A stretch of 64,000 nucleotides of DNA from NCBI RefSeq assembly GCF_015732285.1, contig NZ_WIQU01000046.1:1-64000 (forward strand), read 5' to 3'. Under the pieces are notes generated by a model. It searched no databases. It had not been told where the DNA came from and saw nothing but the letters and a program-made list of their open reading frames with translations. This document shows positions 1-64,000 of the stretch, piece by piece (position 1 is the first letter of the stretch; each line of letters opens with the position of its first letter). Origin of the DNA: Pectinatus frisingensis (GTDB taxonomy: Bacteria; Bacillota; Negativicutes; Selenomonadales; Selenomonadaceae). Made by a program: the position numbers and the translations under genes.

Positions 1-12
1 GCTTTTATTATA

Positions 13-372
13 TCAGTCCAGGTCGATATCAATGGATGGATTGCCTTGTATGTCCCAGTAGACAGCTTTAGTCAATTCATTGACAGGCATGATGGGAAAA
101 ATACTGTTATAAACAGTGATATCATATGACGGCAAAGTAATATAAAGTGGTAGTTTGTTATTGGGAAATTTTGTTGTTTTATTTTTTAACTGATCAATAA
201 AGTCATCACTGTTAAGTGGGGAGTTGGTGATACAATGCTCAATATTTTTTATTGTCCAAATGTTTTCGCTAAGTGATAGTTGTGCCAAGTAGACGTTATC
301 ATTTTCAATTGTTAATGTAATAATATCTGCATGTTGAGTGTATAGCAGGGTTTTAAATGTTTGGTTGTTCAT
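13..372 (-). CDS. PilM-like pilus assembly protein, N-terminal part only
   Basis: Encodes 119 residues ending in a TGA only 12 bases from the window edge. The stretch LPSYDITVYNSIFPIMP followed by NELTKAVYWDIQ resembles the N-terminal subdomain of PilM, the actin-like cytoplasmic protein that links the pilus motor to PilN/PilO. PilM proteins are normally about 350 residues, so this is either truncated or continues in another frame beyond the edge. The start is the ATG at 372, which has GGTGGG seven bases upstream; a TTG at 390 lies ahead of that site. It is the last gene of the minus-strand pilus locus and overlaps the preceding pseudopilin gene, as expected for PilM following the minor pilins. 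The family call is moderate because only one domain is visible. Confidence 0.55.
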   Translation of the reverse strand: MNNQTFKTLLYTQHADIITLTIENDNVYLAQLSLSENIWTIKNIEHCITNSPLNSDDFIDQLKNKTTKFPNNKLPLYITLPSYDITVYNSIFPIMPVNELTKAVYWDIQGNPSIDIDLD

Positions 373-811
373 GATAATCCCACCGTACAATGGATAAGAT
401 ATGATTGGTTTCCTTGATATATACTGTTATACGCTTGGCAGTATTACCGTATTCTCCCACTGAACTAAGGGTAAAATAAGAAGCACTGTAATTGAAGAAA
501 CGCAGTGATACGGTAACTTTAGTCGGTCGGCCATTTAAATCTGCGGTTTCGGTATAAAGAGTTTTTTTATAGGATATGTTTTGATAACGGGCTTCTTCAC
601 ATATTTGGTCATAGACGGATAAGTCGCTGCAAAGGTCAGCTAGTGTTTTTTCTAAGGCGTTTTCAGCGAGGTATTGTGCATAGGTACCTTCCAAAGTTAG
701 TGACGACATTTTTTGCTCATTGGTAAAAATGAGGAAAAGTCCTGAGATCAGAAAAAGCATTGGAAGTAAGAAAGATATGCCAAGCAGTGTAAAAAAACCT
801 TTTTCATTCAT
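353..811 (-). CDS. PilX/GspK-like minor pilin
   Basis: A 152-residue protein starting MNEKGFFTLLG and continuing into one hydrophobic helix (about residues 5-28), the layout of a prepilin cut after Gly5. The residue five places after the cut is not glutamate, which is typical of the GspK/PilX class of minor pseudopilins that cap the filament tip. The rest is polar and contains LAENALEKTLADL, a stretch often seen just after the helix in PilX-like proteins. The start has GAGGTGA upstream and overlaps the end of the preceding pseudopilin gene, so translation is probably coupled. It would be processed by the prepilin peptidase encoded nearby. Assignment rests on N-terminal architecture and position; the exact minor-pilin class is uncertain. 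Confidence 0.6.
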   Translation of the reverse strand: MNEKGFFTLLGISFLLPMLFLISGLFLIFTNEQKMSSLTLEGTYAQYLAENALEKTLADLCSDLSVYDQICEEARYQNISYKKTLYTETADLNGRPTKVTVSLRFFNYSASYFTLSSVGEYGNTAKRITVYIKETNHILSIVRWDYHEQPNI

Positions 812-1361
812 TTTTCACCTCATACATTATTCTTTGTCCAAGTATTGTGGCAGCGGATTCCAGGTAAAAGTATTTTTGGGTCATTTGGTGTCTTCCTTTA
901 AGTTCAATTAAATAGGTGCGATTGTTATCAAAGACCGATATTGGTTTGCAAGTAAAGCGAATTGCAGTACTGCAAAAAGTATTATCACCGGTTATAGGAT
1001 TATTGTTTTTGAGTATACGGGAATAATATTTGAGATTGTCTTGACGATATGTTATATAGGTTGGAGTGGAGTCGGTGCCACCGGTAGCAGCACGTGTCTT
1101 TATGATTATAGTATCATGACCATTTTCCTGGGAAATGATTACTGATTCAGCATGTTTTATATCTTGAAGCATGCATTCAGCGGCAAAATTCATTTGGGTA
1201 CGTAGTTCTATTTGATAGAGATTTTTAATATATAGATGCAGTATCGATAGAAGTAATACAGTAAGACTTAGTGAAATGATGACCAATAGATTCAACGATA
1301 GCAGCGTCTCTAATAGTATACTGCCGGTATTATTTTTATATAGGAATTTATTAATTTTCAT
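804..1361 (-). CDS. PilW/GspJ-like pseudopilin
   Basis: A 185-residue protein with a short basic leader, then the processing motif NTGSILLETLLSLNLLV. The predicted cut follows Gly13 and leaves Glu at position 5 of the mature helix, as required for pilin methylation and assembly. The hydrophobic helix spans about residues 14-40. The C-terminal part is beta-rich, with TYITYRQDNLKYYSRIL resembling PilW/GspJ members. It overlaps the upstream gene by 11 bases and the downstream one by 8, and has no good ribosome site of its own, which suggests translational coupling. Role inferred: minor component of the pilus priming complex. Confidence 0.6.
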   Translation of the reverse strand: MKINKFLYKNNTGSILLETLLSLNLLVIISLSLTVLLLSILHLYIKNLYQIELRTQMNFAAECMLQDIKHAESVIISQENGHDTIIIKTRAATGGTDSTPTYITYRQDNLKYYSRILKNNNPITGDNTFCSTAIRFTCKPISVFDNNRTYLIELKGRHQMTQKYFYLESAATILGQRIMYEVKNE

Positions 1362-1722
1362 ATAATATTTTACTCAGTATTAATTCAGTAGGAATTGCAG
1401 ACGACTGCCAGTAAATCGTTGTAGTAATGATTTTGAATACACCGGAAGTTGTTAACGTGGTTTTTATATGGAAAGTGAAATCGTTTTTTTCCTGAAAATA
1501 ATCAGTCAATATACCATCAGAAATATTTTTTTCTCCGGCAAGCAGGCGTCCTTCGGAGATGGAAATTTCCCGGCGGGCAAAATAAACAGCAGTTAAATGC
1601 GCTGCTGCAGTATTTTGAGAGCGTGCATAAAGTTGAAAAATGGTGAAGATCATGCTGCTGGTAAGAAGTATGATGCTCAGTATGATTATTTGCGATAATA
1701 AAAAAAATCCTTTTTGGTTCAT
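1351..1722 (-). CDS. PilV/GspI-like pseudopilin
   Basis: A 123-residue protein starting MNQKGFFLLSQ with a single N-terminal hydrophobic helix (about residues 6-30) preceded by Lys-Gly, the prepilin processing pattern. Position 5 after the cut is not glutamate. The start at 1722 has GGGTGA immediately upstream, formed by the end of the previous gene; a longer reading from 1749 would sit inside that gene. The order fimT-like, GspI-like, GspJ-like, GspK-like matches minor pseudopilin operons of type II secretion and type IV pili. The subclass is inferred from gene order more than from sequence. Confidence 0.55.
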   Translation of the reverse strand: MNQKGFFLLSQIIILSIILLTSSMIFTIFQLYARSQNTAAAHLTAVYFARREISISEGRLLAGEKNISDGILTDYFQEKNDFTFHIKTTLTTSGVFKIITTTIYWQSSAIPTELILSKILYEN

Positions 1723-1723
1723 A

Positions 1724-2164
1724 TTAGTCACCCATTCGTATACGGCCATAAGAATTAATTATGACTTTGGCTGTATGATTTTTACTTGTTATAGTTATCG
1801 TTGCTGTTGTGGCAGTATAATTGTCACCGCGATTGAAGGAAAATACATGTCCCCTGTTGGACAGCATGGTGACACCGTCAGGGAGTTTAACTATAATTGG
1901 TTGGTTTGGTGAAGTCATATATATTTCATATGATTGGGAATTTATGATGATATGAGAGTTAAAGGGATTTTTTGTTTCATGAGGCTGCATAAAACTTTTC
2001 TGTTGAATGAGCCTCAGATTGCTGACAAGATATTGGGCAGCAAAATCTACTCTGGTTTTTTCCGGAGACAAAATTTTTGGTAAAAGCAGTGAAAATGACA
2101 GCATTATTATAAGTAAAGCTGCTAATAACTCAATATATACAAAACCGGCACTGGAGTTTCTCAT
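1724..2164 (-). CDS. FimT/GspH-like pseudopilin
   Basis: A 146-residue protein with the prepilin motif SSAGFVYIELLAALLIIM: the cut would follow Gly and Glu lies at position 5 of the mature helix. The C-terminal region, with the glycine near the end (INSYGRIRMGD), resembles FimT/GspH pseudopilins. The ATG at 2164 overlaps the TGA of the prepilin peptidase gene (ATGA) and has GGTG upstream. A 150-residue alternative beginning at 2176 is less likely because it lacks this coupling. Predicted role: minor pilin of the pilus initiation complex; FimT proteins in some bacteria also bind DNA during uptake, which is not testable from sequence here. Confidence 0.65.
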   Translation of the reverse strand: MRNSSAGFVYIELLAALLIIMLSFSLLLPKILSPEKTRVDFAAQYLVSNLRLIQQKSFMQPHETKNPFNSHIIINSQSYEIYMTSPNQPIIVKLPDGVTMLSNRGHVFSFNRGDNYTATTATITITSKNHTAKVIINSYGRIRMGD

Positions 2165-2700
2165 AAAATACACCAATAGTTTGTTATGCGCATTAATTCT
2201 TCACTTAGCAAAAAAGTGATACTCCCGCCTAATGATAGAAAAGGGCCAAAAGGCATAGGTGTGGTAATAGAAGCTTTATGGCATTTGATTAAGAATATGC
2301 CGGTAAGGAGGGCACTGAGCACGGCTATTGTAATTGCTGCTGTTATGAGAGGATACGGCAGCCAAACAGCCAGACAATAACTCATCTTAACGTCACCACC
2401 ACCCAATGAATTCGTTAGAAAATATATTGGAAGAAAAATGAAACTTATGAATAGTAATGAAAAACCTATATCCAGTAGTGAAATATTGGTGCGATGCATT
2501 GTTTGATGCAATGCACCGATAATTAATAACGGCAGTAATAATTTATTGGGAATGATTAATGTTTTGTAGTCAATATAAGAAATTTTGGTTAATAAGTAAA
2601 GTAATGATAATGTGCTGACAGTTTGCTCAAATATATTTGTTGGAAAATAATACAGAAAGTCAAATGAAATATTTGAAAAATTAGATATTAATGTGTTCAT
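2161..2700 (-). CDS. pilD: Prepilin peptidase, catalytic-domain-only form
   Basis: An A24-family aspartyl prepilin peptidase of 179 residues that removes the leader of the pilins encoded around it. Both catalytic aspartate motifs are visible: IDYKTLIIPN near residue 43 and GGGDVK near residue 101, among about five to six membrane segments. Standard PilD/GspO proteins are about 250-290 residues and carry an N-terminal cytoplasmic domain with zinc cysteines that also methylates the mature N terminus. That domain is absent, as in TadV/CpaA-type peptidases. The start ATG overlaps the TGA of the major pilin gene (ATGA) and is preceded by GGTGA. The peptidase assignment is firm; loss of methylation is inference. 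Confidence 0.85.
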   Translation of the reverse strand: MNTLISNFSNISFDFLYYFPTNIFEQTVSTLSLLYLLTKISYIDYKTLIIPNKLLLPLLIIGALHQTMHRTNISLLDIGFSLLFISFIFLPIYFLTNSLGGGDVKMSYCLAVWLPYPLITAAITIAVLSALLTGIFLIKCHKASITTPMPFGPFLSLGGSITFLLSEELMRITNYWCIL

Positions 2701-3095
2701 TTTTCACCGGTCCCAAAATCTTTTAAAGGATGTTCCTGACATAAAGCAGTTTCACCGATAGAATCTAGAGTGTATGATTTAGCAGTTATTTTTAATTTTT
2801 CACCGGTTTTCAGAAAACAAGTCCCCTGTGGTGGTGATAATTCATCAATATTATCAATGTAATTGCCCAAATCTTTTTTTAGATCGGTGGGATTTTTGCC
2901 ATATTGAATAATATGCATGGCAATAGCAGTATTTAATGTCTGTAAATCTGACTGAATTTTTGCTGTATTGGCCAGAGCTATCGAATTATTGAATTTTGGA
3001 ATTGCTAAAGTAGCTAATATTCCTAGTAATACAATAACTATCATCATTTCAAGCAGGGTGAAACCACGGCAGTCTTTAAAAACAGATTTTGTCAT
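2697..3095 (-). CDS. Major type IV pilin-like protein
   Basis: A 132-residue prepilin with a short basic leader and the canonical processing site CRGFTLLEMMIVIVLLGIL, with Glu at position 5 after the cut. Two cysteines (in GTCF and ALCQ) near the C terminus could form the disulfide loop typical of pilins. Size and N-terminal helix fit GspG/ComGC/PilA-type major subunits. The start is the ATG at 3095, with AGGAG eight bases upstream; a GTG at 3110 belongs to that ribosome site. It lies between the inner-membrane platform gene and the prepilin peptidase. It is the best candidate for the main filament subunit because the other pseudopilin genes look like minor ones. Confidence 0.8.
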   Translation of the reverse strand: MTKSVFKDCRGFTLLEMMIVIVLLGILATLAIPKFNNSIALANTAKIQSDLQTLNTAIAMHIIQYGKNPTDLKKDLGNYIDNIDELSPPQGTCFLKTGEKLKITAKSYTLDSIGETALCQEHPLKDFGTGEK

Positions 3096-3106
3096 GAATA
3101 TTCTCC

Positions 3107-4320
3107 TCACATAGGAATTTGTGATGCGGCTTCAAACATGGGTAAGGCTACGGCTGCCACAAAAATTCCGATAAATATTGAAATTATAATGATCATGCAG
3201 GGTTCGGCAAGAGCAATAATTCTTTTGTAAAGTAAATCCGTATCATTTTGATAAAATTCAGCTGTGTCATTCATTAATTGTGCCAGGTTACCGCTTTTTT
3301 CTCCGATAGTAAGCATTTGCATAAATAGAGGCGGTAACAGATCGCTGCCTGATAGAGCAGCTGATAGTGAATGACCTTTTTGGATACCGAGTTGAGCTTT
3401 GTTTAATATTTGCCTGAAGCAAATATTGGGGGTATTATCGATAGTGCCTTGTCAATTGTGATACCGGAAGCAATCATAATTGACAGTGCGCTGCATAACT
3501 GTAATAATGTAATATTAAGCAATAATCTGCCCAACAGCGGAATTTTAAAAATTAGTAAGTGAAAGATATTTTGCCGACGGGGAGATGATTCATATAATAT
3601 TTTGCAGCAGAGAAATGTCAATATGGTAAATAATGTCATCAGAAGGCCATAGTTTTTTATAGTCAAGCCTAAGTATAAAACTATTTTTGTAACCAGTGGC
3701 AGGGAGATATTGAGATTATTAAATAATTCGATAAACATTGGTAAAATCACCATAAACATTATAATCGCGGTCGTTAGGAAAACACTTATGAGGATAAGTG
3801 GATATATGGCAGCTGTTTTTAATTTTTCTCTGGCTGAATAAGTCTGTTCCAGATAAACAGCTGCTTTTTGCAGCATTTCGGCCAATTGACCACTGGTTTC
3901 GCCTATTGTGACTAGTGTAAGAAAAGTAGGTGGGAAAAATTTTTCATATGGCAGCAAACTGTCTGAAAAGGTCTTGCCGGTTTGCATTTGCAGACAGACT
4001 GCAGATAAAATGTTTTTGGTTGTTTTATTTTTATTTTGTTGTTCAATGTTCTCTAGAGCGTCTTGAAGAGTAATGCCGGATTTTAGCATTATGCTCAATT
4101 GACGGCATAACGATGTGACAGCAATTAAATTTAAACTGCTGTTAAAAAGCGAAAGAGCAGTAAAATATCGTTTTATGTGGGAAGTTTCTTCTGACAGGCT
4201 GAGAACAAAAATATTCTGCACCCGTAATAATTCAGCTGCTTCCCGACATGAATTGGCCCAAAGTGAACCATTTATCAAATTGCCGGAATCGTTTTTGGCG
4301 GAATATACGTATTTTTTCAT
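3107..4320 (-). pseudogene. pilC: PilC/GspF inner-membrane platform protein, frameshifted
   Basis: Two reading frames together make one PilC of about 404 residues, the usual family size. The first frame (4320 to about 3403) holds the N-terminal GspF domain and membrane segments and runs to TIDKALSIIPPIF before a TAA. The second frame continues with FRQILNKAQLGIQKGHSLSAA, GEKSGNLAQ and a final membrane segment, which is the normal C-terminal half. The break lies between about 3423 and 3440, where the plus strand reads a run of five G (five C on the coding strand). One extra base there restores the frame. PilC anchors the assembly and retraction ATPases, so a true lesion would abolish piliation. 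Sequencing error or phase variation are alternatives. Confidence 0.85.
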
Positions 4321-4342
4321 AGTTTATTTCTCCAAAATGTGA

Positions 4343-5356
4343 TTATGTGATGAGTTTTTTGCGTTGCAGTTCAGTTATGGACATTTCCATTGTCTGCATG
4401 CCGGCTTTTTTACTTGTCTGCACAATGGATTTTATTTGTTGAAATTGGCCGGCGGCTATCAGATGTCGTACGGCATCAGTGGCAGTCAATATCTCCATAG
4501 CGCAAATTCTGCCACCATTGGACATAGGCAATAATTGCTGCGCTATTATTCCTCGCAGTATTAGCGATAATTCTAATCGTACAATAGTTTGCAGTTGTGT
4601 CGGAAATAGACCTTCAATGCGGATAAGCGATTCGACTACATTGGAGGTATGCAGGGTAGATAAGACCAAGTGACCTGTTTGTGCTGCAGAAAAAGCGGCC
4701 TGCATTGTTTGCTGATCACGTATTTCACCGATAAAAATTATATCGGGGTCTTGCCGCATGGCACTTTTTAGAGCAAGTTCAAATTCGGTGAAATCAGTAC
4801 CATATTCACGTTGATGGATAAGACTTTTGGCAGATGTAAATAGATATTCTATGGGATCTTCTAATGTAATTATATGACATGGAGTTTGTTCGGCACGGTA
4901 GGCAAGCATGGCGGATAATGTGGAAGATTTACCGGAACCGGATGGTCCGGTTATTAAAATCAGTCCGTTGCTGTTACGGATAAAATTTTTTAATATAGGT
5001 GGGTATTCTTCACTTTCCAGTGAACGTACGTGATTGTTGATAAGGCGCACAGCTAAGGCAATATGCTGATTTTGTTGGTATATATTTATTCTTAGTCTTT
5101 TTTTGCTAACTGTATGTGCTATATCGACAGTATTATTTTTGTGCCAGGCAATATTTTCCCGATCATTAAGTAAATACCGGAGAAATTGATGCAGTTCCTT
5201 GGTGGTGAAAATTACAATCGGTATCAAGGGCATAAGAAGTCCGTCAACACGGAAAAAACAATTTCTATCGGCAGTAATGTGCACATCAGAGCAATCGGTC
5301 GGCAGGTTAAGGATAAGTTCATTGAATTTATCAAGGCAGTTTCTATTTGCTGTCAT
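4343..5356 (-). CDS. pilT: Type IV pilus retraction ATPase PilT
   Basis: A 337-residue secretion ATPase of the PilT family, which powers pilus retraction. Visible motifs are Walker A GPSGSGKSS, the Asp box TLEDPIEY, Walker B DIIFIGEIRD and the His box GHLVLSTLHT. Near the C terminus VRHLIAAGQFQQIKS resembles the AIRNLIRE-type motif specific to retraction ATPases. The length matches PilT (about 340-370) rather than PilB. Its ATG overlaps the end of pilB by 14 bases with GAGG upstream, so both motors are co-translated. Its presence argues that this is a retractile type IV pilus rather than a type II secretion system. Confidence 0.9.
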   Translation of the reverse strand: MTANRNCLDKFNELILNLPTDCSDVHITADRNCFFRVDGLLMPLIPIVIFTTKELHQFLRYLLNDRENIAWHKNNTVDIAHTVSKKRLRINIYQQNQHIALAVRLINNHVRSLESEEYPPILKNFIRNSNGLILITGPSGSGKSSTLSAMLAYRAEQTPCHIITLEDPIEYLFTSAKSLIHQREYGTDFTEFELALKSAMRQDPDIIFIGEIRDQQTMQAAFSAAQTGHLVLSTLHTSNVVESLIRIEGLFPTQLQTIVRLELSLILRGIIAQQLLPMSNGGRICAMEILTATDAVRHLIAAGQFQQIKSIVQTSKKAGMQTMEMSITELQRKKLIT

Positions 5357-6623
5357 CGTCGATTATCCTCATGATTTCATCTACAGTCGTTTTATTTTGC
5401 ATAGCTTTAGCTAAGGCATCATATATTAATGGCTTCATACCATTTTTTATGGCAATATCTTTTAAGATGGTACTATCTGGAGTATTATTTATTGCTTTTT
5501 GCATTTCAGTTGCAATGGGGAGTATTTCTTGTATGGCAATTCTACCGGAGTAACCAGTGCCGTGACATTTTTCACAGCCACTTCCATATAATAAATTAGT
5601 TTGTGAATAGTTATGTTTTTTTAGAAAAATTGTTTGTGGAGAGTTTGCTGTAAAAGTTTTGCGAGTTGAGCAATTAGGACAGATACGGCGAAGTAATCTT
5701 TGAGAAATACAGCCGATTAGTGTAGCTGACAGTAAATATGGTTCGATACCCATATCAAGCAGACGCAAGACAGCCGTAACCGCATTATTAGTGTGCAGGG
5801 TGGTTAATACCAAGTGCCCGGTAAGTGCCGCACGTATAGCTATTCGTGCAGTTATTTCATCACGTATCTCACCGATGAGAATAATGTCGGGATCCTGCCG
5901 CAGGACGGCCCGCAGACCATTTTCAAACGTAAGGCTGGTTTTTTCGTTAATCTGAATTTGTGTAATTCCGGAAAGATTACATTCTATAGGATCTTCGATA
6001 GTAACAATATTTTTTTCCGGTGTATTCAGTTTGTTTAAAATAGCGTATAGAGTCGTTGTTTTACCGGAATTAACAGGACCGGTACTGATGATAAGACCAC
6101 TGGTATGATTATAAATATTTTCAAATGAATATTTATTATATTTTGATAATTCCAATTCATCTATATTGAACAGTTTTCCGGAAGTATTTAATAAGCGTAA
6201 AACCATTTTTTCTCCCAAAATAGTTGGCAGTACCGATATGCGTAAATTGATCATTTTATTGGAAAATTCATAAGATAGGCTGCCGTCTTGCGGTTTCCGC
6301 TGCTCAACGGTATCCATACCGCTGATTATTTTGACTCGGGCAATTATGAGTGGATGCAGAGGCAAATCAAGTTGTGCGTAGTTAATTAAGATGCCATCAA
6401 TGCGAAATCGAATGGTCAGTGTTTTATTTTGTGGTTCAATGTGAATGTCGCTGGCTTTTTGCAAGATGGCATCGGTTATAATTTTATCAACTAAAGTGAC
6501 AAGAGGCGCACCGCTTATATTAAGATCCAGTCGGCGGCTATCAGAAATATAGTTGGTTGTTGGCAGAGCTTTTTTTGCCAAATCAGCAAGTGATACATTG
6601 GAAGAGATTGCTGTATTTTTCAT
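5343..6623 (-). CDS. pilB: Type IV pilus assembly ATPase PilB, short form
   Basis: A 426-residue GspE/PilB extension ATPase. It shows ASDIHIEPQ, RIDGILINYA, Walker A GPVNSGKTTT, TIEDPIE, Walker B DIILIGEIRD and the His box GHLVLTTLHT. A four-cysteine zinc site is present in the C-terminal part (CPNC ... CEKCHGTGYSGR). Typical PilB/MshE proteins are about 560 residues and begin with a GspE_N/MshEN domain; this one starts almost at the N2 domain and has only about 35 residues before it. The start ATG overlaps the TGA of aroE (TTATGA) and lacks its own clear ribosome site, so expression is probably coupled to aroE. Confidence 0.9.
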   Translation of the reverse strand: MKNTAISSNVSLADLAKKALPTTNYISDSRRLDLNISGAPLVTLVDKIITDAILQKASDIHIEPQNKTLTIRFRIDGILINYAQLDLPLHPLIIARVKIISGMDTVEQRKPQDGSLSYEFSNKMINLRISVLPTILGEKMVLRLLNTSGKLFNIDELELSKYNKYSFENIYNHTSGLIISTGPVNSGKTTTLYAILNKLNTPEKNIVTIEDPIECNLSGITQIQINEKTSLTFENGLRAVLRQDPDIILIGEIRDEITARIAIRAALTGHLVLTTLHTNNAVTAVLRLLDMGIEPYLLSATLIGCISQRLLRRICPNCSTRKTFTANSPQTIFLKKHNYSQTNLLYGSGCEKCHGTGYSGRIAIQEILPIATEMQKAINNTPDSTILKDIAIKNGMKPLIYDALAKAMQNKTTVDEIMRIIDDDSK

Positions 6624-7483
6624 AATTTTTTCTGCAGTGCATCATGCAGCGCTATACGCATAAGGTCAATGTCGATATCTTTTCGTCCAAGCCATTTTTT
6701 TAGTGCGGCGGCACCCTGTCCGGCCAGCATATATTCACCATTAAGTATTGGATGTCCCATGGTTTCGGCAGTTTTTAACAGTTTAGTCTTTTCCGGGGTA
6801 TATATTACATCATAGACAAGTGTGGAAGCCGGCAGCAAAGATATATCTATAGGAGGCATTTCATCTATATGCGGATACATTCCTAAAGGTGTTGTATTTA
6901 TGAGCAATGGTGTGTCATGCAGTATTTTTTTGAATTCGTATTCTGTCCAATTATATGTATGAATATCTGTCAGGTGGCTGAAATCCGCAGCAGTGTGCCG
7001 TGCCCTGTCAATATTACGGGCACCGATATGTATTGTTTTTATACCGGCGGAATGTAATCCGTAGATGACAGCTCTAGCGGCACCACCGGCACCTAGAATC
7101 ACTGCTGAGTTGTTTTTCAGCGGGAAATTTTTAGCATATAAGGCAGTAATGAATCCTTCATAATCAGTATTATAACCGTATAGTTTATTATTTTTGATGA
7201 CAACGGTATTAACTGCACCAATCAATTGTGCAGCAGGATCAATATCATCTAAGTATTGCATGATATTTATCTTATGTGGAATAGTTATATTAAAACCGCA
7301 AAAATGCAGCGCTTTGAGTCCCGCCACGGCAATTGGCAGATCTTTTTCATTTACTTTCATGGCAATGTAAGCATAGTCGAGCTGCATGCTTTGCAAAACG
7401 GTATTTTGGATGACGGGAGAAAGAGAGTGATGTATGGGATTGCCAACGACGCCAAGATTTTTAGTGTTTCCGGTATAAAGCAT
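6620..7483 (-). CDS. aroE: Shikimate dehydrogenase
   Basis: Catalyses NADPH-dependent reduction of 3-dehydroshikimate to shikimate in the aromatic amino acid pathway. The 287-residue protein has the substrate-binding start LGVVGNPIHHSLSPVIQN, the catalytic lysine region FNITIPHK, GAVNTVV, YNTDYEGF, the nucleotide-binding loop LGAGGAARAV, INTTPLGM and the C-terminal NGEYMLAGQGAAA. All are family hallmarks and the length is standard. The start has AAGGTGG upstream. It sits between comM and the pilus genes and overlaps pilB by four bases, so the pilus motor gene is likely expressed with it. Confidence 0.95.
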   Translation of the reverse strand: MLYTGNTKNLGVVGNPIHHSLSPVIQNTVLQSMQLDYAYIAMKVNEKDLPIAVAGLKALHFCGFNITIPHKINIMQYLDDIDPAAQLIGAVNTVVIKNNKLYGYNTDYEGFITALYAKNFPLKNNSAVILGAGGAARAVIYGLHSAGIKTIHIGARNIDRARHTAADFSHLTDIHTYNWTEYEFKKILHDTPLLINTTPLGMYPHIDEMPPIDISLLPASTLVYDVIYTPEKTKLLKTAETMGHPILNGEYMLAGQGAAALKKWLGRKDIDIDLMRIALHDALQKKL

Positions 7484-7511
7484 AAAGATACCACCTTATT
7501 ATGAGGTAAAA

Positions 7512-9047
7512 TTATAAATCATTGATAGATAAATTATTTCTGAATTGAACGGATTCAGCGATATGTTGTTCCGTTATATGTGGTTCACCAGTCAAATCGG
7601 CAATAGTCTGACCAACTTTTATAAGTCGATCGTAAGAACGGGCACTTAATTTCATCTGATCAAATATCGTTTTTAGCATAGTCTGGGCACTGTCTGTCAG
7701 GCGGCAGTGTTTTTTTATGAGAGCGTGATTCATTTGGGCATTGCAGTGCAGGTTATATCTTATCAGACGCTGGATTTGAATTTGCCGGGCTTTTTCTACT
7801 CTATTGCGTATGGAAGCAGAATTTTCGGTTTTTTTGTCATTCATCATTTCATTATAGTCGATACGCGGTACTTGGATGTGAATATCAATTCTGTCAAGCA
7901 GTGGTCCTGATATTTTCTTGGTGTAACGTTTTATTTCATGCGGGCTGCAAGTGCAGGGTCGGTCTTTGTCCCCGAGAAATCCGCACGGACATGGATTCAT
8001 GCTGGCAATAAGTGTGAAATGCGAGGGAAAAGTATAGGAAGCATTTACACGTGAGATGGATATTTTTTGATCCTCCAGCGGTTGACGTAGAACTTCAAGT
8101 GTTGATTTATTGAATTCTGGTAGTTCGTCTAAAAACAATACGCCATTATGGCTTAATGTGACTTCTCCAGGCTTGGGAATTGTTCCGCCGCCAATCATTC
8201 CGGCGTTGGAAATAGTGTGGTGGGGGCTGCGAAAGGGGCGTTGTGTTATGAGTCCGTTATCTCTTTTTAAAAGGCCGGCAATGCTATAAATTTTGGTAAC
8301 TTCGAGTGCTTCCTGTGAGCACATTTTTGGCAGGATAGTGGGCATTCGTCTGGCCAGCATGGTTTTGCCGGTGCCTGGAGCTCCGCACATGAGGACATTG
8401 TGACCGCCGGCTGCAGCTATTTCCAAAGCTCTTTTAGCCATGAATTGTCCCTGTACATCAGAAAAATCATCCATAATTTCATGTTGTGCAGTATTGTGAG
8501 AAAAATTGAAATTTTGTTTAGCTGGTGATAATGAAACCTGTCCAGTCAGAAAATCTATTAGTTCAGTTAATTTTTGAATAGGATGTATTTTAAGACCGTC
8601 AACCAATAACGCTTCCTGTTCATTGCCAGCTGGTAAAAACAACGTCGGTATATCTTGCTGGCGGCAGCGTATGGCTATAGGCAGTATACCTTGGATGCAT
8701 CGCAACTTTCCCTCCAGGGAAAGTTCACCGGCAAACATTGCGTTTTGACAGACATTTTGCGGTAACAAGCCATATACTGCTAAAATTGCCACAGCTATGG
8801 GTAAATCAAGACCGCAGCTGTCTTTTTTTAAATCGGCGGGAGCTAGATTAATGGTAATTTTTTTTGCCGGCAATTTTATACCGGTATTTTTAATTGCTGT
8901 TCTTACTCGCTCTTTAGCTTCACGGACAGCGGCATCGGGTAATCCGACAATATCAAAAGCCGGCAGGCCATTGGCTGAATCAGCTTCCACTTCTATAAGG
9001 ACACCGTCAATGCCGGCAGTTGTCGCACCAAATGTTTTGGCAAACAT
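7512..9047 (-). CDS. comM: ComM/YifB-type Mg-chelatase-like AAA+ ATPase
   Basis: A 511-residue AAA+ protein. ComM is a hexameric branch-migration helicase that helps integrate transformed DNA in competent bacteria. Motifs are FDIVGLPDAAVREAKERV near the N terminus, Walker A GAPGTGKTMLA, Walker B GVLFLDELPEF, FRSPHHT, NPCPCG and a C-terminal Mg-chelatase domain with SARSYDR. The start is the ATG at 9047 with AGGTGA upstream; a longer frame up to 9152 lacks a ribosome site and would overlap ubiX. Its closeness to the pilus locus is suggestive of a role in natural transformation, but no comEA/comEC gene is in the window. Confidence 0.9.
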   Translation of the reverse strand: MFAKTFGATTAGIDGVLIEVEADSANGLPAFDIVGLPDAAVREAKERVRTAIKNTGIKLPAKKITINLAPADLKKDSCGLDLPIAVAILAVYGLLPQNVCQNAMFAGELSLEGKLRCIQGILPIAIRCRQQDIPTLFLPAGNEQEALLVDGLKIHPIQKLTELIDFLTGQVSLSPAKQNFNFSHNTAQHEIMDDFSDVQGQFMAKRALEIAAAGGHNVLMCGAPGTGKTMLARRMPTILPKMCSQEALEVTKIYSIAGLLKRDNGLITQRPFRSPHHTISNAGMIGGGTIPKPGEVTLSHNGVLFLDELPEFNKSTLEVLRQPLEDQKISISRVNASYTFPSHFTLIASMNPCPCGFLGDKDRPCTCSPHEIKRYTKKISGPLLDRIDIHIQVPRIDYNEMMNDKKTENSASIRNRVEKARQIQIQRLIRYNLHCNAQMNHALIKKHCRLTDSAQTMLKTIFDQMKLSARSYDRLIKVGQTIADLTGEPHITEQHIAESVQFRNNLSINDL

Positions 9048-9063
9048 AGAAATCACCTGTCTT

Positions 9064-9639
9064 TTAATATTCGCCTGACCAACGATTAAATAAAGTGTTT
9101 TTGATATGCAATTGGTCGCAGATTTTTCCAACCATGATATTGACCAGATCATCTATTTTATCTGGTTTGTGGTAAAAACCGGGACATGCCGGAACAATTT
9201 TTATACCTATGCGGGATAATTTGAGCATATTTTCCAAATGGATAGGACTTAAAGGAGTTTCCCGCGGTACCAATACAAGCGGTCGTCCTTCTTTTATCGT
9301 AACGTCGGCAGCACGAATCAGGAGATTATCAGATATACCAGCTGCAATTGAACCAATGGTCTTCATTGAACAGGGAATGATAACCATTGCATCGCAGAGA
9401 AATGAACCGCTGGCAATAGCCGCTCCAATATCATCAACATTATATATGAAGTCGGCAAGATTTTTAATGGTCGGCATTGTTAAATCGCATTCATATTGTA
9501 ATACTTTCATACCGGAATGTGTTATTACAAGATGTGACTCAATATTGACCGAACGTAAAATTTTTAAAAATTTTAATGCATATATAGAACCACTGGCACC
9601 GGTTATACCAACGATGATACGCTTTCTTTCATTATTCAT
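9064..9639 (-). CDS. ubiX: Flavin prenyltransferase UbiX
   Basis: A 191-residue flavoprotein of the UbiX/Pad1 family, which makes prenylated FMN, the cofactor of UbiD-type decarboxylases. Visible: GITGASGSIYALKFLK (FMN-binding loop), VVIIPCSMKT-like segment MVIIPCSMKTIGSIAAG, DNLLIRAADV, and PLVLVPRETPLS near the end, with family-typical length. No UbiD gene lies in this window. It is tightly packed between yraN and comM. The start is the ATG at 9639, with no strong ribosome site, so translation may be coupled to yraN, whose stop is three bases away. Confidence 0.93.
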   Translation of the reverse strand: MNNERKRIIVGITGASGSIYALKFLKILRSVNIESHLVITHSGMKVLQYECDLTMPTIKNLADFIYNVDDIGAAIASGSFLCDAMVIIPCSMKTIGSIAAGISDNLLIRAADVTIKEGRPLVLVPRETPLSPIHLENMLKLSRIGIKIVPACPGFYHKPDKIDDLVNIMVGKICDQLHIKNTLFNRWSGEY

Positions 9640-9642
9640 ATA

Positions 9643-10002
9643 TCAGATTTCGAATGCTCCTTTTATGTGATTTAATCTATATTGGTCAGAAAAACTATAG
9701 TAAATTTCAATAATATCAAAACGATAAGAAATAGATGGATTTTGGTGCTGCGCTATATAAAGCTGGGCAGTATGAATGATTTTTTGTTGCTTCTTATGGT
9801 TTACTGCCTGTCCTGCCGTGCCGAAAAAATCATTTTTACGGGTTTTGACTTCTACAAATATGATCATTTTTTGCTGACGCACAATGAGATCAATTTCACC
9901 GTACTTTGTTGTATAATTTTTGGCTAGAATTGTATATCCATATTTCTTAAAATAGTCGGCAGCATATATTTCACCTAAATTGCCGATTTGTTTATTATTC
10001 AT
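9643..10002 (-). CDS. YraN/UPF0102 endonuclease-like protein
   Basis: A 119-residue protein of the YraN family. It has the restriction-endonuclease-like core motif: GNLGEIYAADYFKKYGY, YGEIDLIVR, and FVEVKTRK (Glu-x-Lys), followed by the QAVNHKKQQKI signature. Function is not established; a nuclease role is inferred from the fold. The start chosen is the ATG at 10002, matching the usual family N terminus. A longer frame to 10059 would run into the FlhB-like gene. In many Firmicutes this gene lies close to rnhB and ylqH, as here. Confidence 0.88.
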   Translation of the reverse strand: MNNKQIGNLGEIYAADYFKKYGYTILAKNYTTKYGEIDLIVRQQKMIIFVEVKTRKNDFFGTAGQAVNHKKQQKIIHTAQLYIAQHQNPSISYRFDIIEIYYSFSDQYRLNHIKGAFEI

Positions 10003-10012
10003 AATCGCAAAC

Positions 10013-10315
10013 TCATAAATCTGTTTTTGATTTATCACGTTTGTCGATGCGATAAACATAAGCTAATATTTCAGCTACTACAGCGTACATTTCAGGTGGG
10101 ATCTCACGATCCAGTTCTAATGCCATGAGCATACTGAGAAGGGTTTTATCTTGATATATTGGTACAGCATTGCGTTGAGCCGTTTGCAAAATGCTTTCGG
10201 CAGTGTAACCGCGGCCTTTGGCAATTACTCTGGGGGCTTTTCCCTCTTTTTCCCGATAGCGCAGGGCAACAGCCTGCCTGTCAGGAACAGTTGGTTCTTT
10301 TTCTTGGTCATCCAT
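10013..10315 (-). CDS. FlhB C-terminal-domain-like protein (YlqH type)
   Basis: A 100-residue soluble protein matching the cytoplasmic C-terminal domain of FlhB/EscU export switches: AVALRYREKEGKAPRVIAKGRG, then VPIYQDKTLLSMLMALELDREIPPEMYAVVAEILAYVY. The autocleavage NPTH loop of FlhB is absent and no membrane helices precede it. The small stand-alone form corresponds to Bacillus ylqH, which lies next to the FliK-like ylqG and rnhB exactly as here. Its role is unknown. The start ATG has TAGGAG ten bases upstream. Confidence 0.8.
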   Translation of the reverse strand: MDDQEKEPTVPDRQAVALRYREKEGKAPRVIAKGRGYTAESILQTAQRNAVPIYQDKTLLSMLMALELDREIPPEMYAVVAEILAYVYRIDKRDKSKTDL

Positions 10316-10340
10316 GATGAATTTACTCCTAAAATAAGGT

Positions 10341-12137
10341 TTAGTCTATGGCACCGATTTTTAATTCGGTGAGGACGAGTTTTGTTTTGTGGAGATAAGT
10401 ACGCAGTTCTGGCAGATAATCTTCAAATGCAATCGCTGTATTACCGTTGGAAAAGGCCAAACGAATATTCAACTGTTGTTTATTATACAGGCGCAGAACA
10501 ATTTCTACCGCACCGGCGTTTTCTGTTAAACAGCATACCCGAAACCAGGTTTCATGTTGTTCTTCATCAGAATTTGAACCTTTGTGCTTGTCATCATAGA
10601 TATTAATATAGGCTGGGTAGCTTTTTTGCTCGTCAAAAAATATAGGAATGATAAAATCTAATGATTTTTGGGTAAGTGCTGTTGCGGAACCGGTTGAAAA
10701 AGAGTTGTTCATTATTTTAGAAAAATCGTTGATATCTTTTCCTGATTGTTTTAATGATTCCGCACCGGTTTCATTAATAGTGCTGATGTCACTAAGCTGG
10801 ATAAAAGCCCATAATTTTGCCAGATTGGGTAAACCTTGTTTATCTGTTGCCTGCGTGATGAGCCCCGGCATATTAGTGGTGATGACTTGTAGAACTTTTT
10901 GAAGCTGTGCGGCCTGATTGTCAGGTAAAGTAGTTTGTGTTCCGTTTATAAAGTTTTTTATTAAAGTGATATCAGTAGAAGTTAATTCGTTGTTCTGTAA
11001 GGCAAGCTGGCCTAATTCACGTAGAGCATTGATAGATTGAGGCGTATTATTAAATAAATCAGGTAATAAAGGCATCTGAGAATTTACCACTGCTGGTGTG
11101 TCAAGTACCTGACTAGTTGTTGCATCCGCTATAATTGAAGTGTTGATATTTGCTTTGATAGCAGCAGCCTGTTTTAAAATTTCACCGGTAGGGATAGTAG
11201 CGTTGTTTTCTTTTAATACAGAAGAATTTGTTTCAATTACAGATGGTGGAGCAGAAACATTTTCTTTGCTGATAGATGTGGTGTTTTCAATAATAGAAGT
11301 GGCAGATGTACTTTTATCAGTTGCTGTATTTGTTGCTATATTATCGGAAGAATGAGCCGAAACGATTGGGCGAGAGTCCTTGATAGCCGGTGTTATATCG
11401 GACGGAGAAGAACTGTCAATGGATTGCCGGGCAGCAGTCTCAGTATTGTCAGCCGATTGTTCTGTGGTTGCGGTTGGTTTGGTAAAGGTTATTAATGCAT
11501 CATCTTTAAATAGGGCAGTTAAAGCATTTTTCAATGATTGCAAGGGTTGATTGATGGGAGTGTTAATTTCAACGGAGGAATCATTGGATTTTAAAAGTTG
11601 TTTCAGGGTGTCTGGCAGCTCGGAAAAATCTTGACCATTAAGGAGTTTGAATGCGGTTTTTACTAAGTCAACTGTTGTAGGCATGTCTCCTGTCTGCGCT
11701 GTCAATGAACGAAAAGATGTTAAAATAGTTTTTATGTCAGTTGGTAATTCTGTAAAATCACCATTTTCCATTAGATCACCTAATTGGGTAAGAAATTTCC
11801 CCAAAGTAGCAAGCTGATCAAAGGTATAGCGGCGTATTTGCAAAGTATCCCCCAGACTTTGTGCCAAAGTTTTATCAAGTGAAAAAGAGTTTTGTAATAT
11901 ATCTTGTACTAATTGTTGTAGTTCAGGAGATAAACTGTTGATGGAACTATCTTGCATATTGGCTATTTCTGATAAGATACCGGATAAATCAGAAACAGCA
12001 TTTTTTATAGACAGATTGGTTTGAGGACGCGAATCAGAAGGGTCACTTACTATTGGGTCAGATGAAGTGCTTTTGATAGGAACTGTTGGTTGTGAATTTG
12101 TTGCATTGGTCGGATTTATTCCTGTTTGCAGCGGCAT
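10341..12137 (-). CDS. FliK-like protein (YlqG type)
   Basis: A 598-residue Ser/Thr/Asn-rich protein. The long central part (about residues 200-350) is low complexity and probably disordered. The C-terminal segment, with WFRVCCLTENAGAVEIVLRL and LNIRLAFSNGNTAIAFEDYLPELR, resembles the Flg_hook domain of hook-length control protein FliK, which interacts with the FlhB switch. Its partner-like FlhB fragment follows directly. No other flagellar gene is in the window. The start ATG has AAGGGGG upstream. Family membership is judged on the C terminus and the gene pair. Confidence 0.7.
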   Translation of the reverse strand: MPLQTGINPTNATNSQPTVPIKSTSSDPIVSDPSDSRPQTNLSIKNAVSDLSGILSEIANMQDSSINSLSPELQQLVQDILQNSFSLDKTLAQSLGDTLQIRRYTFDQLATLGKFLTQLGDLMENGDFTELPTDIKTILTSFRSLTAQTGDMPTTVDLVKTAFKLLNGQDFSELPDTLKQLLKSNDSSVEINTPINQPLQSLKNALTALFKDDALITFTKPTATTEQSADNTETAARQSIDSSSPSDITPAIKDSRPIVSAHSSDNIATNTATDKSTSATSIIENTTSISKENVSAPPSVIETNSSVLKENNATIPTGEILKQAAAIKANINTSIIADATTSQVLDTPAVVNSQMPLLPDLFNNTPQSINALRELGQLALQNNELTSTDITLIKNFINGTQTTLPDNQAAQLQKVLQVITTNMPGLITQATDKQGLPNLAKLWAFIQLSDISTINETGAESLKQSGKDINDFSKIMNNSFSTGSATALTQKSLDFIIPIFFDEQKSYPAYINIYDDKHKGSNSDEEQHETWFRVCCLTENAGAVEIVLRLYNKQQLNIRLAFSNGNTAIAFEDYLPELRTYLHKTKLVLTELKIGAID

Positions 12138-12150
12138 GAGTATTTCCCCC

Positions 12151-12918
12151 TTAATCGCTGAGCATTGATTTTATCGGTTCAAAGGAACGTCGATGTAAAG
12201 GACAAGGACCGTATTCTGTAAGAGCGATAACATGTTGTTTTGTCCCATAGCCTTTGTGCTGAGAAAAACCATATTGTGGGTATTGTCTATCATATTGTAT
12301 CATCAATCGATCTCGTTCCACTTTGGCGACTATAGAGGCAGCTGCAATAGAAGCACTTTTTGCGTCTCCTTTGATTATTGACAAATGGGGAATTTCAAGA
12401 TCATCAAGAGGAGTGGCATCTATGAGTACTTCTTGTGGTACTGTTGGCAGATCATAGATTGCGTTATACATGGCATTCATTGAAGCTTGATATATATTTA
12501 TGCGGTCAATTGTTTTTTCATCGATAAAAGAACGGCTTATTGCTATTGCCTGGTCAAGAATCTGCTGGTAGATTTTTTCTCGGGCGGCAGCAGATAATTT
12601 TTTCGAATCATTTAATTTAGGAATATAACAACCGAGCGGCAATATAACTGCTGCAGCAATCACCGGACCGGCCAGTGGACCACGGCCGGCTTCATCGACT
12701 CCGGCAATATATTTTAATCCCTGCGCATTGAAATGATATTCATATTTATATAAATTATGCAGTCGTTTTTTTTCGGCCTGCTCATTTTTATAATGTGATA
12801 AAAGTCTTTTTACTGTTTTACGTTCATCTATTTGCAGGGCAGTGAGTAAATTTTCTGATACTTGCGGAGATGACAGTAAGACAGCAATATCTTTAGTGGA
12901 TAAATTTGTAAGATTCAT
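12151..12918 (-). CDS. rnhB: Ribonuclease HII
   Basis: Removes ribonucleotides and RNA primers from RNA:DNA hybrids. The 255-residue protein has the catalytic DEAGRGPLAGPVIAAAVIL motif, NDSKKLS, IDEKTIDRINIYQASMNAM, the LIDA and IKGDAKSASIAAASIVAKV-like segments (read in two parts: IIKGDAKSASIAAASIVAKV is 20 residues) and YGFSQHKGYGTKQH. About 65 extra N-terminal residues precede the catalytic core, as in Bacillus RnhB. The start is the ATG at 12918 with AGGTG upstream; an extension to 12969 has no ribosome site. It leads a set with the FliK- and FlhB-like genes. Confidence 0.95.
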   Translation of the reverse strand: MNLTNLSTKDIAVLLSSPQVSENLLTALQIDERKTVKRLLSHYKNEQAEKKRLHNLYKYEYHFNAQGLKYIAGVDEAGRGPLAGPVIAAAVILPLGCYIPKLNDSKKLSAAAREKIYQQILDQAIAISRSFIDEKTIDRINIYQASMNAMYNAIYDLPTVPQEVLIDATPLDDLEIPHLSIIKGDAKSASIAAASIVAKVERDRLMIQYDRQYPQYGFSQHKGYGTKQHVIALTEYGPCPLHRRSFEPIKSMLSD

Positions 12919-12960
12919 AATAGCACCTGTGGTAAATAATATTTTATATGATGTAAAAAT

Positions 12961-13000
12961 AAAATACACCTTATAGTTAATTCTTTATAAGGTGTATTTT
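12961..13000 (-). terminator. Intrinsic terminator of the racemase gene
   Basis: A perfect 15-bp inverted repeat (12961-12975 and 12986-13000) around a 10-base loop, with T-rich sequence on both sides, so it could act in both directions. It separates the racemase gene from rnhB on the minus strand. Confidence 0.85.
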
Positions 13001-13082
13001 TTCCTTGTTAAGTTTGTAATTTTATAAAATTTTGTTAATTAATTGGTTTAATTGGTATGATCAGCTGAGCGATAAACGCTGT

Positions 13083-13784
13083 TCACAGGTAGCTTTTACA
13101 TGGAGCTCCGGCAAAACGTACAGCAGATTCTGCCAAAACCTGAGTAGCATCGATAAAATGCCCGGCAATATTATAAGTTTTAATTGCCAGAGGCATTTCT
13201 GTGCAGCCAAGTATAAATGAAGCAGCACCTTCTTGACGCATTTTTTGTAATACAGATTGAAAAGGCTGGGTACTATAGTTGTCATTACCGGCCTTGACTC
13301 CTTCAAAAATTATTTTGTGGCATATTTCTTTTCCTGCATCATCAGGGACTGATACGTTAATATTAAATTTGGCAAATATTTTATTGTAAATACCGGAAGT
13401 ATATGTGCCGCCGGAGGCAAGCAGACCAACATGATGAATTTGCTTACTGACACAGTATTTCGCTGTTTCTTCAATCATATTCAAAAATGGCACACGTAAA
13501 TGTGGCTGCAGCTTTGGTAAAAAGAAATGCGCTGTGTTGCATGACATTATTAAGAAATCGGCACCGGCATCAGTAAGTCGATCAGCTGATTGCAAAAGCT
13601 GAGAAACCGGAGATGGACCTTTTCCCCAAATGGCTTCAGAACGATCTGGAATGGATGTGTTATTATCAACAATGACATGAATATGATCCTGATCTTTTTG
13701 TGCATTGGTCGATAAAATGATTTTTCTTAGAAGATCAACTGTAGCCATTGGTCCCATACCGCCGATAATTCCGATAGTTTTCAT
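13083..13784 (-). CDS. Aspartate/glutamate racemase family protein
   Basis: A 233-residue cofactor-independent racemase. It begins MKTIGIIGGMGPMATVDLL and has the two catalytic cysteines expected for aspartate/glutamate racemases, in MSCNTAH and LGCTEMPL. It would interconvert L- and D-aspartate or a related amino acid; specificity cannot be read. AGAGGTG precedes the ATG at 13784; a GTG three codons earlier is part of that site. It is divergent from a LysR-type regulator that probably controls it, and the pair is set into an otherwise conserved housekeeping run (rbgA ... rnhB). Confidence 0.88.
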   Translation of the reverse strand: MKTIGIIGGMGPMATVDLLRKIILSTNAQKDQDHIHVIVDNNTSIPDRSEAIWGKGPSPVSQLLQSADRLTDAGADFLIMSCNTAHFFLPKLQPHLRVPFLNMIEETAKYCVSKQIHHVGLLASGGTYTSGIYNKIFAKFNINVSVPDDAGKEICHKIIFEGVKAGNDNYSTQPFQSVLQKMRQEGAASFILGCTEMPLAIKTYNIAGHFIDATQVLAESAVRFAGAPCKSYL

Positions 13785-13822
13785 TTTTGACACCTCTGAA
13801 ATATGCTTTATTGCTTGTTTTT

Positions 13823-13851
13823 AGCATAGCATTGCGCAATAATATAATCAA
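13823..13851 (-). promoter_or_regulatory. Racemase promoter with embedded palindrome
   Basis: On the minus strand TTGATT (13846-13851) and TATGCT (13823-13828) are spaced 17 bp. A perfect palindrome, ATTGCGCAAT (13831-13840), lies inside the spacer. It is a natural candidate operator for the divergently encoded LysR regulator. Confidence 0.5.
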
Positions 13852-13904
13852 ATACATATAATTATATAATTTCTATAAAAATAAATTATAACGAGGTGAA
13901 AGTC

Positions 13905-14861
13905 ATGCAAAGTATGGAATATGTTTATGCGGTTTATTGTGAAAAAAGTTTTTCAGCAGCAGCCCGTAAGCTTTTTATTTCCCAACCGGCTTTAAGTAGT
14001 ACTGTAAAAAAAGTAGAAAAAGAATTGGGAATGCCGCTGTTTGATCGCTCTGCCTTCCCCATTCAATTGACCACAGCTGGCAAGGCCTATATTAAGGCGG
14101 CCAAACAAATTTTGACCATACAAAAGAATTTTAAAAGTTATGTGGGAGATTTGGCAAATTTACAAAGTGGTAATCTATCATTAGGTGGAACAAATTTTTT
14201 TGCATCATGTATGTTGCCATTTATGATAAAGGCTTTTAGTAAAAACTGTCCAAAGATTCAATTGCGTATCACTGAATCAGATTCAGCTGACCTTTATGCA
14301 AGACTGCTGACTGATGAAATAGACTTGATAGTTGACAGTGGTTTATATAATATAAATTTTTATGAGAGTATATCACTTATGGAAGATCATATTTTATTGG
14401 CCGTGCCAAGTAATAATATACAGAATAAAAGTCATAGTGCCGCCCAATTGACACAAAAGGATATCATAGCGGGGACAGTTAATAATGAAAATATTCCCGC
14501 TGTGGCATTGGCCGATTTCGCCGAGGAGGAGTTTTTATTGTTGGGACGTGGCAACGATATGTATCGACGTTCACTGGAATTATGCCGCAATAGTGGATTT
14601 TCCCCTAAGGTTAGGCTTTATTTAAATCAGCTCATGACGGCTTATCATATGGCAAGGCAGGGATTGGGCATAACTTTTCTTACTGATTCATTGGTGCGAA
14701 AATCGATGCTTAGTGATGCGTTAGTATATTATAAAATAAAAGATCCTGCCGCTGTGCGAAAAATATTTATAGCATATAGGAAAAATGCCTATCAGACATC
14801 CGCAATGCGGGAGTTTATCCGTCTCAGCCGTAATCTTTATAGTAAATCGCCTGTTAAGTAA
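13905..14861 (+). CDS. LysR-family transcriptional regulator
   Basis: A 318-residue regulator with an N-terminal winged helix-turn-helix (about residues 1-60, KSFSAAARKLFISQPALSSTVKKVE), a linker helix and a periplasmic-binding-like effector domain (about 90-300). The ATG at 13905 follows GAGGTG, whose GTG is an in-frame but less likely start. It is divergent from the Asp/Glu racemase gene, the usual arrangement for a LysR regulator and its target. The effector is unknown; an amino acid is plausible from the context only. Confidence 0.9.
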   Translation: MQSMEYVYAVYCEKSFSAAARKLFISQPALSSTVKKVEKELGMPLFDRSAFPIQLTTAGKAYIKAAKQILTIQKNFKSYVGDLANLQSGNLSLGGTNFFASCMLPFMIKAFSKNCPKIQLRITESDSADLYARLLTDEIDLIVDSGLYNINFYESISLMEDHILLAVPSNNIQNKSHSAAQLTQKDIIAGTVNNENIPAVALADFAEEEFLLLGRGNDMYRRSLELCRNSGFSPKVRLYLNQLMTAYHMARQGLGITFLTDSLVRKSMLSDALVYYKIKDPAAVRKIFIAYRKNAYQTSAMREFIRLSRNLYSKSPVK

Positions 14862-14864
14862 AAA

Positions 14865-14886
14865 CACCCCTGTGTTATCAAGGGTG
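14865..14886 (-). terminator. Terminator of rbgA
   Basis: On the minus strand a CACCCT/AGGGGTG hairpin with one bulged base is followed by five T residues. It lies about 35 bases beyond the rbgA stop and just past the convergent LysR gene. Confidence 0.65.
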
Positions 14887-14922
14887 AGATTGGGCTGGAA
14901 ATTATTTAGTTGTAGATGGTAA

Positions 14923-15795
14923 TCAGGCTTGTGGTGATTCCAAGGAAATTTTCCCTAACCGGCCGCTGCGAAAATCTGTAAAGACAGCTGTAATAGTTTT
15001 TTCTTCATCAATGGCACCACCCTTTATCAAATAACCCCGTTTTTTCCCAATCAGTGACAATAAATCTTCGTTTGCAGTGGGGATTTCGGTAAGTTTAAAA
15101 CGATTCTGCAGCGCATGTGGATAATGCTCTTTGAGAAAATCCAAAAGGGATAATACAACATTGTTTTTGTCGTATACATCATCATTTATCGCTCCGGTAA
15201 AAGCAAGATTGAGTCCTACTGAAGGATCATCAAATTTGGGCCACAAAAGACCTGGCATGTCAAGTAAGTCGATGTTTTTGCCTATTCGTATCCATTGTTT
15301 GGCACGAGTGACACCAGGGCGATTTTCGGTTTTAGCGGCAATTGTACCGGCCAGACGATTAATAAGGGATGATTTACCGACATTAGGTATGCCAACAATC
15401 ATGGCACGGGCACTGCGTGCTTTAGCACCTTGGGCAGAAAAACGAGAGGTTTGTTTTTCTGTCAGCCGGGCAATTGTCTGGGTAAGTTCTTTAATATTTT
15501 TCCCTTTTACAGAGTCTATGGACAAAGCTGACTTACCCATGCGCTTGTAAAATTTTATCCATTCACGGGTAATGCCGCTGTCAGCTAAATCAGCTTTGTT
15601 TAAGACAATTATATGTGGTTTATTACCTATCAATCCCATAATTATAGGATTAGAGCTGGATAGGGGAATGCGGGCATCGAGAAGTTCAACTATTATATCG
15701 ACTACTTTTAGATTTTCTTCGATCAGACGGCGGGCTTTGGCCATATGGCCGGGAAACCACTGAACTGTAGTAAGAGGTCTTTTTTGTTCATCCAT
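14923..15795 (-). CDS. rbgA: Ribosome biogenesis GTPase RbgA (YlqF)
   Basis: A 290-residue circularly permuted GTPase that acts late in 50S subunit assembly. The G motifs appear in permuted order: NKADL (G4) near residue 70, then GIPNVGKSS (G1) near 135, and DMPGL (G3). The N terminus VQWFPGHMAKARR is the family signature. The ATG at 15795 has AAGGTGA upstream; the GTG three codons before lies in that site. Neighbouring genes are lepB and rplS upstream, the standard Firmicutes order; a racemase/LysR insertion separates it from rnhB. Confidence 0.95.
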   Translation of the reverse strand: MDEQKRPLTTVQWFPGHMAKARRLIEENLKVVDIIVELLDARIPLSSSNPIIMGLIGNKPHIIVLNKADLADSGITREWIKFYKRMGKSALSIDSVKGKNIKELTQTIARLTEKQTSRFSAQGAKARSARAMIVGIPNVGKSSLINRLAGTIAAKTENRPGVTRAKQWIRIGKNIDLLDMPGLLWPKFDDPSVGLNLAFTGAINDDVYDKNNVVLSLLDFLKEHYPHALQNRFKLTEIPTANEDLLSLIGKKRGYLIKGGAIDEEKTITAVFTDFRSGRLGKISLESPQA

Positions 15796-15822
15796 TTTAG
15801 TCACCTTTTTTATTTATTGAAA

Positions 15823-15848
15823 AAACGTCGGTGTTTTTACCGACGTTT
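15823..15848 (-). terminator. Terminator after lepB
   Basis: A 10-bp perfect inverted repeat, AAACGTCGGT/ACCGACGTTT, with a six-base loop and a following T-tract on the minus strand, between lepB and rbgA. Confidence 0.85.
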
Positions 15849-15899
15849 GATTTCTATTCATCAGAATTATTAAAACGATGAGACTATATTGCAGTAAAT

Positions 15900-16424
15900 T
15901 CACGGTAAGGTATGTAAATTACTTAAAGGCCAAAAAACCAGCACGGCCTTACCTTTTATCAAATCAAACGGAACGAAGCCAACATCGGGGAAACGACTGT
16001 CTTCAGAATTATTGCGATTATCTCCCATCACGAATATATGTCCGTCTGGTATGGTGGTGAGTGGATAATCACCTCTAGTCTGGCTTAAGATGAAAGGTTC
16101 ATTTTGCAGTTGATTATTTACAAAAACATGACCATCTTTGATTTCGATGGTATCACCAGGAATAGCGATGACTCTTTTAATGAAGTCACGGCTGGGATCG
16201 CGGGGATATTGGAATACCAATATTTCTCCTTTTTTCGGAGTACGAAAATGATAGATGAATTTATTTACTACTAAACGTTCATGGCTGAGTAGGGTTGGCT
16301 GCATAGATGGGCCGTCGACCAGATAAAGTTCAACTATAAAGTGACGTATAAATAAAGCAAGTACTATTGCAATGACAATTGATATAATCCAATCTTTAAG
16401 TTCGGCACCCAACGATTTATTCAT
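15900..16424 (-). CDS. lepB: Type I signal peptidase
   Basis: A 174-residue single-pass membrane protease that removes signal peptides from exported proteins. After a membrane helix (about residues 10-30) come the catalytic serine motif DGPSMQPTL, the lysine motif RDFIKRVIAIPGD, and the box GDNRNNSEDSR. The size matches Gram-positive-type SipS proteins rather than the larger E. coli LepB. The ATG at 16424 has GGAGGC upstream; the frame extends further without a ribosome site. It lies between rplS and rbgA, in the usual place. Confidence 0.95.
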   Translation of the reverse strand: MNKSLGAELKDWIISIVIAIVLALFIRHFIVELYLVDGPSMQPTLLSHERLVVNKFIYHFRTPKKGEILVFQYPRDPSRDFIKRVIAIPGDTIEIKDGHVFVNNQLQNEPFILSQTRGDYPLTTIPDGHIFVMGDNRNNSEDSRFPDVGFVPFDLIKGKAVLVFWPLSNLHTLP

Positions 16425-16463
16425 ATTCAGCCTCCAAAGGTAAATTTTAGTTAAAAATAAAGA

Positions 16464-16485
16464 GGACTGCCTCAAGCCGCAGTCC
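16464..16485 (-). terminator. Terminator of rplS
   Basis: On the minus strand GGACTGC and GCAGTCC form a 7-bp stem followed by a T-rich run, directly after rplS. The next gene, lepB, begins about 40 bases on. Confidence 0.75.
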
Positions 16486-16499
16486 CCAATAATGAATTA

Positions 16500-16841
16500 T
16501 CAGCGTCTTTCTTTGATACGAGCGGCCTTACCTGTCAAATTACGTAAGTAGTAAAGTTTTGCCCTGCGTACAACGCCTCTGCGTACGACATCAATTTTTT
16601 CCAAGCGTGGTGAATGGACAAGAAATGTACGTTCAACACCGATACCATAAGAAATACGTCTTACAGTGAACATTTCACGTACGCCGCTGCCTTGGCGGGC
16701 AATGACAACTCCCTCAAACATTTGGATACGTTCGTGAGTTCCTTCAACTACTTTTACATGGACACGCACGGTGTCACCTGACTGGAATTGAGGAATATCT
16801 TTCCTCAACTGTTCCTGCTCTAAAACCTGGATGATATTCAT
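16500..16841 (-). CDS. rplS: Ribosomal protein L19
   Basis: Ribosomal protein bL19 (113 residues) of the 50S subunit, at the 30S interface. Typical segments are [48 protein letters not shown] and [22 protein letters not shown] precedes the ATG. It follows trmD on the same strand, as in most Firmicutes, with a short leader between them. Confidence 0.98.
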
Positions 16842-16860
16842 TGTGTTTCCTCCTTAATAT

Positions 16861-16898
16861 CAATCGTTCATGGTATACTTCCACCAGAGGACCGATTG
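16861..16898 (-). promoter_or_regulatory. Candidate L19 leader structure
   Basis: Just upstream of the rplS ribosome site the minus strand has CAATCG ... CGATTG enclosing a segment with CTGGTGGAAG. The size and place fit the short L19 autoregulatory leader known from Firmicutes; I recognise it only loosely. Confidence 0.45.
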
Positions 16899-16923
16899 CA
16901 ATACTTTTTTATTCTAGCATAGT

Positions 16924-17673
16924 TTAATTTTTGGTGCAATCATTTTTTAGTTTTTTAACAGCGTTAATTTCTTCCGGTGATAAATTAATTTTATCTAACA
17001 AGTCGGGACGTTTAAGACGGGTTTTTTCTAAGGCCTTGATTCGGCGCCATTCATCAATTTTTCGATGATTCCCTGATAGCAAGACATCAGGTACAGTCAT
17101 GTTTTTATAATAGCGTGGTTTGGTATACTGCGGATATTCCAATAAGCCGTTATAAAAAGAATCAGTTAAAGCTGATTCTTTTGATCCTAAAACATCAGGC
17201 AGCATGCGGCATACGGCGTCCACTATAACCATGCAGGCTAGTTCACCGCCAGTCAAGACATAATCGCCGATAGATATTATGTCCTCAGCCAGATTTTCGG
17301 TAATGCGATTATCAAAACCTTCGTAATGACCACAGATGAATATTAAAGAATCATAGGTAGACAAATTTTTAGCTGTTTGTTGCGAAAATGCTTTTCCCTC
17401 GGGTGACAGCAAAATAACACGAGTATTTTTATTAGTTGGAAGTGTATTTTTTACAGATGCCACGGCACGAAAAAACGGCTCCGGTTTTAAGACCATTCCG
17501 GCACCGCCGCCAAAGGGAACATCATCTACCTGATGGTGGCGGTCATAAGTAAAATCGCGGGGATTGGTAAAATCAATATTAATTATATGTTTGTCCATCG
17601 CCCGTTTTATTATACTGTGACCGAAAGGACTGTTGAACATTTCGGGAAATAAAGAGATTATATTTATATCCAT
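16924..17673 (-). CDS. trmD: tRNA (guanine-N1)-methyltransferase
   Basis: Methylates G37 of tRNAs to prevent frameshifting. The 249-residue SPOUT protein begins MDINIISLFPEMF and shows DDVPFGGGAGMVLKPEP, LLSPEGKAFSQ, ICGHYEGFDNR, DYVLTGGELA and the C-terminal GLLEYPQYTKP and LLSGNHRKIDEWR motifs. It begins one base after the end of rimM and precedes rplS. Length is standard. Confidence 0.97.
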   Translation of the reverse strand: MDINIISLFPEMFNSPFGHSIIKRAMDKHIINIDFTNPRDFTYDRHHQVDDVPFGGGAGMVLKPEPFFRAVASVKNTLPTNKNTRVILLSPEGKAFSQQTAKNLSTYDSLIFICGHYEGFDNRITENLAEDIISIGDYVLTGGELACMVIVDAVCRMLPDVLGSKESALTDSFYNGLLEYPQYTKPRYYKNMTVPDVLLSGNHRKIDEWRRIKALEKTRLKRPDLLDKINLSPEEINAVKKLKNDCTKN

Positions 17674-17674
17674 A

Positions 17675-18190
17675 TTAATTTTCAGTTGGCATGATAATAT
17701 CCATGCGTTTATTATTTATATCAATATTGGTAACAACTTTTTTTAAAGCAGGTATAAGTAATTGACCTGTTGTTTTTTCAATGACATAAACATCATTACT
17801 GCCGGTTTTCAGAATGTCAGTGATTACTCCAAGAAAAACACCATTTTCATCAAATACATCCAATCCGATTATGTCGAAGAAATAATACTCACCTTCGGCT
17901 AATGGAGCGGCATCAGATTTGGCAATCTTGAGAAATTTACCGGTTAGAACGGCAGCTTTTTCCCTGCTGTCAAAACCATTTATCTGCATGATAATAAAAT
18001 CATTACTGGGATGGGCAGCTGCAATAGTAATAACAGTACCATCTATATAGGCTTTATGCAAATTATTGAATCTGTCAGGAAAATCAGTAAGTGGATAGAC
18101 GCGTACGTCACCTTTTATGCCATGCGGTTTACCAATCCGGCCAATTGTCAGGAATTCCTGGTTAGTCGCGCATTTCAATGATTTTTCCAT
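17675..18190 (-). CDS. rimM: 16S rRNA maturation factor RimM
   Basis: A 171-residue two-domain protein that helps mature the 30S head. The N-terminal RimM domain starts EFLTIGRIGKPHGIKGDVRV; the C-terminal PRC-barrel region contains EGEYYFFDIIGLDVFDENG and LLIPALKKVVTNIDI. The ATG at 18190 overlaps the end of ylqD by 29 bases, and the N terminus is about ten residues longer than usual, so a slightly later start is possible. Confidence 0.93.
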   Translation of the reverse strand: MEKSLKCATNQEFLTIGRIGKPHGIKGDVRVYPLTDFPDRFNNLHKAYIDGTVITIAAAHPSNDFIIMQINGFDSREKAAVLTGKFLKIAKSDAAPLAEGEYYFFDIIGLDVFDENGVFLGVITDILKTGSNDVYVIEKTTGQLLIPALKKVVTNIDINNKRMDIIMPTEN

Positions 18191-18569
18191 CTTCGACTAA
18201 AAGCTCCGTATTCATTATTCCCGGCATGGTATCACCAATTTTTACTTCAACCAGACGCTGTAAAGTTCCTTGTACTACTTCAGCCCCAACTTCTAATCCT
18301 TCGGTATCGGTTATTTGATTTTTGATATTTTCCCGATAGGATAAACGTTTTTGTTTTTCTTCTTCCATACGCTGTAGCAGCATGGAAACGCGCTGTACAT
18401 CACCGGTACTTTGTTCAGCTAAGACTTTTTTCATATCTTTTTCGATATGTGATACTTCGGCATTGATTTTTTCAATTTGCCGGTTGAGATTATGCAGCAT
18501 GTCGGTTTTGAATTTTTCCGTTACTTTTGCTTTGACGGTTATCGGGCATTGCAAAGTTATTGTTTCCAT
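18162..18569 (-). CDS. YlqD family protein
   Basis: A 135-residue protein resembling Bacillus YlqD: a beta-like N terminus (TITLQCPITVKAKVTE), a central charged helix (about residues 25-90) likely to form a coiled coil, and a C-terminal beta segment (LVEVKIGDTMPGIMNTELLVEDGKIIEMRD, read in parts). Its function is unknown. It occupies the same place between khpA and rimM as in Bacillus. GGAGG lies upstream of the ATG. Confidence 0.75.
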   Translation of the reverse strand: METITLQCPITVKAKVTEKFKTDMLHNLNRQIEKINAEVSHIEKDMKKVLAEQSTGDVQRVSMLLQRMEEEKQKRLSYRENIKNQITDTEGLEVGAEVVQGTLQRLVEVKIGDTMPGIMNTELLVEDGKIIEMRD

Positions 18570-18600
18570 AATTATTTGGCCTCCTCAATGTTATACGACA

Positions 18601-18633
18601 ACAGCGGCAAGGATGCAAAGTCCGTTGCCGCTG
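18601..18633 (-). other. Intercistronic hairpin between khpA and ylqD
   Basis: A perfect 10-bp inverted repeat (ACAGCGGCAA at 18601-18610 with its complement at 18624-18633) and a 13-base loop. No T-tract follows on the minus strand, so it is more likely an mRNA-stabilising or processing structure than a terminator. Confidence 0.55.
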
Positions 18634-18637
18634 TGTA

Positions 18638-18865
18638 TCAAATAATATCAACTATGACTTTTTTATATTTACGAGCTGCCGCGGCTTTAACGACAGTGCG
18701 TAATGCTTTAGCAATACGACCCTGCTTACCGATAACTTTTCCCATGTCATCATCGGCAACGGAAAGTTCATAGACGAGTGTTTCACCATCGTTTTTTTCG
18801 TTCACGATTACCATGGCGGGATTGTCTACCAAAGATTTTGCTATAAGCTCAATAAGCTGTTTCAT
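18638..18865 (-). CDS. khpA: KH-domain RNA-binding protein KhpA
   Basis: A 75-residue protein made of one KH domain with the GKQGR-type loop (DDMGKVIGKQGRIAKALRTVVKAAA). KhpA partners with KhpB/Jag in RNA binding and influences cell elongation in Gram-positive bacteria. It follows rpsP on the same strand, with the ribosome site in the 15-base gap. Standard length and position. Confidence 0.95.
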   Translation of the reverse strand: MKQLIELIAKSLVDNPAMVIVNEKNDGETLVYELSVADDDMGKVIGKQGRIAKALRTVVKAAAARKYKKVIVDII

Positions 18866-18880
18866 ATCATAGCCTCTTTC

Positions 18881-19156
18881 TTAATTCTTCGCTTTTTTTG
18901 CTGCGGCGAATTTAGCCATTGTACCTTGCTTGGATAATAATGATTTTACTGTATCAGTAGGCTGTGCACCTTTAGTCATCCAATCGATGACTTTTTCTTC
19001 ATCTATATTTACGATAGCCGGGTTTTTGGTTGCATCATAATTGCCTATGATTTCAATAAAACGACCATCACGGGGAGCACGTGCATCTGCTACAACGATA
19101 CGATAGAATGGGCTTTTCTTTGCCCCCATACGGTTAAGACGGATTTTTACTGCCAT
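18881..19156 (-). CDS. rpsP: Ribosomal protein S16
   Basis: A 91-residue bS16 of the 30S subunit. It starts [19 protein letters not shown] and shows [21 protein letters not shown] and the [16 protein letters not shown] segment. AAGGAGG is upstream of the ATG. It lies between ffh and khpA in the conserved SRP-ribosome operon. Confidence 0.98.
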
Positions 19157-19170
19157 TTGATTTCACCTCC

Positions 19171-20541
19171 TTAAAATGGGAATTTCATGTTACCTAATCC
19201 CTTTGGAATTCCTTTCAACCCTTTTTTGCCTTTTAAATTAGTCATTTTTTTCATCATTTTTTTCATTTCGGTAAATTGTTTTAACAATTTATTGACGTCC
19301 TGCACATGTGTGCCGCTGCCAGCAGCAATACGTTTACGCCGGCTGCCGTTTATTATTGCAGGATTATTTCTTTCGGCAAAAGTCATTGAACGGATAATAG
19401 CCTCAATGTGGGCTAATTCCTTGTTGTTTTTTAAATCCATATCGACATTGCCAAGCTTTTTTTTCAATCCGCCCATGCCGGGCAGCATGCCAATAATTTT
19501 ATCGAGTGAGCCAAGTTTTTTTATCTGCTGCATCTGGTTTAAAAAATCATCAAGCGTGAACTGATTCTTCCGGAGTGCTTTTTCCATTTTTTTGGCTTCA
19601 CCGGCATCGAATGTTTCCTGGGCCTTTTCGATGAGTGATAACACATCACCCATATCAAGAATACGGGAAGCCATGCGATCCGGGTAAAATGGTTCCAAAG
19701 CTTCAATCTTTTCACTGGTACCAACAAACTTTATAGGACAACCGGTCACGGCTTTTACAGATAAAGCAGCTCCGCCACGGGCGTCGCCATCCATTTTTGT
19801 TAATATAACACCATCCAGACCAAGATCAGCATTAAAGCTTTCCGCCACATTAACAGCATCCTGACCAGTCATGGCATCTACAACGAGCAATATTTCATGG
19901 GGATGAACAGAAGACTTTATAGTCACTAGTTCCTGCATGAGAGCCTCATCAATATGAAGTCGCCCAGCAGTGTCTATGATGACAATGTCGTTAGTATGGC
20001 TGACAGCCTGTTGTATGGCTTGTCGGGCAATATCAACCGGATTACTGCCCTCAGGCAGTGAAAAAACCGGAATGGCAAGTTGATCACCAAGCACCTGTAA
20101 CTGTTTTACGGCAGCCGGACGGTATACATCGGCCGCGACAAATAATGGATGCTTGCCTTGTTTCTTGAACATGACGCCAAGTTTACCCACAGAAGTGGTT
20201 TTACCGGCACCCTGCAGTCCTACCATCATTATTATTGTGGGAGGATTAGGTGCAATATTTATTCGACTTACCGAGCCGCCCATCAGATCAGTAAGTTCCT
20301 CATTTACTATTTTTATGACAGCCTGTGCTGGGGTAAGGCTGTCTAATATGTTTGAACCGATGGCTCGTTCCCGGATTTTAGCTACAAAATTTTTAACTAC
20401 CTTAAAATTTACATCGGCTTCAAGAAGTGCCATTCGGATATCGCGCATTGCTGCATCAACGTCGGATTCTGATAATCGTCCATGACCGCGCAGTTTTTTG
20501 AAAGTATTTTGTAATTTTTCACTCAAAGATTCAAAAATCAA
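19171..20541 (-). CDS. ffh: Signal recognition particle protein Ffh
   Basis: A 456-residue SRP54-type GTPase that recognises signal sequences on ribosomes and delivers them to FtsY. N domain (about 1-90), G domain with GLQGAGKTTSVGKLG, DVYRPAAVKQL, DTAGRLHID, TKMDGDARGGAALS, and a C-terminal Met-rich M domain with RKRIAAGSGTHVQDVNKLLKQF, which binds SRP RNA. AGGGGGAA lies upstream. It is preceded by ylxM and followed by rpsP. Confidence 0.98.
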   Translation of the reverse strand: MIFESLSEKLQNTFKKLRGHGRLSESDVDAAMRDIRMALLEADVNFKVVKNFVAKIRERAIGSNILDSLTPAQAVIKIVNEELTDLMGGSVSRINIAPNPPTIIMMVGLQGAGKTTSVGKLGVMFKKQGKHPLFVAADVYRPAAVKQLQVLGDQLAIPVFSLPEGSNPVDIARQAIQQAVSHTNDIVIIDTAGRLHIDEALMQELVTIKSSVHPHEILLVVDAMTGQDAVNVAESFNADLGLDGVILTKMDGDARGGAALSVKAVTGCPIKFVGTSEKIEALEPFYPDRMASRILDMGDVLSLIEKAQETFDAGEAKKMEKALRKNQFTLDDFLNQMQQIKKLGSLDKIIGMLPGMGGLKKKLGNVDMDLKNNKELAHIEAIIRSMTFAERNNPAIINGSRRKRIAAGSGTHVQDVNKLLKQFTEMKKMMKKMTNLKGKKGLKGIPKGLGNMKFPF

Positions 20542-20563
20542 TAATATTCCCCCTTTTATACAA

Positions 20564-20908
20564 TTATGTATTCAATAAGGCTTTTATTTTATTTTCGATA
20601 GAATTAAGACGGTTTACCTGAAACCCATTTCGGAGCGAATTGACATCGGCAGCGATATCAAGTAAAGCCTTCTGGCGGTTTTTATCTTTTTGAAGAAGAT
20701 CAAGATTGGCATCGTATTTTTCTAAAGTAATCTCGCAGCGATGCAGCATATCATAGGTCGCCTGACGTGAAATATGCAGACATGCGGCTATCTCAGACAG
20801 TGACCAATCCTGATACAGATGCATTTTTAAACATTTTTGCTGTTTGCCCGTCAACAACGAGCCATAACAATCAAATAAAGCGCTAAGCCTTAAAAAGTTG
20901 TCCAACAC
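20564..20908 (-). CDS. YlxM/p13-like DNA-binding protein
   Basis: A 114-residue protein with a sigma-like helix-turn-helix: LTGKQQKCLKMHLYQDWSLSEIAACLHISRQATYD (read in parts), followed by a helical tail. YlxM is normally encoded directly before ffh and is linked to SRP function in streptococci. The likely start is the GTG at 20908, six bases after GAGGTG; a GTG at 20917 forms part of that site. The next gene, ffh, begins 22 bases downstream. Confidence 0.85.
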   Translation of the reverse strand: MLDNFLRLSALFDCYGSLLTGKQQKCLKMHLYQDWSLSEIAACLHISRQATYDMLHRCEITLEKYDANLDLLQKDKNRQKALLDIAADVNSLRNGFQVNRLNSIENKIKALLNT

Positions 20909-21045
20909 GTTATTCACCTCGGCAGCTAAATTAATTATAAATCATATTATATCCGATGACAGAAGCTGTGTCAAGGTGTTTTACTTGTCAAGACGGTACA
21001 TTTAAATTAAATTAAGCTGGGAAATATAAAAGGCTGTCACGCAGA

Positions 21046-21735
21046 TTATAAAGCTAATAACAAGCCTAGACCTTTTTCCAGCCAGTCCATCCAGATGAAA
21101 ATACTTAGAATGATGAGTAGATAGCCTACAACCTTTTGGATTAATGGCAGCCATTCATAGAGCCAATGCATGCGAGGCAGATATTTTCTAAAAATAATGC
21201 CGATTACAAAAAATGGGATGGAAAATCCAAGTGAATAAACTAATAAAAATAGTATACCCATTCCAACTGTTGAGGTTGCTCCGGCATAAATGAGAATTGT
21301 GGCAAGAATAGGACCGGTGCATGGTGTCCATCCGGTAGTGAAAGCTAATCCAAGTAAAAAAGAACCCAGTGGGCCGCGAAATTTATGACGAAGAAACGGA
21401 CGGAAATCTCGTCCCAATATGGAAGTATTGAAAACTCCGGCTAAAAGCAGACCCATGATAAAAATGATGACAGCCCCAATTTTGCGGACTGTATCCTGAT
21501 AATTTAAAAACCACTGCCCAACCAATGAAGCTGTAGCTCCCATCAGCAAAAATATAAAAGTAAAACCGCACAAAAAGCAGATGCTGTTGATGTAGATATT
21601 CCAAGGATTTTTTTTCTGTCCATCAACAGAATCGGCCAGAATTAACGAAAATGTCGGCAGCATAGGCAGTACGCAAGGAGAAAAAAATGACAACATTCCT
21701 GCCGCGAAAATACTGACTAAAGTTATATTGTCCAT
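21046..21735 (-). CDS. ccdA: CcdA-type thiol-disulfide membrane transporter
   Basis: A 229-residue, six-helix membrane protein of the CcdA/DsbD-beta family, which passes electrons from cytoplasmic thioredoxin to extracytoplasmic thiol proteins. The two redox-active cysteines are visible in SFFSPCVLPMLP (first helix) and TGWTPCTGPILA (fourth helix). Its ATG overlaps the stop of the TlpA-like gene (TAATG), so both are made together and are probably electron-transfer partners. No cytochrome c maturation gene is present, so the target proteins are unknown. Confidence 0.92.
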   Translation of the reverse strand: MDNITLVSIFAAGMLSFFSPCVLPMLPTFSLILADSVDGQKKNPWNIYINSICFLCGFTFIFLLMGATASLVGQWFLNYQDTVRKIGAVIIFIMGLLLAGVFNTSILGRDFRPFLRHKFRGPLGSFLLGLAFTTGWTPCTGPILATILIYAGATSTVGMGILFLLVYSLGFSIPFFVIGIIFRKYLPRMHWLYEWLPLIQKVVGYLLIILSIFIWMDWLEKGLGLLLAL

Positions 21736-22265
21736 TAATGAACCCCCACTTTAGTAAGAGCATTTTTAAGTTCATCAGCTGTTACACCGCCGCTCTTTCG
21801 GTAAACGATGGTACCGTTTTTGTCAATTATAACAGTGGTTGGAATAGCCCGTACTTTGAATAGCTGTCCAATTTCTCCGCTTGTATCTGATAGAATTGGA
21901 TAGGTATAGGCGTTATCATGTATAAAAGTATTCACTTTATCCGTCGGTTCCTGTTCGTCGATACCGAAGAATTCGACTTTATCGCCGTAGGTTTTATAAA
22001 ATTTTTCCAATTCAGGCATCTCTTCACGGCAGGGTGGGCACCAGGTAGCCCAGAAGTTAATGACAAATACTTGTTTCGTCTTAGCTGCATTAATTTGGAC
22101 CGTGTTGCCGTCGGTATCTTTTAAACTGAACTGTGGAGCTGTCTTTCCAACGGTAATACCAGTTTGACTGCTGACTTGCGTGGCAGGTTCGGCTGCTGTG
22201 TAAAAGTAGATACTCAAACACACGGCAATAATTATTAACACCGTAAAAAAAATATATCGTTTCAT
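21735..22265 (-). CDS. TlpA/ResA-like thiol-disulfide oxidoreductase
   Basis: A 176-residue membrane-anchored thioredoxin-fold protein. An N-terminal signal-anchor helix (about residues 2-22) is followed by the redox motif FWATWCPPCREEMPELE, the FFGIDEQEP segment and the cis-proline loop VRAIPTTVIID. It faces the periplasm and would receive electrons from the CcdA protein encoded directly after it. The ATG at 22265 has AAAGGAC upstream and lies one base beyond the stop of the TetR gene. A longer reading inside the TetR gene is unlikely. Confidence 0.92.
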   Translation of the reverse strand: MKRYIFFTVLIIIAVCLSIYFYTAAEPATQVSSQTGITVGKTAPQFSLKDTDGNTVQINAAKTKQVFVINFWATWCPPCREEMPELEKFYKTYGDKVEFFGIDEQEPTDKVNTFIHDNAYTYPILSDTSGEIGQLFKVRAIPTTVIIDKNGTIVYRKSGGVTADELKNALTKVGVH

Positions 22266-22266
22266 A

Positions 22267-22854
22267 CTATGCAGTCCTTTCTTTAATACCCAGCATTTTT
22301 CGCACCATATTGGCAGCATTGATCAAGGGAGTAATATCCTGTTTGTTTTTCATTAGCATGATACCACCTTCGAGCATAGCTACAATGGATTGAGCCAGAA
22401 TATCACTTTGTATCGGGATCGGTAAAGCTGTGTTTTGTCGCAATTCATCAATTACAATGGTAAGGTATTTAGTCCATTCGGCAAACATTTGGTAAATTTT
22501 CTCACGAAAAAGCTCATTGTGTCCGCTTAATTCTATTGCCAGATTACCAAAAAAACAACCGCATTTACCGGCGTTTTTTTGGTGGATATCGATGGTGCAA
22601 AGCAGCATTTTATCAATCTTTTCTTCCGGCGGTGCAGCTGTGGCCAAATTTTCCTTGATGACACGGTTTTGCCATTTTTTAAAACAGTAATCAATGACAG
22701 TAAGACCAAGTTCTTGTTTGGATTCGAAATAATAATAAAACTGGCCTTTACCGATCTGTGCCGCTTGCATAATGTCACTTACTGAAGTCATATTGTAGCC
22801 GTTTGTATGTATTAGTTCGGCTGCCGTTTTTATAATGAAAATCTTTTTATTCAA
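22267..22854 (-). CDS. TetR/AcrR-family regulator
   Basis: A 195-residue regulator with an N-terminal helix-turn-helix: KTAAELIHTNGYNMTSVSDIM, IGKGQFYYYFESKQEL. The C-terminal ligand domain has cysteines in KCGCFFG, which could sense redox or metal. The start is a TTG at 22854 with GGAGG eight bases upstream. It is the first gene of an operon with the TlpA- and CcdA-like genes and therefore probably controls them and itself through the palindrome beside its promoter. Confidence 0.88.
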   Translation of the reverse strand: MNKKIFIIKTAAELIHTNGYNMTSVSDIMQAAQIGKGQFYYYFESKQELGLTVIDYCFKKWQNRVIKENLATAAPPEEKIDKMLLCTIDIHQKNAGKCGCFFGNLAIELSGHNELFREKIYQMFAEWTKYLTIVIDELRQNTALPIPIQSDILAQSIVAMLEGGIMLMKNKQDITPLINAANMVRKMLGIKERTA

Positions 22855-22872
22855 AATATTTGCCTCCTGTAA

Positions 22873-22922
22873 ACCTACCGGTTGGTACAAAATATTCTAG
22901 CATAATTAATTATTGAATGCAA
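22873..22922 (-). promoter_or_regulatory. Promoter and operator of the TetR-TlpA-CcdA operon
   Basis: On the minus strand TTGCAT (22917-22922) and TAGAAT (22894-22899) are separated by 17 bp. Immediately downstream, at the expected transcription start, lies the near-palindrome ACCTACCGGTTGGT (22873-22886), symmetric about ACCGGT with one mismatch pair. This layout fits autorepression by the TetR protein. Confidence 0.6.
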
Positions 22923-23451
22923 TATGAAACAGATGTATCAACATTGTTATACCATACATATGCCGCGATGGTTAAAATCAGGCAAAAGGAACGTAAATAA
23001 CATATGTTCTCAGATGGGAAGCGGTGGTTGTATAAGGCACTGAAGTGTATTTATATATTTTTGCTGCGTTACCTGGAGATTTATAAATCAGAAAAACCAA
23101 AATAAGTTTCGTTGCCATTTAGCTGGAATAACATGGAATATAGTGTTAACTATTAATGGTATTTATGATTGGTAATAATAGAAACTGATAAAAATAATTG
23201 CACAATAAAATTTTTTTCAAAATATGTTTGTGTGGAAAGTCTTACATATCAAGAATATATTACAGGGATAGCAAGAAAAATATTGTGTCGGTAATTTGTC
23301 CGAAAATGCCAGATAATCTTAGCTACAGTACGCTAAAATACTATTTATCTGCCATATTCATGCTATTGATTATTGGAAAAAAAATACAGTTTTGTTACAA
23401 TATCATAAATAGGATAAATGAAAATGTGAGCGAAATATAATTCCAATATAT
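22923..23451. other. Intergenic region without a recognisable gene
   Basis: About 530 bases between the divergent TetR operon and the nuo promoter. Short open frames occur (for example 80 codons at 23198-23440) but have no ribosome site, no plausible start context and biased composition. I see no RNA gene or repeat here. Confidence 0.5.
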
Positions 23452-23480
23452 TTGACAATAGACAATATTTATATTATAAA
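23452..23480 (+). promoter_or_regulatory. Promoter of the nuo operon
   Basis: TTGACA (23452-23457), a 17-bp spacer and TATAAA (23475-23480). A 90-base leader follows. It contains a CAGGAAT/ATTCCTG hairpin (23502-23532) before the nuoA ribosome site, which might modulate expression. Confidence 0.7.
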
Positions 23481-23573
23481 GGAAATACTTTCAAAAAATA
23501 TCAGGAATGTTTTCTTTTAAAATCAATTCCTGTTTATATAATTAATCGTAAAATTTCGAATGGAGGAAATATT

Positions 23574-23927
23574 ATGTCGGGATTTATGAAAATGTTTGTT
23601 TTATTGCTTATTGCGGGTATTTTTCCGGTGCTAGCCATGATTGTTCCATTACTGATTGAACCACGTCGTCCTAATAGAGAAAAAAATTCTCAATATGAAT
23701 GTGGCGTTGATACTGTGGGCCGTAATGTACCGCGTTACCGAATAAGTTATTTTTTGTATGCAATTATTTTTGTTGTATTTGATGTAGAGACAGTTTTTTT
23801 ATTTCCTTGGGCTGTGAAATTTAATGATATAGGTTTATTTGCTCTCGCTGAAATGTTTATTTTTGCCGGTATATTGATCGTTGGTTTGGCATATGCATGG
23901 AAGAAGGGGGCTTTAACATGGAAATAG
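23574..23927 (+). CDS. nuoA: Complex I subunit A
   Basis: A 117-residue membrane subunit with three helices. NSQYECGVD-type loop ([10 protein letters not shown]) and the segment [23 protein letters not shown] are diagnostic for NuoA/ND3. The ATG has GGAGGAAAT upstream and is the first gene of an eleven-gene nuo operon. The loop near the conserved cysteine connects the peripheral arm with the quinone site. Confidence 0.96.
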
Positions 23928-24418
23928 CAGATAGAGTTCCTCAGGTTTTGCGGGATAATGTGCTTATTACAAGTATCGATGGATTATTTAAATGGGCACG
24001 CAGCAATTCACTGTGGCCGCTTACGTCAGGATTGTCCTGCTGTGCCATCGAAATGATGTGCACTGCGGCGGCTCGGTTTGATTTAGCCAGATTCGGCTAT
24101 GAAGTATTTAGAAATTCACCGCGTCAGGCTGATTTGTTTTTAGTGGCAGGTACATTAACATGGAAAATGGCACCACCATTGAAAAGACTGTATGAGCAGA
24201 TGCCTGAACCCAAATATGTTATTGCCATGGGAAGCTGCGCTAACGCAGGAGGTCCCTTTGCCGACGCGTATTCAGTCGTTCCTGGTATCGATAAAATAAT
24301 ACCGGTTGATGTTTATATCCCAGGATGCCCGCCCCGCCCGGAAGCATTGATTGACGGGATGCTTAAATTGAAAGAAAAAATACGTCATCCGGAGAACGTA
24401 CAGAAGGTGCAAAAATGA
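23918..24418 (+). CDS. nuoB: Complex I subunit B
   Basis: A 166-residue subunit that binds iron-sulfur cluster N2, the last cofactor before quinone. The four cysteine ligands are visible: adjacent CC in [11 protein letters not shown] (residues 41-42), GSCANAGG and PGCPPRPE. The ATG at 23918 has AAGGGGG upstream and lies within the last codons of nuoA. The next gene starts in the stop codon (ATGA overlap). Confidence 0.97.
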
Positions 24419-24888
24419 AAAGGAGCTATTTAAGCAAGGATAAATTGGCGGAAATAAAAAATAATCCGTTATATGATATAGATTTTGATGAACAATTATC
24501 GAAACCGCCAGTAACTTTAAAAAAAGGTGGCTTCTTATCCTTTATGAAATTACTGAAAAACGAATATGGTTTCGATATGCTTTCAAATGTAACGTCTGTC
24601 GATTATGTTGATCATTTTGAAGTCGTTTATGATTTAGTTAACCGCAGTGAATATGAAGAATTGATGATAAAAGTATTCTTGAAGCGGGAAACTCCTGAAA
24701 TACCGTCATTGATGCCGCTGTGGCCGGAAGTTGATTTTCAGGAACGAGAACAATATGACTTGATGGGGATAAAATTTATCGGCCACCCTGATTTAAGGAG
24801 AATTCTTATGCCGGATAATTATGAAGGCCATCCATTACGTAAAGATTTTAAGGCAAATTTTGACGGAAGCGGTGAGCAAAGTGATTAG
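24415..24888 (+). CDS. nuoC: Complex I subunit C
   Basis: A 157-residue peripheral-arm subunit (30-kDa type) that stands next to NuoD. It shows the typical end: [44 protein letters not shown] (read in parts), with REQYDLMGI and EGHPLRKDF as signatures. It is separate from nuoD, unlike the fused NuoCD of enterobacteria. Start overlaps the nuoB stop by four bases. Confidence 0.95.
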
Positions 24889-25978
24889 GACGGAAGAATA
24901 TCAATTATCAATGGGACCGGTTCATCCCAGTACACACGGTGTCTTGCAGATATTGCTTACTCTTGATGGTGAGAGGGTAGTCAAAGCTGTTCCCTGTATG
25001 GGGTATTTGCATCGTGGTATTGAAAAATTAATGGAATCTCGTAATTATTTTCAATGTATGCCATACACTGATAGACTGGATTATGTATCGGCGATGAATA
25101 ATGATTTTGCCTATTGCCGGGCTGTAGAAAAGCTGGCCCAGCTGGAAGTTCCTGAACGTGCTCAATATATAAGGGTGATTATGGCCGAACTTAACAGAAT
25201 AGCGAGCCATATGATTTTTATAGGTTCACTGGCTGTTGATGTGGGAGCTACGACCGGTATGATTTATCCATTTCGTGATCGAGAATGTATTTTAGATATT
25301 TTTAATGAACTTTGCGGTGCACGTATGACGTATTCTTATATACGCATAGGCGGTGTAAAAAGTGATTTGTCGGTAAAAGTAATTGATATGATAAATGTAT
25401 TTTTGAAAAATCTGTCAGCTATGATCGACGAATATAATGATTTGCTTACAGGAAACGAAATATTTCAGCACCGTTTGAAAAATACATCAGTAATAACTGC
25501 TGAACAGGCGCTGCAGCTGGGGCTGACCGGACCAATGCTGCGTGCCAGCGGAGTAAATTATGATCTGCGCAAGGATAATGCCTACAGTTCTTATGAAGAT
25601 TTTATTTTTGATGTACCGCTTGGAAATTCCGGAGATAATTGGGATCGATATATCGTCAGAATGAAGGAAATGCGGCAAAGTGCCAAAATAGTAAAGCAAG
25701 CACTGGATGGATTACCGGAAGGATCGGTCATGGCTAAAGTTCCTAAGGTGCTCCGGCCGCCTAAGGGTGAAGTTTACGTGACAACTGAGGGACCGCGTGG
25801 TGAGGTAGGATATCATATTATCAGCGATGGAACGGTTAAGCCTTATCGTGTGCATATTCGCAGACCTTCACTTATTAATTTGCAGGCCTTGGATTTGATG
25901 TGCCGCGGCTATCTTGTGGGTGATGTTGTCGTTGCTATGTCTACAATTGATCCAATTTTGGGTGAAGTGGACTGTTAA
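24881..25978 (+). CDS. nuoD: Complex I subunit D
   Basis: A 365-residue 49-kDa-type subunit that forms much of the quinone-binding pocket. MGPVHPSTHGVLQ, CMGYLHRGIEKLME, RIASHMIFIGSLAVDVGA and the C-terminal GEVDC end are family marks; quinone-site His and Tyr positions are kept (HPSTHG, TDRLDY). The likely start is the GTG at 24881, with GGTGAG upstream and an eight-base overlap with nuoC. Confidence 0.95.
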   Translation: MIRTEEYQLSMGPVHPSTHGVLQILLTLDGERVVKAVPCMGYLHRGIEKLMESRNYFQCMPYTDRLDYVSAMNNDFAYCRAVEKLAQLEVPERAQYIRVIMAELNRIASHMIFIGSLAVDVGATTGMIYPFRDRECILDIFNELCGARMTYSYIRIGGVKSDLSVKVIDMINVFLKNLSAMIDEYNDLLTGNEIFQHRLKNTSVITAEQALQLGLTGPMLRASGVNYDLRKDNAYSSYEDFIFDVPLGNSGDNWDRYIVRMKEMRQSAKIVKQALDGLPEGSVMAKVPKVLRPPKGEVYVTTEGPRGEVGYHIISDGTVKPYRVHIRRPSLINLQALDLMCRGYLVGDVVVAMSTIDPILGEVDC

Positions 25979-25997
25979 GTGAGGAGGCAGGGAAAGA

Positions 25998-27035
25998 ATG
26001 CATAGTGGACTATTAGTAATGACAGCGGATATGTTGTCTAATGGAATAGATTCATTGATTGGCAATACTTTGATTACTCAATTTATAATGGTAATACTGG
26101 AAATAGTGGCTATATTTGCAGTCATTTCTGTAGCTGTAATTATTCAGGTTTATATGGAACGTCGGGTATGCGGTTTTATTCAGGATCGTTTGGGACCAAA
26201 CCGGGTCGGCCCATTCGGTATTTTGCAGACAGTGGCAGACATGATAAAGTTAATGTCTAAGGAAGATATAATACCTGCTAAAGCAGAACGAGTTTTATGG
26301 GGCATTACACCAATGCTTTTATTTATTCCGGCGGCATTGGTTTATGCTGTGTTTCCTTTTGATGACGGGGCAATTTTTACTGATTTGAATATTGGCATAT
26401 TTTTTGTTTTAGCGGTTATGTCACAATCAGTGTTGATGTTTTTAATCGGCGGATTTGCTTCAGAAAATAAATATTCATTTATAGGTGGCATGCGTGCTGT
26501 GGCGCAAATGCTCAGCAGTGAAATTCCCATGGCTTTTTCGATAATGGCAGTGGTGATGGTGACAGGTTCCTTGAAAATGAGTACTATTGTTGCAGCGCAG
26601 TCGGGCACATGGTTCGTTTTTATACAGCCATTGGCGTTTATTATTTTTATAATATCAATGACAATGGAGACGAATCGCACACCATTTGACTTAGTTGAAG
26701 GTGAATCAGAAATTATTGCTGGTCCTTTTACTGAATACAGCGGTATGCGGTGGGCTTTGTTTTTCCTGGCTGAATATACGAATCTTTTGACAGCAGCCGT
26801 TTTAACGACCACATTGTTTTTAGGTGGCTGGCAGGGACCGGTTCTGCCGGGAATTGTCTGGTTTATTATAAAAGTTTTTCTTATGATTTTTGTATTTATG
26901 TGGATAAGATGGACCTTTCCGCGTACCAGGATAGATCAGATGATGGGATTTAGCTGGAAAATTCTTTTACCATTGGCACTTTTCAATATAATTGCAACCG
27001 GTATAGGCGTTTATATTTATAATTGGATGTATTGA
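25998..27035 (+). CDS. nuoH: Complex I subunit H
   Basis: A 345-residue, about eight-helix membrane subunit joining the peripheral and membrane arms. MERRVCGFIQDRLGPNRVGPFG and the acidic loop TNRTPFDLVEGESEIIAGPFTEYSG (in parts) are the conserved quinone-channel elements. GAGGAGG precedes the ATG by about ten bases. It follows nuoD directly. Confidence 0.97.
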   Translation: MHSGLLVMTADMLSNGIDSLIGNTLITQFIMVILEIVAIFAVISVAVIIQVYMERRVCGFIQDRLGPNRVGPFGILQTVADMIKLMSKEDIIPAKAERVLWGITPMLLFIPAALVYAVFPFDDGAIFTDLNIGIFFVLAVMSQSVLMFLIGGFASENKYSFIGGMRAVAQMLSSEIPMAFSIMAVVMVTGSLKMSTIVAAQSGTWFVFIQPLAFIIFIISMTMETNRTPFDLVEGESEIIAGPFTEYSGMRWALFFLAEYTNLLTAAVLTTTLFLGGWQGPVLPGIVWFIIKVFLMIFVFMWIRWTFPRTRIDQMMGFSWKILLPLALFNIIATGIGVYIYNWMY

Positions 27036-27045
27036 GGTGATTTTT

Positions 27046-27450
27046 ATGCAGGGGAAAGGATTGCTGACCGGATTATCGGTTACGATCAGGCACTTTTTCG
27101 GTAAAAAGGTGACAGTGCAGTATCCGGAAGAAAAACTACCGATGTCGGAAACTTTTCGTGGTGGTAAACTGGTGCTTGATCAAAAGAAATGTATTGGCTG
27201 CAGATTGTGTTCGATGGCCTGCCCAAATGAAGCGCTGGATTTAACAGTAGAAACAGATGAAAATAAAAAACGCCACATGAAAAAATATATTCATAAATCA
27301 GGTCGTTGTCTGTACTGTGGTTTTTGTGTGGAAGCCTGTCCGACAAAGGCTGTCACATGGGATAAAAATTATGCTATAGCATGTTATACCAGAACAGATC
27401 TGACTTATGATGCAGTGAAAAGTGACGGGAGGAATGAGACTCATGAATGA
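27046..27450 (+). CDS. nuoI: Complex I subunit I (ferredoxin-like)
   Basis: A 134-residue subunit that carries clusters N6a and N6b. Two 4Fe-4S motifs are present: CIGCRLCSMACP and CLYCGFCVEACP. The start chosen is the ATG at 27046, after GAGGTGA; a GTG at 27037 is in frame but forms part of that site. It is shorter than many NuoI proteins. In a complex lacking NuoEFG, these clusters could form the entry point for electrons. Confidence 0.96.
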   Translation: MQGKGLLTGLSVTIRHFFGKKVTVQYPEEKLPMSETFRGGKLVLDQKKCIGCRLCSMACPNEALDLTVETDENKKRHMKKYIHKSGRCLYCGFCVEACPTKAVTWDKNYAIACYTRTDLTYDAVKSDGRNETHE

Positions 27451-27952
27451 TGGAATATTTACAGTCATGTTCTACCTGGCAGCAATAATTGCAGTGACAG
27501 CGGCCTGGGGAGTTATTTATTGTAAGAATCTGGTTCATTCGGCATTATTCCTGGCGCTTTGTTTTATTGCGGTTGCGGGACTTTATGCATTACTAAATGC
27601 AGATTTCCTTGCGGCTGTACAGATAATGGTTTATGCAGGAACTGTTGTTATTTTAATAGTGCTGGGAATAATGATGACACGGCGTGTTTCCATGGATCGA
27701 TCGAATGTAATGGAAAAGAGCAGTATTCTGGGGGCAGCAGTGGTATCGTTGTTATTGCTGGTCTGTTTATTGCTGATATTTTTAAATGTTTCATTTGTCG
27801 ATTCAGCGGTTAATGACATACAAGACACTGTAGGGGCTTTAGCACAATTATTGCTTACACATTATGTATTGGCTTTCGAAATTGCTGCCGTACTGTTGTT
27901 ATCAGCAATGATTGGAGCTATAGTGCTGGCGAAAGGGGCTGATGAAAAATGA
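27443..27952 (+). CDS. nuoJ: Complex I subunit J
   Basis: A 169-residue membrane subunit (ND6 type) with five helices; NLVHSALFLALCF and FLAAVQIMVYAGTVVILIVL are diagnostic, the latter near the pi-bulge helix. The ATG at 27443 has GGGAGG upstream and overlaps nuoI. The next start overlaps its stop (ATGA). Confidence 0.94.
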   Translation: MNDGIFTVMFYLAAIIAVTAAWGVIYCKNLVHSALFLALCFIAVAGLYALLNADFLAAVQIMVYAGTVVILIVLGIMMTRRVSMDRSNVMEKSSILGAAVVSLLLLVCLLLIFLNVSFVDSAVNDIQDTVGALAQLLLTHYVLAFEIAAVLLLSAMIGAIVLAKGADEK

Positions 27953-28260
27953 CAGTTGGCATGACACATTTTCTTATTTTGAGTGCATTACTCTTTTGTA
28001 TTGGATTATATGGTCTTTTGGTAAAAAGAAATTTATTTTCGATATTGATGTGCATCGAGTTGATGTTGAACGCCGTAAATATAAATTTTGCTGCTTTTAA
28101 TTATTTTTTACCGATGCCGGATCTTTCAGGGCAAGTAATGATGATTTTTTCAATTACGGTGGCTGCTGCTGAAGTTGCAGTTGGTCTGGCACTTATTTTT
28201 AGGATTTATCATGATTTTGCAACAGTAAATATTGATAAGATAAATAACATGAAGGGCTGA
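27949..28260 (+). CDS. nuoK: Complex I subunit K
   Basis: A 103-residue, three-helix subunit (ND4L type). GLYGLLVKRNLFSILMCIELMLNAVNINF (in parts) contains the conserved glutamate of helix 2, and VAAAEVAVGLALIFRIY that of helix 3, both used in proton transfer. Coupled to nuoJ by an ATGA overlap. Confidence 0.96.
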   Translation: MTVGMTHFLILSALLFCIGLYGLLVKRNLFSILMCIELMLNAVNINFAAFNYFLPMPDLSGQVMMIFSITVAAAEVAVGLALIFRIYHDFATVNIDKINNMKG

Positions 28261-28274
28261 AGGAAGGAAATTTT

Positions 28275-30176
28275 ATGGAACAGTTCGCACTTACACATGC
28301 ATGGTTGATTCCTCTGGTACCGGCAGCGGCGTTTGCAATAATCGGGTTGTTTTTGCAAAATTTCCACAAACTATCCGCAGCAATCGCAATTTTAGCTATT
28401 ACATTTGGCTTTGTGATGTCGTTAGGTATAGCCGGGGCTGTATTTAATTTGGGGATAACTGTTGATGCACCGTTTGTTCAGCGCATAGAGTGGATAAAAA
28501 TTGCCGGATTGCAGTTTGATATGGGAGTAATAATAGATCCACTGTCGGTACTGATGTTGCTGGTAGTTACTTTAGTTTCACTATTGGTGCAGATTTATTC
28601 AGTGGGATATATGAAAGGGGATAAGGGGTTTGGCAGATTCTTTTCATATATGTCTTTATTCAGTGCTTCTATGCTGGGGCTCAATATATCGATAAACTTT
28701 GTACAGATGTATGTCTTTTGGGAATTGGTCGGGTTGTGTTCATATTTATTAATTGGTTTTTATTATTATCGCATTCCAGCACGAGAAGCTGCAAAAAAAG
28801 CTTTTATAACAACGCGTATCGGTGATTTTGGTTTACTGATAGGTATATTGCTTTTGCAGATGCTATTCGGTACAGTTGATTTTATTCAGTTGCGACAAGT
28901 TATTCCCGTATACTTGATGGCAAATGGAGCCGGTGTATTGACGATTATCGGCATACTTTTATTTATGGGACCTATCGGTAAATCAGGACAGTTCCCGCTG
29001 CATGTATGGTTGCCTGATGCCATGGAAGGACCGGCACCGGTATCGGCATTGATTCATGCGGCAACCATGGTAGTAGCCGGTGTTTATTTAGTGGCAAGAG
29101 CGTATTTCCTGTTTGCCTCATTACCCATATTGATGAATATAATTGCATGGATAGGGGCTTTTACGGCATTCTTTGGTGCCAGTATTGCTTTTTCTCAGCA
29201 TGCAATAAAAAGAATCCTGGCTTATTCGACAATAAGTCAATTGGGTTATATGATGCTGGCATTGGGTGTTGGCTCGTTGACAGCTTCTATGTTTCATTTG
29301 ATGACACATGCTTTTTTTAAGTCATTGCTATTTCTTTGTGCCGGAGCGGTAATGCATGCTGTCAATGAAGAAGCCGATATCTTTAAAATGGGTGGATTGC
29401 GCAGGAAGATGCCGGTAGTATTTGTGACGATGACAATTGGGGTGCTGGCGATATCAGGGTTACCGCCTTTTTCCGGTTTTTTCTCTAAGGATGCTATATT
29501 GGCAGCGGCTGCACATGTAAGTATGCCGCTTTATTTGATCGGTATTGTGACAGCGTTTATGACAGCTTTTTATATGGCAAGATTACTTTTCCTGGTATTT
29601 TTTGGAGAAAGCAGACAAAAAGAAGTACATAAAGTGTCCCGCTTTATGCAGTTACCATTGATTGTTTTGGCAGCTTTGGCAGTCGTCAGCGGTTTAGGTG
29701 GATATGTGTATAATTTTGGAGACTGGGTAAGATTTGGTCCGCCTGTTGTCGAACATATGGACTGGCTGCTGGCGTCGACATCAACGTTATTGTCATTGCT
29801 GGCCTTTGTCTTAGCCTGGAATATTTATGGCAGCAAGCGCTGGTCATCCGACATCATTGCCAAGAAACTGGGAATAATTTATACAATTACATTCAATAAA
29901 TATTATATTGATGAATTTTATGCATTGCTTTGTCGAATTTTTATTGATGGAATCGGCAAAATAATGTATTTTATTGATTTATATATTATTGATGGTACAG
30001 TTAATGCTGTATCGGCACTGGTCTTACTGTTTAGTAAACTCTTGTCGAAGTTCCAGACTGGGCAGGTGCAGCGTTATGCGGCTGTATTTGTCTGTGGTGT
30101 GGTTATCCTGCTGCTTTGTACGATAATGTACCTTGATAAAGTAAATGGTGTGTTAGCTGCGGGAGGTGCTTTTTGA
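28275..30176 (+). CDS. nuoL: Complex I subunit L (antiporter-like)
   Basis: A 633-residue ND5-type subunit with about sixteen helices, one of three antiporter-like proton channels. FWELVGLCSYLLIGFYYY, GPIGKSGQFPLHVWLPDAMEGP, SALIHAATMVVAGVYLVAR and STISQLGYMMLALG carry the key Glu, Lys and His residues. The C-terminal lateral helix region follows. GGAAGGAAA lies upstream. Confidence 0.97.
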   Translation: MEQFALTHAWLIPLVPAAAFAIIGLFLQNFHKLSAAIAILAITFGFVMSLGIAGAVFNLGITVDAPFVQRIEWIKIAGLQFDMGVIIDPLSVLMLLVVTLVSLLVQIYSVGYMKGDKGFGRFFSYMSLFSASMLGLNISINFVQMYVFWELVGLCSYLLIGFYYYRIPAREAAKKAFITTRIGDFGLLIGILLLQMLFGTVDFIQLRQVIPVYLMANGAGVLTIIGILLFMGPIGKSGQFPLHVWLPDAMEGPAPVSALIHAATMVVAGVYLVARAYFLFASLPILMNIIAWIGAFTAFFGASIAFSQHAIKRILAYSTISQLGYMMLALGVGSLTASMFHLMTHAFFKSLLFLCAGAVMHAVNEEADIFKMGGLRRKMPVVFVTMTIGVLAISGLPPFSGFFSKDAILAAAAHVSMPLYLIGIVTAFMTAFYMARLLFLVFFGESRQKEVHKVSRFMQLPLIVLAALAVVSGLGGYVYNFGDWVRFGPPVVEHMDWLLASTSTLLSLLAFVLAWNIYGSKRWSSDIIAKKLGIIYTITFNKYYIDEFYALLCRIFIDGIGKIMYFIDLYIIDGTVNAVSALVLLFSKLLSKFQTGQVQRYAAVFVCGVVILLLCTIMYLDKVNGVLAAGGAF

Positions 30177-31717
30177 TTATGGATTTTCCATTGTTGACGA
30201 TAATTCTGGTCATACCGTTGCTGGCAGTCGGACTGTTGATGTTTATACCACCTTCTTCTTTTAAATCTGTAAAGGTAGTTGCAGCAACGGCAATGTGTAT
30301 CAGTCTTGGACTGACAATATATGCTTATGTGACATATGACAGCTCTATCGGCGGGATGCAGTTTACTCAAAGCATTCCATGGATAAGTGACTTGGGAGTA
30401 TCTTATTCCGTTGGTGTAGATGGTATATCACTGCCGATGTTGTTTTTGACTAATGTGATCGGTCTGGCGGCGGTGTTTAGTTCATGGAATATAAACGTGC
30501 GGCCTAAAGAATTTTTTATTTTGCTGCTGATTCTTATTACCGGGGTAATGGGGACGTTTGTTGCCTGTGATTTATTCATATTTCTGCTTTGCTATGAATT
30601 AGTTGTCATTCCCATATATATTATGGTCATAATATGGGGGTCGACTAAGCGTGTGACTAAAGAATATGCCGGAATGAAACTTACTATATATTTGCTGATG
30701 GGCTCGGCTTTTATGTTAGTGGGAGTTGTGGCACTGTATCTGCAGGCATTCCCGGCGGAACTGCGGACTTTTGATATAGCGGCTTTGTCTAATGCTCACC
30801 TATATGGAACTTTAAGTCAGTCTTTTCAAATTATAGTATTCTTTTTATTGTTATTGGGTTTTGGTACATTACTGTCAATGTTTCCTTTTCACACATGGTC
30901 TCCTGATGGATATGCGGGCGCTCCGACTGCCGTATCGATGATTCATGCCGGAGTATTAAAAAAGATAGGCGGTTATGGGCTTATCAGGCTTGGTCTTCTC
31001 ATATTACCGGCCGGTGCAAAATTTTGGGCACCACTTATCATAATACTGGGATTGGCCAATGTTATTTATGCTGCTTATATAGCAATAGTACAAAAGGATC
31101 TAAAGTATGTGGTCGGTTATTCTTCTGTATCGCATATGGGCTACGTATTACTTGGATTTGCTGCTTTAAACACAATAAGCCTGACAGGTGCTGTAGCTAA
31201 TATGGTGGCTCATGGGATAATGAGCGCATTATTTTTTGCGGTAATAGGTTATGTATATGAAAAGACTCATATGCGCAGTGTTGATCAATTGCGTGGTATC
31301 GCTCATCAAATGCCGCGTATTTCTGTTGGATTTATGTTGGCAGGAATGTCATCTGTGGGTCTGCCGGGCCTTATTGGATTTATACCGGAATATACCATTT
31401 TTCTTGGTTTGTTCAAAGTATATCCGTTTTTGGCTATGCTCGCTGTGTCAGGCATCGTTTTTACGGCTATTTACATTCTCCGGGTATTGCAAAAAGTATT
31501 GTTCGGTCCGCGTGATTATGGTTTGGATAAGTACAAGGATGCTAAGGGAGCGGAATTAGTGCCGTTGTTTTTATTGGGCACGGTATTGGTGTTATTTGGT
31601 TTATTCCCACAGCTGTTGATGGGTGTGATAAATAGTGGTGTTGCACCGCTTGGACCATTTTTGCAGGAATTAAATAATGTACCCTCGTTATTAGTCACGT
31701 TAGGGGGAATATGGTAA
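30173..31717 (+). CDS. nuoM: Complex I subunit M (antiporter-like)
   Basis: A 514-residue ND4-type subunit, about fourteen helices. YSVGVDGISLPMLFLT, LCYELVVIPIYIMVIIWG, MFPFHTWSPDGYAGAPTAVS and YSSVSHMGYVLLG are family marks. The frame opens at a TTG at 30173, six bases past GGAGG and overlapping the nuoL stop; an ATG at 30179 is an alternative start with longer spacing. Confidence 0.96.
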   Translation: MIMDFPLLTIILVIPLLAVGLLMFIPPSSFKSVKVVAATAMCISLGLTIYAYVTYDSSIGGMQFTQSIPWISDLGVSYSVGVDGISLPMLFLTNVIGLAAVFSSWNINVRPKEFFILLLILITGVMGTFVACDLFIFLLCYELVVIPIYIMVIIWGSTKRVTKEYAGMKLTIYLLMGSAFMLVGVVALYLQAFPAELRTFDIAALSNAHLYGTLSQSFQIIVFFLLLLGFGTLLSMFPFHTWSPDGYAGAPTAVSMIHAGVLKKIGGYGLIRLGLLILPAGAKFWAPLIIILGLANVIYAAYIAIVQKDLKYVVGYSSVSHMGYVLLGFAALNTISLTGAVANMVAHGIMSALFFAVIGYVYEKTHMRSVDQLRGIAHQMPRISVGFMLAGMSSVGLPGLIGFIPEYTIFLGLFKVYPFLAMLAVSGIVFTAIYILRVLQKVLFGPRDYGLDKYKDAKGAELVPLFLLGTVLVLFGLFPQLLMGVINSGVAPLGPFLQELNNVPSLLVTLGGIW

Positions 31718-33135
31718 TGAATTTTTATGTTATATATCCGGAAATTGCAGTTTTGGTATTAGCTTTGCTGCTCATTTGTGCTGATTTGATCCTGTCAGCC
31801 GTTGAAACACGCCGTAGTTTGGGATATGCAGCAATAATGATATTGGGTGGATTGTTTATCAGCTTGTTTTATCAATATCATATTGATGGTTCGGTATATT
31901 TTTATGATAATCTGTTTTATTTTGATAACTATGCAATATTTTTCAAGCAATTGTTTTTGGCAGCTGTAGTTATGACGATATTGTTCTCATTGGATTATGC
32001 TGAGAAACTTAGATACAGCGGTGAATACTATGCCATGGTATTGTTTGCTTTGATTGGTATGATGGTTCTTGCATCAGCTAATGATTTTTTAACAATGTTT
32101 GTCGGCTTGGAACTTATGACAATTAGTTTTTATGCACTTGCCGGTTTTCGTTTGGATGATAAGAAATCTGCTGAATCAGGAATAAAATATCTTATTATTG
32201 GATCGGTATCAACAGCAGTTACATTGTACGGAATAAGTCTGCTTTATGGTATGGCACACAGCTTGGATTTTTCAGTTATTGAAAAGACCTTCAATGTTTT
32301 TTCACCATTGGGGGTGGCCGGGATGGCAATGATTGTGGCTGGGATGTTCTTTAAAATGTCGGTTATACCATTTCATATGTGGGCACCTGACGTTTATGAA
32401 GGAGCACCAACACCGGTTACCGGCCTTTTAGCAATGGGGTCTAAAGCAGCGGCTATCGCAGTTTTTATTCGTATTTTATTTACGGCATTTTTGCATATTA
32501 CTGATTATTTTATGCCGGTGCTGGCGGTTTTTTCAGCAATATGTATGATCGGCGGTAATATTGCGGCAATAAGACAGAAAAATATCAAACGTATGCTGGC
32601 TTATTCATCTATAGCACAGGCTGGTTATATGATAGTTGGTATTTGTGCGGCCACGCCGCAGGGAATTAAGAGTGTTATGTTTTATGCTTTTTTGTATGTA
32701 CTGGCCAACGTTGGTGCATTTGCGGTTCTATCAGTAGTTGACTGTCAAAATAATGGAACTGAATATAAAAATTTGTCTGGATTGTCGCAAAGTGCTCCTG
32801 TACTGGCAATGGTAATGGCAATATCATTGCTGTCAATGGGTGGAATACCACCAACAGCCGGTTTTACCGGTAAACTATACCTGTTTACCGCAGTGGTGGA
32901 AAGTGGCTATGTCTGGTTGGCCTTTATTGGATTTATCATGTCGATGATATCGGTATATTATTATTTAAAAGTTGTCCGGGTGATGTATCAGGGCAGTCCT
33001 GATAATAGTATTACTGTTTCGGGTTCAATACGTGCAGTGGTTTTGATAAGTGCTGTAGCTACTATTTTATTTGGGATATGGCCGCAGTATCTGTCGATAC
33101 TGACGGACTTTGCCGCATTTACCTTTTTGCGCTGA
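31717..33135 (+). CDS. nuoN: Complex I subunit N (antiporter-like)
   Basis: A 472-residue ND2-type subunit. LMTISFYALAGF, MSVIPFHMWAPDVYEGAPTP and YSSIAQAGYMIVG are diagnostic. The chosen ATG at 31717 forms a TAATG overlap with nuoM and is nine bases after AGGGGG; an ATG at 31711 is also in frame. It is the last nuo gene and is followed by a strong terminator. Confidence 0.95.
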   Translation: MNFYVIYPEIAVLVLALLLICADLILSAVETRRSLGYAAIMILGGLFISLFYQYHIDGSVYFYDNLFYFDNYAIFFKQLFLAAVVMTILFSLDYAEKLRYSGEYYAMVLFALIGMMVLASANDFLTMFVGLELMTISFYALAGFRLDDKKSAESGIKYLIIGSVSTAVTLYGISLLYGMAHSLDFSVIEKTFNVFSPLGVAGMAMIVAGMFFKMSVIPFHMWAPDVYEGAPTPVTGLLAMGSKAAAIAVFIRILFTAFLHITDYFMPVLAVFSAICMIGGNIAAIRQKNIKRMLAYSSIAQAGYMIVGICAATPQGIKSVMFYAFLYVLANVGAFAVLSVVDCQNNGTEYKNLSGLSQSAPVLAMVMAISLLSMGGIPPTAGFTGKLYLFTAVVESGYVWLAFIGFIMSMISVYYYLKVVRVMYQGSPDNSITVSGSIRAVVLISAVATILFGIWPQYLSILTDFAAFTFLR

Positions 33136-33198
33136 CAAAAATTCATCGTCATGTGTTTTTAGCAATAATATAGAAGAAAGTCATTTGCTAGGATTTTA

Positions 33199-33239
33199 GG
33201 CATCTGTCTGTGGGTCATCCGCGGACAGATGCCTTTTTT
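33199..33239 (+). terminator. Terminator of the nuo operon
   Basis: GGCATCTGTC (33199-33208) pairs perfectly with GACAGATGCC (33224-33233) and is followed by six T residues. Confidence 0.95.
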
Positions 33240-33293
33240 GCTTGAATAATGTTTAAGTTCTGTCATTTATAGTCTTTTTATATTTAACAAAAG

Positions 33294-33328
33294 CATTTTT
33301 ATACATTTTTTATATACTTAGTGATAAT
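33294..33328 (+). promoter_or_regulatory. KdpE-type operator and -10 of the kdp promoter
   Basis: CATTTTTATACATTTTTTAT (33294-33313) contains TTTATA-N5-TTTATA (33298-33314). It closely resembles the E. coli kdp operator as I remember it (CATTTTTATACTTTTTTTAC). GATAAT (33323-33328) is a candidate -10 placed so that the operator covers the poor -35, as expected for a promoter activated by KdpE. Confidence 0.6.
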
Positions 33329-33378
33329 CTTTAGTTGCAGCAAAATAAAGAACTTTATAAAGAAAGAGGAGATATTAT

Positions 33379-33465
33379 ATGGGAGATTTATTATTAGGCG
33401 GTATAGTGACTATTGTGCTGCTATGTTACCTTGTCTATGTTTTATTGAAACCGGAGGAATTTTAA
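33379..33465 (+). CDS. kdpF: KdpF small membrane subunit
   Basis: A 28-residue, single-helix peptide (MGDLLLGGIVTIVLL start, LLKPEEF end) that matches KdpF proteins, which stabilise the KdpFABC potassium-pumping complex. AGAGGAG precedes the ATG. Its stop directly abuts the kdpA start, and its last codons supply the kdpA ribosome site (CCGGAGGAA). Confidence 0.92.
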   Translation: MGDLLLGGIVTIVLLCYLVYVLLKPEEF

Positions 33466-35169
33466 ATGTTGAAAGATATGATATTATTTTTGCTGTTTTT
33501 TTTGGTTTTATTTTTATTGGCAAGACCGTTGGGTAAATATATAAGCAAAGTTTTTACCGGCGAAAAAACCTGTTTTGATAAAATCATGCGGCCAATAGAA
33601 AAAATTATCTATAAACTCGTAGGTATAGATGAAAATCAGGAAATGACCTGGCGACAATATGCCGCAGCGGTAATTTGGTTTCATGTGTTCAGTTTTTTGG
33701 CAATCTTTTTAACGGAATTGTTCCAAGGTAATCTGCCGTTGAATCCGGCCAATGAAGGCAATGTATCATGGGACCTGGCACTCAACACTGCGGTGAGTTT
33801 TATAACTAATACTAACTGGCAGGCGTATAGTGGCGAATCGACAATGAGCTATTTTACACAGATGACTGAACTGGCAGTGCATAATTTTCTTTCGGCAGCA
33901 ACTGGTATTTCAATAGCCATAGTGTTGATCCGCGGACTTACGAGAAAGACTACAAAGTTATTAGGTAACTATTGGGTAGATATGGTGAGAGGGACATTAT
34001 GGGTATTATTGCCGTTGTCTATAATATTGTCACTGATATTCGTAGAACAAGGTTCAATACAGAACTTTGCATCCTATGTTTCGGCAGCGACGATCGAAGG
34101 TGGGACACAGACAATAGCGATGGGACCGGTCGCTTCTCAGGAAGCAATAAAATTATTAGGAACAAACGGCGGTGGTTTTTTTGGAGCCAATTCGGCGCAT
34201 CCGTTTGAAAATCCGACGGCATTGGCCAATTTTTTGCAGGCATTGGCAATTTTTTTAATCCCGGCTAGTTTATTATTTACCTTGGGACGAATGGTAAAAG
34301 ATAAAAAACAGGGACATGCAATTTTGGCTGCCATGACGATATTATTTGTGCTTTTTCTGGGAATCATTTACGTAAGCGAATATTATGGCAATCCCAATGT
34401 CGCGGCCCTTGGTATAAATGGTTCAAATGTTATGGAAGGGAAAGAACTGCGCTTTGGTTTAAGTGGTACGACACTGTTCAGTGCAGTTACCACGGCGGCA
34501 TCCTGTGGTGCCGTAAATGCCATGTTTGACAGTTTTACTCCTATTGGCGGAATGATCCCAATGCTGCAAATAATGCTTGGTGAAATAATATTTGGCGGCG
34601 TGGGCAGCGGGTTGTATGGTATGCTGGTTTATGTATTGTTGTCAGTATTTATCGTCGGACTTATGGTAGGACGTACACCGGAATATTTGGGCAAGAAAAT
34701 TGAATCACACGAGATGAAAATGGTCATGCTGGCTGTTTTGATTCCGGCAATTTGCATTTTATTCGGAAGTGCGGTGGCAGCATCTACCGATGCCGGTATG
34801 AGTGCAACGAATAACAACGGGCCGCATGGTTTGACAGAAATGCTCTATGCGTATGCCTCTTGCACGGGGAATAACGGTAGTGCTTTTGGTGGACTCAATG
34901 CCAATAGTACTTTTTATAATATAACGCTGGCAGCGGCGATGCTGCTTGGAAGGTTTGGTGTCATTTTGCCAATACTGGCAATTGCCGGCAGTCTTGCCAA
35001 GAAAAAAATATCACCTGTTGGTGCCGGTACATTTCAAACACATGGGCTGCTGTTTATCGTATTATTATGTGCGGTTGTTTTGATTGTCGGTGCGTTGACA
35101 TTTTTACCGGCACTGGCATTGGGACCTATTGCTGAACATTTGCTGATGCTGCAAGGGCAATTGTATTAA
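33466..35169 (+). CDS. kdpA: Potassium-transporting ATPase subunit A
   Basis: A 567-residue channel-like subunit of the high-affinity K+ pump, with about ten helices. The four selectivity-filter segments include NTNWQAYSGE, GTNGGGFFGANSAHPFENPT (20 residues), TAASCGAVNAMFD and CTGNNGSAFGGL. K+ enters here and passes through an intersubunit tunnel to KdpB. Directly follows kdpF; kdpB starts 12 bases after its stop. Confidence 0.98.
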   Translation: MLKDMILFLLFFLVLFLLARPLGKYISKVFTGEKTCFDKIMRPIEKIIYKLVGIDENQEMTWRQYAAAVIWFHVFSFLAIFLTELFQGNLPLNPANEGNVSWDLALNTAVSFITNTNWQAYSGESTMSYFTQMTELAVHNFLSAATGISIAIVLIRGLTRKTTKLLGNYWVDMVRGTLWVLLPLSIILSLIFVEQGSIQNFASYVSAATIEGGTQTIAMGPVASQEAIKLLGTNGGGFFGANSAHPFENPTALANFLQALAIFLIPASLLFTLGRMVKDKKQGHAILAAMTILFVLFLGIIYVSEYYGNPNVAALGINGSNVMEGKELRFGLSGTTLFSAVTTAASCGAVNAMFDSFTPIGGMIPMLQIMLGEIIFGGVGSGLYGMLVYVLLSVFIVGLMVGRTPEYLGKKIESHEMKMVMLAVLIPAICILFGSAVAASTDAGMSATNNNGPHGLTEMLYAYASCTGNNGSAFGGLNANSTFYNITLAAAMLLGRFGVILPILAIAGSLAKKKISPVGAGTFQTHGLLFIVLLCAVVLIVGALTFLPALALGPIAEHLLMLQGQLY

Positions 35170-35181
35170 GGAGAGATTTTT

Positions 35182-37212
35182 ATGACAGACAGTCTTAATT
35201 TAAATAAGGAAATGTTATTTACTGCCGTTAAACAGGCCTTTGTAAAATTGGACCCGCGCGTTCAGGTAAAAAATCCGGTCATGTTTATTGTTATGGTCGG
35301 AGCTGTTATAACAACAGTGTTTTTTATTCGTGAACTGGTAAGCGGGGCGATGCAGGAAGGCTGGTTTGAACTGCAGATTGCATTATGGTTGTGGTTTACG
35401 GTTTTATTCGCCAATTTTGCTGAAGCACTTGCTGAAGGACGGGGGAAAGCGCAGGCACAGGCATTAAGAAAAACACGAACAAATACCTTTGCTAAAAAAA
35501 TAATTGGCAATGATCGTGAAAAAGTATTGGCGTCCTCGTTGAGAAAAGGTGATATAGTTTTTGTCGAACCGGGAGATATAATTCCCAGTGATGGTGAAAT
35601 TATAGAAGGAGCCGCCTCAGTAGATGAAAGCGCAATCACCGGAGAATCTGCTCCGGTAATACGTGAGGCCGGCGGTGATAAGACATCAGTGACTGGTGGA
35701 ACCAAATTATTGTCTGACTGGTTGAAGATAAGGATTACGGCCAATCAAGGAGAAACTTTTCTCGACCACATGATAAGCTTGGTAGAAGGTGCTAAAAGGC
35801 AGAAGACTCCCAATGAAATTGCACTGACAATACTATTGGTCGGATTGACAATAATATTTTTGGTGGCAGTTGCTACAATAGAGCCGTTTGCTATTTATTC
35901 GTCAACAGAAATTTCTGTGGCAGTGTTGATTGCCTTATTGGTCTGTTTGATACCAACGACAATCGGTGGTTTGTTGAGTGCCATTGGCATTGCCGGCATG
36001 GATCGATTGCTGCGTCATAATGTACTTGCAATGTCCGGACGTGCAGTAGAAGCCGCCGGTGATATTGATGCTTTATTATTGGATAAGACGGGTACTATCA
36101 CTTTGGGAAATCGCATGGCGGTAAAATTTATTCCTGCCCCTGATGTTTCTACAGAAGAACTTGCCGATGCGGCTCAGATATCATCATTGTCGGATGAAAC
36201 ACCTGAAGGCCGCAGTATCGTGGTCTTGGCCAAACAGTTATATAATATTCGGCAGCGTAACATGGAAGAGCTGCAGGCAAGGTTTATTCCTTTTTCGGCT
36301 CAGACGAGAATGAGCGGTGTTGATATCGGAAATACTGAAATACGCAAGGGTGCTATGGATGCCGTACGCAGTTATATAGAAAATCAAGGTGCAACATTAC
36401 CGGATCAGGTACAGACAGACTGTGAACAAATAGCTCAGGATGGCGGAACACCGTTGGTAGTGGCTGAAAAGAACAGAGTATTAGGAACAATATATTTGAA
36501 GGATGTAGTAAAAGGCGGTATTAAAGAACGTTTTAATGAACTTAGAAGAATGGGAATAAAAACCGTTATGATTACCGGCGACAATCCGCTTACTGCGGCA
36601 ACAATCGCTGCCGAAGCCGGCGTAGATGATTTTCTGGCTGAAGCTACTCCTGAAACAAAATTAAATTTGATTCGTGATTATCAGGATAAAGGCATGCTGG
36701 TGGCAATGACCGGTGATGGAACTAATGATGCTCCGGCCCTGGCTCAGGCTGATGTGGGAGTCGCGATGAATAGTGGCACACAGGCAGCAAAGGAAGCTGG
36801 CAATATGGTTGATCTTGACAGTAACCCGACAAAATTGATTGAAGTTGTCGAAATCGGTAAACAGCTTTTGATGACGCGCGGCTCATTGACGACTTTTAGT
36901 ATAGCCAATGATGTAGCTAAATATTTCGCGATATTACCGGCGATATTTGTCACCGCCTATCCACCGTTAGCTATTTTGAATATCATGAATCTGTCTACAC
37001 CTAAAAGTGCTATTTTAAGTGCAGTTATTTTTAATGCATTGATCATTATTGCATTAATCCCACTGGCGCTGCGCGGTGTCAAGTATAAACCATTGGGAGC
37101 AAATATCATATTGCGGAAAAATTTGCTGATTTACGGATTAGGAGGAATTATTATTCCTTTTATCGGCATTAAAATAATTGATATGATTCTTGTTCTTTTG
37201 AGGCTCAATTAA
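35182..37212 (+). CDS. kdpB: Potassium-transporting ATPase subunit B
   Basis: A 676-residue P-type ATPase, the energising subunit. The phosphorylation motif [11 protein letters not shown], the actuator TGES (ITGESAPV), the hinge [19 protein letters not shown] and the Kdp-specific helix with [15 protein letters not shown] are present. GGAGAG precedes the ATG. Located between kdpA and kdpC as usual. Confidence 0.98.
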
Positions 37213-37234
37213 AAGCTGCGGAGGAGTTGTGCTT

Positions 37235-37813
37235 ATGTATAAATCATTAAAAAATGCGCTGTTGCTGTTAATAATGCTTACAGTTATCACCGGTGTTTTT
37301 TACCCATTAGTAATAACCGGAATAGCTCAGCTTATATTTCCCAGACAGGCGAATGGTTCGCTCATAGTGAGAGATGGACAGGTGGTTGGTTCTTCTCTGC
37401 TTGCCCAGAATTTTACCAGACCAGAATATTTTCATCCCCGTCCTTCCGCGGCCGGACAGGATGGTTATGATGCTGCCGGTTCGGCTGCGACTAATTTGGG
37501 ACCTACAAGCCAGAAACTTATGGATTCCCTGAAGAAAACAGCTGATGACTACCGTCAGGAAAATAATTTGTCTGATGAAGTAGTTTTGCCTTCTGATGCT
37601 GTGACATCGTCAGGCAGTGGACTGGATCCGGAAATTTCTCTGCCGAATGCTTATATGCAGATAGCAAGAGTAGCTGAAGCCAGGGGAGTTTCTACTGACA
37701 AAATAAGAAATATTGTGGATGAATATGCAGATAGTTCTATATTGGGAATACCTGGTGAAGAACGGGTAAATGTTTTGCTGCTAAATTTGTCACTGGATGA
37801 TATGAATAAGTAA
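37235..37813 (+). CDS. kdpC: Potassium-transporting ATPase subunit C
   Basis: A 192-residue periplasmic subunit with one N-terminal membrane helix. VITGVFYPLVITGIAQLIFP, GSSLLAQNFTRPEYFHPRPS, GSGLDPEISLPNA and GIPGEERVNVLLLNL are typical. KdpC enhances K+ affinity of the complex. The ATG at 37235 follows GGAGG by ten bases; a GTG two codons earlier is an alternative. A structured repeat follows the stop almost directly. Confidence 0.96.
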   Translation: MYKSLKNALLLLIMLTVITGVFYPLVITGIAQLIFPRQANGSLIVRDGQVVGSSLLAQNFTRPEYFHPRPSAAGQDGYDAAGSAATNLGPTSQKLMDSLKKTADDYRQENNLSDEVVLPSDAVTSSGSGLDPEISLPNAYMQIARVAEARGVSTDKIRNIVDEYADSSILGIPGEERVNVLLLNLSLDDMNK

Positions 37814-37817
37814 TTTA

Positions 37818-37959
37818 AAGGGCTGTTACACGTAAATGTTTTAATTCATAGATGTTTTGCAATATGCCGTTTCCCTTGTACATCTTTAACAGGGTGGACA
37901 AGAGCATAACGATGTTGCGCCTTTATGAGTTCAATACCATTCGTGCGGCAGCCCTTATT
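37818..37959 (-). repeat. Structured dispersed repeat, copy A
   Basis: About 142 bases. Read on the minus strand it begins AATAAGGGCTGCCGCACGAA and ends CGTGTAACAGCCCTT; GGGCTG/CAGCCC and ACG/CGT pair at the ends. Inside, CATA ... TATG and GCAA ... TTGC are further complementary pairs, and a middle hairpin has CTTGT/ACAAG. Copy B (62243-62381) shares the ends and the ATTGA-C-CTCATAA block but has a different middle hairpin. It lies four bases past kdpC. It has no clear T-tract, so it is not an ordinary terminator. Confidence 0.65.
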
Positions 37960-38074
37960 AAATTGAAAATAAAATAAGTGTTTAATGATTCATTGAATAA
38001 GAGTGAAAACTATGTAATAATAACAGGTAAATTATACAGACAATTATAAAAAGGCAACTGAGGAGAGATTGCAG

Positions 38075-39631
38075 ATGATAAAAGAAGGTGATGATGATAT
38101 TGTAAAACCATTGGAAGAAAAAAGGAAAAATGGTTTATATCCTTATTTGACAGGATTTTTATTAATAATTTTAATTACGTTAATATGCTGGCATGTGGAA
38201 GCAGGTAATTTAGTCAATATAACAATGCTTTATCTTCTGCCTGTTTTATTGACAGCGTTTTGGTGGGGTCGCTGGCCGTCATATTTTACGACAATTTGCA
38301 CGGTTTTGGTATATGATTTTTTATTTGTTCCGCCTGTTTTTAGTTTTAGTGTAGCCGGAATAGAATATATATGGACATTTATTATATTTTTGTTTGTGGG
38401 ATTCATAGCTGGAGGACAAACAGAGAAACTGCGGAATAAAATTTGGCTTGCCGAAAAGCAATCAATGGAAATACGGTCATTGTATGAATTCAGTAAAGAA
38501 ATGGCAGCATTAGTAGATTTAAAGAAAATAATAGAAAAGTTTGCCGATACAGCCTCGCAGGTATTGGGTAATGGTGTGGTCATTTTCCTACCAGATGATA
38601 AAAATAAGATAAAAATTGCGGCAAAGGCAGGACTTGGTACGACTAAGGATTTTTTTAATGAATATGGCACGGCATTATGGGTATTTGAACATGGACAGCC
38701 GGCAGGAAAATCAACAGCAGTTCTGCCTGCTTCAGAGTTTTTTTATCTACCGTTAAAAGTAAATAATAAAGCAGTTGGTGTATTGGGAATTGAAGTGGTT
38801 GAAAATATCACACTGGAACAAAAACAGCTTATTAAAGCTTGGGCGACAATGGCAGCAATTGCTGTGGAACGGGTCCGTTTAACTGAAGAATCAAATAAAC
38901 TGGCACTGCTGGCGGCTTCAGAACGTCTGGGAACAGCACTTTTCAATTCTATATCACATGAATTGAAAACACCATTGGCAGCAATTATGGGGGCAATATC
39001 GGTATTGACTGAGAAAAATATTGTCGTATCGGAAAAAATTGTAAAAAATTTGTATGACAGTATAAAAAACGGTGCCCAAAGAATGGAACGTATTATCAAT
39101 AATCTACTGGATACAGCACGTTTGGAAAGTGGTACGATGAAGATAAAAACGGACTGGTGTGATATAGAAGATATAGTGGGAACAGCACTACAGCGTTTGA
39201 ATGAAATTTTGCAAAATCGTAAAATAGTTTTGAATATGGCTAAGGAATTACCACTTGTCCGCGGTGATTGTGTACTTTTAGAACAGGTACTGGTGAACCT
39301 GATCGATAATGCCAATAAATATTCCCCTGCAGATAAAATTATTGCTGTTAGTACTGATATGAGTGAAACCGCTGTGTTGGTTTCAGTTACTGATTACGGT
39401 GATGATATTTCTGAGCCGGACATGAAGAATATTTTTACTAAATTTTATCGTGGCAGTCATGCAAAAACTGTTTCAGGGACAGGGCTGGGATTATCTATTT
39501 GTAAAGCAATAATTGAAGCTCATCATGGTAAAATTTGGGTGACTAATTTGCCTGCGGGCGGGAAAAAATTTATGTTTACACTGCCGAGGGAGATAAAAAA
39601 TGAACAGTCTGAAGGTATTGATAATCGATGA
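38075..39631 (+). CDS. KdpD-like histidine kinase lacking the N-terminal KdpD/Usp domains
   Basis: A 518-residue sensor kinase. Four membrane helices (about residues 20-115) form a DUF4118 domain with YDFLFVPPVFSFSVA, the usual KdpD segment. A GAF-like region (about 140-275), a HisKA domain with SISHELKTPLAAIMG (His295) and an ATPase domain with NLIDNANKYS and GTGLGLSICKAI follow. Full KdpD proteins have about 370 more residues at the N terminus (KdpD nucleotide-binding and Usp domains), which are absent. The ATG at 38075 follows AGGAGAG. It overlaps its response regulator by 32 bases. It probably senses a different signal from the full-length KdpD encoded downstream. Confidence 0.9.
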   Translation: MIKEGDDDIVKPLEEKRKNGLYPYLTGFLLIILITLICWHVEAGNLVNITMLYLLPVLLTAFWWGRWPSYFTTICTVLVYDFLFVPPVFSFSVAGIEYIWTFIIFLFVGFIAGGQTEKLRNKIWLAEKQSMEIRSLYEFSKEMAALVDLKKIIEKFADTASQVLGNGVVIFLPDDKNKIKIAAKAGLGTTKDFFNEYGTALWVFEHGQPAGKSTAVLPASEFFYLPLKVNNKAVGVLGIEVVENITLEQKQLIKAWATMAAIAVERVRLTEESNKLALLAASERLGTALFNSISHELKTPLAAIMGAISVLTEKNIVVSEKIVKNLYDSIKNGAQRMERIINNLLDTARLESGTMKIKTDWCDIEDIVGTALQRLNEILQNRKIVLNMAKELPLVRGDCVLLEQVLVNLIDNANKYSPADKIIAVSTDMSETAVLVSVTDYGDDISEPDMKNIFTKFYRGSHAKTVSGTGLGLSICKAIIEAHHGKIWVTNLPAGGKKFMFTLPREIKNEQSEGIDNR

Positions 39632-40289
39632 TGAAATAGAGATAAGGAGGTTAATAAAACTTTCTTTGACGACACAAAACTACACAGTATTGTCTGCTGC
39701 TACGGGAAAAGAGGGAATTGAAAGTGTATTTCTTGACAGGCCGGATATTATTCTGCTTGATCTTGGGTTGCCGGATATCGATGGCAGTGAAGTGATAGTA
39801 CGGTTGCGCAGTCGGGTCGATATCCCAATAATTGTTTTATCGGCACGCGATCAGGAGGAAGCAAAGATAGCTGCACTTGATTCAGGCGCAAATGATTATT
39901 TAACTAAGCCATTTGGTGTCGGTGAACTGCTGGCGCGGATAAGAGTGTGTAACAGAACATATTTGCGTTCAGATGATGAAGAGGTATTGCAGTTAGGAGA
40001 TTTGAGCATAAATTTATTGCATTGCCAAGTGTTTTTGCGCGGTCAGGAGATACGTTTAACCCCGATTCAATATGATTTACTGAAAACCTTGGCGCAAAAT
40101 GCCGGTAAAATACTTACACATCGCCAGATACTTAAAAAAGTCTGGGGAGTAGAAAGCAATGACCTCCAGTATATCAGGGTATACATCGGGCAGCTGCGCC
40201 AAAAAATTGAAGAGAATCCGGCCCGTCCCAAATTTATAATTACTGAACCGGGCATAGGATATAGAATGATGTTTGAAAATGCAACATAA
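39600..40289 (+). CDS. KdpE-like response regulator, first copy
   Basis: A 229-residue OmpR-family regulator. The receiver domain has IIDDE, the phospho-acceptor Asp54 in LLDLGLPDIDG, and LTKPFGVGELLAR; the C-terminal winged helix has LTPIQYDLLKTL and YIRVYIGQLRQKIE. All are typical of KdpE. GAGGGAG precedes the ATG, which lies inside the kinase gene. It is paired with the short KdpD-like kinase, and a second KdpE follows 2.8 kb later. Confidence 0.92.
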   Translation: MNSLKVLIIDDEIEIRRLIKLSLTTQNYTVLSAATGKEGIESVFLDRPDIILLDLGLPDIDGSEVIVRLRSRVDIPIIVLSARDQEEAKIAALDSGANDYLTKPFGVGELLARIRVCNRTYLRSDDEEVLQLGDLSINLLHCQVFLRGQEIRLTPIQYDLLKTLAQNAGKILTHRQILKKVWGVESNDLQYIRVYIGQLRQKIEENPARPKFIITEPGIGYRMMFENAT

Positions 40290-40443
40290 CAGAATTCTGT
40301 ATATTATATTTACTCAATATCTTTATACAACATTAATAACATAGGCATTTTTCTAATGCGATTTTTATTTTATCTGTAGTATTATATGATTGTAGGAATA
40401 AATTATACTGTCAGCAGACTGCTGATTTTTAAAGGAGATAAAT

Positions 40444-43134
40444 ATGCCGGCATTTCATAAGTCTCCTGATGAGATATTACAAACGATAAAAAATGAAGAA
40501 GCAAGAGCTAAGTATGGACATTTAAAGATATTTTTCGGCTATGCGGCCGGTGTTGGCAAGACCTATGCCATGCTGAAAGCTGCACATAGCGCAAAAGCAC
40601 AGGGACTGGATGTAGTGGCAGGTTATATAGAGCCGCATATCAGACCACAAACAACAGTCTTATTAAAAGGATTGGAACAGCTTACACCCGTCATTGTAAC
40701 ACATGGTGATATTATACTGCGGGAATTTGATATTGATGCTGCTTTGCGGCGCCATCCGCAGATTATTCTCGTGGATGAACTGGCTCATACTAATGCTGCC
40801 GGCTGTCGTCATAAAAAACGTTATAAAGATGTAGAAGAATTATTAAAAGCCGGTATAGATGTATATACTACAGTTAACGTTCAGCATATCGAAAGCCTTA
40901 ATGATATTGTTGCTTCGATAACAGGCGTTATCGTGCGTGAAAGAATACCGGACTTTGTATTTGATAATGCTGATCAGGTTGAATTGGTAGATATTGAACC
41001 GGCAGAACTAATTAAGCGGCTCAATGATGGCAAAATTTACAAGCCGGAGCGTGTGAAAACAGCACTGATTAATTTTTTTACAGTTGAAAATCTGGTTGCA
41101 CTGAGGGAAATAGCTTTAAGACGCACTGCTGACCGGGTAAATAAAATATCGCAAAAAGTCCGTAATGAATCAAAAGGTGATTATTATACGGATGAGCATA
41201 TTCTGGTCTGTTTGTCATCTTCACCTTCAAATCCACGCATAATAAGAACTGCAGCACGTTTGGCAAATGCCTTCAGAGGTAAATTTACAGCACTTTTTGT
41301 ACGCACGGCTGATTATGAAAAGTATTCATCGGAAAATAAAGCACGCCTGCAGGAAAATACTCATTTGGCAGAGCAATTGGGAGCAAGCATAGAAACCGTC
41401 ATAGGGGATGATATTGCTTACCAGATAGCTGAATTTGCCAAATACGCCGGAGTTTCTAAAATAGTTATTGGCAGGAGTACTACCAGATCAAGATGGGGAT
41501 TTATGCACAAGGGGTTTCTTGATCAATTGATCCAGCTGGCGGCAAATCTGGATATTTATGTCATTCCGGATAAGACCACACCTATCTATAAGAAAAAAGT
41601 TAAAAGAACATTAAAGAGGGGTATAAATAAAACAGATATCGGTAAAATAATATCGGTATGGGGTTTGACCACTGTGGCAGCATTGGCACTTGATGCAATA
41701 AATCTGGGACAGGCCGATATTGCAACTATTTATATATTAAGTGTTTTGGTAACCGGAGTCATAACTTCCGATCGGTTTTACAGTATTGTTTTATCGTTGC
41801 TCAATGTAATCACCTTTGATTATTTGTTCGTTTCACCGCGTTTTACGTTCGCTTATTCTGATTATCGTTATACAGGGACTTTTCTTATTATGTTTATAGC
41901 GGCTTTTATAACAGCCAGCTTAGCCAGCAAGATAAAAAAACAGGCAGAACAGTCGGTACAGACTGCTTATCGCACAAAAATACTGCTTGATACTAATCAG
42001 TTGCTGCAAAAGGCTCGCAATATCGATGAAATAGCTTCAATTACTATTAAGCAGTTATTAAAACTCAGCGGACGTCCGGTAATTTACTATGGTTGCAGTG
42101 AAGATAAGCTGCTGCCGCCAATAATCACTGCAGCAACGGCGGCAGAAAGTGAGGCTTATAAGTCGCCCAATGAAGCTGCTGTCGCCCAATGGGTATTCAG
42201 AAATAACAAGCATGCAGGAGCAACGACAGATACATTGGGAAGTGCCAAGTGCCTGTACATGGCGATACGTACGGAAAATCGTGTGCATGGGGTTATTGGT
42301 ATAGCTTTGGAAAATAGCCGGCTGGAATCCTTTGAAAGCAGCATAATACTGTCCATACTGGGTGAATGTTCGTTGGCAATGGAAAAAGAATTGTATAATA
42401 AGAAACGCCGTGAAGCTGCCGTACAAGTGCAAAATGAAAAATTGCGCAATAGTTTTCTTCGTTCGATATCACATGATTTGCGTACGCCGCTGACATCTAT
42501 TTCCGGAAATGCTGATTTTTTAGTTAATAATGGCAGACAATTGGATGAAGCTAAAAGGCAAAAGATATACAGCACAATTTATGATGATGCAAAGTGGCTG
42601 ATAAATTTGGTGGAAAATATTTTGTCAATCACACGTATCGAAAATGGCAATATGAAACTGAATCGTCAGATAGAATTAGTCAATGACGTAATAACTGAAG
42701 CTGTTTCACATATTAATGCAAAAAAATTAAAGCATACTATAAAATATATCGAACCGGAAAAGCTGTATTTTTCTAAAATGGATGCTCGATTGATCATGCA
42801 GGTTGTGATTAATATTATTGACAATGCATTAAAATATACACCAAGCGATTCCACCATAGAAATAAGTGTGTTTGAACAGCAGCGGCATATTGCCGTAGCA
42901 ATAGCAGATAATGGGGAAGGTATGCCAAAAGCTGTACAGGAAAAAGTGTTTGATATGTTTTATAGCGGCGATAATAAATTTGGTGATAGCAGACGTGGGA
43001 TGGGAATAGGACTGGCTCTGTGCAAGAATATAATTGAAGTGCATGGTGGTAGTATTGAAGTAAAAGATAATTATCCGCATGGGACAGTATTTACTTTTAC
43101 TTTACCATTGGAGGAGGTAACGATAAATGAATAG
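40444..43134 (+). CDS. kdpD: Potassium sensor kinase KdpD, full length
   Basis: An 896-residue sensor. KdpD domain with Walker A GYAAGVGKT (residues 32-40) and VDELAHTN ... DVYTTVNVQHIESLND; a Usp domain (about 245-375) with ILVCLSSSP; four membrane helices with DUF4118 (about 395-500, FDYLFVSPRFTF); a GAF-like region; HisKA with SISHDLRTPLTSI (His677); and an ATPase with NIIDNALKYTP and RRGMGIGLALCKNI. It phosphorylates KdpE under K+ limitation or salt stress. AAAGGAG precedes the ATG; its stop overlaps the second kdpE. Confidence 0.97.
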   Translation: MPAFHKSPDEILQTIKNEEARAKYGHLKIFFGYAAGVGKTYAMLKAAHSAKAQGLDVVAGYIEPHIRPQTTVLLKGLEQLTPVIVTHGDIILREFDIDAALRRHPQIILVDELAHTNAAGCRHKKRYKDVEELLKAGIDVYTTVNVQHIESLNDIVASITGVIVRERIPDFVFDNADQVELVDIEPAELIKRLNDGKIYKPERVKTALINFFTVENLVALREIALRRTADRVNKISQKVRNESKGDYYTDEHILVCLSSSPSNPRIIRTAARLANAFRGKFTALFVRTADYEKYSSENKARLQENTHLAEQLGASIETVIGDDIAYQIAEFAKYAGVSKIVIGRSTTRSRWGFMHKGFLDQLIQLAANLDIYVIPDKTTPIYKKKVKRTLKRGINKTDIGKIISVWGLTTVAALALDAINLGQADIATIYILSVLVTGVITSDRFYSIVLSLLNVITFDYLFVSPRFTFAYSDYRYTGTFLIMFIAAFITASLASKIKKQAEQSVQTAYRTKILLDTNQLLQKARNIDEIASITIKQLLKLSGRPVIYYGCSEDKLLPPIITAATAAESEAYKSPNEAAVAQWVFRNNKHAGATTDTLGSAKCLYMAIRTENRVHGVIGIALENSRLESFESSIILSILGECSLAMEKELYNKKRREAAVQVQNEKLRNSFLRSISHDLRTPLTSISGNADFLVNNGRQLDEAKRQKIYSTIYDDAKWLINLVENILSITRIENGNMKLNRQIELVNDVITEAVSHINAKKLKHTIKYIEPEKLYFSKMDARLIMQVVINIIDNALKYTPSDSTIEISVFEQQRHIAVAIADNGEGMPKAVQEKVFDMFYSGDNKFGDSRRGMGIGLALCKNIIEVHGGSIEVKDNYPHGTVFTFTLPLEEVTINE

Positions 43135-43825
43135 CCCATTACTATTGGTGGTGGAAGATGATACAGCTGTAAGTAATTTGATAGGTACCACATTAAAAAT
43201 GGAAAATTATCGGTTTCACACAGCTTCGACGGGCAGACAATCGATAGTTGAAGCAATATCACAAAAACCGGATATAGTCCTTCTTGATCTGGGTTTACCG
43301 GATATAGATGGAATTGAGATAATAAAAAAAATAAGATCGTGGTCAAAAATGCCGATAATAGTCGTAAGTGCCCGTAGTGACGATAAAGACAAAATTGAGG
43401 CATTGGATAATGGGGCAGATGACTATATTACTAAACCCTTTTCAGTAGAAGAACTGCTGGCCAGAATACGGGCTGCGCTCAGGCGGGCCAGTTATATGGC
43501 CTCGGAGAAAGCCCAGAATCCAGTATTTATAAATGGTAATTTAAAAATAGATTATGCAGCAGGCTGTGTTTATGTAAATGATGTAGAAATGCACCTTACA
43601 CCGATGGAATATAAATTACTGTGTCTGCTGGCTGGCAATGTCGGCAAAGTATTGACATATACATATATAACCAACTCAATTTGGGGAAATGCATGGGATA
43701 ATAATGTTGCGTCATTGCGGGTATTCATGGCGACATTGCGGAAGAAAATCGAAAAAGATGCAGCTGCTCCTCAGTATATACAGACGCATATTGGTATTGG
43801 ATACCGTATGATAAAAATCGATTAA
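43127..43825 (+). CDS. kdpE: KdpE response regulator, second copy
   Basis: A 232-residue OmpR-family regulator with VVEDD, Asp54 in LLDLGLPDIDG, TKPFSVEELLARI and a C-terminal winged helix (LTPMEYKLLCLL, SLRVFMATLRKKIE, GIGYRMI). Its ATG overlaps the KdpD stop by eight bases after GGAGG. It shares the same motifs with the first copy but differs throughout, so the two pairs are related rather than a recent duplication. Its expected target is the kdpFABC promoter. Confidence 0.95.
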   Translation: MNSPLLLVVEDDTAVSNLIGTTLKMENYRFHTASTGRQSIVEAISQKPDIVLLDLGLPDIDGIEIIKKIRSWSKMPIIVVSARSDDKDKIEALDNGADDYITKPFSVEELLARIRAALRRASYMASEKAQNPVFINGNLKIDYAAGCVYVNDVEMHLTPMEYKLLCLLAGNVGKVLTYTYITNSIWGNAWDNNVASLRVFMATLRKKIEKDAAAPQYIQTHIGIGYRMIKID

Positions 43826-43842
43826 TAAAAATCAGGCAGATA

Positions 43843-43858
43843 TGCGGCAACCCTTATT
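43843..43858 (-). repeat. Possible end fragment of the structured repeat
   Basis: On the minus strand AATAAGGGTTGCCGCA matches the left end of copy A in 15 of 16 bases. The rest of the element is missing. It may be a remnant or coincidence. Confidence 0.3.
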
Positions 43859-43930
43859 CTACTGTTTACAATATTACATTTAGATGTTATAATTATTGAC
43901 TAGCACAATTATTTGCAATGAAATAAGGAG

Positions 43931-43969
43931 ATGAAAGATAAACGCTTCCAGTGGTTTATCCGCATATGA
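43931..43969 (+). CDS. Possible 12-residue leader peptide
   Basis: ATG at 43931 directly after AAGGAG opens a 12-codon frame (MKDKRFQWFIRI) whose TGA overlaps the ATG of the dehydrogenase (ATGA). The dehydrogenase itself lacks a ribosome site at either in-frame start, so translation by coupling from this leader is plausible. Confidence 0.35.
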   Translation: MKDKRFQWFIRI

Positions 43970-45072
43970 GAGAAAATTATTCGATATACTTGCCACAGTA
44001 CAGTGTAGGAACAAATTGTTATAATGAAATTGGTCCCGTGACTAAATATTTTGGTAAAAAAGTTGTTATGATAGGTGGCAAAACAGCTTTGAAAAAAGCT
44101 GAACCGGCGATACTTAAAGCTATGGGCAAGGCAGGGTTGGATCATTTAGCGACAGTGTGGTACGGTGGTGATTCAAGTGAAAGTAATGTAAAAAAAATGC
44201 TGGATAATGAAGCTGTAAAAAGTTCTGACATAATATTTGGCGTAGGTGGCGGCAGGGCAATAGATACAGCTAAAACGGCGGCAGATACACTTGACAAAGC
44301 TTATTTTTCATTTCCTACGGTAGCATCTAACTGCGCACCAACTTCGGCTATAGCAGTTTTATATGATGATGCCGGGGCGTTATCACGCTACTATTTCACA
44401 AAAAAATGTCCACTGCATACATTCATAAATACAGCGGTTATAGCGGATTCACCTGAAGAACTTTTATGGGCTGGTATCGGAGATGCTTTGTCCAAGGAAT
44501 GTGAAGTGGAGCTGGCTGCGCGTGGTAAAAAATTATTCCATACTCCATTGATAGGGCTTAAAGCAGCGGCAGCTTGTACGGAACCTCTGCTTGATTTTGG
44601 GGAAGATGCTTTAAGGGCAATAAAAGAAAAACGGCCTTCCTTTGAACTTACACAAGTTGTGCTGGATATTATTATCAGTACGGGGATAGCATCAAATTTG
44701 ACAAGTTCGGCTTTTGACAATAAGATTGAGTATTATTACAACTCATCACTGGCTCATTGCTTTTACAATGCTTATACAATTCTGCCGCAGGCTCACCAGT
44801 ACCGGCATGGCGCAGTGGTTTCCTATGGTGTTTTAGTGTTGCTTACATATGATGGGCAAATCGAGCGGCGCAACAAGATCGCAGCTTTTAATAAAAAATT
44901 GGAATTACCGGTGACTTTGCGGGAAATCGGAATTTCAAGTGGAGCAGAAGTTGATAGTATTGTGAAAAGGGCACCTTTTATTAATGAGTGGAATTGTGTT
45001 CCTTACAAAAGTGATCAGGCTAAATATAAAGCGGCAATATTAGCTGTTGATGAATATGGCAGGACTCTGTAG
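43966..45072 (+). CDS. Iron-containing alcohol dehydrogenase family protein (GldA/HcxA-like)
   Basis: A 368-residue NAD(P)-dependent dehydrogenase. Nucleotide-binding GVGGGRAIDTAK, FPTVASNCAPTSAIAVLYDD, and metal-ligand segments GIGDALSKECE (Asp), SLAHCFYNA (His) and QYRHGAVVSYG (His) are visible. It is closer to the HcxA/YbdH hydroxycarboxylate dehydrogenase branch than to classical glycerol dehydrogenase, as far as I can judge. Substrate unknown. In-frame starts are the ATG at 43966 and a GTG at 43951; the ATG is preferred because it overlaps a short leader frame. A strong terminator follows. Confidence 0.85.
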   Translation: MRENYSIYLPQYSVGTNCYNEIGPVTKYFGKKVVMIGGKTALKKAEPAILKAMGKAGLDHLATVWYGGDSSESNVKKMLDNEAVKSSDIIFGVGGGRAIDTAKTAADTLDKAYFSFPTVASNCAPTSAIAVLYDDAGALSRYYFTKKCPLHTFINTAVIADSPEELLWAGIGDALSKECEVELAARGKKLFHTPLIGLKAAAACTEPLLDFGEDALRAIKEKRPSFELTQVVLDIIISTGIASNLTSSAFDNKIEYYYNSSLAHCFYNAYTILPQAHQYRHGAVVSYGVLVLLTYDGQIERRNKIAAFNKKLELPVTLREIGISSGAEVDSIVKRAPFINEWNCVPYKSDQAKYKAAILAVDEYGRTL

Positions 45073-45096
45073 TATTAAAATTTTATTTATTGATGG

Positions 45097-45133
45097 ATTG
45101 CCGCACGTGATCGACTTCGTGCGGCAATATTTT
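45097..45133 (+). terminator. Terminator of the dehydrogenase gene
   Basis: ATTGCCGCACG (45097-45107) and CGTGCGGCAAT (45118-45128) form an 11-bp perfect stem followed by a T-run. Confidence 0.93.
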
Positions 45134-45195
45134 TGATTAATTAATAAGAAAATTAGTAGCATATAAAACAGTTATGAAAAAATAAATGAATTGTA

Positions 45196-45224
45196 TTGCA
45201 CTCAACTTGGTGTAATGATATACT
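45196..45224 (+). promoter_or_regulatory. Promoter upstream of the cobalamin riboswitch
   Basis: TTGCAC (45196-45201), 17-bp spacer, TATACT (45219-45224). Transcription would start near 45231, about 125 bases before the riboswitch core. Confidence 0.6.
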
Positions 45225-45356
45225 AAGCACGTGATGATTAATAGCTGGTAACTGGTTGTCCAATTGAGAAAATTTGGCTTTTATCAGCCGTACTCTGATA
45301 CCGATGCCTTGGAAATTCAGTTAAAAATGCAACTGTGATCAATTTAATATGATGAG

Positions 45357-45510
45357 ACAGGTGTCCGTAAGGACTCAATAGAAAATCCGGTATAAAGCCG
45401 GAGCGGTCCCGCCGCTGTGAGGAAGAGCAAATTGCAATATACCATTGGGAATATGTCCTGAGAAGGTGCAATAAGTGATGATTCCGAGCCAGAAGAACTG
45501 CCTGTTTGAC
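45357..45510 (+). ncRNA. Cobalamin (B12) riboswitch
   Basis: The conserved aptamer elements are present in order: GGTGTCC, the ATAGAAAATCCGG segment, the B12 box GAGCGGTCCCGCCGCTGTGA (45401-45420), and the closing AGCCAGAAGAACTGCCTG. Binding of adenosylcobalamin would change folding of the downstream expression platform. A hairpin (45522-45539), a conserved-looking CGATGGGGAGGGG stretch and a strong terminator follow. No cobalamin-related gene lies downstream in the window, which is unusual. Confidence 0.93.
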
Positions 45511-45614
45511 AATCACCGATTATGAATGAAATCATTCATGGACCTGCGAGCGATGGGGAGGGGATTTCGAAACGGCAGTATTTTTGTGCTGCTGTGATGA
45601 GATATGTTTTTATG

Positions 45615-45647
45615 ACCTTCATCCATTTTGCGGATGAAGGTTTTTTT
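45615..45647 (+). terminator. Terminator in the riboswitch expression platform
   Basis: ACCTTCATCC (45615-45624) pairs perfectly with GGATGAAGGT (45632-45641), followed by a run of seven T. It lies about 100 bases beyond the aptamer and before any gene. Confidence 0.93.
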
Positions 45648-45679
45648 CGTGAGCATAGCCCGATTTAATAAGCGGATGC

Positions 45680-45769
45680 TTGCAACATGTTGTTGAGACA
45701 ATTGAATTAGAAAATGAAGAAATAGATGGTGAAGTGGCGGTTTTATCGAATAAAGGAAGAAATTGTTAA
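45680..45769 (+). CDS. Short ORF coupled to the lysozyme gene, possible gene remnant
   Basis: Open frame from the upstream stop near 45656; the first usable start is the TTG at 45680, giving 29 residues ending in DGEVAVLSNKGRNC. Its TAA overlaps the ATG of the GH25 gene (TAATG). Composition looks protein-like and acidic. It could be the tail of a lost, riboswitch-controlled gene or a short leader. No family recognised. Confidence 0.35.
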   Translation: MQHVVETIELENEEIDGEVAVLSNKGRNC

Positions 45770-46332
45770 TGAAAAAAGGTATTGACGTAAGTGAGAATAA
45801 TGGAACGGTCGATTGGCGGGCAGCAGTGCTGTCCGGTATTGAATTCGCTATTATACGCTGCAGTATGGGGCAATTTGAATCAGATGCATTGTTTGCACAA
45901 AATGTGGCACTGGCACATGCTGCAGGGCTGCAGGTGGGGGCATACCATTATTCTTATGCCATGGATAAAGAGCAGTCGGCGCAGGAAGCACAAAATTGTA
46001 AAAGGGCAATAAATGATGCAGGAGTATTGCTGGAACTGCCGGTATTTTATGATATGGAAGATGCTGACGGCTGGAAGGCACAGCATAATTTTTCATTCAA
46101 TAAAAACAAAATTACAAATATGTGCCAGGTCTTTATAAATGATATTGGTTTGGACAGCGGAATATATTCGTCCTATTTTTGGTTATGCAACTATATTGAC
46201 TGGCAGGTGTTGCGATGTACCGTGTGGAATGCTGAATGGGGAAATGCCGATTCTGTACGGGGATATATGTGGCAATATACAGATAAATTTAAAATAGGTA
46301 CAAATGTTTTTGATGGAGATATACTTTACTGA
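45769..46332 (+). CDS. GH25-family lysozyme (muramidase)
   Basis: A 187-residue single-domain protein that would cleave the MurNAc-GlcNAc bond of peptidoglycan. GIDVSENNGTVDW at the N terminus, PVFYDMEDAD (catalytic acids) and SGIYSSYFW are family marks. There is no signal peptide and no cell-wall-binding domain, which resembles phage endolysins released by holins; no phage gene is nearby. AAAGGAAG precedes the ATG at 45769. It stands downstream of the B12 riboswitch and its terminator. Confidence 0.9.
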   Translation: MKKGIDVSENNGTVDWRAAVLSGIEFAIIRCSMGQFESDALFAQNVALAHAAGLQVGAYHYSYAMDKEQSAQEAQNCKRAINDAGVLLELPVFYDMEDADGWKAQHNFSFNKNKITNMCQVFINDIGLDSGIYSSYFWLCNYIDWQVLRCTVWNAEWGNADSVRGYMWQYTDKFKIGTNVFDGDILY

Positions 46333-46692
46333 TGTTTTTAAACTGCAGTGATTATAATAAGTTAGTATTTTGGGCTGACGTCATTATAAAATAAGTTTTA
46401 TAATTTGATATAATGGTTTGAATTATTAAAAATAATATGCAATCGAAAGGTATTGACTGATAAATTTCCAAAGGCATAATTTATCTTACATATTGTACAT
46501 AATATGGAGTTTTTTGCCAACGAAAATATTGCTGCATAGAAGTATATTGTATTTGTAAAAGGGAGATAAATATAATATACTTTGAACATGGGGATGAGTA
46601 TAATTTTATGTATTATTTGTGAAACTGATAAGATAATGATGTGATATCATCTTGGGACAAATTATAAATTTATTTAGGGGAATGAGTTTATT
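46333..46692 (+). other. Intergenic region before pgl
   Basis: About 360 AT-rich bases with no convincing gene, RNA or terminator. Several TATAAT-like words occur but none with a good -35 partner. A ribosome site (AGGGGAATG region) precedes pgl. Confidence 0.5.
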
Positions 46693-47652
46693 ATGAAACA
46701 TATTGGGTACGTAGGTACGTATGATTCAAAATGTAGTCAGGGTGTCTATCGTTTTGAATTTGACGATGTTACAGGAAAGCTCACTAGGCCGACATCTTTT
46801 TATAAAACAAATGGTGGTAAGTGTGTGGCCCTGACAGACGAATTTGTGATTGTAACGCGTGAGATTCCTGGGAAATCCGGTATTGCGTTATTAGACAAAA
46901 ACGGAACAGTACTATCAGAAGCTTTTATGGAGAGAGCTTCAGCCTGTTTTATTGGTTGTCGTGATAAATTTGTATATACTGCTAACTATCATGATGGTGT
47001 AGTCATGATTTATAAAATTGCCAATCAAAAATTGCAGTTAGTAAAAAAATTGGTGAATGGGTCTGAAACCGGATGTCATCAGGTAATGTGCTGGCGGAGC
47101 AATATTTTTGTTCCGTGTCTTAAACTCGACTGCATAAATATTTATGATATGGGGAAAAATTTTCTTTTGACAGATAAGATAGTCTTTTCACCGGGCACAG
47201 GTCCGCGACATGGCGTATTTACTACAGATGAACGCTTATATTTAGTTAGTGAGCTCAGTAATGAGTTATTCTATTATCATTTAGTGCAAAATAATTCGTG
47301 GGAGCTTATCAGTAAAATGTCATTTTTACCGGAACAATCAGCAACGGGCAGTGCTTCGGCAGCCTTACGGTTGTCCGGTGACGGAAGATTTATTTATATT
47401 TCCACACGCGGCAGTAATCTTTTAAGTGTATTTTCCATAGAAGGAGCCACTCCTAAAATGATTCAGCAGATTTCTTGCGGTGGCGACCATCCCCGCGATT
47501 TTTTACTGAGCGGTAATGGAGAATATTTGCTTGTAGTAAATCGTCTTTCAAATGAGCTGATAAGTATGAAAATAAATAAAACAACGGGGATGATAGGCGC
47601 CATTGCCGATAGGACAGAAGTTCATGAGGGAGTGGGGATCGCCTTGGAATAG
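46693..47652 (+). CDS. pgl: 6-Phosphogluconolactonase, beta-propeller type
   Basis: A 319-residue seven-bladed propeller of the YbhE/Pgl lactonase family. The start HIGYVGTYDSKCSQGVY, the central GTGPRHGVFTTDERLYLVSEL and the end GGDHPRDFLLSGNGEYLLVVN are typical. It hydrolyses 6-phosphogluconolactone to 6-phosphogluconate. The next gene, nine bases downstream, encodes glucose-6-phosphate dehydrogenase, the enzyme that makes its substrate. TTAGGGGAATG precedes the ATG. Confidence 0.87.
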   Translation: MKHIGYVGTYDSKCSQGVYRFEFDDVTGKLTRPTSFYKTNGGKCVALTDEFVIVTREIPGKSGIALLDKNGTVLSEAFMERASACFIGCRDKFVYTANYHDGVVMIYKIANQKLQLVKKLVNGSETGCHQVMCWRSNIFVPCLKLDCINIYDMGKNFLLTDKIVFSPGTGPRHGVFTTDERLYLVSELSNELFYYHLVQNNSWELISKMSFLPEQSATGSASAALRLSGDGRFIYISTRGSNLLSVFSIEGATPKMIQQISCGGDHPRDFLLSGNGEYLLVVNRLSNELISMKINKTTGMIGAIADRTEVHEGVGIALE

Positions 47653-47661
47653 GAGAAGATT

Positions 47662-49050
47662 ATGAATAATTCAGCCTTTACGATTTTTGGTGGGACAGGT
47701 GACTTGACCTTTCGCAAACTTTTACCGGCATTTTATAATATGAGTGTTGCCGGTGATCATGCAATTGAAAGGAAAATAATAATTATTGGCCGGCGTGATT
47801 ATACGACAGAAAAATATCTTGATATTGCACGCAGCTGGGTAGAAAAATTTTCCCGGTTGCCGTATGATGAAGCTGCGTTTAAAAAATTTTCTGCTAGAAT
47901 AACTTACTATAAAATGGATTTTACAGATATTTCATCATATAAGACTTTAAACAATTATTATAAAAACAATCATTTGGCTGAACATATTTTTTATTTTGCC
48001 GTTGCACCGCGGTTTTTTAGTGTAATAGCCGATGGACTTACCAATGTAGAGCATGCTTGTCATGGGAAAGTGATATTGGAAAAACCGTTTGGAGAAGACT
48101 TGGATTCGGCAAAGGAACTTAATATAAAACTGGCAGGTTTTTTCACTGACAATAATATTTTTCGCATTGACCATTATCTTGGTAAGGAAATGATTAGAAA
48201 CATTCAGACACTGCGTTTCAGCAATCCGATTTTTTCTAATCTGTGGAATTCACGTTATATTGAAACGGTTCAAATTTCCGCATCGGAAGATATGGGTATT
48301 GAAACACGCGGCGGTTATTATGATGCTAGTGGCGCTTTGCGCGATATGGTACAAAATCATTTGTTTCAGATATTATCAATAGTTGCTATGGAATGGCCGG
48401 AACAATTTTCCAGTGAAGCAATGCATGATGCTCAGATCAGAGTTCTGCGGGCGCTGCGCCCGGTAAAAGATATTCGCGAAACTCTTGTACTCGGTCAGTA
48501 CAAAGGGTATCATCAGGAAAAATTGGTGAAGCCTAATTCGACAACGGAGACATACGCTGCACTTAGGTTGTTTATTGATAATGAACGCTGGTGGGGAACG
48601 CCATTTTACATCAGGACTGGTAAAAAATTATCCAGCCGGGAAATCAAAATAGCCATAATTTTTCGCCCGTCGTTTTTGGAAAAAGCAGCGCAGAATATAT
48701 TGATCATAAAAGTGCAGCCCAGTGAAGGCGTATATTTACAGTTTAATATAAAAAAACCTGGCGATACCGATGAAATAATTCAAGCTAAAATGGATTTTTG
48801 CCAAAGTGATTACGTGAATCGATTAAATACGCCGGAAGCATATGAAAGACTTATGAAAGCTTGTATAAATGACAATAAGTCATGGTTCTCCCAATGGGAT
48901 CAAATTGAATTAAGCTGGAATTTTATTGATAGGCTGCATGAATTATATAAATGGGAAAATTTACCAGTATTCAGATATGAACCGGGCAGCAACGGTCCGG
49001 CACAGGCGGATGAACTGCTCAGCAAATTTGGTCATGAATGGATAGATTGA
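47662..49050 (+). CDS. zwf: Glucose-6-phosphate 1-dehydrogenase
   Basis: A 462-residue enzyme that oxidises glucose-6-phosphate with NADP+. FGGTGDLTFRKLLPAFY (dinucleotide site), VILEKPFGEDL and the signature RIDHYLGKE (substrate and catalytic residues) are present, then GALRDMVQNHLFQ and FYIRTGKKL. The frame opens nine bases after pgl, with AGGAGA upstream of the ATG; the two genes form a short operon for the oxidative pentose phosphate pathway. gnd is not in the window. Confidence 0.97.
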   Translation: MNNSAFTIFGGTGDLTFRKLLPAFYNMSVAGDHAIERKIIIIGRRDYTTEKYLDIARSWVEKFSRLPYDEAAFKKFSARITYYKMDFTDISSYKTLNNYYKNNHLAEHIFYFAVAPRFFSVIADGLTNVEHACHGKVILEKPFGEDLDSAKELNIKLAGFFTDNNIFRIDHYLGKEMIRNIQTLRFSNPIFSNLWNSRYIETVQISASEDMGIETRGGYYDASGALRDMVQNHLFQILSIVAMEWPEQFSSEAMHDAQIRVLRALRPVKDIRETLVLGQYKGYHQEKLVKPNSTTETYAALRLFIDNERWWGTPFYIRTGKKLSSREIKIAIIFRPSFLEKAAQNILIIKVQPSEGVYLQFNIKKPGDTDEIIQAKMDFCQSDYVNRLNTPEAYERLMKACINDNKSWFSQWDQIELSWNFIDRLHELYKWENLPVFRYEPGSNGPAQADELLSKFGHEWID

Positions 49051-49089
49051 TATTGTAAGGTAAGCGCCAGTGATAATTATAAAAAAATC

Positions 49090-49118
49090 TTGACTCTGGT
49101 TTTTACTTTTATTATAAT
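49090..49118 (+). promoter_or_regulatory. Promoter of rplM-rpsI
   Basis: TTGACT (49090-49095), 17-bp spacer, TATAAT (49113-49118). A leader of about 105 bases precedes rplM. Confidence 0.85.
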
Positions 49119-49124
49119 AGTTGA

Positions 49125-49215
49125 GTATGAAGTTTTCTCTTGTGATTTCCAGCCCCGGTAATCGTGATGAGGCTTTATATAATTATTTAAATTATTTTAG
49201 TTAATCGCATTATAG
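49125..49215 (+). promoter_or_regulatory. Candidate L13 leader
   Basis: The leader RNA of rplM contains an AGCC (49151) / GGCT (49171) stem with a CCGGTAATCGTGATGA loop region. An L13 autoregulatory leader is known in Firmicutes at this position; my match is by place and general shape only. Confidence 0.4.
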
Positions 49216-49229
49216 GGAAGGAGATATCG

Positions 49230-49670
49230 ATGAAAACCACATTCATGGCTAACGGCCAAAATGTTGAACGCAAATGGTACATCGTGGATGCTGAAGGACA
49301 GACAGTAGGCCGTTTGGCTGCTGAAGTTGCTAAAGTGCTCCGCGGTAAACATAAACCTACCTTCACACCGCATGTTGATACGGGTGATTTTGTTATTATT
49401 ATAAATGCTGAAAAGGTAGTTTTCAGTGGTAAAAAATTAATTAAAAAGACTTATTTCCGTCATTCCGGTTATCCGGGCGGTACGACTTTCACTCCGGCTG
49501 GACAAATGCTGGAAAAGCAGCCGGTAAAGGTTTTGGAATCCGCTATTCGCGGTATGCTTCCTAAAAACCGTCTTGGTGCTCAAATGTATAAAAAACTTAG
49601 TGTATACACAGGTCCGCAGCATCCTCATACTGCACAGCAGCCTGAAGCACTAAAATTTGATATTCGTTAA
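49230..49670 (+). CDS. rplM: Ribosomal protein L13
   Basis: A 146-residue uL13 of the 50S subunit. [47 protein letters not shown] and [14 protein letters not shown] are typical. AAGGAG precedes the ATG. It is co-transcribed with rpsI. Confidence 0.98.
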
Positions 49671-49695
49671 TAACTGGAAGGGAGAACATATTTAA

Positions 49696-50088
49696 ATGGC
49701 ATTAGTTACTTACTACGGTACAGGCCGCAGAAAAACTTCGGTTGCCAGAGTTCGCTTGGTTCCAGGTGAAGGCAACATTAAAATAAATGGCCATGATATG
49801 AGTGAATATTTTGGTCTTAAGACATTAGAACTCATTGTTAAACAACCGCTTGTACTGACTGAAACAGAAGGAAAATACGATGTAATCGCTAAGGTTGAAG
49901 GCGGTGGTGCATCAGGTCAGGCTGGTGCAATACGTCACGGTATTTCCCGTGCACTTTTATTGGTTGACGGTGAACTGCGCAAATCATTGAAGAAAGCCGG
50001 TTTCTTAACACGTGATCCGCGTGAAAAGGAACGTCGTAAATATGGTTTGAAGAAAGCCCGTAAAGCTTCACAGTTCTCAAAACGTTAA
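49696..50088 (+). CDS. rpsI: Ribosomal protein S9
   Basis: A 130-residue uS9 of the 30S subunit. [35 protein letters not shown] and the basic end [16 protein letters not shown], whose last arginine contacts P-site tRNA, are conserved. GAAGGGAG lies upstream. A terminator follows. Confidence 0.98.
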
Positions 50089-50112
50089 TATTTTGCTTTG
50101 GGCAGTTAAAAA

Positions 50113-50143
50113 AATCCCGCAGTCTTATGACTGCGGGATTTTT
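50113..50143 (+). terminator. Terminator of rplM-rpsI
   Basis: AATCCCGCAGTC and GACTGCGGGATT form a perfect 12-bp stem with a TTAT loop, followed by T residues. Confidence 0.95.
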
Positions 50144-50173
50144 ATAAACAATTCTTGAAAAGAAGGTGCTATT

Positions 50174-50707
50174 ATGTTGAAGGAAATTAAGGAACGCAGG
50201 AGTATCCGCAAATATTTGGCTAAAGATGTCCCAGACGAATTGATAAGACAATTACTGGAAAGTGCACAATATGCCCCATCAGGTAGTAATACCCAACCAT
50301 GGCGTTTTTTAATTGTACGTAATCAGACCAAAAAGGAACAAATTACCATGGCTGATCATGATCAGAAATGGATGCTTAGCGCACCTGTTTTTATTGTCTG
50401 TGCAGCTGATATAAGTGCTCGCTTATCACAGACGACAAAATTAGATGAATATTGTCCTCTGCCTGAACTTAAACTTATTATCCGCGATACGGCAATTGCT
50501 ATTGAACATATTGTGCTGGAAGCGGATCATTTGGGTCTGGGTACTTGTTGGACGGGGTGGTTTGACCAGGCAGAAATGCAAAAAGCTGTCGGCGCTGCTG
50601 CTGATTTATACATTTGTGCAGTTCTTACCGTAGGTTATTCTGCAGAAAACCCATCAATGAGACCGCGCAAAAATTTGACTGAATTTGTTTCTTATGAAAA
50701 TTGGTAA
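50174..50707 (+). CDS. Nitroreductase family FMN protein
   Basis: A 177-residue protein of the nitroreductase/FMN reductase superfamily. KERRSIRKYLAKDVPDELI, APSGSNTQPWRFLIV and GLGTCWTGWF are the standard FMN- and substrate-site segments. It likely reduces nitro, quinone or flavin compounds with NAD(P)H; the substrate is unknown. AAGGTG precedes the ATG. It is convergent with the MFS gene. Confidence 0.88.
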   Translation: MLKEIKERRSIRKYLAKDVPDELIRQLLESAQYAPSGSNTQPWRFLIVRNQTKKEQITMADHDQKWMLSAPVFIVCAADISARLSQTTKLDEYCPLPELKLIIRDTAIAIEHIVLEADHLGLGTCWTGWFDQAEMQKAVGAAADLYICAVLTVGYSAENPSMRPRKNLTEFVSYENW

Positions 50708-50755
50708 TAATTGGTAATAAAATGAGAGTTTTTTCTAAATGCCGCAGTTATTGCC

Positions 50756-51928
50756 TTAGGACTTTTCGGTTAAATAATACAGAAAGGCAATAAAGCTTAT
50801 CATAGCACCGATACTGGCTGTCATGAACCAGCTGCCATATGAGTAAGACCAGCTGCCGAGTAGAGACCCGACAGCACCGCCGATAAAAAAAATTGCCATA
50901 AAAATTCCGTTGACCCGGCCGCGCACTTTGTCACCGAGTGAATAAATAATTCTTTGACTTAATACCAGATTACCGGAAACTGACATATCAAGTGTTATAG
51001 CGCAAATTATCAACACGAATAAAGATAAAATGGAAAAATCCATAAACATTAATGTTAATAGAAATGACAGGGTTGCTGTTATCACAGCGGCACCGGTCAA
51101 GGGTTTTGTCATTTTTCTATCAGCAAGCCGGCCGGCAATGGGGGCGGCAACAGCCCCAGCTACGCCAACAAAAGAGAATATGGCAACGCCATGTTGTGAT
51201 AGACCAAAATTATCCGCTAACCACAAAGGTACGGCTGTCCAAAATAGGCTGAATGCTCCGAACAGACATGTTTGGTAAAAAGCCCGACGGCGTAAAATAG
51301 CTGTAGTAGACACTATCTGCCATAAAGAATAGATTAATTCACCGTAAGCTGCACCAGAAACAGGCTGACGTTTTGGCAAAACTTTTAATAATAGCAGCCA
51401 TAATATTGATGTTAATACAGCAGAAAAGAGGAAGACTGCTTGCCAGCCCCACGTTCCTGCAATTATACCAGAAACAGGTCTTGCCAACATTATACCAAGC
51501 AGTAATCCGCTCATAACTTTACCGACAGTAGCACCACGATGCTGCTCATCTGATAAATACGCAGAATATGGGACTAAGATTTGTGTGGCAGTGGTGCCGA
51601 GCCCGATAAATATGGAGGCTGATAAAAAGACAGCGGCATTTTTGCTGATAATCGAAGCAATAAGGGCTAAAACAGCAATTATTAAAGTAATAAGAACTAA
51701 ACGGCGATTTTCGACAAGATCAAGCAGTGGAACGAGAAAAATTAGTCCGAACACATAACCTATCTGTGTAAAGGTAACTGTTAGCCCGGATAGTGCCAAT
51801 GGCAGATTTACTGCAGAACCTATTGTAGCTATTAAAGGCTGGGCATAATAAAGATTTGCTACTATTACGCCGCAAGCGATAGCTAGAATGCTTGTAATAT
51901 ACGAAGATACTGGTTTGCTGTTGATCAT
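50756..51928 (-). CDS. MFS transporter, DHA1-like
   Basis: A 390-residue, twelve-helix major facilitator. ANLYYAQPLIATIG in the first helix, LDLVENRRLVLITL (motif A-like) and TWGWQAVFLFSAVL after helix 5 are typical of drug-efflux members. AAGGAG precedes the ATG. It is divergent from a TetR regulator with a shared inverted-repeat operator, so it is probably an inducible exporter for whatever compound the regulator binds. Confidence 0.87.
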   Translation of the reverse strand: MINSKPVSSYITSILAIACGVIVANLYYAQPLIATIGSAVNLPLALSGLTVTFTQIGYVFGLIFLVPLLDLVENRRLVLITLIIAVLALIASIISKNAAVFLSASIFIGLGTTATQILVPYSAYLSDEQHRGATVGKVMSGLLLGIMLARPVSGIIAGTWGWQAVFLFSAVLTSILWLLLLKVLPKRQPVSGAAYGELIYSLWQIVSTTAILRRRAFYQTCLFGAFSLFWTAVPLWLADNFGLSQHGVAIFSFVGVAGAVAAPIAGRLADRKMTKPLTGAAVITATLSFLLTLMFMDFSILSLFVLIICAITLDMSVSGNLVLSQRIIYSLGDKVRGRVNGIFMAIFFIGGAVGSLLGSWSYSYGSWFMTASIGAMISFIAFLYYLTEKS

Positions 51929-51953
51929 ATAAACTCCTTCTTTCTATTATATA

Positions 51954-52007
51954 AAAACTATACGTTTAGTTTTTATTATACAAATTATAAACTAAACGTA
52001 TAGTTTT
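51954..52007. promoter_or_regulatory. Twin operator between the MFS and TetR genes
   Basis: A perfect 19-bp inverted repeat: AAAACTATACGTTTAGTTT (51954-51972) and AAACTAAACGTATAGTTTT (51989-52007), 16-bp spacer. Each half is itself near-palindromic about ACGT, so each could bind one TetR dimer. The left half lies 26 bp upstream of the MFS start codon. Confidence 0.75.
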
Positions 52008-52083
52008 GTAAATAGAAAAAAATGTATTTTTTTATTATATTTAGTATAATAGATATATATTTTTATATATAGGGGGAATATTT

Positions 52084-52686
52084 TTGGAAATTTTAAAGAA
52101 ACGGGGACGGCCAAGAAACAAGGAAACAGAGCAGGCGATTTTAGATGCCGGATATAAGCTGTTATTAGAAAAAGGTTTTGTTAATATAACTGTTGATAAA
52201 ATAGCTGAAAAAGCAGGTGTGAGTAAGGCTACAATATATAAATGGTGGCCCAACAAAGCTGCTGTTGTAATGGATGGTTTTTTGTCCAGGTCGATAATAA
52301 AACTACCTATGCCGAATACGGGTTCAGTTATTACAGATATTACCACTCAGGCACTTAATTTAAGCCGTTTTTTATTGAGCGATGAGGGGAAAGTACTCAA
52401 TGAACTTATTGCCGAGGGACAGTTTGATGACCAGATAGCTGAAGAGTATCGGCGGCGTTATTTTACACCACGCAGAATAAAAGCCAGGCAAATATTAGAA
52501 CGTGGTGTTAAACGAGGTGAATTATCTATTGATACGGATTTGGAATTGTGCATAGATCTGATCTTTGGACCGTTGTTTTATCGACTGCTTATAACAGGTG
52601 ATAAAATAACTGAGGCATATATAAAAAAAGTTGTTGATTATACATTTAATAAAATTCTTATTATAAAAAAACAAGAGACCGTTTAG
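52084..52686 (+). CDS. TetR/AcrR-family regulator of the MFS gene
   Basis: A 200-residue regulator. The RGRPRNKETEQAILDAGYKLL lead, VDKIAEKAGVSKATIYKWW helix-turn-helix and a TetR C-terminal domain with LCIDLIFGPLFYRLLI are typical (TetR_C_33-like in appearance). The start is a TTG at 52084 after AGGGGGAA. Divergent from the exporter gene, it likely represses both genes from the shared operator. Its last codons overlap the terminator stem. Confidence 0.88.
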   Translation: MEILKKRGRPRNKETEQAILDAGYKLLLEKGFVNITVDKIAEKAGVSKATIYKWWPNKAAVVMDGFLSRSIIKLPMPNTGSVITDITTQALNLSRFLLSDEGKVLNELIAEGQFDDQIAEEYRRRYFTPRRIKARQILERGVKRGELSIDTDLELCIDLIFGPLFYRLLITGDKITEAYIKKVVDYTFNKILIIKKQETV

Positions 52687-52709
52687 TAAATGGTCCCTTG
52701 TTTTTTTAT
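52669..52709 (+). terminator. Terminator of the TetR gene
   Basis: AAACAAGAGACC (52669-52680) pairs with GGTCCCTTGTTT (52692-52703) with one mismatch, followed by a T-run. The left arm lies within the final codons of the gene. Confidence 0.88.
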
Positions 52710-52754
52710 ATATCATCATTTAAGTGAAATAAATTCTGGTATATTTGTAATTTT

Positions 52755-52766
52755 TACCGATCGGTA
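52755..52766 (+). promoter_or_regulatory. Candidate activator-binding site (UAS)
   Basis: TACCGATCGGTA is a perfect 12-bp palindrome about 113 bp upstream of the -24 element. That distance is typical of enhancers of sigma-54 activators, so it is a candidate site for the LevR-like protein. A partial repeat (ACGGTA) follows directly. Confidence 0.45.
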
Positions 52767-52878
52767 CGGTATAGATTATAAAAGTTTTGTAAAGTAAAAT
52801 GAAATTTATGTAATTACAAAAAAATCTTAAAATTTACAACTAAGTAATTAATATGGGTGCAAGGCAAAATTTTTGTAG

Positions 52879-52895
52879 TTGGCACGTGATTTGCT
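52879..52895 (+). promoter_or_regulatory. Sigma-54 (-24/-12) promoter
   Basis: TTGGCAC (52879-52885), five bases, TTGCT (52891-52895) match the sigma-54 consensus TGGCAC-N5-TTGCW exactly. It lies 45 bases before the PTS IIB gene. The cluster encodes its own AAA+ sigma-54 activator, which supports the call. Confidence 0.88.
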
Positions 52896-52940
52896 CTTTA
52901 TAATATCAGATTCACAAAATAAAAGAGGGGATGATTCAAA

Positions 52941-53255
52941 ATGGGAAAAAAAGTAAAAATTCTTTGTTGTTGTGGTGCAGGAATTTGTACATCTAATTAT
53001 TTAAGGGAGGAAATAGAAGATCGCTTAAAAGAAGAAGGCCTTAGTAAGGATGTAGTGGTTAATTTATGCCGAGTTACAGATGTGGAAGAAACTATTACCG
53101 GCGGAAATATTGATTTACTGGTTACAACTGTTGAAATGAAGAATGATTATCCGGTTCCTATGATTAGGGCGCTGGGAATTATGCTGGACGAAGCTGCGGC
53201 TAAGAAAGCCTTGGATGAAATAATGGATAATGTGCGTAAGATAATGGCACAATAA
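52941..53255 (+). CDS. PTS galactitol-type IIB component
   Basis: A 104-residue phosphocarrier. ILCCCGAGICTSN near the N terminus contains the phospho-cysteine (Cys11, before GAG). It relays phosphate from IIA to the sugar entering through IIC. Fold and size match GatB/SgcB-like proteins. AGAGGGGATG lies upstream. First gene of the sigma-54 operon. Confidence 0.9.
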   Translation: MGKKVKILCCCGAGICTSNYLREEIEDRLKEEGLSKDVVVNLCRVTDVEETITGGNIDLLVTTVEMKNDYPVPMIRALGIMLDEAAAKKALDEIMDNVRKIMAQ

Positions 53256-53288
53256 ATTAAAAAATAAGGCAGATAGAGGTGATTAAAC

Positions 53289-54563
53289 ATGGAATTTGTA
53301 GACAGCATTACTAAAGCATTATCAACGTTTTTTGGATTTGATTCATCGGTAACAATAGTAGGTATTATACTCATTGTTTCATTGTTGGTGCGTGTGGAAT
53401 TTAAAAAAGCCATTTTAGGAGCCTTAAAGGTATCTATTGGATTGACAGGATTATTTTTGGTCGTAAATCTGATTCAGACAGCTATGGTACAGCCAATTCT
53501 AAATATTATTTCCTTATATGGAATTAATAAAAGCGTCGTAGATATCGGCTGGGGATGTTTGGGATATGCTTTTGGCAACACTTACGGATACTTTGGGGTT
53601 TTTGTTTTTTTGATATTAAATGTTTTACTTGTTTCAATTCGTTTTACCCAGACTTTATATGTGGATGTTTTTAATACATGGCGGGCAATGCTGCTTGCTG
53701 GTCTGGTAGGAGTTGTCAGCGGTAGTTTTTGGATAGCGACATTAGCGGTTATTATCTTTTTAATAATTGATGTTAAGGCGGCAGATATTGCTGCACCATA
53801 TATCGAAAAAATCAATAACTTTCCTCCTGGTGGTTCTTGGCCGCACGGTACGCATTTTTCGTTTCAGGCATGTATTGCTATTCCCATTGAATACGTGTTA
53901 AAGAGAATTCCGGTAATCAAGGATGCAGCTTTCAATGCGGAAACGATACAGGAAAAGTTTGGCGTCCTTGGTGAAACAACCGTCATGGGAGCGGTACTGG
54001 GGATAATAATCGGAGCTTTTAGTCAAATAGGTGTTATGCCGTCGTTGTTATTAGGAGTAAAAATGGCGGCTGCATTCTTACTTTTACCTCGTATGGCTTC
54101 TATTCTTGTAGAAGGTTGGTTTCCAATTATAAAAGCGGCACGTAAAATTTTAGTAGGGAAAATGCATAGAGATGATGTCAGAATCGCGCTTGACTGTTCC
54201 ACGGTTATAGGACATTCTGCCGTAGTGCCGACAACATTAATTATGTATCCGCTGGCTTTGCTCATTTCTGTTTTGCTGCCTGGAAATCAAATGATTGCAT
54301 CAGTTAGTCTTATTATTGTCTTGTGGGAAAGTGCAGCTGTAAATGCGATTACTGAGGGCAATATTCTACACAATATTATTATTTTGTCAATAATAATATC
54401 ATTATTCTGCTGGGGTGCAACCATAATGGCCGGACCGATGACACAACTGGCGGGAAGTTTGGGATATGATGTTTCAAAAGGAGCCTTGTCAGCATGGGAT
54501 GCCACAGGCACACCGGCTTTGGTCATAGTGTATAAGTTATTTTCATGGGCATTTGGTTTTTAA
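53289..54563 (+). CDS. PTS galactitol-type IIC component
   Basis: A 424-residue membrane permease with about ten to eleven helices, resembling GatC/SgcC. ILGALKVSIGLTGLFLVVNL, FNTWRAMLLAGLVGVV and WPHGTHFSFQACIAIP are characteristic of the family. The substrate cannot be read from the sequence; galactitol, other polyols and sugar acids are possible within this family. AGAGGTGA precedes the ATG. Confidence 0.9.
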   Translation: MEFVDSITKALSTFFGFDSSVTIVGIILIVSLLVRVEFKKAILGALKVSIGLTGLFLVVNLIQTAMVQPILNIISLYGINKSVVDIGWGCLGYAFGNTYGYFGVFVFLILNVLLVSIRFTQTLYVDVFNTWRAMLLAGLVGVVSGSFWIATLAVIIFLIIDVKAADIAAPYIEKINNFPPGGSWPHGTHFSFQACIAIPIEYVLKRIPVIKDAAFNAETIQEKFGVLGETTVMGAVLGIIIGAFSQIGVMPSLLLGVKMAAAFLLLPRMASILVEGWFPIIKAARKILVGKMHRDDVRIALDCSTVIGHSAVVPTTLIMYPLALLISVLLPGNQMIASVSLIIVLWESAAVNAITEGNILHNIIILSIIISLFCWGATIMAGPMTQLAGSLGYDVSKGALSAWDATGTPALVIVYKLFSWAFGF

Positions 54564-54583
54564 TCGTTTAAGGGGATGAGAAT

Positions 54584-55063
54584 ATGAGTAGTGCAAGTGA
54601 AATGGAAGATGTATTTTATGATGCAGCAATATTGAATTCAGTAAAAACAAAAGAAGATGTCATAACTTTTTTGTCGGATTATTTATTTGATAAAGGCTAT
54701 GTTAATAAAAATTATCGCAAAGCTACATTGGAACGCGAAATTAATTATCCGACCGGGCTTGCAACTAAACCGACAGGTATTGCAGTACCACATTCCAATC
54801 CGGAAAATGTATTAAAAGAGGCTATTATAGCAGCTGTAATTCCTGAGACAGTAAAATTTGCGGAAATGGGTAATAATAAGTCTGTCATAGATGTTGGAAT
54901 AGTGTTTTTATTGGCATTAAAAGGCGAAAATAATCATCTTAATTATTTGAAAAATATTGTTAATTACTTTAAACAACAGAAGAATGTTATCAGTTTTCAT
55001 GCCAGCAGATCCAAATCGCAAATAAAAACAGTGCTGGTGAAAGATATATTAAAAATAGTTTAG
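54584..55063 (+). CDS. PTS IIA component (fructose/galactitol type)
   Basis: A 159-residue EIIA domain of the Fru/Mtl/Ntr/Gat fold. GIAVPHSNPENV contains the phospho-accepting His70, and VIDVGIVFLLALKGENNHLNYL follows. It receives phosphate from HPr and passes it to IIB. AAGGGGATG lies upstream. The separate A, B and C genes match GatABC organisation, although here the order is B, C, A. Confidence 0.9.
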   Translation: MSSASEMEDVFYDAAILNSVKTKEDVITFLSDYLFDKGYVNKNYRKATLEREINYPTGLATKPTGIAVPHSNPENVLKEAIIAAVIPETVKFAEMGNNKSVIDVGIVFLLALKGENNHLNYLKNIVNYFKQQKNVISFHASRSKSQIKTVLVKDILKIV

Positions 55064-55129
55064 TCTTATCGGAAAAATAAATGAAGTGACAACTGTCGTC
55101 TACTTTTTAATTTGGAAGGAGTAAATCAG

Positions 55130-56161
55130 ATGAAAATTATTGGAATAGGAGATTTACTTATACCTTCTCAATATATAATGGAAGGTTTTAATGTTTTCAA
55201 ACAGGCAGGTGCGGAATTGGCAGCTATCGACTGGTATTTAAAAAATCAGGAAGAATTACAAAATATTAACTTACAGATAGAAAAGTATGGTAGTGAGTCA
55301 TATGCACTGCCCGATGATTTAATTCAGCAAATTAAAGATGCCGACATTATTATTACGCAGTTTTGTCCGATAAATAAACGTGTAATATCCGCCTGTACAC
55401 ATCTTAAAGCAATAGGTGTTTTGCGCGGGGGGTACGAAAATATAAATTTAGAATGGGCAAATAAAAATAATATTCTGGTTTATAATACCCCGGGAAGAAA
55501 TTCTTCAGCAGTAGCTGATTTTACAGTTGGAATGCTTATTGCCGAATGCCGGAATATAGCTAAAAGTCATTTGAATCTGAAAAACGGAGACTGGATACGG
55601 GAGTATACCAATAAAAAATACGTGCCGGATCTACCGGGTAAGACAGCGGGTATTATCGGGCTTGGACAGATAGGCAGGAAAGTTGCAAAACGTTTACATG
55701 GCTTTGACATGAAAATATTAGGCTATGATCCTTTTGCTGATAATATTCCTGCCTATATCAAAATCACTGACTTGAAAAATTTAGTACAAGAATCAGATTT
55801 TTTACTTTTACACAGTCGTTTGTCGGCGCAGACACACCACTTGATAGATTCTGAAATGTTAGGATTAATGAAATCCACGGCATATTTGATAAATACCGCC
55901 CGTTCAGGACTAATTGATGAAGATGCACTGTATGTGGCATTAAAAGATAGAAAAATTGCCGGAGCGGCGCTTGATGTATTTAATGTCGAGCCACTGCCGG
56001 CAGGATGTGCATTAATTGATTTACCAAATGTAACGATAACACCGCATTTGGCCGGAAGCACGACAGATGCATTTTTCCAGTCACCGCATTTGTTGGCTGA
56101 AGAGATGCTGCCTTTTCTATCAGGCAATATTGCATCTGATTGTATCGTAAATAATAAATGA
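55130..56161 (+). CDS. D-2-hydroxyacid dehydrogenase family protein, copy 1
   Basis: A 343-residue NAD-dependent dehydrogenase of the SerA/PdxB superfamily. Catalytic residues are visible: Arg in LRGGYEN-type GVLRGGYENI, Glu in VFNVEPLP and His in TPHLAGST. The nucleotide loop is GIIGLGQIGRKVAKRL. It would interconvert a 2-hydroxy and a 2-oxo acid. No ACT domain is present, unlike SerA. The ATG at 55130 follows GGAAGGAG. It shares many motifs with a second dehydrogenase two genes downstream; both lie in a PTS operon that lacks a polyol dehydrogenase. Confidence 0.9.
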   Translation: MKIIGIGDLLIPSQYIMEGFNVFKQAGAELAAIDWYLKNQEELQNINLQIEKYGSESYALPDDLIQQIKDADIIITQFCPINKRVISACTHLKAIGVLRGGYENINLEWANKNNILVYNTPGRNSSAVADFTVGMLIAECRNIAKSHLNLKNGDWIREYTNKKYVPDLPGKTAGIIGLGQIGRKVAKRLHGFDMKILGYDPFADNIPAYIKITDLKNLVQESDFLLLHSRLSAQTHHLIDSEMLGLMKSTAYLINTARSGLIDEDALYVALKDRKIAGAALDVFNVEPLPAGCALIDLPNVTITPHLAGSTTDAFFQSPHLLAEEMLPFLSGNIASDCIVNNK

Positions 56162-56178
56162 ATAGTGGAGGGATATTG

Positions 56179-57063
56179 ATGTCATTAGTAAGTTTGAAGG
56201 AAGTACTTAATGATGCACGTAAAAATAAGTACGCTGTGGGAGCGTTTGATGTAAGCAATATTGAGATGGCAATTGCTGTGGTGGAAGTAGCGGAAGAAAA
56301 AAAGTCACCAGTTATCTTAATGGGTTTATGCCTTGATTTGCAAGGAGACAGACTGGATTACTGGTTGTATAGTCTTAGAAAAATAGCACAGAAAGCATCT
56401 GTTCCGGTATGTATTCATCTTGACCATGCTATTGATTTGGAATTTATAAAAAAATGTGTGAATACCGGTTTTTCATCTGTAATGATTGACGGTTCAATGC
56501 TGCCATTACAGGAAAATATTGATAAAACAAAATATGTAGTTGATTATGCGCATAAATTTAATGTCAGTGTAGAGGCTGAATTAGGACATGTGGGTGATGG
56601 TATAGTAGGAAATAGTGAAATAGGAGCACCGGCTAAAAATACATTTGACAATCCGGAGGATTCTCTAACACGTCCTGATGAACTTAAACATTTTATTGAT
56701 GCTACAGGAGTTGACTGTGTAGCAGTTGCTGTAGGTACTGCGCATGGAATATATGTGTATAAACCCAAAATACACTTTGACAGATTAAAAATGTTGAATG
56801 AAATTTCTACAGTTCCAATGGTAATGCATGGCGGTTCGGGAACACCTGATGAATTAATAAAGAAATCGGTGCAGAATGGCATATGCAAATTAAACATATT
56901 TTCCGAGATGCTCACAGCTTTTTATGGAACATTAAAAGAAGAATTAAATACAGCTAAACATTTGGCTATCTGGCCGCATAATGCCAATGAGAAACCGATT
57001 GCTGCATTGAAAAAAGTAGTTGCAGCTAAAATAGATTTAGTAGGATCAGCAGATAAAGCTTGA
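56179..57063 (+). CDS. Class II sugar-bisphosphate aldolase (GatY/KbaY/FbaA-like)
   Basis: A 294-residue metal-dependent aldolase. AVGAFDVSNIEMAIAVVEVA near the start, VCIHLDHAID (catalytic Asp and zinc His), VEAELGHVGD (metal ligands), VAVAVGTAHGIY and VMHGGSGTPDE (phosphate loop) are all present. It would split a ketose-phosphate or related phosphorylated keto compound, releasing DHAP or a similar triose. The ATG at 56179 has GGAGGG upstream. It is flanked by two D-2-hydroxyacid dehydrogenase genes. Confidence 0.92.
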   Translation: MSLVSLKEVLNDARKNKYAVGAFDVSNIEMAIAVVEVAEEKKSPVILMGLCLDLQGDRLDYWLYSLRKIAQKASVPVCIHLDHAIDLEFIKKCVNTGFSSVMIDGSMLPLQENIDKTKYVVDYAHKFNVSVEAELGHVGDGIVGNSEIGAPAKNTFDNPEDSLTRPDELKHFIDATGVDCVAVAVGTAHGIYVYKPKIHFDRLKMLNEISTVPMVMHGGSGTPDELIKKSVQNGICKLNIFSEMLTAFYGTLKEELNTAKHLAIWPHNANEKPIAALKKVVAAKIDLVGSADKA

Positions 57064-57098
57064 CTTTTAAAGATGAAGATGTATGGGGAGAGATAAAA

Positions 57099-58139
57099 AT
57101 GACTAAAACAAAAATACTTTGTGTTGCAGATGGTGGTATTACTAGAGATCTGATGCAGCAAATGCATGAGCTGGAACAATATAATGCAGATGTGACAATC
57201 ATTGAGGACAAAGAAATGTATGCAATGGGTCCGATAACGGACCGGATGCTTTTGATAGAACACAATGGTGTGGATGCCGCACCAACTTGCAGGGAACTGC
57301 TTGAAAATTGTGCGGATAAAGATATTTTAGTAGTTCATGTGGCAAGTATTAATAAAGAAATAATAAATGCCTGTAAAAATCTAAAAGTCGCAGCTGTATT
57401 GCGGGGCGGTTATGAAAATGCTGATGTGGCTGCTTTAACAGAAAAAAATATTAAATTAATAAACGCACCGTGGCGAAGCGCCAATGCAGTGGCTGATTTT
57501 ACGGTGGGGATGATGATAGCTGAAAATAAAAACATTGCCCGCAGCCATAAACTTATTTTTGAAGGTAAATGGTGTAAAAAGTATGTAAATCAGGAATATA
57601 TACATGATATGCGTGCAATGACAGCCGGGATCATTGGTTTCGGTTATATCGGCCAGAGAGTGGCTGAACGCTTAAAGGGATTCGGTACAAAAGTAGTCGT
57701 TTATGATCCGTATATTGATAAAAGCAAGTTTGCCAATAGCGGTGTAGAATTTATGGAATTGGATCAATTGCTGGAAACAGCAGATTTTGTCAGTGTGCAT
57801 TTACGTCTGTCAGAAAAAACACATCATTTTATTGGAGCAGAAGAATTACAAAAGATGAAGAAAACAGCATATCTTATCAACACAGCACGTTCCGGGTTGG
57901 TAGATACGGCGGCGTTAGTGACATCTCTGCGTAACAAGGACATTGGGGGAGCTGCAATTGATGTTTATGATGAAGAACCCCTGCCTAAAAATCATCCGTA
58001 TTTGCAGTTAAATAATATTACCTTGACATCTCATTTAGCGGGAACTTCATGTGATACTATGAAAAATTCTGTGGAAATCGGGGTGGAGGATCTTAAACGT
58101 TATTTAACAGGAAAATCAATGTTGAACGTACGCAACTAA
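57099..58139 (+). CDS. D-2-hydroxyacid dehydrogenase family protein, copy 2
   Basis: A 346-residue paralogue of the dehydrogenase at 55130. It has AVLRGGYENA (Arg), YDEEPLP (Glu) and TSHLAGTS (His), plus GIIGFGYIGQRVAERL. Shared segments such as ADFTVGM-IAE and YLINTARSGL-D show common ancestry, but the N-terminal substrate domains differ clearly, so the substrates or direction probably differ too. GGGGAG precedes the ATG at 57099. A terminator lies about 95 bases after the stop. Confidence 0.9.
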   Translation: MTKTKILCVADGGITRDLMQQMHELEQYNADVTIIEDKEMYAMGPITDRMLLIEHNGVDAAPTCRELLENCADKDILVVHVASINKEIINACKNLKVAAVLRGGYENADVAALTEKNIKLINAPWRSANAVADFTVGMMIAENKNIARSHKLIFEGKWCKKYVNQEYIHDMRAMTAGIIGFGYIGQRVAERLKGFGTKVVVYDPYIDKSKFANSGVEFMELDQLLETADFVSVHLRLSEKTHHFIGAEELQKMKKTAYLINTARSGLVDTAALVTSLRNKDIGGAAIDVYDEEPLPKNHPYLQLNNITLTSHLAGTSCDTMKNSVEIGVEDLKRYLTGKSMLNVRN

Positions 58140-58232
58140 TCGATGCTGATATCAGATCATAAAAAAATTGGTTAATAAAATTATTTTTACTTATTGATAG
58201 TGGCAGCGAATGATTATTTAATTGTGGGAATG

Positions 58233-58264
58233 GCAAGGTTTAATTTATTAATACCTTGCTTTTT
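58233..58264 (+). terminator. Terminator of the PTS operon
   Basis: GCAAGGT (58233-58239) and ACCTTGC (58253-58259), with more AT pairing inside (TTAAT/ATTAA), followed by five T. It separates the structural genes from the activator gene, which therefore has its own promoter. Confidence 0.85.
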
Positions 58265-58399
58265 CTGCTAATATAAGAAATTAATATTTTAGAATATGCT
58301 TTAGTTTTGACTTAGTTTAGTTTAAAATAATAGCAATAATATCTTGCCGGAGCATAAATTGGAAAATAGAATGATAATTAGTAAAAAGGAGCATATAGA

Positions 58400-61273
58400 G
58401 TGACTGTAACGTTAAAGGATAAAATTACAGCGTTAATTAATGCTGAAGATAAAAAAAATCCTCTTACAGATGAACAATTAGCAGTGCAATTATCTATTTT
58501 ACGTGAAACTGTCACCGGGGTAAGAAAAGAACTTAAAATACCGAATTCACGTACAAGAAAAAGAGAAATAGTAAAGACTGTTGTAAGTAAAATAATGGCA
58601 GAAAAACCAGATATAAGTATTGGCGGACTTGTAAATAAACTGGAAGAATCAGGGATATGTATATCAAGAACATATGTAACGGAATTAATAAATGAATTAA
58701 AAGATATGCAAAAGGAAAATACAGAAAAATCGTCAGAGAAACAAAAAAATAATATATTTTCAAAATTAATCGGTTATGATGGAAGTTTGTTAAAAAACAT
58801 AAAGCAGGGACAGGCAGCTATTTTGTATCCTCCTTTGGGACTGCCTACGCTTATTGTAGGCGAAAGCGGGACTGGAAAAACATTATTTGCAGAATATATG
58901 TATAAATATGCAGTTGATCAAAAAGTGTTAAAAGAAAATGCACCGTTTATGTTATTTAATTGTGCTGATTATAGTGATAATCCGCAGTTATTGGTTTCTA
59001 TATTGTATGGGTATAAAAAAGGGGCATTTACAGGTGCTGATAAGGATACGGAAGGTATAGTGGAAAAAGCCGATAATGGTATGCTTTTTTTGGATGAAAT
59101 TCATCGTTTACCACCAAAAGGACAGGAAATGTTGTTTTCAATTTTGGACAGAGGAAAATTCAGACGCATGGGTGAAGTGGAAGTGGAAAGGACCACTCAT
59201 ATATATTTTATCGGAGCGACTACAGAGAATATAGAATCATCACTGCTGCTGACTTTTAGAAGAAGAATACCGATGATTATTGAACTGCCTACGTTGGAAG
59301 ACAGATCGCTGCATGAGAAAATAAAGTTGATTCATGGTTTTTTTCAACAAGAAGCTAACAGGATAAATTATAAAATATTAGTTAAGGCAAAAATAATGGA
59401 GGCTTTTGTTTTTAAGAAATACTCAGGAAATATTGGACAGTTGAAAAGTGAAATTCAAGTAACTTGTGCTAACGCCTACGTGGATAAAATCAATAATAAA
59501 AGAGAAGAAATATATATAGGATTTAATGAAGTGTTATATCAAAAATTTTTTTATGATATAAATACGCAGAAAAATACGATAAGATTCAATGATGCCTTAT
59601 TTATTCCTAATGATGACGAAATTGAGGATTCAATGCTCACAGTTAAAAACCAGTATTCATTGCCACGTGACATATATGAAACCATTGAGAATAAATATTA
59701 TGAATTAAAGAAAAACAACGTAAATGTTGAAGAAACAGAAAAAATAATATGGGATTTTTTGCTGGGGTACTTTAATAAAATAAGTTTGGATTCACAAGAT
59801 AAAAATTTATCATCATTAGACGATCTAAAATATCTTTTTGATTCCTCAATAATACAATTATTGAAAGATTTTAAAGATTTGGTTAAAAATATTTATCCAG
59901 ATAGGAAAATAAATGAAAAGGTATTGATTTATCTGGCGATACATTTAGAAGAAGCGGTAAAAAGAATAAAATTCAATCAGGAAATAATGAACCCCAATCT
60001 TATTTATATCAAGGAAAATTTTACAGATGAATTTGATTTAGCTGGTAAATTGGCGCAGAAATTGGCACAAAGTAAGTCGATTGAGGTGCCCGAAGGCGAA
60101 ACCGGTTTTATAGCAATATATATACACGAATTGTTAAAGCTGCCGGATAAAAAAAATCGTATAGCTATAATTACTATTTCTCATGGTAAAGTGGCCTCGG
60201 AAATGATAAATGTTGTAAAAAAAATGCTGAATGTTGATTTCCCCATAGCAATAGATATGCCACTGGATGTTAATCCAATAAAAATATTTGAACAGGTGGT
60301 AGAGGTGGCAAAATCACTAAATGCAGACGAAGGGATACTTTTCTTCGTTGACATGGGATCATTGGTTACCATTGGGGAAATCGTTCACAGCAGAACCGGG
60401 ATACAAACAAGAACTATTGACAGGGTAGACCTTATTTCTGTCATAGAAGCAGTGCGTAAAGCTGATGCCTCGGAAGAATCACTTGATAATATATATTATG
60501 ATATTATTAATTCAAAGCATGACTATTCATTGGTGACAGTAGAAAATTCCAATAAACCACCGGCGTTTGTCAGTATGTGTCTTACAGGCCATGGGGTAGC
60601 ATTGACAATAAAAGATACCTTAGCGCGCTACTATGCTAAGGTAAAAATCATTCCGATGAGTATAATGGATGATAATGTAAAAGAAAAAATTGATAATATA
60701 AAACATCAGTATAATATAATAGCTGTTGTCGGAACAATTAATCCTAAGATAAAGGGATTGAATTTCATACCTTATGACAATGACTTTGGTAAAGATAAAC
60801 GAATGTTTTTGGACTATTTATTACAGGAAAATAATGGCGGTTTGATGCATACACTGATAAAAAAAGAATTTATATTGTTGGAAGTAGAATGTACGTCGAA
60901 AAAAGAAATAATTAACATGTTGGGAAAGCTTCTATTTAATAAGGGGTTTGTGAAATTTGAATATATAGACTCCGTGTCAGGCCGGGAAAAGATGAGCAGC
61001 ACCTATTTTAGAAATGCAGTCGCATTGCCGCATGGATTACCTTCATTTGTAAGTAAATCAATTATCGTTTTTGCAAGATTGAAAAAGAAAGTAGTCTGGG
61101 ATAAAAATGGAAATGAAGCTCAATTGATATGTTTACCAGCAATAAAAAGTGAGGATGTAGATGCTGTAAATAAGCTGTTTAGGATTCTCAAACAAAAAGA
61201 AAAGGTCGATAAATTGCTGCATGTGCAGCAACAACAGGAATTTTTGGAAGAATTGAGCAATATATACGAATAA
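58400..61273 (+). CDS. LevR-like sigma-54 activator with PTS regulatory domains
   Basis: A 957-residue regulator. An N-terminal helix-turn-helix region (about 1-100) is followed by an AAA+ domain with Walker A GESGTGKT (154-161), GAFTGA (208-213, the sigma-54 contact) and LFLDEIH (229-235). Then come a PRD-like region (about 430-580, AIHLEEAVKR, YIHELLK), an EIIA-Man-like domain with ITISHGK (His595), an EIIB-Gat-like domain with MCLTGHG (Cys727) and a C-terminal EIIA-Fru/Ntr-like domain with ALPHGLP (His878). LevR itself ends in a second PRD, so the last domain is a variant. The GTG start follows AAGGAG. Phosphorylation state of the PTS would tune its activity at the upstream sigma-54 promoter. 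Confidence 0.92.
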   Translation: MTVTLKDKITALINAEDKKNPLTDEQLAVQLSILRETVTGVRKELKIPNSRTRKREIVKTVVSKIMAEKPDISIGGLVNKLEESGICISRTYVTELINELKDMQKENTEKSSEKQKNNIFSKLIGYDGSLLKNIKQGQAAILYPPLGLPTLIVGESGTGKTLFAEYMYKYAVDQKVLKENAPFMLFNCADYSDNPQLLVSILYGYKKGAFTGADKDTEGIVEKADNGMLFLDEIHRLPPKGQEMLFSILDRGKFRRMGEVEVERTTHIYFIGATTENIESSLLLTFRRRIPMIIELPTLEDRSLHEKIKLIHGFFQQEANRINYKILVKAKIMEAFVFKKYSGNIGQLKSEIQVTCANAYVDKINNKREEIYIGFNEVLYQKFFYDINTQKNTIRFNDALFIPNDDEIEDSMLTVKNQYSLPRDIYETIENKYYELKKNNVNVEETEKIIWDFLLGYFNKISLDSQDKNLSSLDDLKYLFDSSIIQLLKDFKDLVKNIYPDRKINEKVLIYLAIHLEEAVKRIKFNQEIMNPNLIYIKENFTDEFDLAGKLAQKLAQSKSIEVPEGETGFIAIYIHELLKLPDKKNRIAIITISHGKVASEMINVVKKMLNVDFPIAIDMPLDVNPIKIFEQVVEVAKSLNADEGILFFVDMGSLVTIGEIVHSRTGIQTRTIDRVDLISVIEAVRKADASEESLDNIYYDIINSKHDYSLVTVENSNKPPAFVSMCLTGHGVALTIKDTLARYYAKVKIIPMSIMDDNVKEKIDNIKHQYNIIAVVGTINPKIKGLNFIPYDNDFGKDKRMFLDYLLQENNGGLMHTLIKKEFILLEVECTSKKEIINMLGKLLFNKGFVKFEYIDSVSGREKMSSTYFRNAVALPHGLPSFVSKSIIVFARLKKKVVWDKNGNEAQLICLPAIKSEDVDAVNKLFRILKQKEKVDKLLHVQQQQEFLEELSNIYE

Positions 61274-61299
61274 TTTGTGAAATGTCAGGGAGAATGCAT

Positions 61300-62100
61300 A
61301 TGGCAGTAAAATTAATTGTAAGTGATTTGGATGGGACTCTTTTAAACAGCAGGAAAACTGTAAGTGACGCAACGGCGCAAATATTGCAAAAAGCTTCACA
61401 AATGGGAATATATACCTCGATAGCAACGGGAAGAATGCATACCTGTGCGGCTTTTTTCGGTAAAAAAATCGACAGCAAGGTGCCAGTGATATCCTGTAAT
61501 GGCGGTATGATGCGTACTGTTGATACAAATGAATTGATTTATGAAAAATACGTAGATGACTGTGTCGGAGAAGAAATCTTAGCGTTCCTTTTTGCAAATA
61601 AAGTATACTGCAGCTGGTATATAGGAATGAAAAATATTGCCCCGTATTTTTCTTGGTCAATGTTTCCCGATTATACAACTGTAGTTCCGTTTAATTTTAT
61701 TGAAACAGGAAATGACTATAAAAAATACGCCCATAAAATAACACAGTTTATTTTGCGTGATAATGAAAAACTACCTCTAAGCATATTGGATTCATTAAAT
61801 GAAAAATTTGGTAAATATGTGTCTTTTCAGCAAAATACTCAATATACGATAGATATTACGCCGTTAGCCACCACTAAAGCTACTGGACTGCAATCATTAG
61901 CCGGATATCTCGGCGTTAAACCGGCAGAGGTAATGGTGCTGGGGGATGGCAGTAATGATTTGGAAATGTTTGAATATGCAGGTATCGCTGTCGCCATGGG
62001 AAATGCTGACAACAGTGTCAAGGAAAGGGCAACTTTTATAACAGCAGATTGTGATAATAACGGTGTAGCCGAGGCAATAGAAAAAGTATTGGAAATTTAA
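61300..62100 (+). CDS. Cof-type HAD phosphatase
   Basis: A 266-residue haloacid-dehalogenase phosphatase (class IIB). Motif I is SDLDGTLLNS, motif II SIATGR, motif III a Lys in TTKATGLQSL and motif IV GDGSNDLEM. Substrates of this class are sugar phosphates or similar. The ATG at 61300 follows AGGGAGA. It starts 27 bases after the activator gene and may remove or detoxify phosphorylated intermediates of the pathway; that role is inferred from position only. Confidence 0.9.
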   Translation: MAVKLIVSDLDGTLLNSRKTVSDATAQILQKASQMGIYTSIATGRMHTCAAFFGKKIDSKVPVISCNGGMMRTVDTNELIYEKYVDDCVGEEILAFLFANKVYCSWYIGMKNIAPYFSWSMFPDYTTVVPFNFIETGNDYKKYAHKITQFILRDNEKLPLSILDSLNEKFGKYVSFQQNTQYTIDITPLATTKATGLQSLAGYLGVKPAEVMVLGDGSNDLEMFEYAGIAVAMGNADNSVKERATFITADCDNNGVAEAIEKVLEI

Positions 62101-62133
62101 GTCTTTATTTGCAGTCTTTTTTCGGCAGTCAAT

Positions 62134-62198
62134 ATATTCATATTACGGCAGGGATAAATAAATATGAAAGTAAAATATCGCTGCCGGATGCGGAATAT
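62134..62198. repeat. Imperfect inverted repeat after the HAD gene
   Basis: ATATTC ... CGGCAG (62134-62151) and CTGCCG ... GAATAT (62181-62198) face each other; 13 of 18 positions pair. The loop is AT-rich. There is no T-tract, so its role is unclear. Confidence 0.4.
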
Positions 62199-62242
62199 TG
62201 ATATTGTAAGAGTACAGGTCTTTAATTTGTTTTTTGCAAAAA

Positions 62243-62381
62243 AATAAGGGGCTGTCGCATGAACAACATTGACCTCATAAGGATGCAATCCACCGCCGCT
62301 GTGTGGTTCCCCGCCCTTTTAAGGGCGGACGAAAGGAACAGATGCATATTATGAATGAAAATGGCTGCGTGTGACAACCTC
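62243..62381 (+). repeat. Structured dispersed repeat, copy B
   Basis: About 139 bases, opposite in orientation to copy A. It begins AATAAGGGGCTGTCGCATGA and ends GCGTGTGACAACCTC; 13 of 14 terminal positions pair (with wobble). Inner pairs are CATAA/TTATG and ATGCA/TGCAT, at the same positions as the CATA/TATG and GCAA/TTGC pairs of copy A. The middle hairpin is CCGCCCTTTTAAGGGCGG. It lies between the convergent HAD and trpS genes. Confidence 0.65.
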
Positions 62382-62421
62382 TTCAACATGAGCAAAAATT
62401 TATGTTAATAAATAATATGAT

Positions 62422-63507
62422 TTATCTTTGAAAGCGTTTTACTTGTTCTTTTATAAGTTCATCATCATCAAAATAATTTATTTTCATGGCGCTTTTCACT
62501 GCTTTCAAAGTCTGGGCAGCAACTGCGCGTGCTTTTTGGCTGCCATCTTGCAGCATTTTATATATGGCAGGAATATTTTTCTCAAGTTCAGTACGGCGTT
62601 TCTTTATCGGCTCAAGATATTCCATTAATATGGCATAAAGGAATTTTTTTACCTTAACATCACCCAGACCACCGCGCTGGTAATGAGTCTTTAATTCGTC
62701 CAGATTGTCATAATCTGGCAGATAGCGTTTGAAATGTTCTGCAGTGCAGAAAGCGTCAAGATAGGTAAAAACAGTGTTGCCGGTGATTTTTCCCGGATCA
62801 CTGAGACGTATATGGTCAGGATCGGTATACATATTCATTACCTTTTTTTTGATTTCATCGGCGGTTTCTGATAAATAAATGCAGTTGCCGATAGATTTGC
62901 TCATTTTTGCTTTCCCATCAATACCGGGCAGACGCTGGCATACCTCATTGCTGGGTAAAAGTATATCCGGTTCAGTTAAAGCTTTACCATAAGTGCTATT
63001 GAATTTGCGAACTATTTCTCTGGTTTGCTCAAGCATCGGCACTTGGTCTTCGCCTCCCGGGACGGTTGTAGCCTGGAAAGCTGTTATATCTGCAGCCTGA
63101 CTGATGGGATAGGTAAAAAATCCGACAGGGATGCTGGCTTCGAAATTTCTTGACTGAATTTCTGCTTTCACTGTAGGATTACGCTGCAAGCGTGAAACTG
63201 TTACCAAATTCATGTAATAAGCACATAATTCCGGTAGTTGAGGAATTTGTGATTGTATAAAAATTGTCGATTTTTCCGGGTCAAGACCGCAAGCCAGATA
63301 ATCAAGTGCAACTTCAATTATATTTTGTCGTATTTTTTCCGGATTATCAGCATTATCAGTGAGAGCCTGGGCATCAGCAATCATAATGAATATTTTATCG
63401 TATGTACCTGAATTTTGTAATTTTACACGTTCCCGCAAAGAACCGACATAATGGCCTATATGCAATCTTCCGGTAGGACGATCTCCCGTTAAGATAATTT
63501 TTGCCAC
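62422..63507 (-). CDS. trpS: Tryptophanyl-tRNA synthetase
   Basis: A 361-residue class I synthetase that charges tRNA-Trp. DRPTGRLHIGHYVGSL has the HIGH motif and KAKMSKSIGN the KMSKS motif. VPGGEDQVPMLEQTREI and the C-terminal helical region are typical. TGGAGG precedes the ATG. It is convergent with the PTS/HAD cluster and divergent from the thioesterase gene. Confidence 0.97.
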   Translation of the reverse strand: MAKIILTGDRPTGRLHIGHYVGSLRERVKLQNSGTYDKIFIMIADAQALTDNADNPEKIRQNIIEVALDYLACGLDPEKSTIFIQSQIPQLPELCAYYMNLVTVSRLQRNPTVKAEIQSRNFEASIPVGFFTYPISQAADITAFQATTVPGGEDQVPMLEQTREIVRKFNSTYGKALTEPDILLPSNEVCQRLPGIDGKAKMSKSIGNCIYLSETADEIKKKVMNMYTDPDHIRLSDPGKITGNTVFTYLDAFCTAEHFKRYLPDYDNLDELKTHYQRGGLGDVKVKKFLYAILMEYLEPIKKRRTELEKNIPAIYKMLQDGSQKARAVAAQTLKAVKSAMKINYFDDDELIKEQVKRFQR

Positions 63508-63667
63508 GCATATTCCTCCAATTGGATATATAATAGTATATATTAAAACTATATCTATTATAGCAGTTTTTATTGTATAGTAATAGAAAAAGATTCCTGT
63601 CGCAATAATGCAGGAGGGGAAAATTTATACAAAAAGCTGCGGTAATGATAAAAAGAGGGGTAATCAT

Positions 63668-64000
63668 ATGGAAGTAACTGAAAAGGTCAAAGTCGGTATG
63701 GTAAAAAAGGTAAGCAGTATTGTGGATAAGAATAATACTGCTTTGGCAATGAAAAGCGGGACTCTTGAAGTTTATGCGACACCGGCTATGACTGCATTGA
63801 TGGAGCAGGCCGCAGCGGAACTGTTGCAAACAGTTTTACCGGAAGGCTGGACTTCGGTAGGAATAGCGATGTCCGTTGCTCATACCAGTGCGTCACCAGT
63901 GGGAATGAAGGTCAAGGCCGAAGCTAAAGTTATTGCTGTTGACAGACGTAAAGTATCTTATGAAGTGGTTGCTTTTGATGAGGTCGGTGAAATAGGCAAG
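63668..64000 (+). CDS. Thioesterase family protein (FlK-like), partial
   Basis: The first 111 codons of a gene that runs off the window. MEVTEKVKVGMVKKVSS, LEVYATPAMTALMEQAAAEL and TSVGIAMSVAHTSASPVGM match the hot-dog-fold thioesterases related to fluoroacetyl-CoA thioesterase FlK, with the Thr/Glu/His catalytic positions apparently present (TP, E in LMEQAA, H in VAHTSA). The natural substrate is unknown. GAGGGG precedes the ATG at 63668. The 3' end is outside the window. Confidence 0.8.
   Translation, partial: MEVTEKVKVGMVKKVSSIVDKNNTALAMKSGTLEVYATPAMTALMEQAAAELLQTVLPEGWTSVGIAMSVAHTSASPVGMKVKAEAKVIAVDRRKVSYEVVAFDEVGEIGK

What the first reader, a model, noticed from the sequence alone, without database searches (positions are those of the whole stretch)
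52755..62100. A sigma-54-driven galactitol-type PTS operon with two 2-hydroxyacid dehydrogenases instead of a polyol dehydrogenase
Seen: IIB-IIC-IIA, then D-2-hydroxyacid dehydrogenase, class II aldolase, a second D-2-hydroxyacid dehydrogenase, a LevR-like activator and a HAD phosphatase, behind an exact -24/-12 promoter. Known: galactitol operons (gatYZABCD) oxidise the phosphorylated polyol with a zinc-type dehydrogenase (GatD). Inference: the substrate carries or gains a 2-hydroxyacid group, for example an aldonate or tetronate phosphorylated on import. PdxB, which oxidises 4-phosphoerythronate, belongs to the same dehydrogenase superfamily, so such a step is chemically reasonable. I do not recognise this enzyme combination from a described pathway.
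Basis: partly seen in the sequence, partly recalled or inferred. Interest (0 to 1): 0.78.

Follow-up and report, generated by a model that had tools for sequence, protein, structure and literature searches.

The report
Unassigned PTS operon, probably for sugar acids
An anaerobic bacterium related to beer spoilers carries a regulated gene set that probably imports an acidic sugar, splits it in two and reduces the acidic half; we found no published description, and the substrate is still a guess to be tested.

Summary
The gene set is real. A perfect -24/-12 sigma-54 promoter (52880-52895) precedes IIB-IIC-IIA, a D-2-hydroxyacid dehydrogenase (DH1), a class II aldolase (ALD) and a second dehydrogenase (DH2). 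A LevR/DagR-like activator and a HAD phosphatase follow, but behind a terminator present in the four Pectinatus loci. In 22 loci with IIC at least 72% identical, dehydrogenase plus aldolase adjoin in 20 (2 are cut by contig ends) and the promoter stands in 21. Two dehydrogenases are not the rule: 6 loci have two, 14 show one. DH1 and DH2 are separate clades. The aldolases of all 20 loci lack the DPR arginine that 31 of 31 fructose-bisphosphate aldolases keep; this argues against a bisphosphate substrate but is not specific, since 12 of 19 lower-scoring paralogues lack it too. Relatives use an FGGY kinase instead of the PTS, and in 5 of 6 more distant sets a gluconate-family permease. Best model: a keto sugar acid is phosphorylated on import, ALD yields DHAP plus an acidic aldehyde, and the dehydrogenase reduces the latter. 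Substrate unknown. New variant of a known kind.

The parts
52785..52818 (+). candidate activator site TTTTGTAAA-N15-TGTAATTACA upstream of the promoter
   Evidence: similar words in the four Pectinatus upstream regions, compared by eye; inference only
52880..52895 (+). sigma-54 (-24/-12) promoter TGGCACGTGATTTGCT
   Evidence: sole match in the window, 0.06 expected; TGGCAY-N5-TTGC before IIB in 21 of 22 loci
52941..53255 (+). PTS EIIB, Gat type, with CCCGAGICTS cysteine loop
   Evidence: PF02302 6.5e-7; best NCBIfam model galactitol IIB, 27.9 bits against a cut-off of 95
53289..54563 (+). PTS EIIC, Gat family, own subfamily
   Evidence: PF03611 4.8e-41; TIGR00827 236 bits, cut-off 542; orthologues 72-93%, next best 34%
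54584..55063 (+). PTS EIIA (PTS_EIIA_2)
   Evidence: PF00359 3.3e-24
55130..56161 (+). D-2-hydroxyacid dehydrogenase DH1; missing from the locus of one Pectinatus genome (G004)
   Evidence: PF02826 1.2e-57; own clade 100/100
56179..57063 (+). class II (zinc) DHAP-type aldolase lacking the DPR arginine
   Evidence: PF01116 1.4e-85; AF2 model pLDDT 87, Foldseek best 3q94 and 1gvf
57096..58139 (+). D-2-hydroxyacid dehydrogenase DH2, partner of the aldolase
   Evidence: PF02826 1.5e-59; own clade 100/100; an aldolase gene in the same cluster in 13 of 13 genomes
58232..58264 (+). likely intrinsic terminator after DH2
   Evidence: -15.3 kcal/mol, z -4.07, then five T; counterparts in three other Pectinatus; not listed by the scan
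58400..61273 (+). LevR/DagR-like sigma-54 activator: RpoN-box-like N-terminus, AAA+ (GAFTGA), PRD, EIIA-man, EIIA_2
   Evidence: DagR model 448.6 bits, cut-off 1400
61282..62100 (+). Cof-type HAD-IIB phosphatase; among the loci compared, directly after REG only in P. cerevisiiphilus and P. haikarae besides the window
   Evidence: TIGR00099 186.4 bits, cut-off 137

Best explanation
A sigma-54-controlled operon for an acidic sugar. Steps: (1, inferred) the Gat-type PTS imports a keto sugar acid, for example a 5-ketohexonate (5-ketogluconate, fructuronate, tagaturonate) or a 4-ketopentonate, and phosphorylates the terminal carbon next to the ketone. (2, sequence-supported as to DHAP-type cleavage of a non-bisphosphate; the acid tail is inferred) ALD cleaves this ketose-1-phosphate-like compound to DHAP and a small aldehyde acid (tartronate semialdehyde/hydroxypyruvate, or glyoxylate). 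(3, inferred) the 2-hydroxyacid dehydrogenase partnered with ALD (DH2 here, DHb in the one-dehydrogenase loci) reduces it to glycerate or glycolate, recycling NADH in a fermenter. DH1 is accessory, perhaps a 2-ketoaldonate reductase widening the substrate range. The activator senses PTS flux through its PRD and EIIA domains and opens the -24/-12 promoter (domain roles recalled). In carbon terms it is a carboxylate counterpart of the sulfofructose-1-phosphate aldolase route.
For: Dehydrogenase plus aldolase adjoin this IIC in 20 of 22 loci, the other 2 truncated. One dehydrogenase suffices in 12 type-B loci and in G004. ALD keeps HxDH, zinc His, HGGSG and N-x-x-S/T, but the DPR motif, kept in 31 of 31 above-cut-off FBAs plus GatY and KbaY, is absent in 20 of 20 type A/B locus aldolases and in the 6 complete type-C ones; it is also absent in YdjI, which uses DHAP plus a uronate-type aldehyde (passage), and in SqiA 8q58 (DPEEY; name from PDB titles). 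In 7 type-C genomes an FGGY kinase stands in place of the PTS around DH1-ALD-DH2, so phosphorylation before cleavage is needed. A related dehydrogenase-aldolase-FGGY set has a GntP permease in 5 of 6 loci. Both dehydrogenases keep the R-E-H triad and share an extra Arg in the substrate loop. The genome has RpoN and a glycerate kinase.
Against: No substrate or enzyme data exist. Lack of the DPR motif is common: 12 of 19 sub-cut-off class II aldolases from this and related genomes lack it, as do 8 of 8 ALDb-like ones outside this system, so it excludes little beyond bisphosphate aldolases; that the Arg binds the second phosphate is recalled, and my search for it in papers gave no confirmation. 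The acid evidence comes from relatives 39-45% identical, not from this locus. Type-B dehydrogenase and aldolase are only 33-43% identical to the window's, so pooling A and B is an inference. Of 20 places of the E-type aldolase in 380 genomes only 6 have the dehydrogenase-FGGY partners. Of 8 ALDb-like places fetched from other phylum members none has a 2-hydroxyacid dehydrogenase; 5 have a zinc dehydrogenase. Why some loci have two dehydrogenases is not explained. One same-genus genome (G001) lacks the locus. RpoN and glycerate kinase are common genes. Confidence was lowered from 0.42 after the control.
Confidence: 0.38

Rival explanations
1. Polyol route: the PTS makes a polyol-1-phosphate, the dehydrogenase (in place of GatD) oxidises C2 beside the phosphomethyl group to a ketose-1-phosphate, and ALD splits that to DHAP plus a neutral aldehyde.
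For: Gat-family PTS are classically polyol systems (recalled; D-arabitol in B. methanolicus, passages of PMC6685057). PTS + one dehydrogenase + aldolase is enough. The extra loop Arg could hold a phosphate. ALD features fit any ketose-1-phosphate, and ALDb-like aldolases elsewhere lie beside zinc dehydrogenases (5 of 8 places).
Against: Known D-2-hydroxyacid dehydrogenases act on carboxylates or oxoanions (recalled) and the triad is intact. GntP permeases beside related dehydrogenase-aldolase pairs do not fit a neutral polyol (specificity recalled).
Confidence: 0.28
2. First-reader type route: an aldonate is phosphorylated on import, DH oxidises C2 to a 2-keto-omega-phosphoaldonate, ALD cleaves it to hydroxypyruvate plus glyceraldehyde 3-phosphate, and the other DH reduces hydroxypyruvate.
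For: Gives both 2-hydroxyacid dehydrogenases canonical jobs and is redox neutral; relatives lie among gluconate-type genes recognised by eye.
Against: ALD lacks the Arg thought to hold an aldehyde-side phosphate and keeps the ketone-side phosphate motifs, the reverse of what this needs; 12 type-B loci and G004 have one dehydrogenase.
Confidence: 0.13
3. The dehydrogenases are side enzymes, for example detoxifying glyoxylate or hydroxypyruvate, and are not steps of the pathway; PTS plus ALD handle an imported ketose through its 1-phosphate.
For: Family best hits are broad (PGDH, glyoxylate and hydroxypyruvate reductases); DH1 is absent from the G004 locus.
Against: A dehydrogenase adjoins the aldolase set in 20 of 20 assessable loci, and DH2 has an aldolase gene in the same cluster in 13 of 13 genomes across PTS and kinase versions.
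Confidence: 0.12

Closest known systems
Galactitol operon gatYZABCD (E. coli)
   Same: Gat-family IIA/IIB/IIC and a GatY-family class II aldolase
   Different: No GatD zinc dehydrogenase, no GatZ, aldolase lacks the DPR Arg, two 2-hydroxyacid dehydrogenases, sigma-54 promoter
D-arabitol PTS operon atlABCD (B. methanolicus; passages of PMC6685057)
   Same: PTS IIA/IIB/IIC operon with a second co-transcribed putative dehydrogenase
   Different: Arabitol phosphate dehydrogenase reported; no 2-hydroxyacid dehydrogenase in the passages seen; a BglG-type antiterminator gene is listed
E. coli YdjI aldolase cluster and sulfofructose phosphate aldolase SqiA
   Same: class II aldolases for acid-tailed ketose phosphates without the DPR Arg (SFP being the 1-phosphate is recalled)
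   Different: YdjI has a kinase (YdjH), a zinc-binding dehydrogenase and YdjG beside it, and no PTS gene in the stretch seen; SqiA pathway partners recalled only
Class I aldolase-GlpP-FGGY-SDR-2-hydroxyacid dehydrogenase-IIC operon of Klebsiella and E. coli SE11
   Same: Related dehydrogenase and a Gat-family IIC; no gene names in either annotation
   Different: IIC without adjoining IIA/IIB, kinase and SDR instead of a full PTS, class I (DeoC/LacD family) aldolase
DagR/LevR sigma-54 activators with PRD and PTS domains
   Same: AAA+, PRD and EIIA domains beside a PTS operon
   Different: DagR cut-off not reached; the DagR match covers residues 97-800, the C-terminal EIIA_2 domain lies outside it

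Membership tests
Galactitol (gat) operon | Gat-type IIC at the NCBIfam galactitol cut-off | tested here: not met
   TIGR00827 236 bits against 542.2; Pfam EIIC-GAT family membership is met
Galactitol (gat) operon | zinc-type GatD dehydrogenase | tested here: not met
   none among the eight genes; the only dehydrogenases are 2-Hacid_dh
Galactitol (gat) operon | ketose-bisphosphate aldolase with the DPR Arg of GatY/KbaY | tested here: not met
   His at that column in the window; Arg in GatY, KbaY and 31 of 31 above-cut-off FBAs
D-2-hydroxyacid dehydrogenases | 2-Hacid_dh_C domain and R-E-H catalytic triad | tested here: met
   Pfam E about 1e-57 or better; triad positions (recalled) occupied in both
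PdxB 4-phosphoerythronate dehydrogenase | NCBIfam PdxB equivalog cut-off | tested here: not met
   112.1 and 112.2 bits against 434
PdxB 4-phosphoerythronate dehydrogenase | oxidation of 4-phosphoerythronate | not testable with these tools
   needs an enzyme assay
Class II DHAP aldolases | catalytic HxDH, zinc His, DHAP-phosphate motifs | tested here: met
   alignment of 19 aldolases; fold match to 1gvf, TM 0.87
Sigma-54-dependent PTS operons with a LevR-type activator | -24/-12 promoter plus AAA+/PRD activator, with RpoN in the genome | tested here: met
DagR (D-glucosaminate regulator, name recalled) | DagR equivalog cut-off | tested here: not met
   448.6 bits against 1400
Sulfofructose phosphate aldolase SqiA | cleavage of sulfofructose phosphate | not testable with these tools
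   only the shared lack of the DPR Arg was seen

The most novel reading that the evidence does not exclude
A further way to ferment hexuronate- or ketogluconate-like acids that bypasses Entner-Doudoroff chemistry: PTS phosphorylation of the keto acid followed by glycolysis-style aldol cleavage to DHAP plus tartronate semialdehyde (or glyoxylate), balanced by a dedicated 2-hydroxyacid dehydrogenase, with PTS and permease-plus-FGGY-kinase versions in Negativicutes and Clostridia and related gene sets in enterobacteria and haloarchaea.
Probability: 0.3. Interest if true: 0.72.

Novelty: new variant of a known kind. Interest (0 to 1): 0.5.

Why it matters
If right, it adds sugar acids to what Gat-family PTS can carry, gives functions to two clades of unassigned 2-hydroxyacid dehydrogenases and to an aldolase subgroup that automatic models place nearest fructose- or tagatose-bisphosphate aldolases, and makes the annotation of such operons in anaerobes testable with a handful of assays. 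Even if the substrate turns out to be a polyol, a 2-hydroxyacid dehydrogenase acting as the polyol-phosphate dehydrogenase would be unexpected.

Tried and rejected
PdxB-like membership rejected by score and tree. Recent duplication of DH1/DH2 rejected: separate 100/100 clades. One transcript through the HAD gene doubted because of the terminator. The DPR loss as a mark of acid substrates: rejected as a specific mark after a wider control (kept in 2 of 7 own-genome and 5 of 12 related sub-cut-off aldolases, 0 of 8 ALDb-like and 0 of 18 E-type aldolases). Rfam scan of 52600-62450: one sub-threshold match inside DH1, taken as chance. Structure models: DH2 pLDDT 77.5 (TM 0.54 to its best hit, rmsd about 12), ALD pLDDT 87; Foldseek gives family-level hits only. 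Plasmid search with the type-B dehydrogenase: no match. Phylum search with the type-B aldolase: 8 of 398 genomes, 9 places; 8 stretches fetched (not G653): 5 have a zinc dehydrogenase (3 of them mannose-type PTS genes, by eye), 1 an FGGY kinase, none a 2-hydroxyacid dehydrogenase. No exact inverted repeat of 7 or more bases in the 300 bases before IIB of the window. Pectinatus beer paper PMC11510336 (outline and a term search): no galactitol, PTS, hydroxyacid, xylitol, gluconate or erythritol. Sigma-54 regulon paper PMC6615313 (term search only): no hydroxyacid, galactitol, aldolase, Pelosinus or Pectinatus. Gluconobacter 2-ketogluconate reductase paper PMC11837542 (two passages): nothing of use. 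Paper listings (titles and abstract starts only) without a described match: no paper; 20 of 216 listed; 15 of 31 listed.
Full report
What is there. Eight plus-strand genes run from 52941 to 62100: IIB, IIC, IIA, DH1, ALD, DH2, a LevR/DagR-like activator (REG) and a Cof-type HAD phosphatase. The PTS looks complete (cysteine loop in IIB, PHS in IIA, read). The TetR gene at 52084-52686 has a relative next to what look like efflux genes in P. haikarae (by eye) and is not counted as part.

Promoter and transcripts. TGGCACGTGATTTGCT at 52880 is the only such site in the window. TGGCAY-N5-TTGC stands before IIB in 21 of 22 loci examined: 17 of 21, three more (L049, L052, L044) once the search ran past called starts that are probably too long, and L042. 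The background of the slightly looser pattern used is 0.015 per 600 bases. The one miss, Clostridium algoriphilum (L058), also shows no activator gene in the stretch held. The genome has an RpoN. Between DH2 and REG lies a 260-base gap with a strong hairpin and T-run, with counterparts in the three other Pectinatus loci; REG-HAD are probably a separate unit. In type-B loci the gap before REG is mostly short (4-91 bases in L048, L053, L056, L057 and L059; coordinates), so the split is not general.

Conservation. One pattern-based scan of the species collection with the IIC alignment gave 18 loci. With the window, G004, G033 and G028 that makes 22 distinct loci; the G003, G002 and G025 stretches duplicate three of the 18. 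Of five genomes of the genus four have the locus and G001 does not. Dehydrogenase plus aldolase adjoin IIC in 20; L061 and L062 end at the contig edge. Six loci have two dehydrogenases (window, two Pectinatus, G028, C. algoriphilum, and C. algifaecis with a DH3-like one). Two show DH2 only: G004, where IIA and ALD are 90 bases apart, and the Massilibacillus MAG, cut after IIA. Twelve (Pelosinus, Propionispora, Propionispira, Lucifera, Anaerovirgula, Alkalibacter, a Clostridiales MAG and G033) have one distinct dehydrogenase (DHb) and an aldolase about 40% identical to the window's. REG adjoins in 18 (cut in L051, two frames in L055), is absent in L058, and 3 loci are truncated. So the minimal set is PTS, one dehydrogenase, one aldolase, one activator.

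Swapped front ends. Among 380 genomes of the class, 13 have a DH2 at least 71% identical; in 13 of 13 an aldolase gene of this kind lies in the same cluster (frame incomplete in G018) and DH1 in 11. Six have the PTS. Seven have instead a more distant Gat IIC without adjoining IIA/IIB, an SDR, an FGGY kinase and, except G018, a GlpP-type antiterminator (G332 is cut inside IIC). G028 has both front ends. A constant DH1-ALD-DH2 module with exchangeable PTS or kinase suggests that the substrate must be phosphorylated before the aldolase.

Pointers to an acid, and their limits. A search for the E-type aldolase gave 20 places in 17 of 380 genomes, all of which I compared. Six (G309, G020, G116, G106, G110, G051) carry a dehydrogenase of the same wider clade and an FGGY kinase; five of these have a GntP-family permease beside them and G051 none within 6 kb (Pfam on two of the permeases; NCBIfam on one; two by similarity). 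Eight lie beside BKACE and a DUF1537-like acid-sugar kinase without a 2-hydroxyacid dehydrogenase (one BKACE and one of these kinases checked by Pfam). Four lie beside an MFS transporter, three of them with a more distant dehydrogenase. Two stand alone. Another sister group of the dehydrogenase (L100-L109) lies with genes recognised by eye as GntP, kinases, 6-phosphogluconate dehydrogenase or Entner-Doudoroff enzymes. The acid context is thus frequent but indirect.

Aldolase. The catalytic, zinc and DHAP-phosphate motifs are kept. The DPR arginine is absent in 20 of 20 type A/B locus aldolases and in the 6 complete ones of 7 type-C loci (10 A/B and 3 C, the rest; in L054 an Arg falls in the column but not in a DPR motif). 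Arg is present in 31 of 31 aldolases above the TIGR01859 cut-off (31 of the 43 above-cut-off places listed), in GatY and in KbaY. YdjI has a deletion there and SqiA 8q58 has DPEEY (alignment printed). [quoted passage not shown] But the control shows that 12 of 19 sub-cut-off aldolases of this and related genomes, 8 of 8 ALDb-like and 18 of 18 E-type ones also lack the motif. So the result says 'probably not a bisphosphate aldolase' and no more; that the Arg binds the distal phosphate is recalled.

Dehydrogenases. DH1, DH2 and DHb are three separate clades, each 100/100 (four long branches make the deep order unsure). The 35 rows of this wider group keep the Arg-Glu-His triad and have an Arg just before the carboxylate-binding glycine loop (R103 in DH2), where GhrB, SerA and PdxB have other residues (triad positions recalled). 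PDB and fold searches give PGDH and glyoxylate/hydroxypyruvate reductases as nearest, which cannot name a substrate.

Interpretation. A scheme that satisfies all of this is PTS (or kinase) phosphorylation of a keto sugar acid next to its ketone, cleavage to DHAP plus an aldehyde acid, and reduction of the latter by DH2 or DHb. DH1, which tracks with SDR and FGGY genes in type C and is missing in G004, may handle 2-keto groups. Steps 1 and 3 are inferred; of step 2 the DHAP-type cleavage is supported by sequence. The polyol alternative remains open.

Literature. In the paper listings searched I saw no described pathway with this gene set: no paper with two of FGGY, 2-hydroxyacid dehydrogenase, glycerol-3-phosphate responsive antiterminator; lists cut at 20 of 216 and 15 of 31. 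Most subscription papers are outside that library, so absence from print is not shown.

Noticed in passing
window 62225-62410: Interspersed repeat of about 140-186 bases downstream of the HAD gene; 39 further matches in the own genome are listed (70-90% identical, some short; 40 of 98 candidates scored). No inverted repeat of 12 or more bases and no Rfam match up to E 0.1 there.
   Followed up: partly
L045 3664-10045 (own genome C28): Second, kinase-type operon: class I aldolase, GlpP-like antiterminator, FGGY kinase, SDR, 2-hydroxyacid dehydrogenase, Gat IIC without adjoining IIA/IIB; related gene set in Klebsiella (L128) and, at 82% DNA identity to Klebsiella, in 3 of 5426 E. coli genomes.
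   Followed up: partly
L095 14288-14623 and similar places in L096, L097, L098: An HPr paralogue (NCBIfam in L095, by eye in the others) stands just before a Gat IIC that has no adjoining IIA/IIB, in a cluster with an LsrK/XylB-like FGGY kinase.
   Followed up: no
window 58400-58564: The activator's N-terminus matches the sigma-54 DNA-binding domain model above the Pfam cut-off; a second such weak match lies in the own genome at C52.
   Followed up: no
own genome, 11 places: Eleven Gat-family IIC homologues, the window's included, in one 2.9 Mb genome.
   Followed up: no
L129 4274-7816: Haloarchaeal plasmid (Halalkalicoccus) with class II aldolase, FGGY kinase and a related 2-hydroxyacid dehydrogenase in a row, a GlpR gene divergent before them.
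   Followed up: partly
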